A stretch of DNA of 64,000 bases, taken from positions 496,001 to 560,000 of the forward strand of contig JAIVFI010000017.1 of the NCBI GenBank assembly GCA_025558095.1, in the 5' to 3' direction. The translations under genes and the position numbers were made by a program. Position 1 is the stretch's first letter, and each line of letters begins with the position of its first letter. Shown here piece by piece: positions 1 through 64,000 of the stretch. The notes under the pieces were generated by a model. The model saw only the letters and a program-made list of their open reading frames with translations. It was not told the DNA's origin and did no database searches. The stretch comes from Hyaloraphidium curvatum (taxonomy: Eukaryota > Monoblepharomycota > Hyaloraphidiomycetes > Hyaloraphidiales > Hyaloraphidiaceae).

Positions 1-6
1 AGCCTT

Positions 7-117
7 CTAGTTGGACTTCTTGGGGTTGGCACAGTTAGCATAGAAGAAACGTCTTCGTTTGAGATCACCTTGATGCTTGTACACGAGACCACTGGCAGCG
101 CGGAGATTCGGAGCCAT
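7..117 (-). CDS. short basic ORF or terminal exon, unrecognised
   Basis: A reading frame of about 36 codons starts at the ATG at 115-117 (reverse strand) and ends at a TAG at 7-9. The same frame extends upstream to 222, but that part overlaps the start of the next gene. The product is rich in Arg and Lys with an RRRFF core and a PKKSN end, as in small mitochondrial ribosomal or other organellar basic proteins, but I do not recognise a family. It could be the last exon of a longer gene. It lies head to head with the Faf1-like gene, 78 bp between start codons. No function is claimed. Confidence 0.3.
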   Translation of the reverse strand: MAPNLRAASGLVYKHQGDLKRRRFFYANCANPKKSN

Positions 118-195
118 GGTTGAGGGCGTAATAAGATGCGAGGACAAACAAACAGAGCCGCCACTCTCTCCGTCCTTTTGCCCCCGCTTGCGCCA

Positions 196-1517
196 ATGAA
201 CGTGGGCAAGAAGCGGAAGCATGGCTTCCTTGACAACTCAGTTGACGATTCCGGCTCCCCGCGAAACGGGACGGGGCACCACGAGGGCGCAGAGGGCCAC
301 GTCGGGTCCTCTTCTGCCAAACCCCGAAAGAAGACCTTGAAGCTTTCTAGCCGCCGCGACGCCCTCGACGAATCGGGAGACGGGGATGTCGGCGACCAGG
401 ATGCCGCGAGGAAGAAGCTGGAAGCCTTGCTCTCTGCCCAGCTGGACTTTGAATGGGACGCAGATATTCTGCCAGGGGACGCCGCCGCGACAACCGTCTT
501 TGGGGAGGAGAAGCTGAACAAACGGGAGCGGAAAAGGCGGAAGCGGATGTTGGAGTCCCGTGTGGCCGCGAAGGAGAGCTCCCCGGAGCCCAACGGGCAC
601 ATGGAGCCCGACGAGGACTCGATTCTGCGGGACGACCTTGCGGTCGGCGGTTTCGACTCGGACGGCTTCGACGTGGGCGTAGATTCGGACGACTCTGAGG
701 ACTATGGGACTTCTGACGGGTCCGGTGGCTCGGATTCGGAAGAGGAACGGCCCGTCAATGTTCGGAAGCCGGCGCCAAAGGTCGAGGTGGTCGAGTTCCG
801 GGATCCGTCACAACAGAGGACAACGGCATCGTCGAATCCGCTGGAATTCAAGAGTTTTATGGTGATTGACATTGGCCGGTGCTCGTTTGGAGAGGCATGT
901 AGCTGATTTTGAGATCCCGAAAGTCCTCGAAGGTTTCCAAGACTCTCGCCGCGAACGCTCCAAAGACACCCCTTCCGACAGCGGCCGAAGCAGCTCAGGA
1001 CAAGCAGGACGACCTGCACGACAAGGAGCTCATGTCCCTGCTCCGCTCGACCCAGCTGATCGAGCAGCTCACATCTGCTGAGCTCCAGGGCGCCGAGCGG
1101 CGGTCCTACCTCGCCCAACGGGCCGTGGAACTCGGCCTCCGCCCGGAAAGGCGGCCCAAGGTGCCGCGGGCGATCCTTCAGGGGATGCGGGAGAAGGGCA
1201 AGGAGCGGGCGAAGAAGGAGATCCAGGAGCTGAAGGAGACGGGAATGCTCACCGGCTCGGCGAGGCGGAAGATCGAGGCCAGGATCGACGCTCCGAAGCG
1301 GAAGAAGAAGTTCAGGCCGCCGCCGAACGAAGTCGGGACGGTCGGGCGGATGAACAAGGAGGGCATTCTGGTGGTGAGCAAGCGGACCATCAAGCAGGTG
1401 GAGCGCGAGGGGGAGAGGGAGAAGGCGGCGCGGAAGAGAAAGAGGGATCCTTTCGGGGATTCGTCGGCGCCGAAGTCCAAGGGGAAGAAGAAGGGAGGGA
1501 AGAAGAAGCGGCGATGA
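196..1517 (+). CDS. Faf1/C1orf131-like 40S ribosome-assembly factor
   Basis: Very basic protein with acidic stretches, probably a nucleolar factor of small-subunit pre-rRNA processing. It starts MNVGKKRKHG; an upstream in-frame ATG at 136 would add 20 residues. An acidic middle (SDDSEDY, DSEEE) leads to VEVVEFRDPS, resembling the EVV-F-DPS motif of the family. After an intron of about 41 nt (862-902, which keeps the frame) come KELMSLLRSTQLIEQ, a PRAILQGMREKGKERAKKE helix and the GILVVSKRTIK motif, which matches the terminal 'G-x-L-x-L-S-K' signature of Faf1-type proteins. It ends in a run of Lys and Arg. The family call rests on motif memory; the nucleolar role is inferred. Confidence 0.65.
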
Positions 1518-1596
1518 AAAGCAGTGTATGGACGGAAGGCGATTACAGGCACGCAGCGACTTCAACGGGCTCTAGCCACGGGGAAAAGGTGTTCGA

Positions 1597-2592
1597 TCAG
1601 GCGCCCTTGCTAGGAGTAGCACCGCCGGAGTGGTCCTCGTGCTCTTCGAACTCGGCCAGGGTCGCGATCGCGTTTGCGATGATCTGGCGAAACACCGAGG
1701 AGTCAGTCCAAAGTCGCCTCATGAATTCGTTCCCTATGGACACTCACAGCGTACTTGTAGTTCCCGAGATCGCGCACGGTCTTGATGTGTAGCTCGGCGA
1801 AAACCTTGTCCTTCTCCTCGCTGATCCCCTTGAGAGCCGAGGGGGGCGAGTTGAGGATCTCGGTGATGCTCTTGCTGCCGGAAGCCACGGAAAAGCAGCG
1901 AAGTTCAGAAAAAATCCTTTTCGTTAGAGCATCCACGTACTGGGCGTGCTCGTGATCCACGATCTTGTTCACGTTTGCGTGGCTCTGCTCGGGCCGCTTG
2001 CCCTCCTGCTCGTAGGCCTCGAGCGTGAGCAGGGCGTGGGCGACGCGCCAGTGTTTCCACTGGGCAAAGTCGTGCATCTTGTCGACGTGGAGCTATGATC
2101 AGAGGGCGCAATCAGGCCATTGGTGCCGTCGACAATTGCATTGACTCACGCTCTTGAGCAGCCCCTCGGCGTGCGCTCCGACGCCCCTGAGGGCAATCAC
2201 GTGGGAGTGCATAGCGGATGAGAAAGTCCTGGTGTCGTGGCGGTGGTCGAGGGCCTGTTTCGGGGGAGATTCAGAGCCCGAATCAAGGGGGCGTCGTTTC
2301 CGGGTGACCCACCCCGGAAATGTTCATCGCGTATTTGGAGAAGTCGACGGGCTGCCGGAGAGCGTTGGAAGAGGTCCGAGAACGGCGCGGGACGCTCGCC
2401 GACCTTCTTCGCCCTCTTGTGCTTGTGTTCTTCGCCGTTCGGATGCCCGTTCGCCGCGGGGGCGCCCTCCGGTTCCTCGGCCTCGTGCGGCCGCTTGGGC
2501 CCCTCGGGAACTTCGACGGGCTGCTCGGTCATCTCGATGGTTGGCTCGGGAGCGGGGGCGACGGGGACTTCGGGGGCGACGGCCTCCGACAT
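1597..2592 (-). CDS. uncharacterised protein with helical 'IKTVxDLxNYKY' repeat domain
   Basis: At least three exons. Exon 1 (from 2592) encodes a Pro/Glu-rich N-terminus, then PFSDLFQRSPAARRLLQIRDEHF. A second stretch reads SSAMHSHVIALRGVGAHAEG and ends at a GTGAGT donor near 2152. The next exon (about 2090 downward) reads KMHDFAQWKHWRVAHALLTLEAYE and later ISEEKDKVFAELHIKTVRDLGNYKY. The last exon reads FRQIIANAIATLAEFEEHED and ends at the stop at 1597-1599. The pattern 'LG-IKTV-DL-NYKYF--A-AI-TLAE' recurs in uncharacterised proteins of algae and other protists, as I recall, but I know of no named function. It is convergent with the Faf1-like gene, 79 bp between stops. Confidence 0.55.
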
Positions 2593-3063
2593 GTTTTCGG
2601 TTGGGGCGGCCGGTGACTCGAATCACTCGAGTTGCGCGAACTTGACCCCGTCGACGCCCAACCGCCCAACGATGGATGTGTTCAAGAACCCATAAACAAA
2701 TGTAGGAGCATTTTCCGCCAAGAACCGGATGGATGCTGGTTGTACGAGAGACTGCCGACGGGGGCACTATGAAGCAAAAGCCATCCGAAGATCCATCCCA
2801 ATCGCCGTAGCTCCGCGTCGAGTACAGGTAGCTCTGAAGGATGATTTCCGCCTGCTGCCTGATGGAGCAGCACCCGTGAGAGATGACAGGCCACTGTGGC
2901 AACCATTTCCGGAAGATCCCCCGCTCCCGTCCCGGCACCGCCCGGACCACGTCCCCAGCCAAACACGCCCTTGCGCTCGCCACAGTGCCCTCTCCTCCAC
3001 CGCCGTCCGCCGCCGGACGGAAATCTCCACGCGCACCGCCGGCCGACCCGCGGCGGCGGCGCT
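2593..3063. other. divergent intergenic region
   Basis: 471 bp between two head-to-head genes, so it should hold both promoters. No RNA gene, repeat or convincing extra exon was seen. Reading frames that cross it look like GC-rich shadows. Confidence 0.5.
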
Positions 3064-4499
3064 ATGGCGGACCCGAAGCCGCTGCCGTACCCCGCGCTGC
3101 CGTTCCTCCTCGCGGCGCGCAAGGCCGACGTGCCGTTCAACGTGCGCGGCGTGCCCGGCCTCGAGGAGTACCAGCGCTTCGTCCTGCGCAACGCGCCGCG
3201 CGTCGCCGCCGTCGAGAGGATCCTGCGGGGTGCGCGCGCCGCGGCGAACCTGTCGGGCCGCGCTGAGTCGTCGCACCGCAGGGATCGCGTTCACGTCGGG
3301 CGGGGTCGTCGCGCTGCTGGACCAGACGAAATGGAAGGGCAGGCTGGGCGATTCGCTGTACATGCAGGAGGTGGGCCGCCCGCAGCCGGGTCCGCTCGCT
3401 GGAGTGGTGACCACCGCCCCGTTCGCCTACTTCGTTTCTCTCTCCGTGAATCTCTCTTCAAATCTCTCTTCAGTTCTGCTTGATGGTTATCAACATCGTC
3501 GCCAACTTCCACACCGCCATTTTTTCGCTCTCGGGCCTCTTTGCGCCGGGCAAGATGACGCCGATACATACCCGGCTCCAGAACGCCTTCATGAGGGCGC
3601 AACTAAGCCGGCTTGGTGACGAGCCGTACGGAGCGCTGGCGCTCGTTTTCCAGCTCTTCACCTTTGTGGAGAAGTTCGCCGAGATATGGGCTCTGAAGCG
3701 GCTGGGGGACTCTGGGCGGTGGAACGTCGTGGTCTTGATCGAAGGTGTCAAGGTAGGAGACCCCTGTCCGGCACTGTTCCCGCTTCTGACCAAATAATCG
3801 CGCCAGACCGCAATAAGGCTCGCCTGCTTCCGCCTCCTCGGCTTCCGGGGACCGCTCCAGCCGCGGGTCGTGCCGGAGCGGGACCTGACCCTGACGCTGC
3901 CGAAACCGCCCGGGACCGTGACGCCGCCGATGGGTCCGGCGACGACCAACATGGAGGCCTCCATGAGCATGTCCGTGTCGGACCTGGCGCTCATGCCGTC
4001 GGTGCTTTCCGACGACGAGGCGGCGGAGCTCGTCGGCGTGCTTTCGGGCTGGGACCGGGCGGCCGAGTACGCCTTTATCCTCCGACCGATCGTCTATTGT
4101 GGGTTCCTCCTCGGCTTCTCGTATGGAGCTTGCTCCCTGACGGACCGCGCAGCCTTGCTACTCCGGCGGTCCAGCGCGCAGGGCACGCTCAAGACCGCCT
4201 GGACGCCGTACCTCGTCTCGCTCGCCATGGACCTCTCCTCGGTCTCGGTGCAGGCCTGGAAGGTCTTCAACGGCAACCCCACGTGGCTGGAGGAGGACGA
4301 GATGGTGCGCCGGCTGCACCTGCTCCTGTACTACCTCCTCCGCGAGCCCGTCTTTACGCTCTACACCAAGCCGGTGCTGCAGCGGTTCTTCCGCTACGCG
4401 GCACGGCGGCCGGTGGTCAACCTCCTGACCTTCATTCTCCTCGAGTACTCGGCTTATTGGGGCCGAGGTTTGTATTTCTACAGCGCCGCCAGCAGCTAG
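3064..4499 (+). CDS. PEX16: peroxin-16 (PEX16)
   Basis: Peroxisomal membrane biogenesis factor that recruits membrane proteins to new peroxisomes. Start MADPKPLPYP at 3064. The first exon reads EEYQRFVLRNAPRVAAVERILRGA. Later exons contain TRLQNAFMRAQLSRLGDEPY, KFAEIWALKRLG and RWNVVVLIEGVK. After an intron near 3750-3806 comes IRLACFRLLGFRGPLQPRVV. The C-terminal half has the family's AEYAFILRPIVYCGFLLGF, WTPYLVSLAMDL and the E-E-MVRRLHLLLYYLLREPVF block, then ends YFYSAASS. The order of motifs matches PEX16 throughout. At least two introns are needed; the edges between 3260 and 3480 are unclear. PEX16 is patchy in fungi, so its presence is a mild lineage marker. Confidence 0.85.
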
Positions 4500-4842
4500 C
4501 TGTAGAGAGGAGGCGAGAAGGAAGACGGTGAAGGTGGCTTTTCCAACAGGCTCCCCGCAACCACTTCCCGATCGGCGAAAGAAGCCGAAGGAACCATGTA
4601 CAACGATCCGGAATTACCGGAGCATTACACTCGTTGAAGCAAATGAATGTGAAGGCGGGAGACGAGGCTCCGGATCTCCGTCCGTGCGGGCTCCCAGCCG
4701 TCCTGCATCCCCGAATCAAACTTCACGTACCGTCCTCCCCGAGCCGCCCGCGAGCCGGCGTACTTGCCGTGCTCTTCATTCCGCACCCCTCACTACGCAC
4801 GGCGGGGCCCCTTCCGCCCCCGCGCGGTTCGCCCCCGCAAAC
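4500..4842. other. intergenic region PEX16 to BTG/Tob gene
   Basis: 343 bp between two genes on the same strand. It should contain the 3' end of the first transcript and the promoter of the second. I see no other gene in it. Confidence 0.4.
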
Positions 4843-5596
4843 ATGACCGACGCGCCGCCGCCCGCCGAGCCGTTCGCGGCGGAGGTTTCAACGGCCGTCA
4901 ACTACCTCGCCGGGTACCTCCTCGCCGACGTGCCGCACACGCAGCTGGCCCGCTTCCGCGCCGCGCTGCTGGCCGCCGTCACCGCAAAGTGCCGCGTGTC
5001 GTGGGACCCCGAGAGGCCGGAGAAGGGGTCCGCATTCCGCTCCGTTGCTTTCCACGGCCGCGTCGACCCGCTGGTCGAGAGAGCGGCCGCGGACGCGGGA
5101 ATCTCGAGGCCAATCGGCTCGTTCTTCCCCTCGGAGCTAGTGTGGGCACCGCACCTGTCTCGCCGGCTTCACCGCTCCCGCTAACCGTCAATGCCATTCC
5201 CGCACCTACGCCCATCTCGCCGGTCGCGGCAACTGCTAATTGTTGTTGCTGTTGGAAACTAGGCTCTGGTGCGACCCCGGCGAGGTCTCCTTCAGGATCG
5301 GCGAACACGGCACGGTGCAGTCTCTCTACCGCGACCCCTCGACGCCCACGAGTGCCGGTTCCGGCAACGGCTCCGCAGGGTCGGGCTCCATCTCCCCCGC
5401 CGAGCCCTCGCTGCCTCCTCTCCCGCGGTACGCAACGGGCCAGAAGCGGCAGCAGTCGTTCAGGGCCGACGACGACGAGCCGCTCTGGGTGCTTCCGACG
5501 GCGACGCCGAGGAACAAGATCCGAATTCGGAGGCCGGACGAGGCGCAAAGCTCGCCCGCGTACGCGAGGGCGGGAAGCGGGCTGGCGTTCGTCTGA
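4843..5596 (+). CDS. BTG/Tob-family protein
   Basis: Contains the BTG domain, which in animals binds the CAF1/CNOT7 deadenylase subunit of CCR4-NOT and promotes mRNA decay. Start MTDAPPPAEP. Exon 1 shows the N-terminal helices (FAAEVSTAVNYLAGYLL), the 'PEKGSAFRSV' element and DPLVERAAADAGI. An intron (5142-5262) splits the diagnostic strand: ...PSELV joined to LWCDPGEVSFRIGEHG, and the join keeps the frame. The tail is Ser/Pro-rich and disordered and ends SGLAFV. About 210 residues, close to BTG1-4 and shorter than TOB1. BTG/Tob proteins are best known from animals; in fungi I know them only from early-diverging groups. The domain call is strong; the role in mRNA decay is from the family. Confidence 0.85.
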
Positions 5597-5763
5597 GGAC
5601 GCGGACTCTTCAGTGACTCTCGACGAACGAACGGACTCATTCTCAACGCTGATTCCTGGAATGGCGGGCTGCATTCTTGCGTATGTACATAGCCTTTTTC
5701 CTGCATTCAATCTAGTTGCTGTTTCCCACTGGTATCACTCCAGCTTGCAGGCTCCGTGGGGTA

Positions 5764-7567
5764 TCACCGCTTCGGAGGAGGTATTCCGAGGCGCAGCAGC
5801 GTGTCCCATCTCTTCTCGCTCTCCTCCCTGGTCCAAACCTGCGTGCCGAGGTCCGGCTTGTAGTGCGGCCCCTTGGTCCGGTCCGGGGGCTTGTACAACT
5901 GGGCCGGAGCCGCCGCACGCGCGGGAGCCGGGGCCGCGGAGGAGGGGGCGGAGTGCTGCGACCCGCCGCGGGCGTCGTTCTCGCTCTCTTGCGACTCGAG
6001 GTTGATCGCCGGCGGCGCAGAGGCGCGGCGGGGCTCCTCCGGTTCCGGATCCCGCCAGGTGCGGCCGCTGCGCTGCACGGAGGGTACCACGCTCGCCGGC
6101 TCGGGGTCCGAAACAGCGGCGAGGGCATAAGCTTCCGCGAGGGCATCCGAGAGGCCTTTGGCTTCCCGGCGGGGCCGGTTCCGTGCTTCCGGAGGCGTCG
6201 GAAACTGAGGAGCGGGGGTGGGGAAGGACAGGGTCAGGGTTATGGGGCAGTGGTCTCCGTGATCCCAGGTCGTGAACTGCGGATTGCCGTGAGCCGTGGG
6301 AGAAGGTTCGGCGAGGTTTTGAACGCACATGCGACATGATGTCGGCGTCCAAGACGCGCTCGCGGTAGGTATCTTCGTCGACGAGGAAGAGGTCGATGCG
6401 CCAGCCCGAGTTGCTGGCCTTCTTGTCTGCACGTCCGTGAGTGACAGCTACATCCGCAGCGCAACGCGAAACACCCACTGGTCCCGCGCGAAAAGTAGGT
6501 GTACACCGCCGTCCGGCCGGGATTGAGATCGCGCCAAGCGTCAACCATGCCTGCGGTGTGGAGGAGGTCGATGTTGCGGTTTTTGGCCGGCGAGGTGTAC
6601 GCCTGGCGCACGCAGAGTCAGGATCATGTATCGCGCAGCAGACCGAAGAATCAACACACTTTCGGCCGGAAAACGTCTGCATGAGGGAAAGAGCCCGCAG
6701 TTAGCTTTTCTGGGTGGCCTCGTTGCGTTGGCAAGCCCACCAAGAGACGTATGTGCGATGTTGAAGTCGCCGACGACAATGACCCTCTTGCCCTCGGCGC
6801 GCAGCTCCTTCACACGCTCAACCAGCAGTCCCATCCACTTCTGCTTGTATTCTCTGCGTTCCTGCCTGATGGTGCAGGGGGCGTACTGGCCACCAGCGTC
6901 AGAGCTGTCAACGTGCGCACAACAAGGAGACGCCCACGATGTTGATGAGCAGAAAGTCGCCGTGGTCCGTCATCACTGCCCTCCCCTCCTCCTTGTCCAT
7001 CGGCCCCTTCCCGAACCCCGCCCACGCGGCCCGCGTCAGCCCCTTCTTCGCGTACGTCGCCGTCCCCGAGAACGGCTTCCCGTCCTCCGGCAGGCACCAG
7101 AAGCAGTCGTACCCCGGCACCGACAGCAAATCATCCGGCAGCTCCGCGGGCTCGGGAACCTTGGTCTCCTGGAAGCACACGATGTCGGCGCGAACGCGCG
7201 AGAACCAGTCCGCGAGCACGTCGGACCGGGTGCGGCGCTTCAGCTTGGCGGCGAGCTTGGCGGCGAACTGGCGCAGGCCATTGATGTTCCAGGAGACGAT
7301 GCGGAGCTCCCTCTCGGGTCCGAGAGCAGGCGCCGCCGCGGGGGCCTCCGAGTGGGGGAGGGACGACGGTCCCGGACGGGCCGGCGGGGAGCCATCCCGG
7401 GGGGACGACCCGGCATTGTCATCCCACCAGGCGGGCGAGACCGGGTCCGGGTCGGGGAGTGAAGTCCGGGGCCGTGTGCGCGCCGCAGGCGAGCCGGGGG
7501 AGGGCGGGTCCGACCGGCGGCGCTTCGGCGCATGCCCGAACAGCGGACCGCGGCCGCCCGGATCCAT
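5764..7567 (-). CDS. class II AP endonuclease (EEP/ExoIII family, Ape2/Apn-like)
   Basis: Cuts DNA 5' to abasic sites in base-excision repair. All catalytic motifs of the endonuclease/exonuclease/phosphatase fold are present in order: SWNINGLR, CFQETKV, VVGDFNIAH, GWRIDLFLVD and TWDHGDHCPITL. Several introns are needed (near 6920, 6700, 6450 and 6320). Chosen start MDPGGRGPLFG at 7567. An in-frame ATG at 7690 would add 41 residues rich in Arg with almost no acidic residues (MSRRIVRRQTNAATFHPAYY...), a possible mitochondrial presequence. The long C-terminal tail is Pro/Ser-rich and lacks a visible GRF zinc finger; it ends LGIPPPKR. An AlkB-like gene lies just upstream on the same strand. Nuclease call strong; Ape1 versus Ape2 type undecided. 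Confidence 0.85.
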
Positions 7568-7826
7568 GCCGGAAAGCGGTTCACGGACGCTAGCGGGCCG
7601 CGATGAGCGGGATTGAATGGGCCTTGCCCGGTAGTACGCCGGGTGGAAGGTTGCAGCGTTGGTCTGCCTCCTCACGATGCGGCGACTCATCAGTCAAGAG
7701 TGAACCTCAAATCTACAGCTCATCGCCGTTCCAAAATGCTCAATGACTTGAAAAAGCCCCCTAAGCCGTGCTCTCCAGCACCGCCGCGGCCTCGGCCTGC
7801 CACTCCTTTCCGTGCCGAACGCTTCA

Positions 7827-9839
7827 TCAGCTCCCGATCCACTCGACGCATGCCGGACCCACCTTCGGCACCGCACCCGCCGGCATGTTCCGCAGCTGGA
7901 AGCTCAACCGCACCCCCTTGGCCCACCTGGGCAGCGACGACGGGCCGGGGCGGTCGCGCATGGTGCCGAGGACGCCGTGGGAGCACCCGCTTAAGGGGTT
8001 CCCGTGGAACAAGATTATGTCGCCGGAGTTGAGGTCGAGCTCGGTGCAGCTGAAGCAAGCTGGAAGGGAGGTGAGGACCGGGGCGGTGATGGGGCAGGCG
8101 GCGACGTACACTGCGATTTCCTGTGCGCGGACAAGGGTCGGAAGAACGGTGAGATTGCATCCTTCCGATCTGCCTTCTCGCCACGCACCATCTCGTCATG
8201 TCCCCCGCCTGCTTGACCCCCGTCGCCGGGCACCATCCCTCTGCTCGCAGTCAGCCCCCGCGCATACGATCGCGCCATGAAGGGGACCCACTGTGGAAGA
8301 AGCGCCTGCACCGCGTGTACAGGTCCACGCAGAACCTGACCGAGTGCCCGATGCTGGCGATGGCGACCCAGCCCGTCTGCGGGCCGTCGAGGTGCGGGTG
8401 GACTGCGGGCCAATCAACGCAATAAACACGTCAGCATCCGCGCATGCAGGCGTCGCCGGAGGAGGACCCACAATCGCCCCCATCCGTCGTCCGCCCGGGA
8501 CGGTACTTGATCACCTGCATCTGCAGCGCGTTCGGGTTCCCCTTGTCCACCATCACCCCGGCGCCGTACCGCTTCTCCGCCAGCTCCAGCAGGCCCGTGA
8601 GCATGTCCCCGAGCTTGAACCCGCGCGCGTAGTCCAGGCCCATGCCGCGGGGCCAGACCTTCTCGTTGCGGTCTTTGCACGCGCCGCCGGTGGAGATGGC
8701 GCCGCAGTGGATGCCGAGGGATTTGGCTTCGAGGGTGGAGGCGCCGAAGACCTTTTCGAACCCTGTGCGTGCAAGCCAATGAAGACGGGCGGCGGGAACC
8801 CATGGTGGCGGAAAGGTCAGCCAGAGACCGCCTCCACACAGTTGCATGCACGCACTCCTCGCCAGCTCCACGCCGCCGCATCCGTCCACGTTGCGGAAGA
8901 CGAAGAAGGGCCGCGGGCCGCCGTAGTCGATCCGCAGGATCTGCGCCTTGGCCGCCTGCTCGGGGAGGCTGAAGGGCACGAAGGGCGTGCGGGAGGTGAT
9001 GATGTCGGGGTAGGCCCTGTGCGCACCAGTCGTGCAGATGGCGGTCAGCGGGGAACGTCATCGCCCCGGCGGCGAATGCGCACCGTCCCTCGCGGAGCAC
9101 CGCGATCCTCTCCCCCGCCATCGGCTCGGGCTCGTGCCCCGTGCCGATCATCTCGCCCGGGCCCCAGTAGGACGCCGTGGCGTTGGTTTCCAGGCGCCCG
9201 TTGCGCACGCGGCCGCGATCTGTGGATGTCCATGTCCAGATCAAGGTTCGGTGAGCGGCTTCTCCGGGCACCGCGGCCGTGAACGGAAACCCACTGACGA
9301 AATTGCTGCTGATGCGGCCGAAATCGCCCTTGCACAGCTCCCTCGTGTACAGCGCGTCTTCCCACGCCCGCATCAGCCCCTTGCGTGCGCATCGGGCGGC
9401 GACCTGGGGACAGCTCACCGATCGTCTCCCTCTGCCTCGCGACCCACTCGGCCATCCGCGGCCCGACCTCCCTGCAGTTGGCGCACGCGTAGTTGTCCTC
9501 GGCAGGGTTGTCGAACAGGCACGCGGGGCAGGTCCACGGCGCGGCCTTGCGGCAGGCGAACAGGTCCTGCATCGAAAATCCGGGCGGCAGGTCCGGCCTG
9601 GCGTCGGGGGCCGGCTTCTTCCTGGGGGGAGGCGCGGGTAGCTCGTCGTCCGAGTCGACGGTGAGGTCGATGGTCGGCCCGGGCTCCTTCTTGATTTTCG
9701 GCCCGGGGGACGGCGAGTCCCGCGCGGGGGAGAAAGGGTCGTCGTCTGCGCCGCGGGGGCGCTTCGCGGCCTCCCGTTCGCGGCGCTCGGCTGCGAGGAG
9801 TCCGAGTAAGAGGTTTGCGGAGGGCACGGGGGCGGACAT
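7827..9839 (-). CDS. AlkB-like 2OG-Fe(II) dioxygenase with RanBP2-type zinc finger
   Basis: Probable oxidative demethylase or related dioxygenase. N-terminus: MSAPVPSANLLL, a Lys-rich patch, then TIDLTVDSDDE, which looks like a SUMO-interacting motif. A RanBP2-type finger follows: APWTCPACLFDN-x7-CANC. Middle domain (WEDALYTRELCKGDFGRIS, NATASYWGPGEMIGTG) not recognised. Catalytic C-terminal part: QMQVIKYRPG, then across an intron HPHLDGPQTGWVAIASIGHSVRF (HxD iron ligands; split here as HPHLDG and SIGHSVRF blocks), then DLNSGDIILFHGNPLSG, CSHGVLG (distal His) and GVRLSFQLRNM (Arg that binds 2-oxoglutarate). At least five introns. Substrate (DNA, RNA or protein) cannot be told from sequence. 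It sits 259 bp upstream of the AP endonuclease on the same strand. Confidence 0.75.
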
Positions 9840-10253
9840 CGTGGGGGGCAGCGGGGGGAGTGTTGGAGTGTCGGGAGCGAGGTGCCGCGAAAGCCCGGGC
9901 GAGTGGGTGACCCCAAATTGATTGTCCCCCGGAGCGGTCGGCGCGGGGAATTCCGGCCGTATCTAGCAATGGGAAGGGTCGGAGTATGTTCCGAACGGCA
10001 GATCTGGGGTCGGCGGGGACGGATGCTGGGGAATGCCGGGGTCACTTTGGTGCGAGTGAATGAAGCCGGGGCTCAGAGGCAGGTGTTCCCTCTAGAAACC
10101 CCGTTCCATTGATATGAGAAGAACCAAAACCAGCTGACTGGAGATCCGATGCCTTTTTTTCCATCCAACGGAGTTTGCCGGGAGCGAGTTTGGGGGCGTC
10201 GATTCGGTGCTCGCGCGTTCCACGGAGCACCACTCCTTTCACGGGAGCCCGCG
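9840..10253. other. divergent intergenic region
   Basis: 414 bp between the AlkB-like gene and the F-box-like gene, head to head. Two promoters are expected. No other feature was recognised. Confidence 0.4.
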
Positions 10254-13200
10254 ATGGCGTCCGCGGAGGCTCCGTCGGCGGGCGCTCCCGCCTCCGGAAT
10301 GCTCATCACGGACATCGCGCTGGGCATCGCGCGGTTCCTCGAGCCGCCGGGGATGCGGGGCCGGGCGGACACGGCGGGCCTTGCGGGGCCGCCGCCCGAC
10401 GCGGCGCCCCTCGGCGAGCAGAGCAGGGCGGCGTGGCGTGCTCTGGATCCGCACCGCCACCCGCACGCGCGCAGCGCCGACGGCGGCGTCGGCGAGGCCG
10501 GAAAGAGGGCGCGCCGAGACCTCCTTTCGCTCGCCAAAGTGTGCCGCGCGCTCGCCGACGCCGCGCTGCCCTCGCTCTACTACGAGCTGGCACTCGACGG
10601 CATTTCCCCGCGGCGGCTGGAGCTGCTGGCGCGCACGCTGGCGGGGAGGGCCCGCGACGGCCCCGGCCCGCACCCGGCGTCGCTGGTCCGCGTGGTGCGG
10701 GTCCGCAGCTGGTCGCCCTCCTCCGCCCACGTCGTCGCCATTCTGCGAGCCACCGGACCCCATCTCTTCGCCCTCGACATGGCCCGCTGCAAGCTGCGCG
10801 GCTGGCTGCTGCACCGCGGCCCGCCCGCCCTCGACGCCTTCCCCGCCGGCTCGCGGCTGCGCGCCCTCAACCTCTCCATGGCGGGCTGGGACCACTCGGA
10901 CAAGGGCGGATCCAAGCTGGCCAAGATGCTCGCGGAAAAGTTCCCGCACCTCGAGGTGCTCGGGCTCGAGCAGGCGGGGCACATGCCGGCGCAGGCGCTC
11001 GTCAAGCTCGTCGTCGCCCTGCCCAGGCTGCGCGAGCTGCGCTTCGGCAGCCACCACATGATGTTCAGCGCCAAGTGGGTGTCGTGCACTGCAAGTGCAT
11101 CGCCGTGCATCGACTGACTGCATTCATGCTTCGCTTTCCTGCACGCTGCAGACAATGGATGTCGTTCCTCAAGGCCGTCCGCGCGCCGCTCAAGGGCGCC
11201 CCCAGGCTCGACGACGGCACACCGCCCACGCAGGCGCACAAGTTCCTCGCCCTCTCCTTCGACATGGAATCAATCTCGGACGCCGACTTCCACGATATGG
11301 ACCCCTGGTCCATCGCCGTCCTCGTCGCCTCGTCCTTCCCCAACCTCGCCTCCCTCTCCCTCACCTCCCTGCAACCGCGCGACGTCGCCGCCCTGCCGGA
11401 CCACCTCCTCCCCAACGCCCCCGACCCGGACCTCCTCGTCAGCGCGGACCGCCGCTCCCTGCACGCGCGCACCAAAGCCGCCGTCGCGCACCTCGCCTCG
11501 CTCGCGGGCCTGGCGGTGCAGCACAGGCGCGAGCAGGCGCTGCTCGGCCCCCCGCCCGAGATGTACGCCGACGGGTTCGGCGCCGCCGGCGCATTCCCCT
11601 TCCCGACCTTCGGCGGTGCCGGCGTCGGCCTCGGCCCCGATCTCGAACACGCCCTCGCCCACGCCCTCGCCGGCATCCTCCCCCCCACCCCTCCGGGGTC
11701 GGATGCGGGGCAGGGCGGCCTCGCTGCCCTGGTGCAGCAGCTCGCGCACGGGATCGCCGCCGCCGCGGCGAACGGCGGCCTGCCGATCCTTGGGACGGGG
11801 ATCGCGGCGGGGTTCCCGTTTCCGCACTGGTTCGGCCATCAGGGGTACGACGACGACATGCCTCCCTTGGAGGGGGCGGGGGACAGCGACGGGGAGATGC
11901 CGCCGCTGGAGCCGGTGCAGCCGGCGGCGAACGCGGCGCCCGTGCACGCTCAGCAGGCCAACCCCGCGCAGGCGCAGGGGGACGACGACGAGATGCCGCC
12001 GCTGGAAGCGATCGTCGAGTCCGAGTCCTCGGAGGACGAAATCGTGGGGTACGGCACGGCCCCCGAGCAGCAGCAGCAGCACCCCCGCGCGCCCGCCGTG
12101 CAGCCGGACGAGGTGGCGTCGATCGACGGGGTGAGCGAGGACGAGATGCCAGCGCTGGTCGCCGCGCCCGGCTACGAGAGCGACGCGGAAGACAGGGCGG
12201 TGAATGGCGGGGCGGTGGCGGGTGCGCCAGACGAGTCGGGGGATGCTGACTCGGAGGGATCGTCCTCGGATTCCGAGTCGGATGCCGATGATGCGGGCAA
12301 GGCGCTCTGGGGGAGCGGGGGCAGGCCGCCGGCGAAGCGCGGCGACGAGCCCGACGGCGCGGACGCGCAGGGGGCGTGGAACCGTCCCATCGAAAGCGAT
12401 GCGGTGCCGGCGGACGGGGACGACGGGCCGCCGGGGCTGGTGCCGTTCGGCGAGGGGAAGGGGAAAGGCGGCGCTGCGGGCAAGGGCAAGGGCAAGGCAG
12501 CCGGGGCCGGGTCGGGAGGCGGTGCGGCCGGCGGCGGCGGGGCGGGGAAAGGGGCCGGCGGCGGCGGCGGGGACGACGGCAAGAAGCCCAACGGGTCCGC
12601 GGGCGGCGGCGCGGGAGGCGGAGGCGGGGGCGGGGGCAAGAGGCCGAGGGGGTCGCGGCCGCCGAGGGACGCGGTGATGATCGACGGGGAGTACGTGCCG
12701 ATGCCCGCGCTCGAAGACGTGGAGGAGTGAGTTCCTGCGCAGATGGTTTTTGGCTGCGAGACAGGACTGATGCATGGGTGCAGCGAGCCGCCGCCGCAGA
12801 TCATCAAGGCCAAGCCGGCGCAGCCGTCGGGCGTCGCTCCTGCCCCCGCGGCCCCGCAGGCCAAGCCCGCGCCTCAGCCCAAGGCGGCGCCCAAGTCCGG
12901 GCCGGCCAAGCCGGCGGCGAAGAAGCCCGCGAGCGACGACGAGGACGACCTGCCGCCGCTCGAGACGATCGACGACACGGACGAGGAAGAGGAGGACGAC
13001 TACGACGAGGATGCGGACGAGGTGCGTGGGCTCTTTGCAGCATGTCGTGCGTCGCTGACGGCATTGAAAGGACGAGGAGGACTACGAGGACGACCTTCCC
13101 GGCGTCGACGACGAGGACGAGTCCGCCTCGGGCTCCGGCTCGGCCTCGGACGGCCCCGCCGTCGCCACCCCCGCCCCCCGGGTCGCCGGCACCCGCTCGC

Positions 13201-13481
13201 AGCCCGTCCCCCGCCCTGCGCCGCAGGCCAAGGCCGCGCCGCCCAAGGCCGCCAGCCCCGCGCCGCCCAAGGCCGCCCCGGCCCCGGCGCCGGCGCAGCC
13301 CAAGGCCGGGCCGAGCAAGCCCGCTCCGGCGCCCAAGCCCCCGCCGGCGGCCAAGCCCGCCAAGAAGAAGGGCGACGACGACGACATCCCGGAGCTCGAG
13401 GTCGGTGTTCCCGCGGGTGCTTGACATGAACGGGCGCTGACGCTTCCGTAGGACATCGACAGCGACTCGGGCTCGGACTGA
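10254..13481 (+). CDS. F-box/LRR-like protein with acidic 'MPPLE' repeat tail
   Basis: Start MASAEAPSAGAPASG at 10254. The first 260 residues look like a degenerate F-box/LRR protein: LLSLAKVCRALADAALPSLYYELAL resembles an F-box end, followed by leucine-rich stretches (LRALNLSMAGWDH, LEVLGLEQAGH, LPRLRELRFGS). An intron ends near 11153 and the LRR part continues (FPNLASLSLTSLQ). The C-terminal half is disordered: acidic blocks, Gly-rich GGGGGG runs, Pro/Ala/Lys-rich PKAAP runs and at least six copies of an acidic D/E-x-P-x-L-E motif. Small introns follow 12727 (GTGAGT), 13019 and 13398; the last exon (13452-13481) encodes DIDSDSGSD. A role as substrate receptor of an SCF ubiquitin ligase is possible, inferred only from fold. 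Confidence 0.6.
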
Positions 13482-13625
13482 ATGACAGGCATCGAACGGC
13501 ATGGAGACAAGAGATTGGATGGTGGACGAGGGAGCTTTTTCGAGGACGGTGTTCTGCAAGACAAGGGACGGCAACGACACTGTACCATAGCAAGGAGGAG
13601 AAAGAGATTGATTGGCCTTTGCGCT

Positions 13626-14845
13626 CTACAGCTTGGCCTGCAGTTCGTCCCGCAGCACCTCCTCCGACAGCTTCCACAGCCGCTCGGCGGCCGCCATGTC
13701 CTTGGCGTGGGGTGCGCATTGCTCCTCGGCGATCTTGCAGTCCACCAAGTATGCCCCGTTCCGGTCCGCGATTTCGGGGTCGAAGCCCGCGACGATGTGG
13801 CTGGACGCAGACGAGTGAGATTGACGGTAGCTTCGCGAACAGAGGGGTCCCACGTTGAGGTGCCGTTGGGGATCAGTTTGCGCTTGCCGCCGCGCTGCCG
13901 GGTCTTCATGAGGAACTCGAGCGCCTCGCCTTCGACGTCCCTGGCGAGGTTGGTGGTGATCCCTGCGGCGCGGATTAGCGGCGTTGGAATAGGAGGCGCG
14001 GAAACACACCGCCGGGGTGGAGGGAGAAGGATAGGATCTTGTCGCCATACCGCTTGGCAAGCTCGCGGGAAAAGAGGATGTTGGCGGTCTTGGACTGTCC
14101 GTACGCGGTCCACGCTTTGTACTTCTTGCCGTCGCCAAAGTTCAGGTCGTCGAACCGCACCGGGCCGAGCTGGTGCCCCGCGCTGGAGACGTTGATGATC
14201 CGCGACTTGAAGGCGGGCGTGCTCGCGGCCAGGAGCTTCGGCATGATGAGCATGGTGAATTCAAAATGCCCAAAATGATTGCCGGCTATTTGGCTCTCGA
14301 GACCCTTGCCCTTGGCCGCAATGCGGTAGGGGACGGCCATGATCCCGGCGTTGTTGAACAGCACGTTGATGTTTTCCTTGTATCCGAGGACCTCCTTCGC
14401 CGCCTGGCGCACTTGCTCGAAGTTCTGGAGGTCGAGATCGAGGAGCCTCAGTTGGGCACCGGGAGTGTCCTTCCTGATGGCTTCCGCGGTGTCCTCTAGG
14501 TTCTTGCGGTTCCGTCCGGCCAGCACGACAAGGTTCGCGCCCTCCTTTGCGCACACGCGGGCGCATTCCGCTCCGAGCGAGTTGGGGCTCGCGCCCGTTA
14601 TCAGAACTGGCGCAGGAAGGGCACAGGAGCAAAAGCAAAGCACAGGATGGGTAGAAGATACAAGATAAAACATAGGCAGAAGCACCGGACCGCGATTGGT
14701 CATGCAGAGAGCACGATGGACGGAGCCGGGTCAACATTGGGATGAGCGGGAGACATCGAACGAATCCACCATTCTTGCCGCGAATCTGCGCCGTGTACGC
14801 CCGAGCAGCTTCCTCCGCAGTGGTATCAAAGCCGAAGTCGGGCAT
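13626..14845 (-). CDS. short-chain dehydrogenase/reductase
   Basis: Classical SDR of the retinol-dehydrogenase/WWOX-like group. Exon 1 (from 14845) encodes MPDFGFDTTAEEAARAYTAQ and joins at GKN-VLITGASPNSLG, the dinucleotide-binding motif, across an intron of about 160 nt. Further motifs are NVLFNNAGIMA, RIINVSSAGH and the catalytic YGQSK. An intron after SLHPGG joins to ITTNLARDVEG. A third joins NGTST to HIVAGFDPEIAD. It ends EEVLRDELQAKL. About 325 residues, usual for the group. The GASPNSLG motif replaces the usual GxxxGIG and leaves one glycine position changed. The substrate is not predictable. Divergent from the Sel1 gene (126 bp between starts). Confidence 0.85.
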
Positions 14846-14971
14846 TTTGGACGTTTCTCGACGTGTTGCAGCTCGGGGCGACTCCGCACGCCTTTTGTGC
14901 TTTTGTATTGGCGATTGCCGCGCCGCGCGCCAAGCTCTCCGCGCGCACAGCTTTCGGCGGAGTTTCGAGCC

Positions 14972-15884
14972 ATGTCGCTCCTCAGTTCCCTGAAGACCAA
15001 GCTCAAATTGGGGCCGACGGCGCCTCCGCGGGTCGCCTTTGACCCGACGGACTCTCCGCTCCCGTCGGTGCTTCCGCGACCGAGCACCCTGGCCGAAGCG
15101 GACCCTCCGCACGACGACATCTTGGCCATCACACAAGCGGCTGTATTCCACCACGAGAAGGAAGCTTACCGGGAGGCACTGTACTTCGAGAGCATCGGTG
15201 CTTCGCGCGGGGACCCGCTGTGCATGTTCCTGTACGGGATGGCACACCGGCACGGCTGGGGCGTGGCCGCGGACGAAAAGGCCGGCTTTGCCTGGCTCCA
15301 GAAAGCCGGGGAGATGGCGATGCGGAACTTGAGGACGCCGTCGAACCCCGAAATGGCCCAACGGAGCCCGGCATCGCCCCAATCGAGCTACCTGAATCCG
15401 GAGCGGCAAAAGAACGAAAGGGCGGCTCTCCGTCGACTAGCCACTGAGCAGCTGACAAGTGAGTATATCCCCGTATTGCTCAGCTGACGTTCCTGATTGT
15501 TCTGCTCCAGTGGCCATCACCGAGCTCGGTCAATGTTTCCTACAAGGCTGGGGCGTCGAGCAAAACACGCGGACCGCGCTCTACTACTTTGGCATTGCCG
15601 CCGACCTGGGAGATGGCGACGCTCTGGTCGCCCTTGGAGACGCATACTACAACGGGACGGGAGTAAAGAGGGACAAGAAGGTTGCGGCCATGTACTACCG
15701 ACTTGCCCGGAAACGGGGGGCGCTGAAAGATGCTCCGGGTATGGGCTGGATCGACAAACCCAAGTACGACAGCCCGGAGTACACGAAAGCTCTGGAAGCT
15801 CTGGAAAAGGACGAGCTCGAGGCTGTTGTGCTTGGGATACAGGACGAAGCCGAGCCGGTCGGCGGACGAAAGTGGTGGCACTGA
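14972..15884 (+). CDS. Sel1-repeat protein, DSF2/Nif1-like
   Basis: Start MSLLSSLKTKLKLG. Exon 1 has QAAVFHHEKEAYREALYFES and a Sel1-type repeat, CMFLYGMAHRHGWGVAADEKAGFAWL (two blocks: MFLYGMAHRHGWG and KAGFAWLQKAGE). An intron of about 51 nt (GTGAGTATAT to CTCCAG, near 15460-15510) precedes LGQCFLQGWGVEQN, ALGDAYYNGTGVKRDKK and YYRLARKRG. It ends with GMGWIDKPKYD, resembling the 'G-SWI-K-KY' signature that closes DSF2/Nif1 proteins. Those proteins are linked to cell-cycle and growth control in yeasts (Nif1 inhibits the Wee1 activator Nim1 in fission yeast). About 290 residues, much shorter than yeast members, which carry a long disordered N-terminus. Function here is inferred. Confidence 0.8.
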
Positions 15885-16118
15885 AAGTTGGGTCGCAGGA
15901 GAATGTCGCTGGAAGTTCTTGTTCATGGTTGAAGCTCTGTCGGTCTCGTTGTGGCCGTTGACTTTTCATAGACGTCAGTCTCTTGCTTTTGCTCCGAATG
16001 AGACATGAGTGATGGGTATCTTTGCCTATTGGCTTTACATGAATCGTGAGTGTGGATCGTCTATCTCTCTGGGGTCCCCAATTGTCCAATGTCAACCAAC
16101 ACCCGCAAGGTTCCCAGT

Positions 16119-17423
16119 TTAGAGAAGAGCGGCAATGGCACCTGCGGCAGCGAGGGCCGATAGACCACCGACGACGATACCGCCGGCGCCGCTCTCTTCC
16201 TTGGTCTTGGAAACGGTGCGGGTCGCCTGGGCGGAGCTCGCGGAGCTGGTCGAGGCCGATCCGGTAGCGGAAGCGGCAGCCGTGCGGGTCGCAGTGGCGG
16301 TGCGGGTAAAGGCAGCCTCGCCCTCGACGAAGCGGGCGGTGTTGAGGCACTCGGAGGGGTTGACGATCTTGAACTTGTTCTCGGGGATGACAGGCATGAC
16401 GTCGGGGGTCAGCTCCTTGACGGTGGTCTCGTAGACTGAATTGCACAATTGCGTTAATTTTCAGCATGCCTGCAATGACCGGGGAAGCGCACCATCGTGC
16501 ATGAGGGAGATGTAGCCGTCGCCGGCGGGGCTGCCGTAAGTCCACTCGTTCGGGGTCTTCATAGCACCGACAAAGCGCTGCACGGACTCGAGGACGGTCG
16601 CGTTCTTGCTGTCGAAGCTGTCAAAGTTCCACCTCAGGGCGATGAGGCCGGTCTGCTCCAGGATGGCCTTGAGGCGGAGGTCCATCTCGCCGTACGGGGG
16701 ACGGAAGAACTTGGGCGTGACGCCGAGGATCTCCTTGAGCTTCTCGATGGGGTTGACGACCTCGTCGATCATCTGGCGGGTCGGAAGGCTGGGCAGGTGG
16801 AGATGGTTGTCCGAGTGGATGCACAGGTCGTGGCCCTCCTGAGCGGCGCGCAGGACGACTTCGGGGAAGAGGTTGATTTGGCGACCTGAACGCAAGGAAC
16901 GTTTAGCACCCGCCCGCGCAGTCTCAAAGTAACAAAAGCGCGATACCCACCGACCATGCAGAGGGTGGCTTTCGTGTTGTAGCGCGCGAGTATGTCAAGG
17001 AGGTCCGAAGTGTAGTTGCTCGGACCGTCGTCGTAGCTGAGCACAAACACGTTGGGCTGGGGGCAGCTGTACACGTAGGAGTCATCGTTGCAACCGTCGA
17101 CCGTTTTCCAGTCTGGAATCAACGATCGGGTGCGGCGATGGGTCGAGGTGAGTGGTCCGGCGCTGTGACGGCGGGACGCTGCGCTCACCGAAGTAGGGCT
17201 CGCTGGTGTTCTGGTTGGGAATAGTCCAAGTCCGGCCGCGGTACGTGAACGTCTCGTTCTTGTACTTGGTCCAGTCCACGGGGTTCACGACGAGGGCGCC
17301 CCCCGAGAGACCGCGCTCGCGGAGGTGGCGGTTCTTGACGGCGTGGTCGCAGACCGGGCCATCGTGAGCCGCGGCGAGCGCAGGCAGGATAAGAAGAGGC
17401 AGAAGGGCAAGCAGGGCCGGCAT
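16119..17423 (-). CDS. GPI-anchored chitin deacetylase (polysaccharide deacetylase, CE4)
   Basis: Secreted enzyme that removes acetyl groups from chitin in the cell wall. Start MPALLALLPLLILPALAAA at 17423 is a clear signal peptide. CE4 motifs in order: VFVLSYDDGPSNYTSD (motif 1, catalytic Asp pair), HDLCIHSDNHLHLPSL (motif 2, HSDNH), KFFRPPYGEMDLRL (motif 3) and ALRWNFDSFDS. Introns interrupt near 17190-17115, 16965-16886 and 16493-16440. The C-terminal part is Ser/Thr/Ala-rich and ends in a hydrophobic stretch (GLSALAAAGAIAALL), typical of a GPI signal. The domain order matches fungal chitin deacetylases. Chitin as substrate is the family norm; activity on other chitooligomers is possible. 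Confidence 0.9.
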
Positions 17424-17752
17424 TATGGAGCCCGTTGTGCGATCGATGGTGTTGAGCTGCGCCGGTCTTTGAGGGGCTCGCGTCGCAATGTTTGGTTGGA
17501 CCCCATTCGCCGACGGCATCCGTCGATTCACCCGACCGCCAAAACTCCGGAACCTCCGGCTCGTGCTGCCTGCAGGCATTGAGCAAACTGGTGAGACAGA
17601 TGAAGTTGCTGCAATGCTTTTGGCGCACGTCTCTGATTCGTTGCTTCGCGCCTATTGCAACCCCGACGCGGCGTGGGTGACAACGGGCCTCAAGGCCGTT
17701 AGAGGATCCAGAACGAGCGACGCGTTTCCATTCTCTACACGTCGCAGCTCCG
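17424..17752. other. divergent intergenic region
   Basis: 329 bp between the chitin deacetylase start and the VOC/PhnB-like gene start. Expected to hold two promoters. Nothing else was recognised. Confidence 0.4.
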
Positions 17753-18211
17753 ATGCCGACCCTGACGCCATTTCTGACTTACACCGGCAAGGCTGAGGAG
17801 GCCGCCAAGTTTTACACATCGTTCCTGCCCGACTCCAGGATCACGGATACCGCCAGGAGCCCCGGCGACGGCTCGGTCCTTACCGTCAGCGTCGAGCTCA
17901 TGGGCCGGCCTTTTGTCTTGCTCAATGGGGGCGCGAGCTTCGCGAAGTTCGCCGAATCCTTCTCGCTTGCGATCACCTGCGACACGCAGGCAGAGCTGGA
18001 TTTCTTTTGGACGAAGCTCCTCGAGGACGGCGGAACCCCGGTTGCTTGCGGATGGATCGCGGACAAGTACGGGGTTTCGTGGCAGGTCACGCCCGCGACG
18101 CTTCCGAAGATGCTCGGGGACCCCCAGACTGGCGGCAAGGTTTTCGAAGCGATGCGAAAGATGATCAAGCTCGACTTTGCCGAACTCAAGGCGGCTGCCG
18201 CCGGACAGTGA
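17753..18211 (+). CDS. PhnB-like VOC-fold protein (glyoxalase/'3-demethylubiquinone MT' domain)
   Basis: Single-exon gene of 152 codons. MPTLTPFLTYTGKAEEAAKFY is the typical start, with paired beta-alpha modules. Conserved features are SFLPDSRI, VSVELMGRPFVLLNGG, the SLAITCDTQAELDFFW segment and YGVSWQVTPATL. Pfam once linked this domain to 3-demethylubiquinone methyltransferase, but most members are uncharacterised metal-dependent VOC enzymes common in bacteria. Absence of introns and the bacterial spread of the family suggest transfer from bacteria, which is inference. A second, more diverged copy lies at 53703-54189. Confidence 0.85.
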   Translation: MPTLTPFLTYTGKAEEAAKFYTSFLPDSRITDTARSPGDGSVLTVSVELMGRPFVLLNGGASFAKFAESFSLAITCDTQAELDFFWTKLLEDGGTPVACGWIADKYGVSWQVTPATLPKMLGDPQTGGKVFEAMRKMIKLDFAELKAAAAGQ

Positions 18212-18365
18212 TGCCCTTCCAGCTGAGAATGGATGAATACGATTTGTGGAACATCTTGGACACGGGATCCGATCTTGCGCGCGGTGTGAAGAGGAATCTG
18301 AATTCAATTGAAGTCAATCTTTTCTATGTACACGGCCAACGAGAGCCCGTCCGTCAAGCGGATTC

Positions 18366-19844
18366 TCAAATGTGGTGCACGCCAACCGCCTTGCCCGCCG
18401 TCTCCCTGCGGTGCCTCACTGCCGCCTTGAACACCAGCTGAGTCCACCACAGGTTCAGCCCGCCAAAGACGACCGTGTTGAAGGCGCAGAGCAAGAGCAC
18501 CAGCGGCGGGATCTCCTTGGTCGCGCGCTTGACCAGTCCCGGATCGCGGCGGGTCGCGGAAAGCGCACCAAGTACGGCGACGGCGGCGTTCGGAAGCCGG
18601 AAGAAGGTGAAGAGGACAGCGCGAGCCGCCAGTAGCTTCGCTTCCACGTCCCGCTTCCCCGGCCACAGCCGCTGCTGGATCCAGAGCAGATTCGAGGGCA
18701 CCACCGTGAGCTCGGAGGGGGTGAAGCAGGTGGGGAACCACGCCAGGGTTTTGAAGGCCCGCACCGCGACGGCGCCGAGGATGCCGAGGACGTGGTGAGC
18801 CCAGACAGAGTAATGATCGCCCCCCAAAACCGCCATGACTGCGAGCGGGCATCAGAACAAGTGCAAAGGGATGCCAACAAAGGCTAGCTCACTGTAGGTA
18901 TCGTAAACCGTGAACCCAAGATGCCCCGCAAACAGCCAATCCAGCTCCTCGCCCCAGGCCTTCAGCTTGTCGACGCCATTGCCCCACAGAATGCCCTTCT
19001 TCACGACGCAGTACAGTCCGAGCGAGCCAACAAACAGGGCGTTGACGGTCGAAGGCAGCTTCTCCGCCAAATAAGTCCGTTCCTTGCCCTTCATGTGGGC
19101 TGCCGGCACGTGCGGAAGGATGCCCCGTGCAGCCAGGACGTGGAGCAACGAATACGCGGCCATCGCGAGCAGCGGCCTGTCCATCCGTTGGTTGAAGAGG
19201 GGCAGCTGCGAGGCGGGAATGCTGGCGGGGAAGGAGTCGGCCTTCGGGATCGGGAACTTGAAGTGCCTCGCGCCGCGGCCGGGCTGCCGGTTGTCCTCGT
19301 CGTCGGCCGAAGACGGGCTCGCCGGCGGCGACCAGTCCCTGACGGAGATGCCGACGATCTTCTCCGTCACCGTGTCCACAAAGACGGCGACCTCGTCCTC
19401 GGCGAAGCACTCGCGGTGCGTGCCGTTGGCGTGCACGATGCCGGACCATCTCCGGCCGCGGATCCACTGTTTCTGGCCGGTCGCGTCGTCCGTGAGCTCC
19501 ATCGTGTAAAAGTCCTCGCTGGCCTGCGACTCGGCGCGCCGCACGGGGGGGCCGACGGAGGTGCTGACCGCGGCTTTCGAGGGGCGCTTGCCGAAGGAGA
19601 AGAAGGTGGGCGCCGCAACGGCCTCCGGCGCGGGGACGGCCGGTTTGGCGTGTCCATTTGCGCCGTTGGCATGGTGCCCGTTGGCTCCGTTGGCGTGGGA
19701 AGCGCCGTTGGTCGGAGCACCGGTGCTCGGGTACTCCCCCAGCAGCTCCGTGGGGGACGATCCGTTCGCGGTCGTCATGACGGCCTTGTCGAGGCCGGGG
19801 CCTGCTTTTGCGTCGCGAGGAGACGTCGGCAGCGGTTTGCCCAT
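18366..19844 (-). CDS. TLC-domain (TRAM-LAG1-CLN8) membrane protein
   Basis: Start MGKPLPTSPRDAKAG. The first about 110 residues are disordered with an Asn-Gly-Ala-rich tract (ANGANGHHANGANGH). A soluble part (QWIRGRRWSGIVHANGTHRE, VAVFVDTVTEKIVGISVRDW) follows. The membrane part begins near RPLLAMAAYSLLHVLAARG and includes LFVGSLGLYCVVKKG and DWLFAGHLGFTVYDTY. After an intron at about 18890-18838 come DHYSVWAHHVLGILGAVAV, TSELTVVPSNLLWI-like FTPSELTVVPSNLLWI and LLLCAFNTVVFGGLNLWWTQ. The His-rich WAHHVLG pattern and the helices fit the TLC fold of ceramide synthase relatives and TMEM136/FAM57 proteins. A role in sphingolipid or lipid handling is inferred. The long N-terminal extension is unusual. 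Confidence 0.6.
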
Positions 19845-20598
19845 TTCGGAAGAGAGTCGAGGAAGGCGGAGGGGAGGTTGACTTTCCGGGTTGAAACGCA
19901 GGCGGAGGCAGCGACCACGGGAGCCGCGAGAGGCGCCGGAGTCGAGGGAACGCGCAGAGCACTTGACGAGACTATCGCAGCTTCAGAGCAGCGCGATAAG
20001 CAGGCGACAGAGGGTGTTCGCTCCGCTTGCGCTCCCGGGCCAACGCGCTTTTGCCGCCGGCCGACGCGCTCGGGCCCGGGCTCGTCCGCGGCCGGATTCC
20101 GCCGCGCACGGGCCACCGAGCGGTGTTCAATCGCCCGCTCCTGCGACGGCCTCTGTCCCGGGTCCACGAGGGCGAGGGCTGTCGATCCTCGGTCCAACTT
20201 CTACCCGGGCTCTGGGACCGAGCCACGACCCAAAAACTCAAATCCGCGCCCCACTTGCTCGTCAATATGTATCCGTCGTCAAAACGCCACATCCCGCCGA
20301 TATCATAACGAAGAGAGCAGTTGAGGTCTACCCGCTTGGTTTTTCCCATTGGACGGAGATACTGGCATCGAGCAATCCGCCCAAGATCGATTGACCAACT
20401 CAATGTTACAACAACGACATAGAGCAAGGATGATGAAAGCGGTATCGCAATCCACTGTGCGACAGGTCGAGAACGGAGCATATACTCCCGTCTTAGCTCC
20501 CCTGCCATGCGTTCATTCCGACTATGTCTTCATTCTCGAGGCATCCAGCAGCCTTCAATCCACGAAGCAGAGGCGCAAATCGCCACCCACAGCGGTTC
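19845..20598. other. intergenic region
   Basis: 754 bp between the start of the TLC-domain gene and the end of MMADHC. It should include the TLC promoter. Frames that cross it have no recognisable motif. No repeat or RNA gene was seen. Confidence 0.4.
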
Positions 20599-21339
20599 TC
20601 AAACGGCAACCACGGCCGGCTGAGCCGCAACGACGTCGATCCCGCGCTCGATATCCTGCTCGAGCATGGCGACGAGCTCCCGCCCCATGTCCACCGTCTC
20701 CGCGCCGGTCCTCGCCCTTCCGACCCACTCCTTCAGCATGTCGACGCCACCGACCTCGACAAAGGCCGTTGCCGGGTAGCACCGCGTCCCCCACTCCGGG
20801 TGCACCAGCACCCCACACGACCCGACCTGCGTGATCGGGTACCGCAGCAGGCGGTGGTGGGAATCCACGTCCGGAAAGAGCGCCGGTCCCGAAGGAGAAT
20901 GGAAGGGCAGGCCCGTTGGCGGGTCTGTAAAGTCCAGGAAGACGCCGGACGAGTCGGCGAGCGTGGCGAGCCGCGCGAGGAGAGAATGGAGGTACTCGAG
21001 GCACAGATCCCGCTCTCTGTTGACGTCCGAATCCCAGGCCACGAGGTCCTGCACAGTCGGCTGGTAGACGCAGACGACGCAGAGCGAGTCCAGGACGGGT
21101 TTGGGGATCGACGGGAAGACGGGCTGCAGCTCGCGGAGCAGCGCCCGGGGAGGGGCATGGATCGAGATCTGGAACGTCCTGGCGTGTGCAGGTATCCTCG
21201 AGCCGTCCGGCGGGACGAACCGCGGGGCGCAGAGGGTCGGCAGGAGCAGGACCGAGCCCGAAGTCCGCGACGGCAAAGGGGGCATGTCGGAGTCTCTGGA
21301 GGTCTCCGTGGGAGCCGCAGAATGAGCTACAGGGTCCAT
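20599..21339 (-). CDS. MMADHC: MMADHC-like cobalamin trafficking protein (CblD)
   Basis: Partner of the cobalamin chaperone MMACHC; it routes cobalamin to methionine synthase in the cytosol and, in animals, to methylmalonyl-CoA mutase in mitochondria. Chosen start MDPVAHSAAPTETS gives 246 residues (human about 296). Family features in order: RTFQISIHAPPRALLRELQP, DSLCVVCVYQPTVQDLVAWD, ERDLCLEYLHSLLARLATL, GVFLDFTDPPTGLPF, and RYPITQVGSCGVLVHPEWGT. The frame stays open upstream to an ATG at 21666, 12 bp from the methionine synthase start. That stretch is Arg-rich and may be a targeting sequence, with a possible in-frame intron (CAG|GTCAGT near 21495 to TTCAG near 21380). It is divergent from the methionine synthase gene, which supports a shared function. 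Confidence 0.88.
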   Translation of the reverse strand: MDPVAHSAAPTETSRDSDMPPLPSRTSGSVLLLPTLCAPRFVPPDGSRIPAHARTFQISIHAPPRALLRELQPVFPSIPKPVLDSLCVVCVYQPTVQDLVAWDSDVNRERDLCLEYLHSLLARLATLADSSGVFLDFTDPPTGLPFHSPSGPALFPDVDSHHRLLRYPITQVGSCGVLVHPEWGTRCYPATAFVEVGGVDMLKEWVGRARTGAETVDMGRELVAMLEQDIERGIDVVAAQPAVVAV

Positions 21340-21436
21340 GACCCGGCAGACGAAGACCAGGAGGCCGAATAAAGTCCTGAACGAGGCAGAGCTGTGCAGG
21401 AACAGCTGCGGAGAATGAGGATCGAGCGCTGATCGA

Positions 21437-21446
21437 GTCACGTGAC
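21437..21446. promoter_or_regulatory. perfect palindrome GTCACGTGAC in shared promoter
   Basis: A 10-bp palindrome with a CACGTG E-box core lies 98 bp upstream of the MMADHC ATG and 232 bp upstream of the methionine synthase ATG. In budding yeast TCACGTG is the Cbf1 site of sulfur-amino-acid (MET) genes. Its place between two methionine-cycle genes makes a Cbf1-like bHLH site plausible, but CACGTG is common in GC-rich DNA. Confidence 0.4.
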
Positions 21447-21677
21447 GTGTTGAGCCCAGTTCGCGCAGCCCGGCCGCGCCCCAAACTGACCTGATTGCTT
21501 CTTCTCTGGTCGCCGTTGCGTTTGCCGTCTGGACTTCGTGGGCGGCGAGCACGCGGCCCCGAGGTCGAGTTTGTGTGCGGCGCAAACCCGGCGGAGCAAA
21601 CTTCCCTCCCGGCGGCGTCGCCTCCGCAGTCTTTCTCTGCCTGAGCCAGGAGGCCCGGGCGCCCAACTACCGCCGAC

Positions 21678-24600
21678 ATGGCACCCAACGGCGTCAACGG
21701 CCATGTTAATGGCCTGCCGAAAGTCGCCGCCGGCACAGTCGCCGGCGTGGAGCGCTACGGGATCGCGGGTGGGTGTCCTGGGACCGGTGGAGCGGGCCAC
21801 GTGCGTGGGCGGGCTGCCGGCTGTCGGGCCCGCTGGGTCGCAATCTCGGCGCGAGCTCTGCGGGGGGCAAGCAATGCCCCGGTGGACCTGTCCCGAGCGG
21901 GCGCGGACATGGGTTGCGATCCGTTGGGCATTGTTTACTCGACCTGCGGGACGCGGGAGGCGACCCTCGGGGGCTGCTCTGGTGATCTGCTGGGCTTTTG
22001 CGCCTCGGCAAGCGATCGGAAATGAGCCGCACAGTCGCCCGCTGCCGCATTTGCCGGCGAACGGGACGCCTGCCATGTTGATCAGACGGCTCCTGTGGAG
22101 CTGGGCCGTTGCCCCTCCTCTACCCCCTCTTCTTGAGCCTAATCTTCCCTTCCCTTGCAGATCTCGGAGCTTGGTTCGAGCAGGAGCTGCAGAAGCGGAT
22201 CATGTTCATCGACGGCGCCATGGGCACCATGATCCAGAAGCACCGCCTGCAGGAGAGCGATTTCCGCGGCGACCGGTTCGTGGACCACCCGAAGGACCTG
22301 AAGGGCAACAACGACCTGCTTTCCATCACGCGACCGGACGTCATCAAGGGCATCCACGCCGCGTACTTTTCCGCGGGCAGCGACATGGTCGAGACCAACA
22401 CCTTCTCGTCCACTTCCATCGCTCAGGCCGACTACAAGCTTGAGCACCTGGCGTACGAGCTGAACTACGCTTCGGCCAAGGTCGCGCGCGAGGCCGCGGA
22501 CGAGGTCTACGCCAAGGACCCCTCCCGCCCGCGGTTCGTCGCCGGCGCCATGGGCCCGACCAACCGGACGGCCTCCATCTCCCCGTCGGTCGAGAACCCC
22601 TCGTACCGCAACGTGTCGTTCGAGGAGCTCGTCGAGGCCTACGCGGAGCAGGCGCGCGGTCTGCTTGACGGCGGCGCGGACTTCCTGCTCGTCGAGACCA
22701 TCTTTGACACGCTCAACGCCAAGGCCGCCCTCTACGCGATCGACCTGCTCTTCACGGAGCAGGGCTACGCAAAGACCCCCGTCATGATTTCGGGCACCAT
22801 CGTGGACAACTCGGGCCGCACGCTGTCGGGCCAGACCGGCGAGGCCTTCGTGTCCTCGGTCATGCACTCGAACCCGACCGCCATCGGGCTCAACTGCGCG
22901 CTCGGCGCCGAGCAGATGCTGCCCTTCATCCAGCGCATCTCCAAGGCCGCGCCCTGCTTCACCATCTGCTACCCGAACGCGGGCCTGCCCAACACGTTCG
23001 GCGAGTACGACCAGGGCCCGGAGCACATGGGCAAGCTGGTGCGCACCTTCGCCGAGCTCGGCCTGCTCAACATCGTCGGCGGCTGCTGCGGCTCCACGCC
23101 GGACCACATCGCCGCGCTGTACGAGTTCTGCAAGTCGTACGCGCCGCGCAAGCGCCCGACCAAGCCGCTCGAGCACGCCCTCGTGGTCTCGGGCCTCGAG
23201 CCCCTCGTGATCCACCCGAGCACGACCGGCTTCGTCAACGTCGGCGAGCGCTGCAACGTCTCGGGCTCGCGCGTGTTCGCCAAGAAGGTGCTCAACGGCG
23301 AGTACGAGGAGGCGCTGGCCATCGCGCGCGCCCAGGTCGAGAACGGCGCCCAGGTCATCGACATCAACATGGACGAGGGTCTGCTCGACGGCAAAGCGGC
23401 CATGACCAAGTTCTGCAACTACATCGCCTCGGAGCCCGAGATCGCCAAGGTGCCGCTCATGATCGACTCGAGCAACTTCGAGGTCGTCCTGGCGGGCCTC
23501 AGGTGCGCGCAGGGCAAGTGCATCGTCAACTCGATCTCGCTCAAGGAGGGCGAGGAGGACTTCATCAAGAAGGCCAAGGTCGTGCACCGCTTCGGCGCCG
23601 CCGTCGTGGTCATGGCTTTCGACGAGGAGGGGCAGGCCACGGACGCGCAGCGCAAGTTCGACATCTGCAAGCGCTCGTACGACATCCTGACCAAGCAGGT
23701 CGGCTTCGCGCCCGAGGAGATCATCTTCGACCCCAACATCCTCACCATCGCGACGGGCATGGAGGAGCACAACAACTACGCGGTTGAGTTCATTGAGGCC
23801 TGCAAGCTGATCAAGGCGCACCTCCCCGGCGCCAAGATCTCGGGCGGCGTCTCCAACCTGTCCTTCTCCTTCCGCGGCAAGACCGTCATCCGCGAGTCGA
23901 TGCACTCTGTGTTTCTCTACCACGCCATCCAGGCGGGCATGGACATGGGCATCGTCAACGCCGGCGCACTGCCCATCTACTCGGACATCCCCGCGGACCT
24001 GCTGCAGCTCTGCGAGGACGCCATCTGGAACCGTGACCCCGAGATCACGGAAAAGATCCTGGCCTACGCCGCGCGGACGGGCGAGAAGAAGGGCGAGGCC
24101 GCTGCGGAGGAGGAGGAGTGGCGCAAGGGCGACGTCGAGTCGAGGCTCTCCCACGCCCTCGTCAAGGGGCTCACCAACTTCATCGTCGAGGACACGGAGG
24201 AGGCCCGGAAGAACTCGGAGCGCTACCCGAGGCCGCTCAACGTCATCGAGGGGCCGCTGATGCAGGGCATGTCGATCGTCGGCGAGCTGTTCGGGACCGG
24301 CAAGATGTTCCTTCCTCAGGTCATCAAGAGCGCTAGGTGCGCATTCTCTGGCTGCTCGCAAACTGTTTTGCGCTGACTATCCAGCACATTCCAGGGTCAT
24401 GAAGAAGGCCGTGGCCCACCTCATCCCGTTCATGGAGCAGGAGCGGCTGGAGAACCTCGCCGCCCGCGGCATCGACGCGAGCTCCGCCGAGTCCGCCGAC
24501 TCGGCCTACAACGGGACCGTCGTTCTGGCCACCGTCAAGGGCGACGTGCACGACATTGGCAAGAACATCGTCGGCGTCGTGCTCGGCTGCAACAACTACA

Positions 24601-26050
24601 AGGTCATCGACATGGGCGTCATGGTGCCGGCGGAAAAGATCCTCGACACGGTGGAGAAGGAAAAGGCCGACATCCTCGGCCTTTCGGGTCTCATCACCCC
24701 GTCGCTCGACGAGATGGTCTTCGTCGCCAAGGAGATGGAGCGCCGCGGCATGAGCGTGCCGCTGCTCATCGGCGGCGCCACCACGAGCAAGATGCACACG
24801 GCCGTCAAGATCGCCCCGCGCTACTCCAAGCCCGCGATCCACGTGCTCGATGCCTCGCGCTCCGTCGTCGTGGTCTCCAGCCTGCTCGACGAGACCAACC
24901 GCGATGACTACATCCAGGACGTCGCGGAGGAGTACGAGGACCTGCGCGACGAGCATTACGAGGGCCTGAAGGAGCGCAAGTACGTGCCGATCGAAAAGGC
25001 CCGTGCCGCTGGCATGCACATCAAGTGGGACGGGTACGCGCCGACCAAGCCCGCTTTCCTCGGCACCAAGCTCTTCAACGACTACCCGCTCGACAAGCTC
25101 GTGGGCCACATCGACTGGAACCCCTTCTTCCAGACCTGGCAGCTCCGCGGCAAGTACCCGAACCGCGGCTACCCCAAGATCTTCAACGATGAGACGGTGG
25201 GCGAGGAGGCCAAGAAGCTCTTTGCCGACGCCCAGCACTGGCTCAAGCAGATCGTGGACAAGAAGCTGCTCAAGACCCGCGGGATCGTCGGCTTCTACCC
25301 CGCCAACGCCGAGGGCGACGACGTCGTGCTCTACGCGCCCGACGACGACGGTGGCCGGACCAAGCAGGTCGGGACCTTCTTCGGCCTGCGGCAGCAGGCG
25401 GAGAAGGAGCCCGACTCGGGCGACCACTACCTCTGCCTCTCGGACTTTGTGGCGCCCAAGGCAACGGGGATCAAGGACTACGTGGGCGCTTTCGCCGTCT
25501 CGGTCGGCCTCGGCGTCGACGAGATCTGCAAGGACTTGGAGAAGGCGCACGACGACTACGCGATCATCATGGTCAAGGCCCTCGCCGACCGGCTGACGGA
25601 GGCCTTTGCCGAGCTGATCCACGAGGAGATCCGCCGCGCGCACTGGGGTTATGCACAGGACGAGCAGCTCACGGTCGAGGAGGAGCTCGCGGTCAAGTAC
25701 CGCGGCATCCGGCCCGCTCCGGGCTACCCTTCGCAACCGGACCACACGGAAAAGCAGTTCATGTGGAAGCTTATGGACATTGAAGCCCAGACGGGCATCG
25801 GCCTGACCGAGTCGCTGGCCATGACGCCCGCCGCGTCGGTTTCCGCGGTCGTCTTTGCCCACCCCGACAGCAAGTACTTTGCCGTCGGCAAGATCGGCCA
25901 GGACCAGGTGCGCTCTGGTGGCTCGCACACTTTTTTTCTTCCTGCTGACATTCTCTTGTTCAGATTACGGACTATGCTTCCCGCAAGGGGATGAAGAAGG
26001 ATGTCGTCGAACGCTGGCTGTCGAGCATCCTCAACTACGAGACGGAGTAA
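21678..26050 (+). CDS. METH: cobalamin-dependent methionine synthase
   Basis: Transfers a methyl group from 5-methyltetrahydrofolate to homocysteine with methylcobalamin as carrier. Four exons keep the frame: 21678-21768 ([15 protein letters not shown]), 22161-24336, 24395-25907 and 25964-26050, about 1288 residues, close to E. coli MetH (1227). The homocysteine domain has [14 protein letters not shown] and zinc cysteines in [10 protein letters not shown] and [11 protein letters not shown]. The folate domain has [23 protein letters not shown] and [11 protein letters not shown]. The B12 domain has [12 protein letters not shown], whose His is the cobalt ligand, and [18 protein letters not shown]. 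The reactivation domain has [15 protein letters not shown]. All four modules are present and intact. Intron 1 is about 390 nt, unusually long here. No B12-independent MetE was seen in the window. Confidence 0.97.
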
Positions 26051-26170
26051 GCGACAGTGGACAACGGATGTCTGCCCTACTTCGCCGTCTTTCGGGCTGC
26101 TGGCTCACTGGTTGAGCTGCTTGTTGGAGCCCGCGACGTCGCGCCGTGGGACGCTCCGCAACTTGGATGT

Positions 26171-26265
26171 GGAGCGGACTCTTCGCGACTCTGAAGAACA
26201 TGGTATTGACCCTCAGGATTGCTTGGTCACTTTTGTACAGACAGATGAGCTGATAGATCGAAGCA
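26171..26265. repeat. degenerate direct repeat, left copy
   Basis: About 95 bp starting GGAGCGGACTCTTCGCGACT and ending near CGAAGCA. It closely resembles 28742-28829 in the same orientation (shared blocks: GCGACTCTG, CATGGTAT, CTCAGGATTG, GAGCTGATAGAT). It lies in the presumed 3' UTR of the methionine synthase gene. The two copies bracket the Zn2Cys6 gene. Confidence 0.7.
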
Positions 26266-26513
26266 ATTATTGCAACCGCACTATGACCAGGTTGCCTGGC
26301 CGAGCATCGTTGCGTTCCCAACTAGGCGATCTTCGCAATGTGCTTGCTTTCCAAACGCCCCTCCACCTGCCTTCTGCCTCCTGGCCGACTATCGGCACTG
26401 GGCAATCTCATCGCCTCGGGGGGCTGTGTTAGGTGAGTTTTCGCGTCCGATCAAAGCCGCCACCAGTTTGTCAAACTTCAACACGCCCGCAGGCCGGTGA
26501 AGGCTCTCTGCCG

Positions 26514-28737
26514 ATGCCGCCACCGGCGGCGTGCCTGAATTGCCACGATTCGAAGAAGCGGTGCCTTCCGGGCGTTTCGGCGGGCTTCGGGGACGCCCGG
26601 TGCCTACGTTGCCTTAGACTCGGACGGCGCTGTGTCTGGCCATCGCCGTTGACCATCCCGGATGGGGGCAACGTGGACGGGAGCGGCAACGCCAGCGTGC
26701 AGCGTCGAAGGGCACCGAAGATTGTCTTCCCTTCCCTCGTGACACTGCCCGGCCTCGGCAAGTCAAATGACCCCGTTCGGACATTTGGCGCCACAAAGAA
26801 TACCGGCATCCCGTTCTCCCCAACCGGCTCGGTCCCCTCAGTGGTCGCCCGCGGCCCTCCCGTGACCTCGATGCCCCCGGCCGACGTCGTTCTCGCCGCC
26901 GTCGCCGGTTTCCTCGACACAGAGCACCTCTCGCTACACTACGTGAATCGCGCCGTCTTTGAAGCCGCGTTCACAGCATCCTCGGGCTCTCCGTCGCCCG
27001 AGATCCGGGCCGTGGCTATTCAGCTATATGGGGGCCCACCTCGGGCTCTACTCTACGCCATTGCTTCCGCGGGGATGCGGCGTGCGATGGTTCCGGGACT
27101 GGAGGACATGGTTCGGTGGCGGTTTGCCCGGGAGTGTGCCGTCATGGCGAAGGATCTGCTTCTGGCTGGGTACTATGCCCACTTGTCTGGAGGCTCTGGC
27201 GCTGGACCGGCCCGCACCCCCGTCTCGGAGATTGAGGCGCTGCAAACGCTTGGAGCTCTCAATTATGGGACGTATTTCTCGGGCTACTCGACAGCTGTCC
27301 GGTTACCGCTGCAGGAACGGATAAACGAGCTGTGCCTCAGCCTTTGTTTTGACTCTTCCGGTGCTCCCCGCTTTGGTCGTTTGCCGCCACGCGATTGCGC
27401 CGAATGGCTGAAAAGGGAAATCATCCAGCGCAACGCCATCGTGGTTTCTTGGGCAGGAGCAGATTGGTCATATTATATTTTCACGCCGATTCCCACGGAT
27501 TGGTTTTCGAAGCCGTTTTCTTTGCCCGCCGCGGACTTCTTTTTTGATGATCCAAATCCCATAGCGGCGTTCAATGCGCTGTACGGTGGACTGGCACCCC
27601 ACCGCTCCGTTGTCTTGGACTTTTCCCCGTTACTCCAACCGGACCCGGACTTCGCCCAAATCTCGGTCGCCGTGACTCTCGCCATCTCCTCGGTCTTCAA
27701 CGGGCAAGCGAGTGTCAAGGCACTCATGGCACTCAACGGCGCTGTGCGGGTCCACCGCTGCTTCATGCAGAATCTGGCCGTGCAGAGCGGTATTGACGTG
27801 ACTCGGATCGCGGCTTCGGACCCCGCGGACGACGACCCCATGGAGGCGCGGTACAGACGCTTATCAGCTGTATTCGACCACGTGATCTCTACGACCTACG
27901 CGGCGATGCCGCCGGGGATCGGTGCGGCCCTTATGGAAGGCGACCCGCGACCGTTGATCCGGTCTAGGATGTTCCCAGACGCGCGGCAAGCACACGTGGT
28001 GTTGGGATACATCCTCGCGCTCCGATCTACCGTGATTGAACATTGGGTATCTCCAGCTCCCCGGATCGATCCGAGTTTCTTTACCTCCCCCGCGCTTGCC
28101 CGGATCCTCGCAGAGGGCGTCACTATAATCGCCACCGCCACCGCGCAGCTTGACATTGATCCCCCGGGACCGACGTACTCGCATCTCGTGGCCTTTTATG
28201 CGGTGCTTAAGGCCGGGATGCTGGCCATTTCGGTGACCAGTTTGTTGAGGGAGTTGGGCGGGGTGGATGCGATTCATGTGACGGCGATACAGGCTGCGGA
28301 AGAGGATGCGTTGGGGGCTCTACGGTACCTCGAGGCATGCTGTGAAGTTGGATCGCCTCCAATCCGTATGTTTTCGTGTCTCGTTGGTGCCCGTCGCTTG
28401 AAATGGCCAATTGATTGTTCCTTCAGTCATGCTCAGTCTGCGGAGCTACCAAAGGGCCCTGGAACTCAACGACATCCGCCAACCCGCCAGCAACCTTTCA
28501 TCCTCCTTCACCCCGACCCCGGCTTACTCGCCCCCGCGCATCTACTCAGCCGGACAGCATGAGCCGTTCCTTCCCCGCACCCGGACCGACGGTTCGTCCT
28601 ACGGTGGCTCACCGCTGTCGTCCTACGGATCGGTAGCAGGCGGGAAGCAAAGTGAGGTGATAGGCAAGGGTGTGTTTGATGTGGATTCTGTGATTGGGGC
28701 TGTGGCCACGGCGGGGTACGGGTTGGATGGTTCCTGA
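26514..28737 (+). CDS. Zn2Cys6 fungal-type transcription regulator
   Basis: Binuclear zinc cluster near the N-terminus: CLNCHDSKKRC, then CLRCLRLGRRC after 12 residues, i.e. C-x2-C-x6-C-x12-C-x2-C-x6-C. Start MPPPAACLNC at 26514; an upstream frame from 26433 lacks clear support. The middle (EIRAVAIQLYGGPPRALLYAI, MVRWRFARECAVMAKDLLLAG) resembles the fungal-specific TF middle region. An intron (about 28366-28428, GTATGT to TTCAG) joins SPPI to MLSLRSYQRALELND. It ends VATAGYGLDGS. About 720 residues, usual size. Target genes are unknown; lying next to the methionine synthase gene is suggestive at most. A degenerate direct repeat brackets the gene. Confidence 0.85.
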
Positions 28738-28741
28738 AGAT

Positions 28742-28829
28742 GGAACGGACTTTCTGCGACTCTGGAGAGCATGGTATCGGCACTCAGGATTGGTTCTACA
28801 GACATGTGAGCTGATAGATAACGAAAGCA
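28742..28829. repeat. degenerate direct repeat, right copy
   Basis: About 88 bp similar to 26171-26265, with a small gap (TGGTTCTACAGACATG against TGCTTGGTCACTTTTGTACAGACAG, quoted as parts only). It starts a few bases after the stop of the Zn2Cys6 gene. Confidence 0.7.
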
Positions 28830-28848
28830 GATAGCACAAATTGTCCGA

Positions 28849-30323
28849 TCAGAAGAGACATTCACTCCACGCCTCGCCGTCGATGCTCCCGTCCGGTGCC
28901 TTCCGCAGCCCGCGAATCTCGGACGGTGCACCAGCTCCTTCCTTGCCGACCTCGACGACGCTGTGAAGGTGGATCCGGAGGTCGACCTTGATCGCCCTTT
29001 TGTCGTCAGGCCCGACGTGGATCCAGGGAGAGGCGGGATCCATGATCGTGGCAAAGGCGTCGGAAAGAAGCTCTTGGAAAAAGAACCGGCCAGACGTGCC
29101 CAACTGCAGCAAGAGAACGTAGGATGTACGGTTCCAAGGGCCAACCGCTTGTTGAGAAGCAACGGGCCGGAGGGAGAACGCGAGGCGCGCATGGTGCACT
29201 CGAGTGTCCACGATCACCGGTCCTGACCTCACGGAGCCCGACCCGTAGATGAAGCTGTCGATCCGAAGCTTGACGGGGCCGGCGAAGAACGTGGCGGAGG
29301 GCAGCTGGACGCGCCAAAGAGGATCTTGCCTTTCCGCGTCGGTAGGGGCAACAAGGGCGTTCGGGAGGGAGATCGTGAGCTGCTGGTAGGCGCAGCATCC
29401 ATTGCCCGAATCGAGAGGAGGCAAGAGCGCTTTGAGGAGCCCGTGGTGATAGGAAACGAGGGAAAGGTGGGCAGCGAGGTCCTTGCGCTTCACCTGGTCG
29501 GCGATGTGCGTGAGCTGCGCAACGTTGTTCCCGAGAGGGGAACGAACCTTGCACGAGCATCCCGGTTCCGAGCACGAGATCATGCGGTGGTCGCAGGAGC
29601 TCGCGTGATCTTGAAGCGCGTCACGGGGAACGAGCTGGTCGCATCCATCGTTGCCGCAGGAGACGGGAACCTTCGGGCACACTCCCTGGTGATCCTGAAC
29701 GGCATGGGAAGCAGGTCAACCACAATATTGTGAAGGAAAGCAAGATCGATCACCTCCATCAAGGCGGGCGGCTTGATGACGGCGCCACAGTCGGAGCACT
29801 TGGCCTTGGTGCACGTATCCCAGTGAGCGGTGAGATCTGCGACATCTCCGATCCACGGACACTCCAGAGGGCACGGTGTCGACAGGTTGAGCAGGGTACG
29901 AAAGGCGAAAGCGTTCGTCTGCAACTTGACGAGATCGCGCGGTGCGAAAGGCCTGACGCATTGCGGACAGGTTGCCTTTCCGCCATGCGCATTCTTCCGT
30001 ACTTCTTCGATGCAAGCGAGGCAGTAGACGTGGGCGCACGGCAGCAGAATCGGCTCGCGGTGCGGGAAGGCGATCCCGAGGCAGACCGCGCACTCCCACA
30101 CCTTCCTGGCCCTTTCGGCGAATTGTTCATTGGCCGCGACGCGTCCCTCCTCTTCGACCTCCTGTTGCGCTTCGTTCCCGATTCCAGTGGAGCTCAACTT
30201 CCGCTTCGCACACGCTCCGGTCAGACCGCGCTCCGCCGACTGTCCGAGTCCGAGCAATCCAGACTCTTCGCGGTTTGGAATGGAGTCCACCCCGCCATCT
30301 TCGGAAGAAAGCGCAGCGCCCAT
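28849..30323 (-). CDS. RING finger, TRAF-like E3 ubiquitin ligase (paralog A)
   Basis: Likely E3 ligase. Start MGAALSSEDGGVDS. The RING finger reads CAVCLGIAFPHREPILLPC, then HVYCLACIEEV and CPQC (C3HC4). Cys/His-rich TRAF-type repeats follow: CPLECPWIGDVADLTAHWDTC and KCSDCGAVIKPP. An intron (about 29753-29694) joins PPALME to DHQGVCPKVPVSCG. The second exon continues with CDQLVPRDALQDHASSC and CSEPGC. A C-terminal domain of about 200 residues (QQLTISLPNALVAP, FFAGPVKLRIDSFI, ASPWIHVG) ends WSECLF. The N-terminal architecture matches TRAF-like ligases; the last domain is not recognised by name. Tandem partner of paralog B, 166 bp apart, same strand, same intron position. Confidence 0.8.
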
Positions 30324-30489
30324 GAGCGCGCGCGGGAAGTGCGGCGAAAGGGAAAGTTGGTGTGAAGATCGGTGACGGGTCCGATCGCGAAACATCAAAC
30401 AGAGCCAAGGAAAAATGAGCTATGTTCATCGAAGGCTACAATCTAGGACAGACCCGTATCACTTGAAGCTCTTGCCGGCTTAGACTAGA

Positions 30490-32095
30490 TTAGAAAGGAC
30501 ACTCGCTCCACCGTTCGCCGTCGATGAAGCCATTGGCATCCTTTCCAAGCGCACTGTACTGAGCGGGTGATTCCGATCCTTCCTTGCCGACTTCGACGAC
30601 CTTGTGCAGGTAACAGCGGAAATCGATCTTGATCACCCTTTGTCCATCCTCCGTGTGGATCCAAGGCGAGCTGGGATTGTTCAGCACCGCACATGCGTTG
30701 GAGGGGAGCTTCTGAACGGGAGACGTAGTGCTCCGGCCGGCCAGAAGAGCATAGGTCGTGAAGTTCCAGCCAGAAGCACGATTGTCCGAACGCACCATTC
30801 TGAAGGAGAATGCAAGTCTGACGTGATGAAGTCGGGCGTCCGTGGCCAGTCCAAGCATAGCATGAAGGCAGTTGTCCGACAAGACTTTTATAGACACGCG
30901 AAACCTTAGGGGACCAGCAAAGACATTGACGGTAGATATCGTAAAGCGCCATGAGGGATCCTGCTTCTGTGCATCTGTACGGGCCGGAACCTTTGCCGGA
31001 AGCAAAATAATAAGCTGCTGATACGTCCAAGAGCAGTTGCCCGATGATAGAGGCGGAAGAATCTCTTTCAGACGGCGATTGTGCAGAGTAAAGTCGCTCA
31101 AGTGCGCGTCCAGGTCCATCCGCTTGACCTATCGCTTCAAAGTAAGCCAGCGCCATCACAATGGGCCATGACGGACGGGAGGTAAACGCGCAAGGACGGA
31201 TCCTGCTTCTGCGCATCCGTGGGCGGCACCAGGTCGTCCGGGAGAAAGATCGTGGCCCGCTGGTACGTGCTGCAACAGTTGCCGGACTCGAGCGGAGGGA
31301 AAAGCGCCTTGATCTGGGTGTAGTGGAGCTGGTAGTTGTCTCGGTGACGGGAAAGATCCTTGCGCTTCACCTGCGACGCTCGCGATAAGCTACCTTCCAT
31401 CGACTCTTTCCGAGAGCAACACACTTTCTCAATGCATCCTGGCTCGGAACAGGAAACCATGCCGTGGGGGCAGGTCTCAAGATGACCTTGAAAGGTCTCT
31501 CGCGGGACACGCTGGCCACACCCTTCGTTGCTGCACGGCACGGGGACCTTGGGGCAGACTTCGACATGGTCCTACGCAGCAGCGTTAATGAGCATTGTCG
31601 GCAGTGGATGCCCAGCGAACAGAATCTGACCTTCTTGGTGGCGGGAGGCTTGAACACATCGCCGCAGCCTTCGCACTTTGCATTCACGCACGAATCCCAG
31701 TGGCTTGAGAGGTCTCCGACGTCTCCAATCCAAGCGCATTCGAGGGGGCACGGCACCGAAAGGTTGAGCAGCACCCGATACGACAGCGCCTGACTCTTCA
31801 ACGGAACCAGATCGCCAACGCCGAACGCCTTCGAACACGACGGGCACGCAGAAGCTCCTTGCTCCGCTCTTTTGTGCACTTCCTCGATGCAGGGACGGCA
31901 GAAAACGTGCGTGCACGGGAGAACGGTCGGGTCGCGGTGCGGAAAGGCGATCCCGAGGCACATCGCGCACTCCCACTGCTTTCGCGCCTTTTCGACGAAG
32001 CTCGCGTTTGCCGCGTTGCGCCGCTCCTGCTCGAGCCGCTCGCGCTCCTCTTCGGCCTTTTCCGCCGCGGTCTTCTTCCGCTTCGAGCCGGCCAT
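30490..32095 (-). CDS. RING finger, TRAF-like E3 ubiquitin ligase (paralog B) with internal duplication
   Basis: Same architecture as paralog A. Start MAGSKRKKTAAEKAEEE. RING: CAMCLGIAFPHRDPTVLPC, HVFCRPCIEEV, CPSC. TRAF-type repeats: CPLECAWIGDVGDL, KCEGCGDVFKPP. An intron near 31630-31565 matches that of paralog A. The linker module starting QVKR-DL occurs twice: KDLSRHRDNYQLHYTQIK...QDPSLR (about 31187-31388), then MDLDAHLSDFTLHNRRLK...QDPSWR (about 30940-31128). Between them the first copy runs into a TGA (GAGLL stop at 31137). A 59-nt GT-AG intron at 31129-31187 would skip the stop and keep the frame; otherwise the gene is broken. It ends WSECPF. Whether it makes full-length protein is open. 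Confidence 0.65.
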
Positions 32096-32424
32096 CGGTG
32101 CGGCCGCCGACGCGACGCGACGCGCGCGCCCCGAAGGGGCGGCCGACGCGCTAGGTAGTGAAAAGAGCCGTTTCCGACGGCGGCGTCGAGTATCTGCCCG
32201 CCGCAGGGGTCGGGGTGCGGTTTGCGCAGGACCGCGTGTCAGACGCAACAGGTTGCACCAACTGCGCTAGGGACTCGCTCACGACCACCGGCTACAGGAC
32301 GCAAAATCGTCAGAAAGAAAGAAAAGCAGACTGCAATTGACCGACTGTTGTACACGCGGATTGAACTGACCGTCATCCTTAACCAGCTTCCACATCCGAG
32401 CACAACCGACCCAACCTCCACACC
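32096..32424. other. intergenic region
   Basis: 329 bp between the start of RING-TRAF paralog B and the end of the WW-domain gene, both on the minus strand. It should hold the promoter of paralog B. Nothing else was recognised. Confidence 0.35.
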
Positions 32425-33735
32425 TCAATCGAACAGCAGCGCGCCCATCATCATCCCCGTCGCCAGCCCTCCCGCTCCGTACAGCAGCGTGTTGTCGTTG
32501 TACCTGCTGTTGTACCCGGGCTGGCCTTGGACGACGACGACCGTGTTCGTCGGCGGCGGGCCGTAACGCACCGGCGGCGGACCGTACGGGGCCGGCGGGT
32601 ACTGGCCGGGGTACGGCTGGCCGTAGTATGGTTGGGGAGGATAGCCCGCGACGGCAGGGGTGTAGGGGGGGTAGCCGGGCGGCGGCGGCGGGCGCCCGTA
32701 CGGTGCCGGGGGAGGTGCCGCGGGCGGGTAGCTGGGCATCGGGGCAAGCTGCGACGGCGGGGGAGGGGGGATGCTGGGCGGCGGAGGGGGGCGCGCTCCG
32801 CCGACGGAAGGCGGGTGCTCGACGGCAGGGGTGCGGGGGTCGTCTGCAGGGAAAGGTGACGTAAGAGATATGGGTGTAAAAAGCACAGAGCTTTCGCACT
32901 CACCCCAAGTGATCTTGGGAGGCTGAACGCGCTCGTTCACAAAGTAGAATCTTTGGGAACGCTGGTCAAAGATCTGGATCCATCCCCTGGAAAGCAAAGA
33001 GCGTTAGCCGACGATCCAACTCAGTCCGGTTGTGATTCTTGAACTCACGGAGGCAAAGGACCACGAGGATCGTTCGGCCCGGGATGAGACGACGGGGCAC
33101 TGGCAGACGAGGAGTGACCGCCCTGCGCCGCCGGCTGCTCCACGGGCACAGCGTTGACGACTCCATCATCGTACGGCGGGGGCATGTCTTCGTCCAGTCC
33201 GTTCTCGAACGAGGAGCTGGCCGCGGCGGCGGACGACGAGCCGGCGTTTGCTTGCGCTGACGACGATGATCCCGCGTGCGCCGATCCCGCGCCCGATCCG
33301 GAGCCGGAGGAGCCACCCTGCGGCTGCCTCGCCAAGCCCTGTGCCACTAGCATCGGCGTGGGCGTCGGGTGCTCGGAGAACTGGTCGGAGTAGTTGGTCG
33401 GACGCGACGCGCCGGAGGATCCGAACGGGTTCGACGATGCGTGGCCCGCGGTGGGAGCGGGTGCCGTGCTCGCCGATGCGGAACTGCCCGATGAGAAGGG
33501 GTTTGCTCCGCGCGCCGGGGCGGCGGCGGGCGCGGGGGGAGGCGGTGCCGGGGCAGTGAGGCGAGGGTCGTCCCATTGCACGGTGGGCGGGTCGGTCTTC
33601 TCGTTTACCTGCGCGGAACGGTCAGTGGGGGGTTGAGGAGAGGGAAGGGAGACCCACGTAGTATGTGTCGCCAGAGTCGGGGTCGACCACGGCTATCCAG
33701 CCGGGGGGGAGCGGCTCCTTCTCGGCGTGCGGCAT
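32425..33735 (-). CDS. WW-domain protein, Pro/Tyr-rich
   Basis: Start MPHAEKEPLPPGWIAVVDPD. The first WW domain is split by an intron (GWIAVVDPDSGDTYYV joined to NEKTDPPTVQWDDPR). A Ser/Ala/Gly-rich linker with two ANPF/SNPFGSS motifs and a DMPPPYDDG stretch follows; PPPY is a ligand for WW domains. A second WW-like unit is RGWIQIFDQRSQRFYFVNE then ITW, joined by an intron to DDPRTP. The tail is Pro/Tyr-rich (PPPPGYPPYTP, QPYYGQPYPG) and ends MMMGALLFD. Proteins of this form act as adaptors, for example for Nedd4-type ligases or membrane trafficking. The role here is inferred. At least three introns. Confidence 0.75.
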
Positions 33736-33987
33736 CGGGGGAGACAACGAGCGGGCGGCGCAAGAAGGGCTTCGCTCTGCGCGTGCCCTAGTCGCGGGCA
33801 AGTACGGACGCCGAAACCGACGGGCGGCGCGGCAGCGGAGATAGCGGCCTTGGACGTGCAGTGACTTTGCGGAGTCACGGAGGCCTGCGCCACGCCGGTC
33901 GCGCACAGCACTTCCGTGGACCTTCGACGATCGAGCACCATTACCGCTCGAATCGAGATGTTGGGACATGTAAGAGAATCGTATTGC

Positions 33988-35045
33988 TCACAGGTGGGCT
34001 CTGACCGCGGATGCCCAGCGGGCCATGCCGTCGGCGAAGCTAGTATGCCTCTGCTCCCAACCAAGCAGCTCGCGGGCCTTCGTGATGTCAAACTCACTAG
34101 AGTTGGCGGAGAAGACCTCGATCGGCGTCCTCGGCTCGCGGTAGGTCACTTTTCCTGGATCGGGTCGCAGTGAGGAAAGGAAACGGGCGCTGGGCGCCCT
34201 GTTCTCACCCTTGAACCCGTTCAGCTTGATTATCGCGTCCAAAATGTCCGAACGCTTTTCCGCCTTAGCATTGATCACGTTGAAGATCTGCCCCTTGACC
34301 TTCGGATCGTCTTTGCGTTCCAGCACGGCCAGGTAGGCCTGTGCGAGATCGTCCACGTGCACCGTCGGCGAGAGCTGGTCCGGGGGCACCGGAAGCGCGA
34401 TCGCGGCCTCGGAGCCGGCAGGCAGCGAGGCAATCATCCTCGCGGCGTTGGCGCCGCCCCTTCCGTAGACCAGCCCGGGTCTGATGACATAGCCGGTCCA
34501 GTCCGAGCTCCCGATGACGCGTTTCTCGAATGCAGGGCGGAAGGCGACGAAAGGAGGCGGTTGCGGTTCGTCGGATTCGGTCAGAGGCCGCTTGAGCTTG
34601 CTCCACGCGTCCCCATAGACCTGATGCATCTCCCGGTCAGTGTTGCCAAACATGGCCAACTGGGCCGTGGGCGGCGTCCTGGAACACCCACCCCGGTCCC
34701 GCTGGTGTAGAGGAAGTAGCCATTCTTCAAGCCCTTTGCCTTCCTCGCCTGCGCCCACAGGTTCGCCGCCCGCTCCACCATCTTTGCGTGCCCCTCGCGG
34801 TCGTCATTGTTCTGGCTCGCGTCGAGCAGCACTTCTGCCTCGGCCGCCGCGTCCGCCCACGCCTCGGGCCGGTCGAGCGCGCCGACGACGGGGCGGATCT
34901 CGTCCTTGGCCAGCTCCTTGGCCTTGGCCTCCGTGCGAGCGAGCGCAAGGACGGGATACCCGTGGAACAGGAGGAGCCGGGAGACGGATTGGCCGATGAA
35001 GCCGGTCGCGCCGATGACGAACACGGCGGGCAGGGAGGGAGGCAT
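33988..35045 (-). CDS. NAD(P)-dependent epimerase/dehydratase-like (extended SDR)
   Basis: Start MPPSLPAVFVIGATGFIGQS, with the Rossmann motif GATGFIG near residue 12. The first exon runs to NGYFLYTSGT. An intron of about 50 nt joins to MFGNTDREMHQVYGDAW. The second exon contains SSDWTGYVIRPGLVYGRGGA, SPTVHVDDLAQAYLAVLER and GQIFNVINAKAEKRSDI, typical of extended SDRs (substrate-binding RPG-V-G and VHVDDLA-A). It ends WASAVRAHL. About 330 residues. The usual catalytic YxxxK is not evident; NmrA-like or reductase activity is possible. Substrate unknown. Confidence 0.8.
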
Positions 35046-35224
35046 GGTAAAGCGAAGGGCCGATGGCAATTCCGTGGGAAGAGGACGGCTCGCGCGTGCG
35101 ATGAACGGAGGGAGACAGATTGCGTGATTCCCTCAGGCAGGTGGTCCAGCGGACGCACGCGGGAAGTCAAGGTCGCGTCGTCATTTGTGAAATGCCATCA
35201 ATGGGAGAAAAGCTATCCGTTCCT

Positions 35225-36335
35225 CTATGCCTCAGGCCTCGTCTTCTCCTGGGACATCCTGTAGACGCCTCGGATCTCCTCGTCGTTCTGGATGGGACGC
35301 TTCTTAGCAAGAGCGCGAACGCAAAACAAGAGCACCCACGTGCGTCGACAAATGCAGGTCCCTGATCAGCCCGTCGTCGACCCTGTAGCACCATCCGTGG
35401 ACGGAAAGCTTCTGCCCCCTGCTCCACGCGTTCTGCACGATGCTGGTGTGGCACACGTTCTCGACGCTCCGTGCCACGTTGAGCTCGCAAAGGAGGTCGG
35501 CCCGCGCGGAGAAATCGGGGATGGGTTCGAGCTGGTGGTGGTGGATGTAGTACAGGTCCTTGATGGCCCGGAGCCAGTTGTCGAGGAGGCCATACTGCTT
35601 GGTCCTGGAGGGGAATGACAATCAGCAGCCGAAAAGACCCGGTTCCAATCGTGCAACTCACCCCATTGCTGCCAGCACTCCTCCGCACGCGTAGTGACCG
35701 CACACGATGATGTGCTTCACCTTGAGCGCCTCCACCGCGTACTGGATGACCGACAGGCACGACAAGTCCGTGTGGTTCACGCAGTTGGCGATGTTGCGGT
35801 GGACAAAGACCTCCCCCGGCAGCAGGCCGACGATCTGGTTCGCCGGGACGCGCGAGTCCGAGCAGCCGAGCCAAAGGAAATCGGGCTGCTGCTGCTTGCT
35901 GAGGGCCTCGAAGAAGCCGGGCAGGTTCTCCCTGGTCTCCTTGGCCCACTTCCGGTTCTCGGCGAGGAGGTCCTCGATGGTCACTTCGCGTTTGAACGAG
36001 TCGCCGCCGCTGTCCGTCGGGGAGGTGGAGGAGGAGTATCCCCGGCGGGAAAGCGAGGGCAGGATGGAGGAGGACGGCGAGGAAGGGGTCCCCGTGAGGA
36101 AGCTATGCAACGTCGGCACCGCCGCTCCGGTGCCGGAGGAGGACGGCGCCGCGGAATGGCGCTGCGATTGTCCATGTTCCCATGGCGCGTGTGCTCCGCC
36201 GCAGCCGCATGTTGACGGCGCCTCGCGTCCCGCGGAGGTCGAGAAACGGGCCGCAGCGGGGACAACGACTCCCGCACGTCTCGGAGCGGACCCCAACGAA
36301 GCTCCTCGAAGCAGACACCGGGCCAGGGACGCCAT
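35225..36335 (-). CDS. mitochondrial beta-carbonic anhydrase
   Basis: Converts CO2 to bicarbonate. Start [20 protein letters not shown] is Arg/Ser/Ala-rich without early acidic residues, a good mitochondrial presequence. A long variable region leads to [16 protein letters not shown]. Zinc ligands are in [13 protein letters not shown] (Cys, with the Asp-Arg dyad) and in [18 protein letters not shown] (His and Cys); other motifs are [10 protein letters not shown] and [10 protein letters not shown]. An intron after LAAMG joins to [18 protein letters not shown]. The last exon after LHLSTH encodes [19 protein letters not shown] and ends TRPEA. All key residues are intact. Confidence 0.93.
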
Positions 36336-36511
36336 TTCTTGTCAACTTCGTGGCGTCTCAGAAGGCCAGGGCGAGGCGTCGGTAGCTGTCCGCCCCTCTC
36401 GTCCGGAGCCTCAAGGGCGACGTACCACAAGGAGGCCGAAAGCACAAGTGTCCAGCTCAGGATAAACAAATCTGTACAACGAGCCAAGGAAGGACGACAC
36501 ATCGTGCGATC

Positions 36512-37838
36512 TCACTGCGCGGCGGCCGCCACGGACTTGGCGACCTCGACCTCCGCAGCGGCCGGAGGCTCCTCCTTCTTCCCGATCTCAAGGTGGGTGA
36601 TGGGGTCGCGCGTGCTGTTCCACTCCTTGAGCCAGCGGGGGTAGGAGGGCGAGATCGTGCCAAACAGCTTGTCGAAGCCGATGACGCCGGCGTTGATCGA
36701 GTCTGCGAGGAAGCAAGGCGTCAGTATCACCGGCAGGCAAAGGTGAAGGCCAATCCGCACAGTTGCCATCGAACTTGCGGTCTGGCGAACGAACGGGCGT
36801 AAGTAGGGACCAGCCAGAGCTGCGAACGATGTACGCACGGTGGTAGTCATGGAAGCGAACGTCCGGAATGAAAGGAATGTCGTCTGAAAACCAAGTCAGC
36901 AACGACGCCGTTGAGCTGGGGAAAAGGACGTACATCCGCAGTGCACCATGGTGCCGTGCAGGTTCCGCCAGGCGAGGAAAGACCAGAAAGTGACCGGGTG
37001 GCCGCCGATCATCGGGGGAGGCATGAGGACGGGCACGTTGCTGAAGATGACGTCGATCGGGTCCGCATAGAGATTGGCGAGTGAAAAAGGAGTCCTGTTC
37101 TCGTGGTGGCGCTGCGAGGGTGTCAGATGGGACACGAGATGGGCAGGACGACCGCGGGCACCTTATGGATCCACTTGTAGAGCCACGGGTGGTGGAAGAG
37201 CCGGTGCATGGCGTAGAACATGAACTCCGCCATGATCTCGCTGATTATGAACTCGACGATGAAGCGGAGGACAGAGGGCATTTTCTGAAACGCGGAAGAA
37301 TGGTGAGCGAGCACTGACCATAGAGCAGGTAGAATCTTACGTAAAAGTCCCTCTCCCGGACGCCCTTCCTCCACATCGGGTAGACAAACTTCTTCTGCAC
37401 ATAGCCGATAACATAGTACTGGGTGACGTAGGAGACCACGAAAGTCTTGAGCACGTGCAGGAGCGACGGCGGCGGGTTCTCCTTCTGCAGCCTGTACCGC
37501 ATGAGCGCCCGCGGCTGAATGAAGTCGAGGAGGGTGAACGCAAGCGTCGGACCTGCAAGGTGTGAGCCGCCGACGCGCAACAGAGCATAGAGCTACTAAC
37601 CCCAAAACGTGGGCTCCGAAATGGTGCCCCCGACGCCGTAGAACAGCCGCTTCGCGAGCTTCTCGGTGTCGGGGGTCGATTTCCCGATGCTTTCGTACCA
37701 GCGCCGTCCCCGTTCCGATTTAATGAAGGCGACGGTGGCTGCCATGATCGTGGCCGGGAAGACGAGCTCCTTCCAGTCGGGCAGAATGGGGTGCTCCACC
37801 CGTTCCTCGCGGTCGTCGAGCTTCGAGGCGGCCACCAT
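36512..37838 (-). CDS. fatty acid hydroxylase/sterol desaturase family membrane protein
   Basis: Start MVAASKLDDREERVEHP. The N-terminal part has a hydrophobic segment (LVFPATIMAATVAFI). Later exons give LLHVLKTFVVSYVTQYYVIGY, RFIVEFIISEIMAEFMFYAMHRLFHHPWLY (two blocks: IMAEFMFYAMH, RLFHHPWLY), then HHENRTPFS and FHDYHRA. These are the His boxes (HxxxHH, HxxHHE, HDxHH types) that bind the di-iron centre. The last exon reads DSINAGVIGFDKLFGTIS and ends in an Ala/Glu-rich tail. At least five introns. The family includes C-4 sterol methyl oxidase, C-5 desaturase and sphingolipid hydroxylases; the exact reaction is not clear from sequence. Confidence 0.82.
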
Positions 37839-38416
37839 TGTGCTCCTTCAGGTGGGGTTCGCGGGGGGAGATCCGGTGCGACTCAGGCGCTCCTCGCCGC
37901 GCTCAGCGGGCTCCCAAGAGGCCACCCAATGAGCGTCCGCGGGCAAAACAAGCAGTCCGCGGGCGTCGCGAAGGGGGCGAGGTGCGGCCTTGGCCGCCGG
38001 GAGCGCACGTTGAATCGGCGGAGCAATGGCTTCGGTGCCCTTGCGGCAAATTCTTCAGTTGTCTCCCACATCCTCTCCCGCGTCCTTTCCCGAGGCAAAC
38101 TATTCAGAAACTCAGCGACCATAACAAGCGCATCCCCTTCCGCAGCACTGGACGCTGCGGGGGATCTGGTGCCTATTGAAGTGTCCCGCGTGGTTTCATT
38201 CCGGCCCCTTCCTGGCGAGATGCTAGCTTCCTTCTTCCCCTTCACGCTGTCCCCGCAGGCATACATCCTTTGCATGCCCATGTCTCCGCTTTCCATCCGT
38301 CCATCCAATCCCGGTGAAGAACCTCAATGCACCCGAACGGTCGTCGTGAGGAACTTCACCTGCATCGCCGTCCTTATTGCGGGCAAAAGATCAACAAAAG
38401 TCCAACCATAAGTGCC
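37839..38416. other. intergenic region with duplicated tract
   Basis: 578 bp upstream of the fatty-acid-hydroxylase gene and downstream of the SnoaL-like gene. Roughly 38095-38390 resembles 39015-39310. Part of it (about 38324-38380, minus strand) translates to a decayed copy of the last residues of the metalloprotease. No intact gene was seen. Confidence 0.6.
38095..38390. repeat. degenerate direct repeat, left copy (flanks SnoaL-like gene)
   Basis: Similar in order and orientation to 39015-39310. Clearest blocks are GCACTGGACGCTGCGGGG (right copy GCACTGGACACTGCGGGG), CCATCCAATCCC and CGCCGTCCT. Read on the minus strand it includes TAMQVKFLTTTVRVH then stop, against TATRVKVVTKTVRVR then stop at the end of the metalloprotease gene. 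Confidence 0.65.
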
Positions 38417-38917
38417 TCAACTGCTGGTGGTCGCCACCGCAGCACGTGCCTTGGCCTCTTCCATGAACTGCAGCGGACTTTCCGGTTCCGAGCTATGCTG
38501 CTTGAAGGCCAAGGCTTTGATCCGCCATCGTCCATCGTCGCCCTTTTGCAGCTTCATGGAATACGATCCGATGGTGGTCCAGACACGGTCCTCCGTGCCG
38601 CCGTCCTCGGGCGGCAATACATGGGTCGCCGTAACGCCCGCGCGCAAAGCAGCAGTCCCCGCGGCTGCGTCGGCGTCCAGGAACGTGATTTCGACGTCGT
38701 GCCGCGTCGAAAGGAAGCCGGCCATCATTCCGCTCCACGCGGCCATGTTGGCCTCGCGCGGCAGGTCCTTGAAAGGTTCGCCGCCGACAATCGCCGTGTA
38801 GTCGGCGTCGAAGACGGGGCAGAAGCTGTCCAGGCAAGTCTGCCACTCCCGTCCGTCCAGGGCAGAAAAGTAGCGCGCGAGGGCATTTCTGACGGCGGTT
38901 TCCGCGGCAGCTGCCAT
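38417..38917 (-). CDS. SnoaL-like/NTF2-fold protein
   Basis: Single exon, 166 codons, start MAAAAETAVRNALARYFSAL. The pattern (helix, WQTCLDSFCPVFDADYTAIV, FKDLPREANMAAWSGMMAGF, HDVEITFLDADAAAGTAAL, DRVWTTIGSYSMKLQKGDDGRWRIKAL as short blocks) fits the SnoaL-like polyketide-cyclase/ketosteroid-isomerase fold. Members bind small hydrophobic molecules or act as isomerases or hydratases; many have no known function. The gene lies between the two copies of a degenerate direct repeat, so it may have come with, or been copied in, a local tandem duplication. Confidence 0.75.
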   Translation of the reverse strand: MAAAAETAVRNALARYFSALDGREWQTCLDSFCPVFDADYTAIVGGEPFKDLPREANMAAWSGMMAGFLSTRHDVEITFLDADAAAGTAALRAGVTATHVLPPEDGGTEDRVWTTIGSYSMKLQKGDDGRWRIKALAFKQHSSEPESPLQFMEEAKARAAVATTSS

Positions 38918-39014
38918 AGTGGAAACGCGTCGGTAGCAATTGGGATTTGGAGCGCGCTCGCCGAAACGATGCCGGTCCTTGTCGCCCAAATCCTTGGCTT
39001 CTTCTTTCGCGAAA

Positions 39015-39310
39015 GCAAGGCTATTTTCAATCTTTCACATCGCCAACACATATTTTCTAGTAGCACTGGACACTGCGGGGATGCGGGGGATTGGATTCCA
39101 ACCAAAGTCGTTCTCACTCCTGCAGATCTCGCTCGCCTCGCTGCCTACGTTCCACGCTGGCCTTCTTCTGCTGTCCTTTTAACCTTTATGTACACCGTTT
39201 TCAAAGTTCAGCTATTTCATCCTTCCATCCAATCCCAGAAGAGCCCCTCAACGCACCCGGACCGTTTTAGTCACGACCTTCACCCGCGTCGCCGTCCTCG
39301 TGCGAGTGGT
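39015..39310. repeat. degenerate direct repeat, right copy
   Basis: Counterpart of 38095-38390. Its distal part is the 3' end of the metalloprotease coding region and its 3' UTR, so this is the likely source copy. Confidence 0.65.
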
Positions 39311-41106
39311 CGTCGATTTGGCCACCGTCTTCGTCGTCGTCTTGTAGATTGTGGTGGTCGCGGATCCGACCTGCACCGTCGTCGTGACCTCGACGGTCTG
39401 CTGCACCGTGACGGTCGAAACCACGGGAGGCAGCTGCAGGGTCTCGGTACTCGTCACGGCAGGGAGCTGGATCGTGGTGGTGGAAAAGACTGTGACCGGC
39501 GCGCATCCGACGGGGGGAGTGGTCGCGGTGGGAGAGGGAGGCGCTGCCGTCGTGGATGCCCGGAAGGTCGAGGTGCGAGGTGCGGTCGAAGAGGCAGCAC
39601 CGGGCGACGTCTTTGCCGTCAAAGTCCGGCTCGCGCTCGCCGTCCTGCTCTTCGTCGCCGTGCGCGACCGCGTGCTCGTCTGGCTGCGGGTCCGGGTGCT
39701 CTGCGAGGCAAGCCCGACGACCTGCGCGCGGAACCCGGCGATCTCGGCGGCGACGTTGTTGAGCGAGCGCGCATTGTCGGCGCCCGCGCGGCCGGTGGCG
39801 CGGTTGTTGTAGTTGACGTTGGGGTTGGACCAGTGCGCGACGGTGGGGCAGTTGACGAGGTCGCAGTCGTAGGCCCTGCGGATGCGCGTCAGCACGCGAA
39901 GCGGCGCACGGCCATGCATCCCGCAAGCTCACATGATGGTTCTGAAGCTAAACTGTCCCTCGACGTGCTGGTAGCCGTACGAATACGCGAACGCGCCCGG
40001 CGCCCCGCCCGCGTTGGCCTGGTCGTGGTCGCACCCCATGTTGTGCCCGCACTCGTGGGCCAAGGTGAAGTCGGCGATGCATTCCGCGCTGCTGACGGCG
40101 AATCCGTAGTCGTCGTTGCTGGCCGAGCCCGGGTCGGTGAGGATCCAGCCTTTCCCACAGTACGCATCGTCGTTGATGTACAGATGCACGAGGTCCGCGC
40201 CGTACTCGTTGCGCAGGGCATGCACGCTGTCCATGTAGCCGTCGTTGGTCCCCGTCAGGTCGTCCAGGGCGTAACGGAAGTCGTCCCAGTCGTAGTTGAC
40301 CTGCGCCACGTGCACGAGCCGGAACCTGATGTTCACCAGGCTGTTCCTGAAGGCATCGTTGGCGAGCTCGATGTCGTGCTCGTAGATCAGCCGCGGGTTG
40401 GCGGCGCCCCACGCGCGCGCCGAGGCGGGGGTGTAGAGGCCGAGGACGTCGACGGTGTAGATGCCGTCGGGGCCCGGGAGGGCCTGGCGCCGGCTGAGCC
40501 TGGGCTCGCCGCCGGTGCGATTCGAAGCGGGGGGCCTTTCGGGGTGCGCGAAGCTGGGCTTGGCGGTAAGGTTGACCTGCTTTATGCGGTGCACGCCGGG
40601 AGCTTCGGGGAGGATCTGGTGGCCGAGGTCAGACCGGCAGCACAGTCTTGCAGACGAGCCAATACCTTGAAGGTTCCGGAGGCCGTGATGATTGTGCCGA
40701 CAATGTCGCCGGCCGGAGAGGCGGTCAGAGAGACGTAACCGGTGCCGTTCACATCCAAGTCCCCGAACCAGGTAGTCATCTCGTCGGACTCAACGACCTG
40801 CGACCGCACCGCGGAGAAGGTTGCGTCGTTGAAGAGCGGCAGCGCGATCCGCTCGGGCCCGCCGGCGGCGAGCAGGCTGGGGTTTGCCCCGACGCGGCGC
40901 TCGCGCGCGGCGAACCGGTCCGGCCGGGCGTCGGGGAGCGCGTCCATGGGCGGGAGGTCGGAGAACAGGGAGGGAGGCCCGGCGGCGCGCGCGTTGCCGG
41001 CCAGGAGGAGCGCGGGGAGGAGCACCGCCAGGGCGGAAGCTCGGAACGAGAAGCTGCGCGCGCCGGGGCGGATCGCGGCGGATCCCGCGAAGCGGCGGGC
41101 GGGCAT
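39248..41106 (-). CDS. secreted zinc metalloprotease (reprolysin-like/M72-type)
   Basis: Start MPARRFAGSAAIRPG leads into a hydrophobic signal (ALAVLLPALLLAGNARA). The propeptide region includes DLDVNGTGYVSL. An intron joins GTFK to ILPEAPGVHRIKQVN. The catalytic domain has TVDVLGLYTPASAR, ADLVHLYINDD and the zinc motif TLAHECGHNMGCDHD. An intron splits the Met-turn: FRTIM joined to AYDCDLVNCPTVAHWSNP. This order matches bacterial-type peptidyl-Asp and related metallopeptidases (M12B/M72 group). The tail is about 130 residues of Ser/Thr/Arg with SRTxT repeats and a Thr/Val-rich end (KVVTKTVRVR), possibly O-glycosylated. All catalytic residues are present. Confidence 0.85.
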
Positions 41107-42226
41107 CGCGGAGACTTGTGGGGAGAGCCTTAGCAAGCTGATGCGTTGGATTCCGACGTCGAAACGGTTCGCCGGAGAGTCAAAGGTTGGTTTGAGGACG
41201 TCTGGGTGTCAGCCGCCTGCCGCACGGATCCTATCGCGCGGCAAGCACAGCATCCTCAGGGATCGCGGAGGCTCGCTTACGTTCGGAAAGCGATCCACCA
41301 CTTCGAATCCGTACATTGAAGAGCCAGAGTTGGCGTTGATGCCGCTGATGGAGGGAGAATGTGCTCGCAGTCCCGCTTTGATCCGCCCTTACCTTGGACA
41401 ATGCATCCGTTCGGTGCGGGCTGTGTCGGTCGGACCTCCGACCTCCGACCTCCGACTGGCCGACCGGCCGCACCGGTGAGGTTGCCGCTGCCGCTTGCCG
41501 CTCGGTTCCTGAAAGTCCGAACCGAGCATGACGTCGGCGCTCCGAGGCACCGCCCGGCCTTCTCGAGCTCGGCCGTCGACGCAGAGCTGGATCCGATGCC
41601 TCCGTTTAGATCCGCAACGCTGCGGCTCGACCTGCCGATTGGTGAGGCTGCGAACAGCCGCCCGTGCTGCTCGGGCGGTGGTCGGATCCGCTTGCGCTCG
41701 AAGATTCGTCCCCGCGTCGCAGCTGCATACCATCTCGAACAACGACCAGCGTTGTACACCATCTTTCTCATGCGAAAGCTGCGAAGCACGGTCGAAATCT
41801 TCTCACATTCTTGTCGTCATCTGCCCACTGGCAGAAGGCTCTCCTTAGCCGAAACGTGAGCGGCGCCATCCCCATCAAGCTGCCTCCAGACCCCCGGCGA
41901 TCCTCGAGGAAGCCTTCGAAGAAGAAGGATACGCGCTTTATGCGGCGAGATTCGGCGTCGCGGTGTGTGCAGCCATCTATCTGGCCAGGTGCCCGTTGCG
42001 CAATGTGGCGAACCGTCTGTTCAGGCACACTCCAAACTCCGCGACGCCACCTGCACGCGGGGGAGCCCTCCGCGCGCCGTCCCGCTGCCGAATCCCGCGC
42101 AGCCGGCGCTCCCGCGTCGCGCGCACCCGCGAGGCGCCTCCGCCGCGGTCGGTGCGGGCGCGAGGGGCGGGCAACTCCGCGCGCGTGACCGCCGCGCGAC
42201 ACCCAAACACCCCGCGCGGCGCCCGA
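41107..42226. other. long divergent intergenic region with a short tandem repeat
   Basis: 1,120 bp between head-to-head genes. Near 41430-41460 there is a short tandem repeat of the unit CCTCCGA (GACCTCCGACCTCCGACC), followed by GGCCGACCGGCC. Frames here show no recognised motif. No RNA gene was seen. Confidence 0.4.
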
Positions 42227-44065
42227 ATGGCAGAAGCGGGCACTCCCGCCGAGGGCGCCACGCCGCCGGACGCGCCCCGCCGCCGCCGGCTGTCCCCGGC
42301 CGCGCTGCCGAGCGAGGTGCTGCTCCAGGTGTTCAAGTGGCTGCCCGCGAAGGACGTGGTCTCGGTGTCGCTCGTGTGCCGCAAGTTCTACCGCTGCTCG
42401 GTCGACCCGAGCGTCTGGTTCGCGCTGTGCCAGGGCGGCACGGGCCGCGAGGGCGTGCGCGTGGAGCAGCGCCGCTTCGCGCCGCACGTCGACTGGCGCC
42501 TCGAGTTCCGCTGGCGCCACGGCAGGTGGCGCGTGTACGACATGAACCGCGAGAGCGGCAGCGTGGGGCACAAAGGAATCGGTGGGACTGGGTCCGGGCT
42601 GCCGCCGCCGTGGGGCTGACAGTTCTTTCCCAGTCTGGGACGTCCAGTACGACGAGGACACGGAAAAGGCCTTCACCGCAAGCGCCGACGGCACCATCAA
42701 GATCTTCTCGCTCCACCCGGTGTGGCACCCGTACCTGGAGGAGACCCAGGAGTTCCGCTGCGCGCAGACCATCCCGGCCTTCCACGGCCTCGCCACGCGC
42801 CTGGATCCCACCATTTTCGGGGCCTCGCTCGCGATCAGGAGGCTGAGCTCGAAGGCGTTGCTGAGCAGCTGGGAAGGTGGGTGGATTCCATTGGGCTGCA
42901 AGAATGCTTTTGACCCTCCCGTCTACCAGGTTACCTTCGCGTCCTCGACGTCGAGTACGGCAGATTCCTCGCCACCTGGCTCGCCCACGAAAAAACGGTA
43001 TCATCGACCTGGTCTGTCCGCCAGGCCGGGCTGCCAGCTTCTGCCGCCCCTTCCCTCGTGGCCACGGGCTCGGCCGACCGCACGATCCGCCTCTTTGATC
43101 TGCGCACCCCGCCCACGATGAGCAAGCCGTCGCCGTTCGCGAGCGCCGGGTCGGCGGCGCCGGCCAAGGCCGTCATGGAGTTCCGAAACCTCGAGGGGAC
43201 GGTGCTGTGCCTGGCCCAGCAGAGGGGCAACGACAATATGCTCGTCGCGGGCGGCCGCTTCAAGAGCATCTCCCTGTTTGACCTCAGGCAGCCCACCGGG
43301 TCGACGGCGGCCGACGTGGATCCCGCACCCCGCGCTCTGAAGCACCTCTTTGTCGGCGCCTACACGTACGCGCTCCTGCCGGACCCGCTGTTCCCCAACT
43401 GCATGTACTCGGGCAGCGGCGACCGCCGCGGCGCCATCCTCGACCGCTGGCGGCTCGACGAGACGACCCTGGCCTCACCCAGCGCCCACACCGGCCTCAT
43501 CTCCCGGCTCCGGGGCTCGCAGACCCCGCACCGCAGCTTCATCTCCGCCATCGCCGCGCGCGACGACCTCGCCTCGAGCACCGTCGGCGGCTCCATCGTC
43601 ACGGCCTCGTGGGACGGCGTGCTCAGCCTGTGGGACCCCGCGACCTCTTGCCAGCTCCCGCACCCCGAGGCGGGGGACAACGACCCCAAGGTCCGCCGCG
43701 CGATCGTGCAGGCCGGCTTCGACGCCAGTTCGCCGCACCCCCGCGGTCCCGCGCGCGCCTTGGCGCCCCCGCACGCGGCGCAGAGCGCCTCCTTCACCGG
43801 CCTCGCCCTCGGGCGCACCCGCATCCTCGCGTCCCATTTCGGCGGCGCGGCGTGCCTCGACCTGTCCCCGCGGTTCTTCCACCGCCAGGGCGGGGACGAG
43901 TACTCGTTCGACGGGCGGGACGTGTGGGAGGATCCGGAGGAGGACGAGTTCCGCGTCGCGGGGAGGGAGTGGCCCGCTTGGATGAGGCCCACGTGGGGGA
44001 TGAGGGGGATATTGGGGAGGATGGTGAACGGGCAGGGGGGGCACCCGCCGGCCGGGCATTCCTGA
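42227..44065 (+). CDS. F-box/WD40-repeat protein
   Basis: Start MAEAGTPAEGATPPD. F-box: LSPAALPSEVLLQVFKWLPAKDVVSVSLVCRKFYRCS (as blocks LPSEVLLQVFKWL, VSVSLVCRKFY). Introns near 42580-42640, 42870-42940. WD-type strands follow: FTASADGTIKIFSL, VATGSADRTIRLFDLR, LVAGGRFKSISLFDLRQ, MYSGSGDRRGAILDRW and SIVTASWDGVLSLWDP. Likely substrate receptor of an SCF ubiquitin ligase, with the propeller binding the target. The end is a charged tail (EDPEEDEFRV) closing in Gly/Pro. About 530 residues, usual for FBXW proteins. Which FBXW type is not clear. Confidence 0.85.
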
Positions 44066-44133
44066 CGGGTCGGGGAGCGTGGGAAGGAAGGAAGGTTTAG
44101 TCGAGCCAGCTCTACTGTATGCCTCTAGAATGA

Positions 44134-45281
44134 TCAAGCCAGGTCGAACATGATCTTGTTCACCACGCCGCCGTGCGCGTCGGTGCCCTTGGCGCACCAT
44201 TCGTAGCCCCGGGACACGTCCGCGAGCTTGATGTGGTGCGAGACTAGGGGTTTCAGGTCCACCTTGCCCGACTGGACGAGGGCGAGGGCACCGGGATAGT
44301 CGGACGGCTTTCCATAGTAGTATGCACTGCGGAGGTCGATTTCCTTGGGCACGAAGACGACTGCGACGGGGAATTGAGCGCCGGTGACGATGATCAGTCA
44401 ACGAACCCACGGTAGGGGAGAGAAACGGCCGGCCGTGCCACCCCGACCACCGTCACGACACCGCCAGGCCTGACTGCATGGAGCGCCGTTGCAAGGGTGC
44501 TCTCGTGCCCCGCGGCATCGATCACCACTTCCGGGAGCTCCCCTCCGAAATGCACCAGCGCCTTCGCGGCGGCGTCCGCGGGGACTTCGGCGCCCTCGGC
44601 CGTCGCGTCGGCGCCGAACCCCTTGGCTGTAGCCAGCCGCTGCTGGTTGACGTCCGTCACCACGATCCTCTTGGGACCGAACGTCCGCGCCGCCAGCAAC
44701 GCGAGCACGCCGATCGGCCCCGCGCCGACGATCAGCACGTTGTCCCCGGCCTTGACCCCCGCCCGTTTCACGGCGTGGAACGCGACGGCAAAGGGCTCGA
44801 CCATGGCGGCCTCCTCGAACGACACCCCGTCGCTGATCTTGTGGGCCAGGTTCGCGGGGTGCACGTGGAACGCTCGCAGCATGACGAGGGCCTTGCCGTC
44901 CCCGTATGGCGGCTTGAATCATGGACGTTAGACGGCAGAAGGCAAGCATTTCGGGCGGAACGTACCTCGAGCGCGACCCTGTCGCCCACCTTGAGCCCCT
45001 CCACGCCGTCCCCGACCTCCGCGACCACCCCGCTCCCTTCATGCCCCAGGCCAAAAGGCAACTCCATTCCCAAAAAAGCTAAGCTCCCGTAATCTTCGTT
45101 CCACATGTGAATGTCGCTGGAACGCGTCACTACGGCCGAGGCCGCGCGCCCGGGGTGTCCCCCACCTCCCGCAGATTCCGACGCGTTTCATCTCGACCAC
45201 GACCTGGCCGGGGCCGGCTTTCGGCCTGGCGACTTCGCCGACCCGCACGTCGCGTTTGCCGTAGCAGAGGACCGCCTCCAT
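44134..45281 (-). CDS. zinc-type alcohol/polyol dehydrogenase lacking the structural-zinc loop
   Basis: Medium-chain dehydrogenase. Start MEAVLCYGKRDVRVGEV. Exon 1 ends at GIC, joined across an intron to GSDIHMWNEDYG (catalytic Cys). GLGHEGSGVVAEVGDGVEGLKVGDRVALE follows (GHE motif). Here the family normally has a loop with four Cys (C-x2-C-x2-C-x7-C) for structural zinc. Instead, a 57-nt intron joins VALE straight to PPYGDGKALVMLRAFHVHPANL. The rest is normal: EEAAMVEPFAVAFHAVKRAG, VLIVGAGPIGVLALLAA, ELPEVVIDAAGHEST; it ends KIMFDLA. Closest in pattern to sorbitol/xylitol dehydrogenases. Substrate unknown. It follows the amidohydrolase gene on the same strand, 76 bp apart. Confidence 0.83.
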
Positions 45282-45357
45282 GGTCGATTGGCTGTTTTCG
45301 CTTCGGCGGGTGGTTTGACGGTGGCAAAGGCGCAAGAGGCTATCGCCCAGACCCCGA

Positions 45358-46197
45358 CTATTTCTTCGGCGACCAGCGGTACACGCGTTCGGCAGTGCCA
45401 CCCATCAGCATGGCGCGCTCGCTCTCGGACAGCCGGTCCGTGGTGCGGAACGGCTCCACGCCCTGCTTGTAGTTCAGGAACTCCACGGCGCGCGTCCAAT
45501 CGGTGCCCCACATGCACCGCTCGAACCCGAAAGCGTGAAAGATCTTCCACAGCGGATCCCAGATATCGTCGTAAGGGTACGGTTCGCGCGAAAGCGTGCA
45601 GGCCCCGGTGATCTTGACGAAGACGTTGGGGTACTTCGCCAGGGCAAGCAGGTCCGGCAGGTTCCCCCACGGATCCTCGGGAGGGGGCGGCTCGAAGTGC
45701 TGCGTTAGTCCCAGATGATCAATGACAATCCGCGTCCGGGGGTTTCGAGCAGCCAACCCGTCCATCTGACGTAACCGGCCCCAGCACAGGACGTTCACGG
45801 GCAGGTCGTGCTCCGCGGCGGCTGCCAGCACCCTGTTGAGGCCCGGATCCGCCGGGTCCGTCGGCAAAGGATCCCGCAGCATGATTCTGATGCCAACCGC
45901 CCCCGGCGTGTCCTTCCATGCTCTCACTGTCTCTCCGACGGTGGGATCGGTGGGGTCCACGGGTTTCACCAAGCCGAACCGTCCCGGGTGCTTGCTCCAG
46001 ACCTGGAGCGCGTACTCTGCGTCGTACTTGTACATCGCAAAGGGCGACACGAGGATCGCGCCGTCCACGCCGACCGCGTCCATGGCGCGGACCTGGTCGT
46101 CGCCGTTGACCTCGGGCGGGCCGTGCAAAAACGCGTGCCACGGGCGGCCGGGATGGTCGCGCTCGTAGCAGTGCACCTGGGCGTCGATGATGGGCAT
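45358..46197 (-). CDS. amidohydrolase-2 family (TIM-barrel) hydrolase, lactonase-like
   Basis: Single exon of about 280 codons, start MPIIDAQVHCYERDHPGRP. Metal-site motifs of the family: DAQVHC (a variant of the usual DxHxH), VIDHLGLTQ (His) and MWGTDWTR (Asp), with PVNVLCWG and NVFVKITGACTLS between. Family members include L-fuconolactonase/L-rhamnonolactonase and decarboxylases such as gamma-resorcylate decarboxylase. The lack of introns and the bacterial spread of the family fit transfer, which is inference. Co-oriented with the polyol-type dehydrogenase, so a sugar oxidation to lactone to acid pathway is possible but untested. Confidence 0.75.
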   Translation of the reverse strand: MPIIDAQVHCYERDHPGRPWHAFLHGPPEVNGDDQVRAMDAVGVDGAILVSPFAMYKYDAEYALQVWSKHPGRFGLVKPVDPTDPTVGETVRAWKDTPGAVGIRIMLRDPLPTDPADPGLNRVLAAAAEHDLPVNVLCWGRLRQMDGLAARNPRTRIVIDHLGLTQHFEPPPPEDPWGNLPDLLALAKYPNVFVKITGACTLSREPYPYDDIWDPLWKIFHAFGFERCMWGTDWTRAVEFLNYKQGVEPFRTTDRLSESERAMLMGGTAERVYRWSPKK

Positions 46198-46280
46198 CGC
46201 GACGCGAAGGAACTTCAAGTTGCGGTACGTCTGGAACAGACGCGATCGGCCGATCAGACCGAAGTTCCGAAGGACGAAGG

Positions 46281-47913
46281 ATGGCCCACCGCGAGGCAGA
46301 CGGCGAGGAGCACCTTTCGGACCGTAGAATCCCTCGGAGTCTTGCTTTTTCTCCGGAGGAATGGCTGGCTCTCTTCCCCGCGGCTCCTCCGCCCGGGCCC
46401 GACGCGTTCCGCCGGGCGGCCTCAAGCGTGCCACCCCCTGACGCCGACCCCGCCGACGAGGCACGCCAAGCGTCTCCGCTGACGCCACGCTCCTTCATTG
46501 CCGCGCTTTCCTTCTGCCGCCCGGCCGCGCTGATTTTTCGGGCCACATTGTTCGTGCGGCCTGCCGTCGCCCGGTTCAATGCCCTTTACCTGCTCGTCTC
46601 GCTTCCGCTGCCGGCCCTCATACCCCCCTTATGGCTTTTGAACGACGGCAGGTTTGCTGTGGTGCCACTTACTGTCGCAACCGTCCTGCGTGCCGTCTCA
46701 TGGATGACGATCTCCTTCGGCCTTCCCGCGGTCGAGGTTGTGCTTAAGGCGCGCCTGGCAAGGGCGGGCGAGAAGGAGGAGAATCCGAAGGGGTCCACGG
46801 TGCTCGATGGCCATCCGTGGGCAGTCTTTGCGCGGTGGAAGCAGCTGGCGGGACCTGACGGGCCCTGCAAGAAGAGCGCACCGTCCCCGGACTCGACGGC
46901 AGGCCGCAGTCGGCTGCTCTGCCACAAGGATCGGGACCCGCTGTGCCCTTGTCCCCGGCCGTCTTGCGCGGGCTCTCTTGCCGGAGCTGCCGCCGGCGAG
47001 TTTGTCTTCCTCAACGGGCTCCGAGTTACCTTCAATGTCTTCCTCATCCTTATTGCGACCTACTGGACAACACTTGTCACCTTCGGTTCGCAGTTTTGGG
47101 CTTCCCCTTGGGCGGTAGCTGGTGCCTTTTCTATCGCCGGGGTTGCTGTTGGGCAGATGATCGATTTCCTGGGGTTCGTAGCCCAGTACTTCTCCGGCGA
47201 GGCTGGCTGTGATGCTGCACCGCCGCGCCGTGAACCTGGCGCTGGAGGATCTTTTGGATCAGTTGCTCGGGGAGGGCAAAGAGAGCGATGATCCGGGTGA
47301 GGCGAAGCGGCCTTCACGGGCAGATGAATCCTACGTGTTGCTACACAACATACTGGCGCGTCATTGGGGGCAAAAGCGCGTTACCTCCTTCACGCAAGGT
47401 CTCGCGCTGCTTAATGTTGTCATTCTCATTTTCGGCTTGGTGATCATCATGGTTCGTGGACAGTCACGCTTCCAAAAGCGTGCTCAGTTGCTGACTTGGT
47501 CGTGAAACCCAACGCAGGCCACTGGGTCCTGCATCCTCTGGTCCCAGCTTGTGCTCGCCGCCTATACCTTTTTCCTGCTAGTCGTCGACCTCGTCCTCCT
47601 CTCAGTGCACAACGCCCAGATCGACGGCATCGTCTCGCAGTACCGCCGCGCACGCCAGGTGCTGCGCGAGGCCATGCTTGCCGACCCGCTCCCGCGCGCC
47701 GCGGATGCCATCGTGCGGCACGCCGAGGTGCTCGCCTCGTACGCCGACGCCGAGGTGTACCGCGCCAGGTTCCTCGGCTTCCCCGTTGGGTTCGGGGTCG
47801 TGCGGACGCTCGTGGTCACGGTCTTCACGGTCCTGATCGGGTTCTGGTCGGTGCTGCGGGGGTTGGGGATCTTTGTCACACTCGAGTCGGCGTGCCCGGT
47901 GCGGGCAGGATAA
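46281..47913 (+). CDS. multi-pass membrane protein of unrecognised family, member 1
   Basis: Start MAHREADGEEHLSDRR; EEWLALFPAAPP resembles EWLALVPAELPP of member 2 (60377-61998). Hydrophobic segments: FNALYLLVSLPLPALIPPLWLL, VFLILIATYWTTLVTF, AGAFSIAGVAVG, LNVVILIFGLVIIM, and a last one in RTLVVTVFTVLIGFWSVL. A Cys loop reads LCHKDRDPLCPCPRPSCAG. An intron at 47452-47517 lies at the same place as in member 2 (M|ATG-C). The end is FVTLESACPVRAG. The frame changes near 47180-47205 (YFSGEAG against ARLAVMLHRRAVNLAL) with no good intron, so there is a frameshift, sequence error or unusual splice here. Function unknown; 84 bp from the divergent amidohydrolase start. Confidence 0.6.
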
Positions 47914-48076
47914 GCGGGATCGGCGCGGAGCCGACGGACATGCACACGTTTGACAAGCTCTCAACTTCGACACGCAACAGTAGTACGTACAAGTAGGAAT
48001 GACAATACAAGCAAGAAAGACATGCTTCACAATATGGTGCAGCTTCCGCTGCGGAAGCATTACAATCAGACGCATG

Positions 48077-48531
48077 CTATAGGAAGCCAAGACCGGCGCC
48101 GCGAACGAACCTGTTCGGCGCTGGCGGTTCACCTCGTGCAGCTCTGAGCATTTGCGTGGCCTGGCCCTCACTCTCCATCCACCGCGAAGGTTCCGATCGC
48201 CAGTCATTAGTACCATGGTAGTACCGGGCGCAGTCTGCGCATTTGACACGCCTTTGGGTCTCGGCACAGCAGCAGCAGCCGGTCTCGAAGGACGCGTCAT
48301 CATCGGTGTCCATTCCACGGTAAACAGACTCACGTTTTGGACCTCCATATCAGCGTCATGCACCCCCTGGCGACATCCGCCGAGGCCACCCGTGCCCCCC
48401 AAGCCAACCACCGCCGCGTTGTTGTTGTTATTGTTGTTGATGACGGTGGGAGCCCCGGGGATGACATTATTGATCACGAATGGCTGGGGGGTGGGAGCCG
48501 GCTGCGGAGGGTAATATCCCTGCTGCGACAC
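48077..48531 (-). CDS. small Pro/Tyr-rich protein with Cys cluster
   Basis: An N-terminal part with YYPPQPAPTPQPFVINNV and an Asn tract is followed by Gly-rich GLGGTGGLGG. A GTGAGT donor near 48333 and an acceptor near 48284 would join MEVQN to TGCCCCAETQRRVKCADC, followed by ARYYHGTNDW. The Cys/His set suggests metal binding or membrane association like LITAF or PLAC8-type proteins, but no family is established. The first exon may begin upstream, since the frame (ISGYGQGGYYPEV) continues beyond 48531 to a possible acceptor near 48572. Ends FVRGAGLGFL. Function not assigned. Confidence 0.45.
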
Positions 48532-49343
48532 TTCAGGGTAGTATCCTCCCTGGCCGTAACCGCTGATCGGCTTCAGAACGCCTGAAGGGGCCGGCGTGAG
48601 CCGTGACAGGCACGGTGCTCAGGGGAAAGAAGTGTTAAATACCGTCAACGTCGGCGTACGGAGACCCGTCCACCCAGATAACAGAAGTCCCAGAGCGCTG
48701 CATAGCTTTGTCGTACGAAGGGGGACTCGACATGCGCCGCTGGTCTGCGCGGGTGATGGGGGATTGGGGTCAACGGCGTCCACGGCGCTGCAACCGGAGG
48801 CTCCCCCACCGGTCAAGAAGAAGCGCCGGCGCTTTCCTTTATCAGGTCAACGCTCTCGATAGGCGCTGCTCCTTTCCGTGAACACGCCCGCTGCGTGACC
48901 GGACGACCGAAGGGGGAGTGGTCCCCCGCGATCCCACGGGGGAGCGGGCGCACGAAAGCTGGGCGGACGCCTGCGGGCAGGCGCGCCTTGCAGGGCACGG
49001 ACCCTCCTGGCGAGCGGTGCACGGGCGCGACCCCCAACCGCTTCCGGAGGCAGTAACCCGGGTTCGATTCGAGGAAGTCTGTCAGTCACGGTCGCACCAG
49101 CCCTTGACTGACTGATTTCGCACGTCCCCCAGACGGGCATATAACTGTCCGCAACGGCCTCATACGTGCCCCAGCAGATCAGTTCACCTTGCTGTCCAAC
49201 TAGTCAGCACCAGACGCTCATTAGCGCGCTCCACGCGTCGATCGCGCCCGACCCGCCAGCAAGTTCCCGGAGGGGCGGTGGAGGAAGGGAAACAGAAGCT
49301 CCGGTCGACACAGCAAATCACATAGAGCCACACTCATCGGTAT
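48532..49343. other. intergenic region
   Basis: About 810 bp without a supported gene, apart from a possible first exon of the preceding Cys-rich gene. A GGTTCGATTC stretch at 49061-49070 looks like a tRNA B-box, but no matching stems were found. Confidence 0.4.
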
Positions 49344-51303
49344 TCACAACATCTTCTTCGCCCACTCCTCGTAGACCTCCAGCCTCTCCCCCACCTCGAT
49401 CGGCCCTTTCGACCTCACCCTCTCCTCCCCCCACGGCTTCCTCTTCGCCTTGAGCAGCTTCCCCTCCAGGCCCCTCACCTGCGCGCACCGATCCAGCATC
49501 TCCCTCGCCAGCGCCTTGGGGTCCGCCGCCGCCGCCGCCGTCTCCCCCGCGCGCGGCTCGAGCTCCCTCTTCCCGACCCTGAAGAACGCCTTGCGCGGCT
49601 TCTCCGCCCGCGCCGATGGCAGAGTGCGGATCCATTCCACCAGCCTCGCCATGGCCTTCTTGCTCGCCGGGTGCGCCCTGGCCATCAGCTGGAACACGTG
49701 GATCTGGTCGTCGTAAACCTCGAGCGAGACGTCCTGCGCCGGCTCCGAGGCGAGCTTGAAGGCCAGGAGGGTGGACTGGCCCAGCACGCGCTCGGCGCCG
49801 CCGGCCTGGATGAGGATGGGGGGGAGGGAGGAGAGGGAGGGGTGGAAGAGGGGGGAGGCGTCTGCGCGGAGGCGGTGAGCGGCGAAAGATTGGGGCAAGC
49901 CGTGGAGCGTACAGGGATCTTCGAGCGCTTCGCGCTTGGTGCAGTAGATGTAGCTGCCGTTGGGATCGTCCTGGAGCCGTACCCGCGAGCGGGCGCCCAT
50001 GACGGCGTCGGGGTCGGAGGGGAGGTAGTCCTGCGGCGTCCACCATCAGTCGACCGCCCACCGCGGCAAGTCGGGAGGAAACCCACGTGGAAGCAGAGCT
50101 GGTTGTACGGGTCAGACAGGGTCAGGTCCGTCCAGGGGCTGATGAGCACGGCGCCGCCCGGCATGGGGAGGCCCTTGTCGCGAAGGTAGAGAAGACAGGC
50201 GGTGGACATGCCGCCTCCGGCCGCTGCGACGGGTGCGGGTCAGCGAGCCTTCCTGTTGTCGTCCTGTCGAGAAACCCACAGTCGCCCATGAGCACCACCT
50301 GCTCCGGCCGGAGCTTAGGGAGCGGCGACGAGCCGCGGGGATCGACCAGGGCCAGGTACGCCGAAATGCAGTCCAGCAGGCCCCGCGGGTACTTGTGCTC
50401 CGGGGCGAGCGCGTAGTCGACGGCGACGACCTTGCTTCGCAGGCCCAGGGCGACGCCCTGCGACGCCCAGCGATGGGACCTCGGCGAGCCGAGAAAGTAC
50501 GCGCCGCCGTGCAGGAGCAGGACGACCTTGTCCGAGGCCGGCTTCTCCGGCCCTACGTACTCGACCAGCTCGACCGAGACCTCCCCCGCCAGCACGCCCT
50601 TGTCCCCCTCGGGCAGCATCTCGGCGTGCCTCCGCGGCGCCGTGAGCGGGGTTATCCGCAGCTCCTTGGGCACCTTTGGCACGCCGGCGTCCATGGCCTT
50701 GCGGGTCAGCTTGATGTCGTCGAGCGTGGGCGGGCCCGTGCTGTTCTTGCCGCCGAGCACCTCCCGGAGCACGGCGACGGTGGCGGTTTCGGCAATGTTC
50801 CAGGTTTCGAGCTCGGGACCGCGGAGGATGTGCCGCGAGACGGCCTGCGGGTCAAGCCGTTAAGAGGGAGCGCTGGACACGGAGTCGGGCCTACACACCC
50901 GCAGCGCAACGCCGACAAGGTCGCCCCGGGACATGTGCTTCTTGTTGGTCCCTTTGCCGTGGCCGTGCACCGTCAGACTTGCGATGACAGGGAGCTCCTC
51001 GAGAGCGGGCTTCAGCGCATTGTCGGCCTGCTGCTCCGACGCCGCGGTGGCCTCCGACAGCTCGGAGGTGCTGTAGTTGCTGTCAAAGCTATCGAAGCGC
51101 TCGATGCGCGCCGCGGCGGGCGGCTGCAGCGCGGCCATGGCGGGCGCGGCGCGGAGGGAGGACGGCAGTGAGGAAGCGGCGGTTGCGGGTGCTGGCAGTT
51201 CTGCCGAGCCTCCGTCGGAGTCGTCTGTCGGCTCGCGCAGCCGCAGTGCCAAGCGGACGGCGTGACCCAACGCAGGCCACTTGGACTTTCGGATATCGTC
51301 CAT
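49344..51303 (-). CDS. alpha/beta hydrolase (hormone-sensitive-lipase-like)
   Basis: Esterase or lipase of the HSL group. Start [14 protein letters not shown] at 51303; an in-frame ATG at 51405 is possible. The N-terminal region carries a Ser-rich stretch ([16 protein letters not shown]) that may be phosphorylated. An intron joins VALR to [12 protein letters not shown]. Catalytic features: [17 protein letters not shown] (oxyanion HGG), the nucleophile GDSAGGGMS split by an intron (50219-50277), [11 protein letters not shown], and DDQIHVFQ with the likely Asp and His. A second intron is near 50090-50030. The C-terminal part is a long charged helix ending EEWAKKML, not usual for the family. Substrate unknown. 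Confidence 0.8.
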
Positions 51304-51761
51304 CTTGAGCGGGAACGGGAGCAGCGCTTTGACGGTCGGAGATCGCGAGAGCGCATCGTCATCGATCGTACGAGGTGCACAGAGGCCGATCCCAACCGCC
51401 GTCACAATGAAGACATGAGACGGCGTTGGTCATTGGTGATGCTCAGAACGTCAGACGATGAGTTGCAAGGCGGTCTGGGAGGCCTCTTCTCTGCAACTAC
51501 GGTGACAGCTAGCCCATCTACGTCCGGCACAGTCCATCCCTGCTCGAGGCCCTCGATAACATCCAAACCCATCGCATCTGCTCAATGAGCTCGACTTCGA
51601 GGCAGTTGAGGATGGCACTGAGTGCGTGGAGGCGTCCGGCCGAACTCGGGGCGCTATCAGCTTTGCCCCTGACGCGCAGGCCGAGACCCTGTCCTCCACC
51701 TCCACCTCCTGTCTGCCGCCCCCGGTCCGCCGCGCCTCTCCGCGCGACCGGCGCCGCGACG
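51304..51761. other. divergent intergenic region
   Basis: 458 bp between the hydrolase and PDH E1-alpha starts. Part may code if the hydrolase starts at 51405. No other feature was recognised. Confidence 0.35.
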
Positions 51762-53338
51762 ATGCTGCCGCGCACCGCGCCCGTCGCGCGCGCCCTCTGC
51801 GCCGCGGTGCCCCGCGCCCTCCGCGCGCCGCCCGCGCTGCGGCGCGCCTACGCGTCCGTCGCGCCCGACGCCGAGAAGGTGCGGGGCGGACACGTCATCG
51901 TCACGGCGTCGTCTCACTCCCGTCGGAAGGTCTTCGAGATCGAGATGCCCGAGGGCACCTTCGCCTCGCACCTCGACTGCCCCATGCCGTCGCTCACCAC
52001 GCGCACCACAAAGTCCGAGTGCCTGGACATCTACGCGACCATGGTCGCCATCCGCCGCATCGAGACCGCCTCGGACGCCCTGTACAAGTCGCGCCTGATC
52101 CGCGGCTTCTGCCACCTGTCGACCGGACAGGAGGCCATCGCCGCAGGCATGGAGCGCGCCATCACGCGCAAGGACGCGATCATCACCGCTTACAGGTGCC
52201 ACGGGTTCATGTACACGCGGGGCGCGTCGCCGAAGGAGATCCTGGCGGAGCTCATGGGCAGGAAGGACGGCTGCAGCAAAGGCAAAGGTGGGACGCTCCG
52301 GCGACCCGTCTTGGCGTCGCTGACGAACAGCCGACAACTCCAAGGCGGCTCGATGCACATGTACGTCATTCCCAACAACTTCTACGGCGGGAACGGCATC
52401 GTCGGCGCCCAGATCCCGCTCGGCGCCGGCATCGCCTTCGCGCAGAAGTACCGCGGCGAGAAGACCATGACCTTTTCGCTCTACGGCGACGGCGCGGCCA
52501 ACCAGGGCCAGGCGTTCGAGGCCTACAACATGTTCGTGTCGCTGCCGCCCCCTCCTGTGGCCGGACCCTGACCCCACCCCGGCAGGGCCAAGCTGTGGAA
52601 GCTCCCCATCGCTTTCGTCTGCGAGAACAACATGTACGGCATGGGCACGCGGCAGGACCGCGCGGCCGCCAACACCAAGTTCTACACCCGCTGCGAGTAC
52701 ATCCCCGGCATCCGCGTCAACGGCATGGACGTGTTTGCGGTGCGGGACGCGTGCGCGATGGCAAAGGAGTGGACGGCGGCGGGCAACGGGCCGCTGCTGA
52801 TGGAGTTTGTCACCTACCGGTGTGTTGGCTCATCGCCTTGCTCCTGCGGGCCGTGCTGACCCCCTCTCCCCTCCCCACCTCTTTCGGACCTCCCTCTCCC
52901 TTTCAGCTACGGCGGCCACTCCATGTCCGACCCCGGAACGACGTACCGCTCGCGCGAGGAGATCCAGTATATGCGCTCGACCAACGACCCCATCCGCGGG
53001 CTGCAGAAGCGCCTGCTCGAGGGCAACATCGCGTCGGAGGAGGAGATGAAGGCGATCGAGGCGAGGGTGCGGAAGGAGGTGGACCAGGTCGGTTCCCCCG
53101 GCGCGCTTGATGTCCTTCCGGAGCTGATCACGGCGGCCGGTACTGGGACCGACAGCAACTCGAGGAGGCGAAGCAGAGCCCCGAGCCGCCCATGTCGGAG
53201 CTCTTCGCGGACGTATACACTAAAGGCAAGGAGATTCCCGTCATGCGAGGGTGCGACCCGGAGGATTTGCACTACTTTGGCGCCCAGAAGTGTGAGTTGG
53301 CGGCTTTTGGGGTGTCGGACGCATTTCGCGCTGACTAG
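51762..53338 (+). CDS. PDA1: pyruvate dehydrogenase E1 component subunit alpha, mitochondrial
   Basis: Thiamine-diphosphate-dependent decarboxylase subunit of the PDH complex. Start [20 protein letters not shown] is a mitochondrial presequence. Conserved segments: [34 protein letters not shown], the TPP motif [16 protein letters not shown] with NNMYGMGT, and [18 protein letters not shown] with the regulatory phosphoserine site. Introns are near 52287-52342, 52548-52586, 52819-52908 and 53089-53142. The end reads [22 protein letters not shown] right after it may remove the last bases, so the stop is either in the read-through at 53336-53338 or created just after splicing near 53350. Confidence 0.93.
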
Positions 53339-53702
53339 GCACCCCAGGAACCACGCCGAGCTCCAGAACAACATCGCGCCGTTGACAAATTGCGGAAGCG
53401 GGGCGGGAATCGTTGGAATACAATGCCATTCTTCTTCGTATGGCGGACACGGGCCAGGGACGCCGATTCCGGATGGCGACGCGGCGTGACTTGGTCGCCA
53501 CCTCACTCCTCTTGGCGGAACAGCTCCGTATGAGGGGATGAGAAGACGTCTAATCATCAAAATGGCCGATCCGTCAAAGCAGAATTGAGATCAAGCTCTT
53601 CATCTGCACTACTATGGTTCGCTCCGTCGCCCAGCCAGTACCAACGCTGATGCTGCGCGCGAAGAGACGGGCCATCTAATCTGCGAGGCCTTGCGAAGCG
53701 TC
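53339..53702. other. convergent intergenic region
   Basis: 364 bp between the ends of PDH E1-alpha and the frameshifted PhnB-like gene. It may include a short last exon of E1-alpha. No separate gene was seen. Confidence 0.4.
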
Positions 53703-54189
53703 CTATCCGCGGCAAGCCGCCTCGATGGCGGCGACGTCGATCTTCTGCATCTTCAGCATCGCCTCGGAAGCCCGCTTGGCCGCCGCCCGGTCGGAGCCGT
53801 TCAGAGCCTCCGTGAGGGCGACCGGGACGAACTGCCACGACACGCCCCACTTGTCCTTGCACCAGCCGCACACGCTTTCCGAGCCTCCGTTGCCGACGAT
53901 CGCGTCCCAGTACCGGTCCGTCTCGGCCTGGTCCGCCGTGGCGACCTGGAACGAGAACGCCTCGGTCTGCGGGAACTGCGGGCCGCCGTTGATCCCGAGG
54001 CAGCGCACGCCCATGACGGTGAACTCGACGGTCAGGAGGGTCGCCTTCCTTGCCCGACGGGTTGTCGCTCGCGGCGCGGTGCGCGGCTCCGACGGAGGAA
54101 TCGGGGAAGGTCGCGGCGTAGAAGCGAGCGGCCTCCTCGGCGCCGCGGTCGAACCACAGGCAGACGGCGTTCTTCGCCGGCTTCGTCAT
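53703..54189 (-). pseudogene. PhnB-like VOC protein, second copy, with apparent frameshift
   Basis: First part: MTKPAKNAVCLWFDRGAEEA and FYAATFPDSSV in one frame. The second, LLTVEFTVMGVRCLGINGG, VAVATADQAETDRYWDAIV-like VATADQAETDRYW and WGVSWQFVPVAL, is in another. The shift falls at a run of three Gs on the plus strand (54038-54040). Without one base the protein would read through GDLLTVEF, exactly as the family expects, and there is no room for an intron. So it is a one-base insertion, either real (a pseudogene) or a sequence error. Otherwise length and motifs are normal. Related to the gene at 17753-18211 but clearly diverged. Confidence 0.7.
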
Positions 54190-55022
54190 CGCGCTCTTTC
54201 TCGTCTCGTGGAAGCCTATCCGGCGTCACGGAACAAGGAGAGGCAGGGAGAAATGGAATCGGCGCAAACCGAATGCGCCGGATGCGGATGGATGACTCGA
54301 CTCGACCGGATGCTCTCAAGTTTCCGCGCGCTGCAAACGAACTGTTTGAGCTCTGAAATAAGGAGCGCAACTTGGCAACTTGGTTTCGCGGACACAAACT
54401 TTCTCGGCATCGTACCGTTCCTCTCTTGGACTTGACTGCGGCCCCGCTGCGCGTCCTCCACCGTGGTCTTTGGACTGCCGAATCTCTTCAAGCGCTCTAC
54501 CGGGGGACCTCGCTTCCCCGGGTTTTGCCGGAAGCCCTCGACGCGGCTTTTGGCCGAGGCGGCCGGGCGTGCTCCAGACCGCGCTCCGCTGCGTAGTGTC
54601 CAGCGAGCCGCTGGATCCCCCCCGCCACGCCCCCCCCCGACGGTCGCCTTTCTGGGCCTGGGCGACCCGAAAGGATGGAGAATTGGAATGCTGCATGGAA
54701 AACGACCTCGATCATCCGCCGCGTCAGCAGGGTCTTCATGCCGCACCGCGCGTGCCATTTCGCGCTCGGGCGGCCTGTCACTGGCGTCGACCCCCATCCG
54801 AAACGGCTCACCCACCATCTCGATCTCCCGATTGCGGTGATGGTGAGAGGCCAGGCTCCCTTCAACTAGCCGTGGCCTGATTGTGACGTAATAGGGCAGC
54901 GGCCGATCGAAGGGACAAAGCACAGCAGTCACGGCGGGAACTCCTTTCCCTCGGCGGGACCTTGCGTCGGCCGGCGGCCGCCGCAGCGGCTTCCAAGGAC
55001 CGTGCACCACGACCGCGGCAGC
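54190..55022. other. divergent intergenic region
   Basis: 833 bp between the PhnB-like copy and the regulator-like gene, head to head. Frames here show no motif. Any first exon of the regulator-like gene, such as a zinc-cluster exon, would lie here, but I found none. Confidence 0.4.
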
Positions 55023-57215
55023 ATGGCGACGGAGCTGACGGCGGAGCAGCGGGCGGCGTGCCTCGAGGCGGCGTGGGTCACCGTGCCCGAGGGGCACATC
55101 ATCCAGCGCCGATTTTTCGACGCGGCGCACGGCGGCGGGGCGGTGGACGCGCGAATCGCGGCGGTGTACCGCGAGCCGGTGTTTTCGCGTGCGCTCGAGT
55201 TCTGCGGCGCGCGGCTGCGGCTCGACCTCGGCGGGGGCGCGGCGGAGGAGGCCATCGAGGCCGCGGCCGAGCGCGCGTACGCGGCCGCCGCGGCCGAGGG
55301 GCTCTCCGCGCGGGGCGCCGACGCGCACGGCCCGGAGCGCATTTCCACGCTGTGGGCCGTCTTCGCCGTGGCCGGCTGGTGTTCGCATACGATGGGCCGC
55401 GTGGATGCCGCTCGTGCCGGCGCCCGTCGCGTGGCCCGCGTGCTGCGGCAGTCGGGCATGCCGGCCCCGCCCGCGCCCAGCGCCTCGCTCGACGACCTGT
55501 ACTTCCGGGGGCTCTGGTACGACCTGCTCGCCAGCGTCGTGCACCTCGAGATGAGGCTCGCCTCTGCCGTCGACGGCATGCGCCCCTCCATCGACCCGCC
55601 GCGCGACTTTCCCGGCGTGCCGCTGATCACCACGACGCGCTGGCTAGCCGAGGCCATCACCGACCCGCGCCACGTGCCCGGCGCCCCGCCGCCGCCGCAC
55701 CTGGCCGCCGCCGTGCAGAACCTGTGGGCTTCGTCTCGCGCCGCCCTGGGGTGGCTCGACCCGGAACTGGACCCGCCGGTGCCGCACCGGGTTCGTGACG
55801 CCTTTGCCGGCGTGCTGGGCCTTTTCGACGTCTACAGCCTGTCCGACATCCTCCTCGTCAACTCCTACTTTGCATTCAAGACCGGCGAGTTCCGCAGGTG
55901 GATCCGCGCCGAGGCCGGTTTGTCGCTGCTGGACCTCATCGTGGCCGAAGAGACGCCGCACGAGCCGAACGTCGTCTTCCGCGCCGCGTCGTACTCCAAC
56001 CCGGGCGCCATTGCGGAGGCCGAGCGCCGCAGGATCTTCCTCCTCGAAGCCGCCGCGGCCTTGAGGGCGCAGTTCCCGCCCAGCCTGCTTGCGGCCTTCC
56101 GATCGGGGGATCTCGATTCCGTGCTGGCCGCCGAGCCGTGGCTGGATCGGGGCCCGCAGTTCCAGTCCGTGTTGATCATAACGCTCTTGGACCTTGCACG
56201 CGTTGAGCTGCTGCTCGTTGCTCCCGATCTGCTCGAGGACCCGGACGACGAGGGCCACCTGAGCGACGACGAGGATGACGGGGATGGTTGGGGAGGCCGC
56301 GATGTCGCAAGCGGCGGATACACGCACGGCGACCCGATCGCGGCCGGCCGGGTCGACTCTGGGGTCGTCGCGGACCACGATCATTTCGAGCCCCGCGCGG
56401 AACATCCCTGGCAGTCTGCCGTATCCTGGGACGACGTCTGCTCCGCCGATCCGGGCACGGATTCTGCTCCTATCACTGCGGCGCCCCTGTCGTGCAGCCA
56501 GTCGCCCCTCGGTGCGGCCTCCAACGACAGCGCCCTCCACCGCTACTTCTTCACGCCCGCCTTCTCCCGCGCCGCCTCCATCGCCGCCGACATCTCCTCC
56601 CTGTCCCGCATCCTCCTCTCGCGGTTCGCCGACCGCCTCGGAACCGAGATCTACACCACCTTTGCCTGCCACGCCGCCGCCCACGCGGCCTGGATCTTTG
56701 TCCTCCTCCTCAAGCGCGTCCGCCGCATCGCCGCGGACGCGCACCACGCCGACGCCGCCCGCGCCCCGGGGCTGCACGGCACCCTGCTCTCCCACCTGCG
56801 CAACTGCCTCGACCTGCTCTCGGCGTCGGGCAAGGCCGCGCACAGGGAGACGGGCATGCACCTCGCGGCCTTTGCGGATGCTGACCCCGCCGCGCCGCGG
56901 GACTTGCGCCGCGCGCGGGCGGCGGCCTCCGGCGCCCCCGCGGCGTCGTGCAGGCATGCGAGGGGGGATCCGAGCGCCAGGGGGTTCTGCTGGGAGTGCA
57001 CGGCGGCCAGGGCGAGGAGGGGGTCGGAGGAGAGGGTGGAGGCGGACCCGCTGGCGAGGCTGGGAGCGGGGGGGAGGAGGGTGAGGTTCGCGGAGGGGGT
57101 GGAGGTGGGGGAGACGTGGGGCAAGGACGAGTACCAGAGGTCGAGGCACGAGGAGGGGGTGCTGGATCCGAGGAGGGTGCTTGTGGGCTTGATGGGGCAG
57201 CTGGGCGTGTCGTGA
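55023..57215 (+). CDS. regulator-like protein with fungal TF middle-region pattern, no zinc cluster seen
   Basis: Open frame of about 730 codons, start MATELTAEQRAACLEAAWVT. The segment RISTLWAVFAVAGWCSHTMG then ARRVARVLRQSGM and later FGVLGLFDVYSLSDILL-like AGVLGLFDVYSLSDILLVN resembles the middle homology region of fungal Zn2Cys6 regulators. A C-terminal helical part (IAADISSLSRILLSRFAD, HLRNCLDLLSASGK) fits too. Acidic blocks (DPDDEGHLSDDEDDGDGW) lie between. No CX2CX6C cluster is found at the N-terminus or in the 800 bp upstream, so it may be a regulator without DNA-binding domain or a truncated gene. Nucleotides 55444-55947 are almost identical to 59508-60011 in the downstream pseudogene. 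Function not certain. Confidence 0.6.
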   Translation: MATELTAEQRAACLEAAWVTVPEGHIIQRRFFDAAHGGGAVDARIAAVYREPVFSRALEFCGARLRLDLGGGAAEEAIEAAAERAYAAAAAEGLSARGADAHGPERISTLWAVFAVAGWCSHTMGRVDAARAGARRVARVLRQSGMPAPPAPSASLDDLYFRGLWYDLLASVVHLEMRLASAVDGMRPSIDPPRDFPGVPLITTTRWLAEAITDPRHVPGAPPPPHLAAAVQNLWASSRAALGWLDPELDPPVPHRVRDAFAGVLGLFDVYSLSDILLVNSYFAFKTGEFRRWIRAEAGLSLLDLIVAEETPHEPNVVFRAASYSNPGAIAEAERRRIFLLEAAAALRAQFPPSLLAAFRSGDLDSVLAAEPWLDRGPQFQSVLIITLLDLARVELLLVAPDLLEDPDDEGHLSDDEDDGDGWGGRDVASGGYTHGDPIAAGRVDSGVVADHDHFEPRAEHPWQSAVSWDDVCSADPGTDSAPITAAPLSCSQSPLGAASNDSALHRYFFTPAFSRAASIAADISSLSRILLSRFADRLGTEIYTTFACHAAAHAAWIFVLLLKRVRRIAADAHHADAARAPGLHGTLLSHLRNCLDLLSASGKAAHRETGMHLAAFADADPAAPRDLRRARAAASGAPAASCRHARGDPSARGFCWECTAARARRGSEERVEADPLARLGAGGRRVRFAEGVEVGETWGKDEYQRSRHEEGVLDPRRVLVGLMGQLGVS
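55444..55947 (+). repeat. 504-bp segmental duplication, source copy
   Basis: Matches 59508-60011 base for base except three differences within the first 40 bases (GGGCATG against GTGCATG, and CCCAGC against CCTGGC). Here it lies inside an open, collinear coding frame, so this is the likely donor. Confidence 0.9.
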
Positions 57216-57421
57216 CTTGAATCGATCGGTCCCTTGGAGGCCGCAGCATGGATGTACAAGTAGTCGCTTTCGTTGTACATCACGCAGGGACAATGAATGT
57301 GTTCGTTCTTCATTTTCCAGGAGGATTTCGTTGCGAAATGTAGGAACTGGTTGTTTCGAGGTAGTCGACCTCCCAGTGTCGACTCGACGCCTCAATCCAA
57401 ACAACCAAAACTTCGAACACA

Positions 57422-58663
57422 ATGGCTTCCTCAGTCGCCAACGGGCCTGCCGTCGCAGAAGCGTCCGCCTCCTTTGCAGAGCAGGACATCGCCAACGCTT
57501 GCGCCTGCGTCGGAGACGCCCCGACTCAGTCCGTGGAGAACGTCGCCGCCTGGAGCCGCTTCGACCGAAAAGGACTCGTAGCTGCCTTTGCTGGCCACCT
57601 GGAGAAGTTTGCCGGCGCCTACATCCCGTACCTGGATGCGACGGCGTCGCCCACCCCGCGCCGGGCGCCCTTCCCGCTCGACCTGACCGAGCCCCTACTC
57701 GACGCGTCCCTCCTCCTCCAGTGGACCCACATCAGCGACCTGGTCGCCATATGCTTGCATTCGCCTCCCAACCGGCAGTGGGCCGCGTTTTTCCCGGATG
57801 GGAGGGCGCCGCCGCTGCGCCCGCCCGCCAAGATGATCTCTGAGCTGGCGCTCGACCTCTTCCGCGCGGGCTTCCCCGTCCTCAGGCGCACGATCGGGGT
57901 CTTTTCCGACGTGGACAGGATGATGAACTGGGGCGGCGAGGAGGAGCCTTTCGGCAACGCGGCGTACGAGGCGGCGTTCACTGTCCCCGCCATCCTGGCG
58001 GCCCACGTGCTCTTTGAGCTGGCCATGGCGTCGGCACCGGTCAGGAAGCGCCTGTCGGACGATCCGGAGCTGCTGATTGCGTTGATGAGGGGATCGACGG
58101 CAGCGTGCCGCGGGGGCTGGGATGCTTGCCAGGAGCTGCTTGATGGCTGGTCCGCCGTGACGATCCTCAAGCCTTTCACCTACGGTCTCGTGCTCGTCCT
58201 CGGGGAAAGCACCAAGGCGTACAAGAGCTACATGACCGGCGCGGCAGGCGTGGTCATGGCGATCCTCAGCTCCGACATGGTGCACGTCTTCTTCCAAGGG
58301 CTCCGCAAGGAAGGCAACTTGATCGTGGACGGCTTCGTCGTTTACCACATGCTCAAGCCGGGACAAGCTGCGCGCGATTTCGAGACGGTCAAGGCCGCAG
58401 GCAGAGGGAAGAATCTGGGCAAGCTGGACGACGTCATCGCGAGCTACCGAAAGGCCTTCGCCAAGCCCCGGGGCGCGGTGCGCGACGCGTGCGACCACTG
58501 CGGGGCCAACGGCAAGATTAAGCGCTGCTCGCGGTGCGGCGTCGCGAGATACTGCGGGGCCGAGTGCCAGCGGGCGGCGTGGAAGGAGCACAAGAAGGCG
58601 TGCGTGCCCAGGCACCAGATCACGTGCACGTGCCACGAGTGTGGGGAGAAGCAGCGGGATTGA
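57422..58663 (+). CDS. MYND zinc-finger protein
   Basis: Single exon of 413 codons, start MASSVANGPAVAEAS. The N-terminal 340 residues are helical without known domain: ENVAAWSRFDRKGLVAAFAG, AAYEAAFTVPAILAAHVLF, SAPVRKRLSDDPELLIALM, VVMAILSSDMVHVFFQ. A MYND finger near the C-terminus reads CDHCGANGKIKRCSRC, then ARYCGAECQRAAWKEHKKAC, with all zinc ligands. After it comes HQITCTCHECGEKQRD. MYND fingers bind proline-rich peptides, so it is likely an adaptor. Large families of such proteins occur in zoosporic fungi and in some mushrooms. The following locus is a damaged paralog. Confidence 0.85.
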   Translation: MASSVANGPAVAEASASFAEQDIANACACVGDAPTQSVENVAAWSRFDRKGLVAAFAGHLEKFAGAYIPYLDATASPTPRRAPFPLDLTEPLLDASLLLQWTHISDLVAICLHSPPNRQWAAFFPDGRAPPLRPPAKMISELALDLFRAGFPVLRRTIGVFSDVDRMMNWGGEEEPFGNAAYEAAFTVPAILAAHVLFELAMASAPVRKRLSDDPELLIALMRGSTAACRGGWDACQELLDGWSAVTILKPFTYGLVLVLGESTKAYKSYMTGAAGVVMAILSSDMVHVFFQGLRKEGNLIVDGFVVYHMLKPGQAARDFETVKAAGRGKNLGKLDDVIASYRKAFAKPRGAVRDACDHCGANGKIKRCSRCGVARYCGAECQRAAWKEHKKACVPRHQITCTCHECGEKQRD

Positions 58664-58909
58664 TCCATTTCTGCCTGCCGTGCTAAAGCAGCCGGGGGAT
58701 GGAGGGGACTCATTCTGCGAAGACGCCAGAGTGTGCCGATCGCCAAGGTGATTGCGACTGAAATTGGCCCCGGGTGCCAGTGAAGTGTCGGTTTTCGCAA
58801 AAGTCTTTTCATTTTCTGTTGTATCAGAATGGAATGAATTCGCCAGATGCCCTGCTTCCTACGCTCGCGCAGTCCGCGGGGTCCGTTCGGGGCGTCCGTC
58901 TCGGCCGCC

Positions 58910-60140
58910 ATGTCTGTCGCACCAACGATTGTACCCCGCCGCCGACACCCAACCATGCCGCCTCGCGCCGCTCAGAAGTCTTCCGTCCACGGACAAGCAT
59001 CATCTCCAGTGCCCGCTGCCGCGTCCGGCGGTGCTGCCGTGGCCGCCGCGGACGCCCACGCGAGAGCGCGCGAGTCACCCGAAAACGTCGCCGCGTACTC
59101 GAAGCTGGACCGCGAGGCCACGATCTCCTGCTTCGCGAGGCACATGGACGCGTTCAAAGTCCTACTTGCACATTCCTGGACGCGGCTGGGGCGCCTTCGC
59201 CGGGCCTTGCGCCTCCGCAGATGGCACAGGACCACCTGCACCTGGCATGCGTCGCGGAGTTCTTCGCGTCCAACTTGTCGGATTCCGCAGTCGCCCGGTA
59301 CTCCGCGTCGGGGCTCGTGCAGGACTTCTTCCCCGGTGGCAGCGTGCCGCGCCACGCCACGCCCGCCGCGCTACGCGCGGACCTGGCTTTCGCGATGTTC
59401 AAGAAGTGTTACCGCGCCCTACGCCCAGCGATCGTCACATTCACGGACTGCAAGCGGCTCATGGCATGGAATGCAGATCAGGAGGGGTCCTTTCGCACCG
59501 CATTCGTTGCGGCAGTCGTGCATGCCGGCCCCGCCCGCGCCTGGCGCCTCGCTCGACGACCTGTACTTCCGGGGGCTCTGGTACGACCTGCTCGCCAGCG
59601 TCGTGCACCTCGAGATGAGGCTCGCCTCTGCCGTCGACGGCATGCGCCCCTCCATCGACCCGCCGCGCGACTTTCCCGGCGTGCCGCTGATCACCACGAC
59701 GCGCTGGCTAGCCGAGGCCATCACCGACCCGCGCCACGTGCCCGGCGCCCCGCCGCCGCCGCACCTGGCCGCCGCCGTGCAGAACCTGTGGGCTTCGTCT
59801 CGCGCCGCCCTGGGGTGGCTCGACCCGGAACTGGACCCGCCGGTGCCGCACCGGGTTCGTGACGCCTTTGCCGGCGTGCTGGGCCTTTTCGACGTCTACA
59901 GCCTGTCCGACATCCTCCTCGTCAACTCCTACTTTGCATTCAAGACCGGCGAGTTCCGCAGGTGGATCCGCGCCGAGGCCGGTTTGTCGCTGCTGGACCT
60001 CATCGTGGCCGCCGCATTCGACTCGGCCTTCCTGCCCGCTGCGCTCGCCGCCGTCCTCGCAGTCGAGAACCTAGCGACCTCGTACGCGCCGGTTCGGAAG
60101 CGGATGGGAGACGACCCGGACTTGCTTGCATCCTTCCCTG
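58910..60140 (+). pseudogene. MYND-protein paralog, broken, with inserted 504-bp piece of regulator-like gene
   Basis: Start MSVAPTIVPRRRHPT. ESPENVAAYSKLDREATISCF matches the neighbour's SVENVAAWSRFDRKGLVAAF. The frame then slips near 59155-59180: HMDAFK in frame 2, SYLHIP in frame 3, FLDAAGAPSPG in frame 1. Frame 1 runs on with DFFPGGSVPRH and GSFRTAFVAAV. At 59508 comes the 504-bp segment from the regulator-like gene. After it, AAFDSAFLPAALAAVLAVE and APVRKRMGDDPDLLASF return to the MYND-paralog pattern, again in another frame. Then similarity stops; no MYND finger remains. At least two frameshifts, an insertion and a 3' deletion make it a pseudogene. Confidence 0.8.
59508..60011 (+). repeat. 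504-bp segmental duplication, inserted copy
   Basis: Near-identical to 55444-55947. The left junction carries TGCGGCAGTCG, also present at the donor, and the right junction GTGGCCG. The ancestral MYND-paralog sequence seems to have read ...FVAA then AAFDSAF..., so the piece was placed in the middle of a helix. Confidence 0.9.
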
Positions 60141-60376
60141 CGCCTCGAGCAGGGGCCGCCGTCCTCGTAAGCCACTCACCGACCGACCCATCCTTCCCGA
60201 CCAATCGCCGTGCGGGACTCGGTCGGTGCCCGCTGTTTCAGTGCTGTCTCACGGTCCCGTCTGTCGGCGGCAGAGCACATTGACAGAGTGCCCAGAAAAG
60301 ATAAGCACCAGGAGGCATCCCGTGCGGGGCTTCGGCGGTAAATCCCTCTTCTGCTTGTATTCTGAACGCAGACGAG

Positions 60377-61998
60377 ATGGCGGAGCCGGTCCGCATGTCG
60401 CTGCTGTCCGGCGACGACGCCGACGCGCCCGCGGACCGCGACAACTTCCTGCCGCGCGAGTGGCTCGCGCTGGTGCCCGCGGAGCTTCCCCCCATCCACC
60501 CCCTCTCGGAATCCGACACCGACGGCGCGAAGCGCTGGGCCGCCGAGGACCCCGCCGCCGCCCTCCGTGCGGCAGAGCCGATCACGCGTGCCGCAATGCT
60601 GGACGCGTTCAGCGGCAGCCCACCCGCGAGCGCCAGCGCCTACGTCGCCATAACGTTCGAGCTGCCGCTTCCGTTCCACCTGCCAATCGTCGTGGCAAAC
60701 ATAGTCACTGTCATCGCCATTGCTGCATCGGCGTTCCGCACGAGCGAAGGCGCGTTCGGCACCGCACAGCTCGCCGCTGGTGTCGCCGCCATCGCGACGT
60801 ACATGCTCAGCTACCTGGGCTACTACCTCCTCCTGTTCGTTCGCCTGCCCCGAAATGCCGCAACCGCGCACTCTCCTGACGCGCTGGGCATCGCCCCTCT
60901 CGTTCGGTGGTCGCAGCTGGTCCGCTCCGAACCACGCGGCCCCCTCGTCCGCCACAAGGACGGTGATGCCTTGTGCCCGTGCGAGCGGCCTTCGTGCGCG
61001 GGAGGGGCCCCAAGCTCGACCGCGTCGCATGCCTGGCTCGGCATCGGGCTCCAAGTGACGTTCATGTATACGACCTTGGTTCTTCTTCTGGCGACGCCGC
61101 TGATCACATTGGGCGGCCGCCTGCTTGATCTCTGGTGGGGATGGCTTCTCACTCTTGTCTTTGGTGGGGCCCGTGTCTCCCGGTTCGTGACCGCAGCTCA
61201 CCACCCCGCAGCCCTCCTCGACGTGACGTACTTCTTCGTCGCAATCGGCCAGTTCACCTACCCCAACATCGCCCTTGCGGACCTGGAAGCCAAGCTGCAG
61301 CACCGCGCGGCCTCGGTCGCCCTCGCGCGGATGCTGGACCGGTACCGCGCCATTCTGCTCGCCGGCCCGGAGACTCCGCGCCCGGAGCGGCCCGAGCAGG
61401 ATCTATACATCCGGCTGCACTACCGCCTCTCGGCGCTGTGGCGTTCCCGCAACTCGCATGGCGTCCAGGTGTTCCGCTCGGTCTACACCGCTACCATTGT
61501 CCCGGCGCTCTTCCTGGGGATGGTCACCACCATGGTGCGTCTGTGTGCGCGCATGTGTCACGCTCTCAGTGAGTCTGATGCCCGTCCACACAGGCGACCG
61601 GAGGATGCCTTTCGGCGTGGCAGCTCGCCGCACTCGCCCAAGCGGTGCACTACGAGGTCAACAGCCTGCTCGGCCTCGCCGCGCTCAACGGCGTTCTGGA
61701 CGTCGCCGCGGACGTGTACCGCTCGGCGCGGCGTGAGGCCGACGTTCTCATTGCGGACGCCCTCCGCCGGGGGGACTCCCCGTCGTGGGCGCTGGAGGAG
61801 CTCAGGCAGCACGGGAGGGTGCTCTCTTCGTTCCTGGAGCTGGACGGGCTGCGCGCGCTCTTCTTCGGGTTCCCGATCAGCTACGGGCTGCTGAGGACGT
61901 TTGTGGCGACGAGCGTGACCCTGGGGATCGGGGCGTGGACGGTGCTGAGGACGCTGGGGGTGTTCGTGACGTTCGAGAGCGTGTGCCCAACGCGATGA
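60377..61998 (+). CDS. multi-pass membrane protein of unrecognised family, member 2
   Basis: Start MAEPVRMSLLSGDDADAP. Motif EWLALVPAELPP near residue 30. Hydrophobic segments: IVVANIVTVIAIAASAF, LAAGVAAIATYMLSYLGYYL, FMYTTLVLLLATPLITLG, LLDLWWGWLLTLVF, TYFFVAIGQFTYPNI, IVPALFLGMVTTM and FVATSVTLGIGAWTVLRTLG. A loop reads VRHKDGDALCPCERPSCAGG. The intron (61535-61593) joins TTM to ATGGCLSAWQ, the same place as in member 1. It ends GVFVTFESVCPTR. Frame intact. Compared with member 1 the Cys loop, the intron and the last 40 residues are best conserved. No known family fits; a receptor, channel or sensor role is possible but not shown. Confidence 0.75.
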
Positions 61999-62189
61999 GT
62001 GGCGGGCGCATGGTGGCTTTGCTTTGACTAGGGACCGGAGATCTGTGAGGTGGATTCAACAGACGGATGCGAACGATGAAGGCGACGCAGTTCCGATTCT
62101 ACGACTTAGCCACCGCAATTTATCCCACGACGAAAACAGACGCATCACGTCGGCCGGCCCATCCCAGCAGACAGCGGACCGATGTCCGC

Positions 62190-62625
62190 TCAGGTGTTCT
62201 CCGTGCACCCCCCAGTATCGCAACGCTGCCCAGACGGGCACGCTGTGGCCGGTTGCGCGGTTGATCAGCTTGCCACAACGTGCACACGATTCGCCTGCGG
62301 AAACGAACAAACGCACCATTCCCGCACCGTCCGCAGTTCTGGTCGCTCCAGTCGGTGTCGACACAGGACCCGGAGCAGCATGTTTTCGATCCCACCGCAG
62401 GCTGCCCGGGAGGTGGGGGGGGGGGGCGCGGAGGGGGTATAGGAGGATTGTCAGTTGCCGGCCGATGCGACCCCAGGGCGTGGAACATCGTACAACTACT
62501 GCAGCCTCCACAGTTGTTTGCATCGTCCTGAGTGTTGACGCAGACGCCAGCGCCGTCTCCGCATGTGTCCGGCAGCACCGGGGGGCAGTGACACACGCCG
62601 CCCGAGCAGGTCGAGCCGTCCGGGC
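62190..62625 (-). CDS. Cys-rich, Stig1-like secreted protein, 5' part missing
   Basis: The visible exon begins at a CAG acceptor near 62626: CPDGSTCSGGVCHCPPVLPD, then DTCGDGAGVCVNTQDDANNCGGC. A Pro-rich linker (PPIPPPRPPPPPPGQ) follows, then GSKTCCSGSCVDTDWSDQNCGRCGN. A short intron (GTGCGT to CCACAG, about 62315-62247) joins to ACPSGQRCDTGGCTENT and the stop at 62190. The repeated D-x2-NCG-x-CG-x-C pattern is that of Stig1-like Cys-rich repeats, common in secreted proteins of plants, bacteria and some fungi. No first exon or signal peptide is found, because a Ty3/gypsy element begins about 37 bp upstream. Likely disrupted. Confidence 0.6.
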
Positions 62626-62661
62626 ACTGTCAGGACGGGGCGCGGGGGACCCGTAAAGACC

Positions 62662-64000
62662 TGTGTTGACGACGTTGAGGAGTCACTACACAGCACTGCG
62701 CCTAGTCTTCCCTCGCCGGGGACCACCGTCCCCCTTGCCCCGACGCCGGCGCGTTACATCACCCCCCCCCAACCGCCGCGTAGGACCCGGCTTGTCCGGA
62801 AAGCGGCGGTGAAAGTCGGCAACGGCGTCGGGGGCGTGCTGGAGGTGCTCCCACGGTTCCCATGAGCGCTCCGATGGAGGAAAGTCCTTCCAGTCGACCA
62901 AGTACTGCAAGTGATTGCGGAATCGGCGGGAATCCAGGATCTGGTTAACCTCGTACTCGGGTTCGCCGTCAATGATGTCCGGGGGTGGAGTCTCTGCGAC
63001 GCGGCCGGGAAAATCGGCGGTGTCCGAGGGAGTATAGGGTTCGAGAAGCGAGACGTGAAAAACGTCATGAATGCCCATCGTGGGCGGAAGATCCAATCGA
63101 AACGCAACGGGATTGATCTGCTCCTTAATGCGGTAGGGCCCGAGGTAGCGAACGTCGAGCTTGCGAGACGGTCGACGCGTACGAATATTGCGCGCCGATA
63201 GCCAAGCACGGTCGCCGACGCGGAAAACGGGAGCATCCTCACGACTGACGTCTGCGGAGTCTTTGTAGCGTTCCTGGGCCCGCTGGAGGTTCTCGCGAAG
63301 GACGTCGTGGAGGGCGCGAAGCTCCCGGATGCGTTCCTCGGCGGCGGGAACGCGCGGCGCGTCGGGTGCTAAAAAGTCGGCTCGCGGGTCGTAACCGTAG
63401 TTGGCGCGGAAAGGCGACATGCCAATGCTGGCGTGCACCGAGTTGTTGTACGCGAACTCGGCGAGCGGGAGCTGATTGAACCAGTCGTCCTGGGCGTAAT
63501 TGACGTAGGTCCGGAGGTACTGCTCCAAAATCTGATTGATGCGCTCCGTCTGGCCGTCCGACTCGGGGTGCGCGGCCGAGGAGCGGTAAAGCTTGATGTC
63601 CATGAGTCCAAGAAGCCTTTCCCAGAATTTGGCGATGAATTGCGGTCCGCGGTCGCTGACGATGTCGAAGGGGAAGCCGTGGAGGCGGAATATTTCGCGA
63701 AGGAAGAGCCGAGCGGTGTCGTCGGCGGAGAAGTCCTTCCGCGCGCCAGCAAAATGAGCCTGCTTGGTCGACCGATCGGCCACGACGAGCACGGCGTCGA
63801 ATCCCTCGGACTGGGGCAGGTCGGTGACGAAGTCTATACTGATCGAACGCCAAGGTCCGTCCGGGATTGGAAGTGGCTGGAGAAGGCCGTGCGGGGCATG
63901 GCGCGGGGCCTTGGTTCGCGTGCACGTCTCGCAGCTCCGAATGTAGCGGGCGACGGTGTCCCAAACACGCGGCCACCAAAAATCTCGCAATATGAGCTCC
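62662..64000 (-). mobile_element. Ty3/gypsy (chromovirus) retrotransposon, 3' part
   Basis: Element on the minus strand that runs off the right edge. It includes the integrase with chromodomain. A run of ten Gs (minus strand; 62762-62771) is a likely polypurine tract. It is followed by TGATGTAACGCG, a plausible LTR start. The LTR may end at CAACACA near 62662, giving a very short LTR of about 97 bp. The other LTR and target duplication lie outside the window. Confidence 0.8.
62686..64000 (-). CDS. Ty3/gypsy polyprotein: integrase and chromodomain (partial)
   Basis: Open frame from the right edge to the stop at 62686. Order: ELILRDFWWPR and RSCETCTRTKAPRH (zinc-binding integrase head), SIDFVTDLPQ, VVADRSTKQAHF, VSDRGPQFIAKF and HPESDGQTERINQ (the D, D and E of the catalytic triad), GYDPRADFLAP, the GPY/F-type LGPYRIKEQINPVAF, and a chromodomain YEVNQILDSRRF then YLVDWKDFPPSERSWEP. 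The frame continues through the polypurine tract into the presumed LTR, so the last about 30 codons may not be typical. No break in the integrase. Reverse transcriptase and gag lie outside. Confidence 0.95.
   Translation of the reverse strand, partial: ELILRDFWWPRVWDTVARYIRSCETCTRTKAPRHAPHGLLQPLPIPDGPWRSISIDFVTDLPQSEGFDAVLVVADRSTKQAHFAGARKDFSADDTARLFLREIFRLHGFPFDIVSDRGPQFIAKFWERLLGLMDIKLYRSSAAHPESDGQTERINQILEQYLRTYVNYAQDDWFNQLPLAEFAYNNSVHASIGMSPFRANYGYDPRADFLAPDAPRVPAAEERIRELRALHDVLRENLQRAQERYKDSADVSREDAPVFRVGDRAWLSARNIRTRRPSRKLDVRYLGPYRIKEQINPVAFRLDLPPTMGIHDVFHVSLLEPYTPSDTADFPGRVAETPPPDIIDGEPEYEVNQILDSRRFRNHLQYLVDWKDFPPSERSWEPWEHLQHAPDAVADFHRRFPDKPGPTRRLGGGDVTRRRRGKGDGGPRRGKTRRSAV

Follow-up and report, generated by a model that had tools for sequence, protein, structure and literature searches.

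Head-to-head genes for a predicted cobalamin-dependent methionine synthase and an MMADHC homologue in Hyaloraphidium curvatum

In humans, MMADHC (CblD) binds the C-terminal half of methionine synthase (MTR) directly and loads it with cobalamin (B12), whereas binding by MMACHC (CblC) is weak or absent (PMC13376404). Human MTR is made soluble and stabilized by co-expression of MMADHC, and in the loading reaction Cys261 is the cobalt ligand whilst Cys262 breaks the Co–S bond (PMC12272874). Orlowska et al. (2021, PMC8085122) reported B12 enzymes from 50 of 59 fungi outside the Dikarya. In their survey, MetH occurs in 53 species, CblD in 47 and CblC in 20, and MetH and MetE co-occur in 45 of the early-diverging fungal genomes surveyed. 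The survey describes the role of CblD outside animals as undocumented, leaves open how fungi manage without CblC and, in the text consulted, does not treat the order of these genes or the linkage of MTRR.

The H. curvatum system resembles that of humans in its full-domain MetH, MMADHC core and diflavin MTRR, the human counterparts of which are direct functional partners (PMC13376404, PMC12272874). The human system, however, requires MMACHC and has a Cys261–Cys262 pair where the fungal MMADHC has Ser–Cys, and human MMADHC possesses a long N-terminus with a mitochondrial leader that the fungal protein lacks. In common with other early-diverging fungi (PMC8085122), H. curvatum has MetH and CblD, a mutase branch and vertical descent with the eukaryotes, and CblC is often missing in this group; most of these fungi also carry MetE, in contrast to H. 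curvatum, in which it was not found. Eukaryotic divergent pairs from a single pathway likewise lie head to head across a short common intergenic region and have related functions, but here the partners are an enzyme and the predicted chaperone of its own metallocofactor. An earlier note on this DNA had claimed novelty for the physical linkage. B12 enzymes, and CblD in the absence of CblC, were already known from early-diverging fungi (PMC8085122), whereas no report of physical linkage between MetH and MMADHC was found in the literature searched, which covers few subscription papers; what may be new is this linkage and its implications, both gene families being known.

The methionine synthase and MMADHC genes

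The genome (31.9 Mb, 55 contigs) carries the pair on a 732 kb contig, C17, within the window, i.e. the whole 64-kb stretch of DNA that was analysed. Neither the window nor the linked stretches examined contained any N. The features, in window positions, were as follows.

20599–21339, minus strand: MMADHC (CblD) coding sequence, 246 aa (PF10229, 6e-17; alignments to PDB 5a4r, 5cuz, 6x8z and 9mrs_D)
21340–21677, unstranded: 338-bp common intergenic region, candidate bidirectional promoter (start-to-start distance)
21438–21445, unstranded: palindrome TCACGTGA (bHLH/Cbf1-type box), a lead only (sole copy in the window; picked post hoc)
21678–21768, plus strand: MetH exon 1 (splice model)
22161–24336, plus strand: MetH exon 2, with homocysteine, folate and B12-cap domains (PF02574, PF00809, PF02607)
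24395–25907, plus strand: MetH exon 3, with B12-binding and activation domains (PF02310, PF02965)
25964–26050, plus strand: MetH exon 4 and stop codon (splice model; end-to-end human MTR match)

MMADHC is a single-exon ORF (ATG at 21339, end at 20599), and MetH runs from an ATG at 21678 to the stop at 26050 in four exons encoding 1288 aa with no internal stops; its three introns (392, 58 and 56 nt) are all GT–AG. The coordinates and head-to-head description in the earlier note proved correct, the ATG-to-ATG gap being exactly 338 bp.

The homocysteine, folate, B12-cap, B12 and activation domains were all detected by Pfam in one MetH chain, which aligned end to end with human MTR (residues 39–1288, 1805 bits). 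The motifs NCALG, GGCCG (Zn cysteines), DVHDIG (the DxHxxG cobalt-ligand motif) and RPAPGYP (AdoMet) were intact, in agreement with the earlier description of the gene as complete, and from these domains and motifs the product is predicted to be a cobalamin-dependent methionine synthase (EC 2.1.1.13). Identity was 65.8 % to human MTR and 60.3 % to the best bacterium. In a quick tree with 76 bacterial MetH proteins, in which the human sequence covers 950 residues, MetH paired with human MTR (SH-aLRT 100), on which ground a bacterial origin was rejected; with this grouping and the introns, eukaryotic descent is supported, and contamination or bacterial transfer is unlikely for this gene. The codon GC3 of MetH resembled that of neighbouring genes. 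The Zn2Cys6 domain is nearly confined to fungi, and at least 96 matches to it were counted in the genome and none in the prokaryote controls, which, together with the spliceosomal introns, supports a fungal nuclear locus.

A second MetH-like sequence was present on contig C1 (888831–891752, L020:3832–6753, minus strand) as a 973-aa open frame with bacterial-type MetH folate, B12 and partial activation domains but without a homocysteine domain. It was Verrucomicrobiota-like (67 % to L107), was fused to an unrelated N-terminus and was flanked on both sides by retroelement-like ORFs; its origin may lie in the transfer and capture of a fragment.

The neighbour of MetH was upheld as an MMADHC homologue: it matched PF10229 well above the cut-off (62.7 bits against 27, E = 6e-17, scored with the ORF lengthened at its upstream end to 21666) and aligned with human and mouse MMADHC structures (E = 6e-15 to 2e-12). 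This was the single PF10229 match genome-wide; there was none in 14 prokaryote controls, and no relatives were found in viral contigs. It is the core match that places the protein in this family, Cys261 being a feature of the human protein. In the gap-free part of the alignment, Ser occupies the position of human Cys261 and Cys is kept at 262, so that the human-type Cys261 Co–S ligand is absent. Because Ser–Cys replaces Cys261–Cys262, the published human loading chemistry is not transferable unchanged, and that of the fungal protein may differ. The N-terminus is short, with about 56 aa ahead of the core, begins with acidic residues and contains no mitochondrial leader evident on inspection of the sequence, which would fit service to a cytosolic MetH. 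A single-sequence AlphaFold model of MMADHC (pLDDT 37) was set aside.

Other B12 genes and their linkage

MTRR was picked among the flavodoxin-domain genes at C17:477907–480313 (minus strand, two exons, 764 aa), where both the FMN and the FAD/NADPH halves were present and the reductase half matched human MTRR best (156 bits, compared with 117 for P450 reductase). On inspection, other flavodoxin-domain frames, on C6 and C2, resemble NDOR1/Tah18 and a P450 reductase with a membrane-type anchor, respectively. Methylmalonyl-CoA mutase was located at C2:389.2–391.4k, MMAA at C2:422.6–423.5k and MMAB at C4:502k; matches to PF13669 (epimerase) were too generic to assign, the best candidate lying at C7:369.2–369.6k. 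Canonical MetE was not found genome-wide, the sole match to PF01717, a model that finds matches in 10 control genomes, being partial (28 bits, in a 358-aa frame). Since MetH is present and canonical MetE was not found, methionine synthesis in H. curvatum is probably B12-dependent. MMACHC was not found genome-wide with the Pfam model or the human protein (its letters checked against the PDB), in a search that had no positive control and in which a miss does not prove absence, although the same tool found the small, diverged MMADHC. The mutase and MTRR, which the earlier note had listed as genes to look for, are thus present, and canonical MetE, whose absence it had also listed, was not found. 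The note had further counted a lack of MMACHC or MTRR against the pair, and here the outcome was divided, MTRR being found and MMACHC not. The missing MMACHC does not refute the pair because fungi with CblD but without CblC are common (PMC8085122) and in humans it is MMADHC rather than MMACHC that binds and loads MTR (PMC13376404).

On C17, 36 kb separate MTRR from MMADHC. The named genes in between (Pex16, FSAF1, polysaccharide deacetylase and Sel1) are unrelated, and MTRR is therefore loosely linked to the pair rather than clustered with it. In humans, the MTR, MMADHC and MTRR genes are dispersed. When the six B12 genes were placed at random, on the assumption of equal contig sizes, 3.6 % of trials brought any pair within 40 kb, about 0.01 % (about 1 in 10 000) brought at least three pairs that close and 0.014 % (about 1.4 in 10 000) put MMADHC within 3 kb of MetH; the three pairs are not three independent events, as MTRR is near both members of the adjacent pair.

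Contig C2 offers another example of a B12 enzyme loosely linked to its helper, the mutase and MMAA being 31 kb apart there (389–424k, L032–L036). Between them, an ORF on the minus strand (C2:397236–399308, L033:2236–4308) carries a Cas12f1-like TNB domain (PF07282, 1.3e-7) and represents a Fanzor/TnpB-like protein without a PDB sequence match; just upstream of it, a 1374-aa ORF matched no Pfam family.

The common intergenic region

With its head-to-head orientation and a gap below 1 kb, the MMADHC–MetH pair has the geometry of a bidirectional gene pair, and from this one genome it is plausible that the two genes share one promoter region. A divergent gap of 338 bp is ordinary in compact fungal genomes and alone is no sign of co-regulation. 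The palindrome TCACGTGA, 98 bp from the MMADHC ATG and 232 bp from the MetH ATG, occurs once in the window against 0.85 copies expected window-wide, and two copies of the 12-mer TCACGTGACGTG were counted genome-wide, compared with three matches for its backward-read control. CACGTG was not enriched in the window, and no E-box was found within 800 bp upstream of MTRR; as a regulatory element the E-box is a post hoc candidate and a lead only.

The next gene 3′ of MetH (window 26433–28562, plus strand) has Zn2Cys6-type spacing (C-X2-C-X6-C-X12-C-X2-C-X6-C), with the Pfam Zn_clus match below the cut-off (E = 0.026), and its product could be a local regulator. Beyond it, at 28849–32248 on the minus strand, two or more RING/TRAF-like zinc-finger ORFs in tandem, alike in sequence, indicate local gene duplication.

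Proposed cofactor loading and alternative explanations

Our preferred reading, to which we assign a probability of roughly 0.6, is that MetH and MMADHC are a gene pair that functions in remethylation and is probably co-expressed, with MMADHC serving MetH directly without MMACHC. The genes would make up the module through which an early-diverging fungus carries out B12-dependent methionine synthesis in the cytosol. If the proteins act as their human counterparts do, MMADHC would bind cobalamin, dock on the C-terminal half of MetH and pass the cofactor on; MetH would methylate homocysteine with methyl groups taken from methyltetrahydrofolate, and oxidized cobalamin would be reduced by MTRR with NADPH and remethylated from AdoMet. 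The divergent layout suggests that chaperone and enzyme are most likely co-transcribed from one short promoter region, and the solubility of human MTR on co-expression with MMADHC, together with direct loading, gives a concrete reason for making both proteins together. As MMACHC was not detected and the Cys261 position is Ser, the handover would probably dispense with CblC and rely on one loop cysteine, at the Cys262 position. Against this, human loading uses both Cys261 and Cys262 (PMC12272874), of which the predicted fungal protein keeps one. A bolder version, which is tentative and rather unlikely, takes MetH and MMADHC, with MTRR nearby, as the remnant of an old fungal B12-remethylation cluster in which MMADHC, as the sole cytosolic B12 chaperone, loads MetH without MMACHC via that cysteine.

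The two proteins could also be pathway partners whose genes became adjacent through chance shuffling and have separate promoters inside the gap, an explanation that deserves weight even though we consider it unlikely. Compact genomes often contain divergent genes this close together, none of the named neighbours is related and this is one case in one genome; the odds of about 1 in 10 000 for MMADHC as the divergent neighbour of MetH, and the linkage of MTRR on the same contig and of the mutase with MMAA, make chance less likely. It is improbable that MMADHC works chiefly for the mitochondrial branch, that of methylmalonyl-CoA mutase, and lies beside MetH incidentally: the genome does encode the mutase as well as MMAA and MMAB, but the gene is linked to MetH and MTRR rather than to the mutase, the short N-terminus with its acidic start has no leader-like stretch, and the core of human MMADHC alone binds and loads MTR (PMC13376404). 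The joining of the two genes by assembly error, contamination or recent bacterial transfer has been largely refuted and is very improbable. The fragment on C1 (888.8–891.8k) shows that foreign MetH DNA did enter the assembly or genome; MetH in the window, however, has three GT–AG introns, pairs with human MTR (support 100), resembles its neighbours in GC3 and sits among fungal genes inside a 732-kb N-free contig of a fungal genome, and MMADHC was matched in 0 of the 14 prokaryote controls.

The arrangement of genes in H. curvatum connects CblD with MetH and MTRR, and neither CblC nor MetE was detected in the genome. Loading of methionine synthase is a step that fails in human homocystinuria, and H. 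curvatum, whose MMADHC lacks the cobalt-holding cysteine of the human protein, offers a natural test case for the loading of methionine synthase by CblD on its own.
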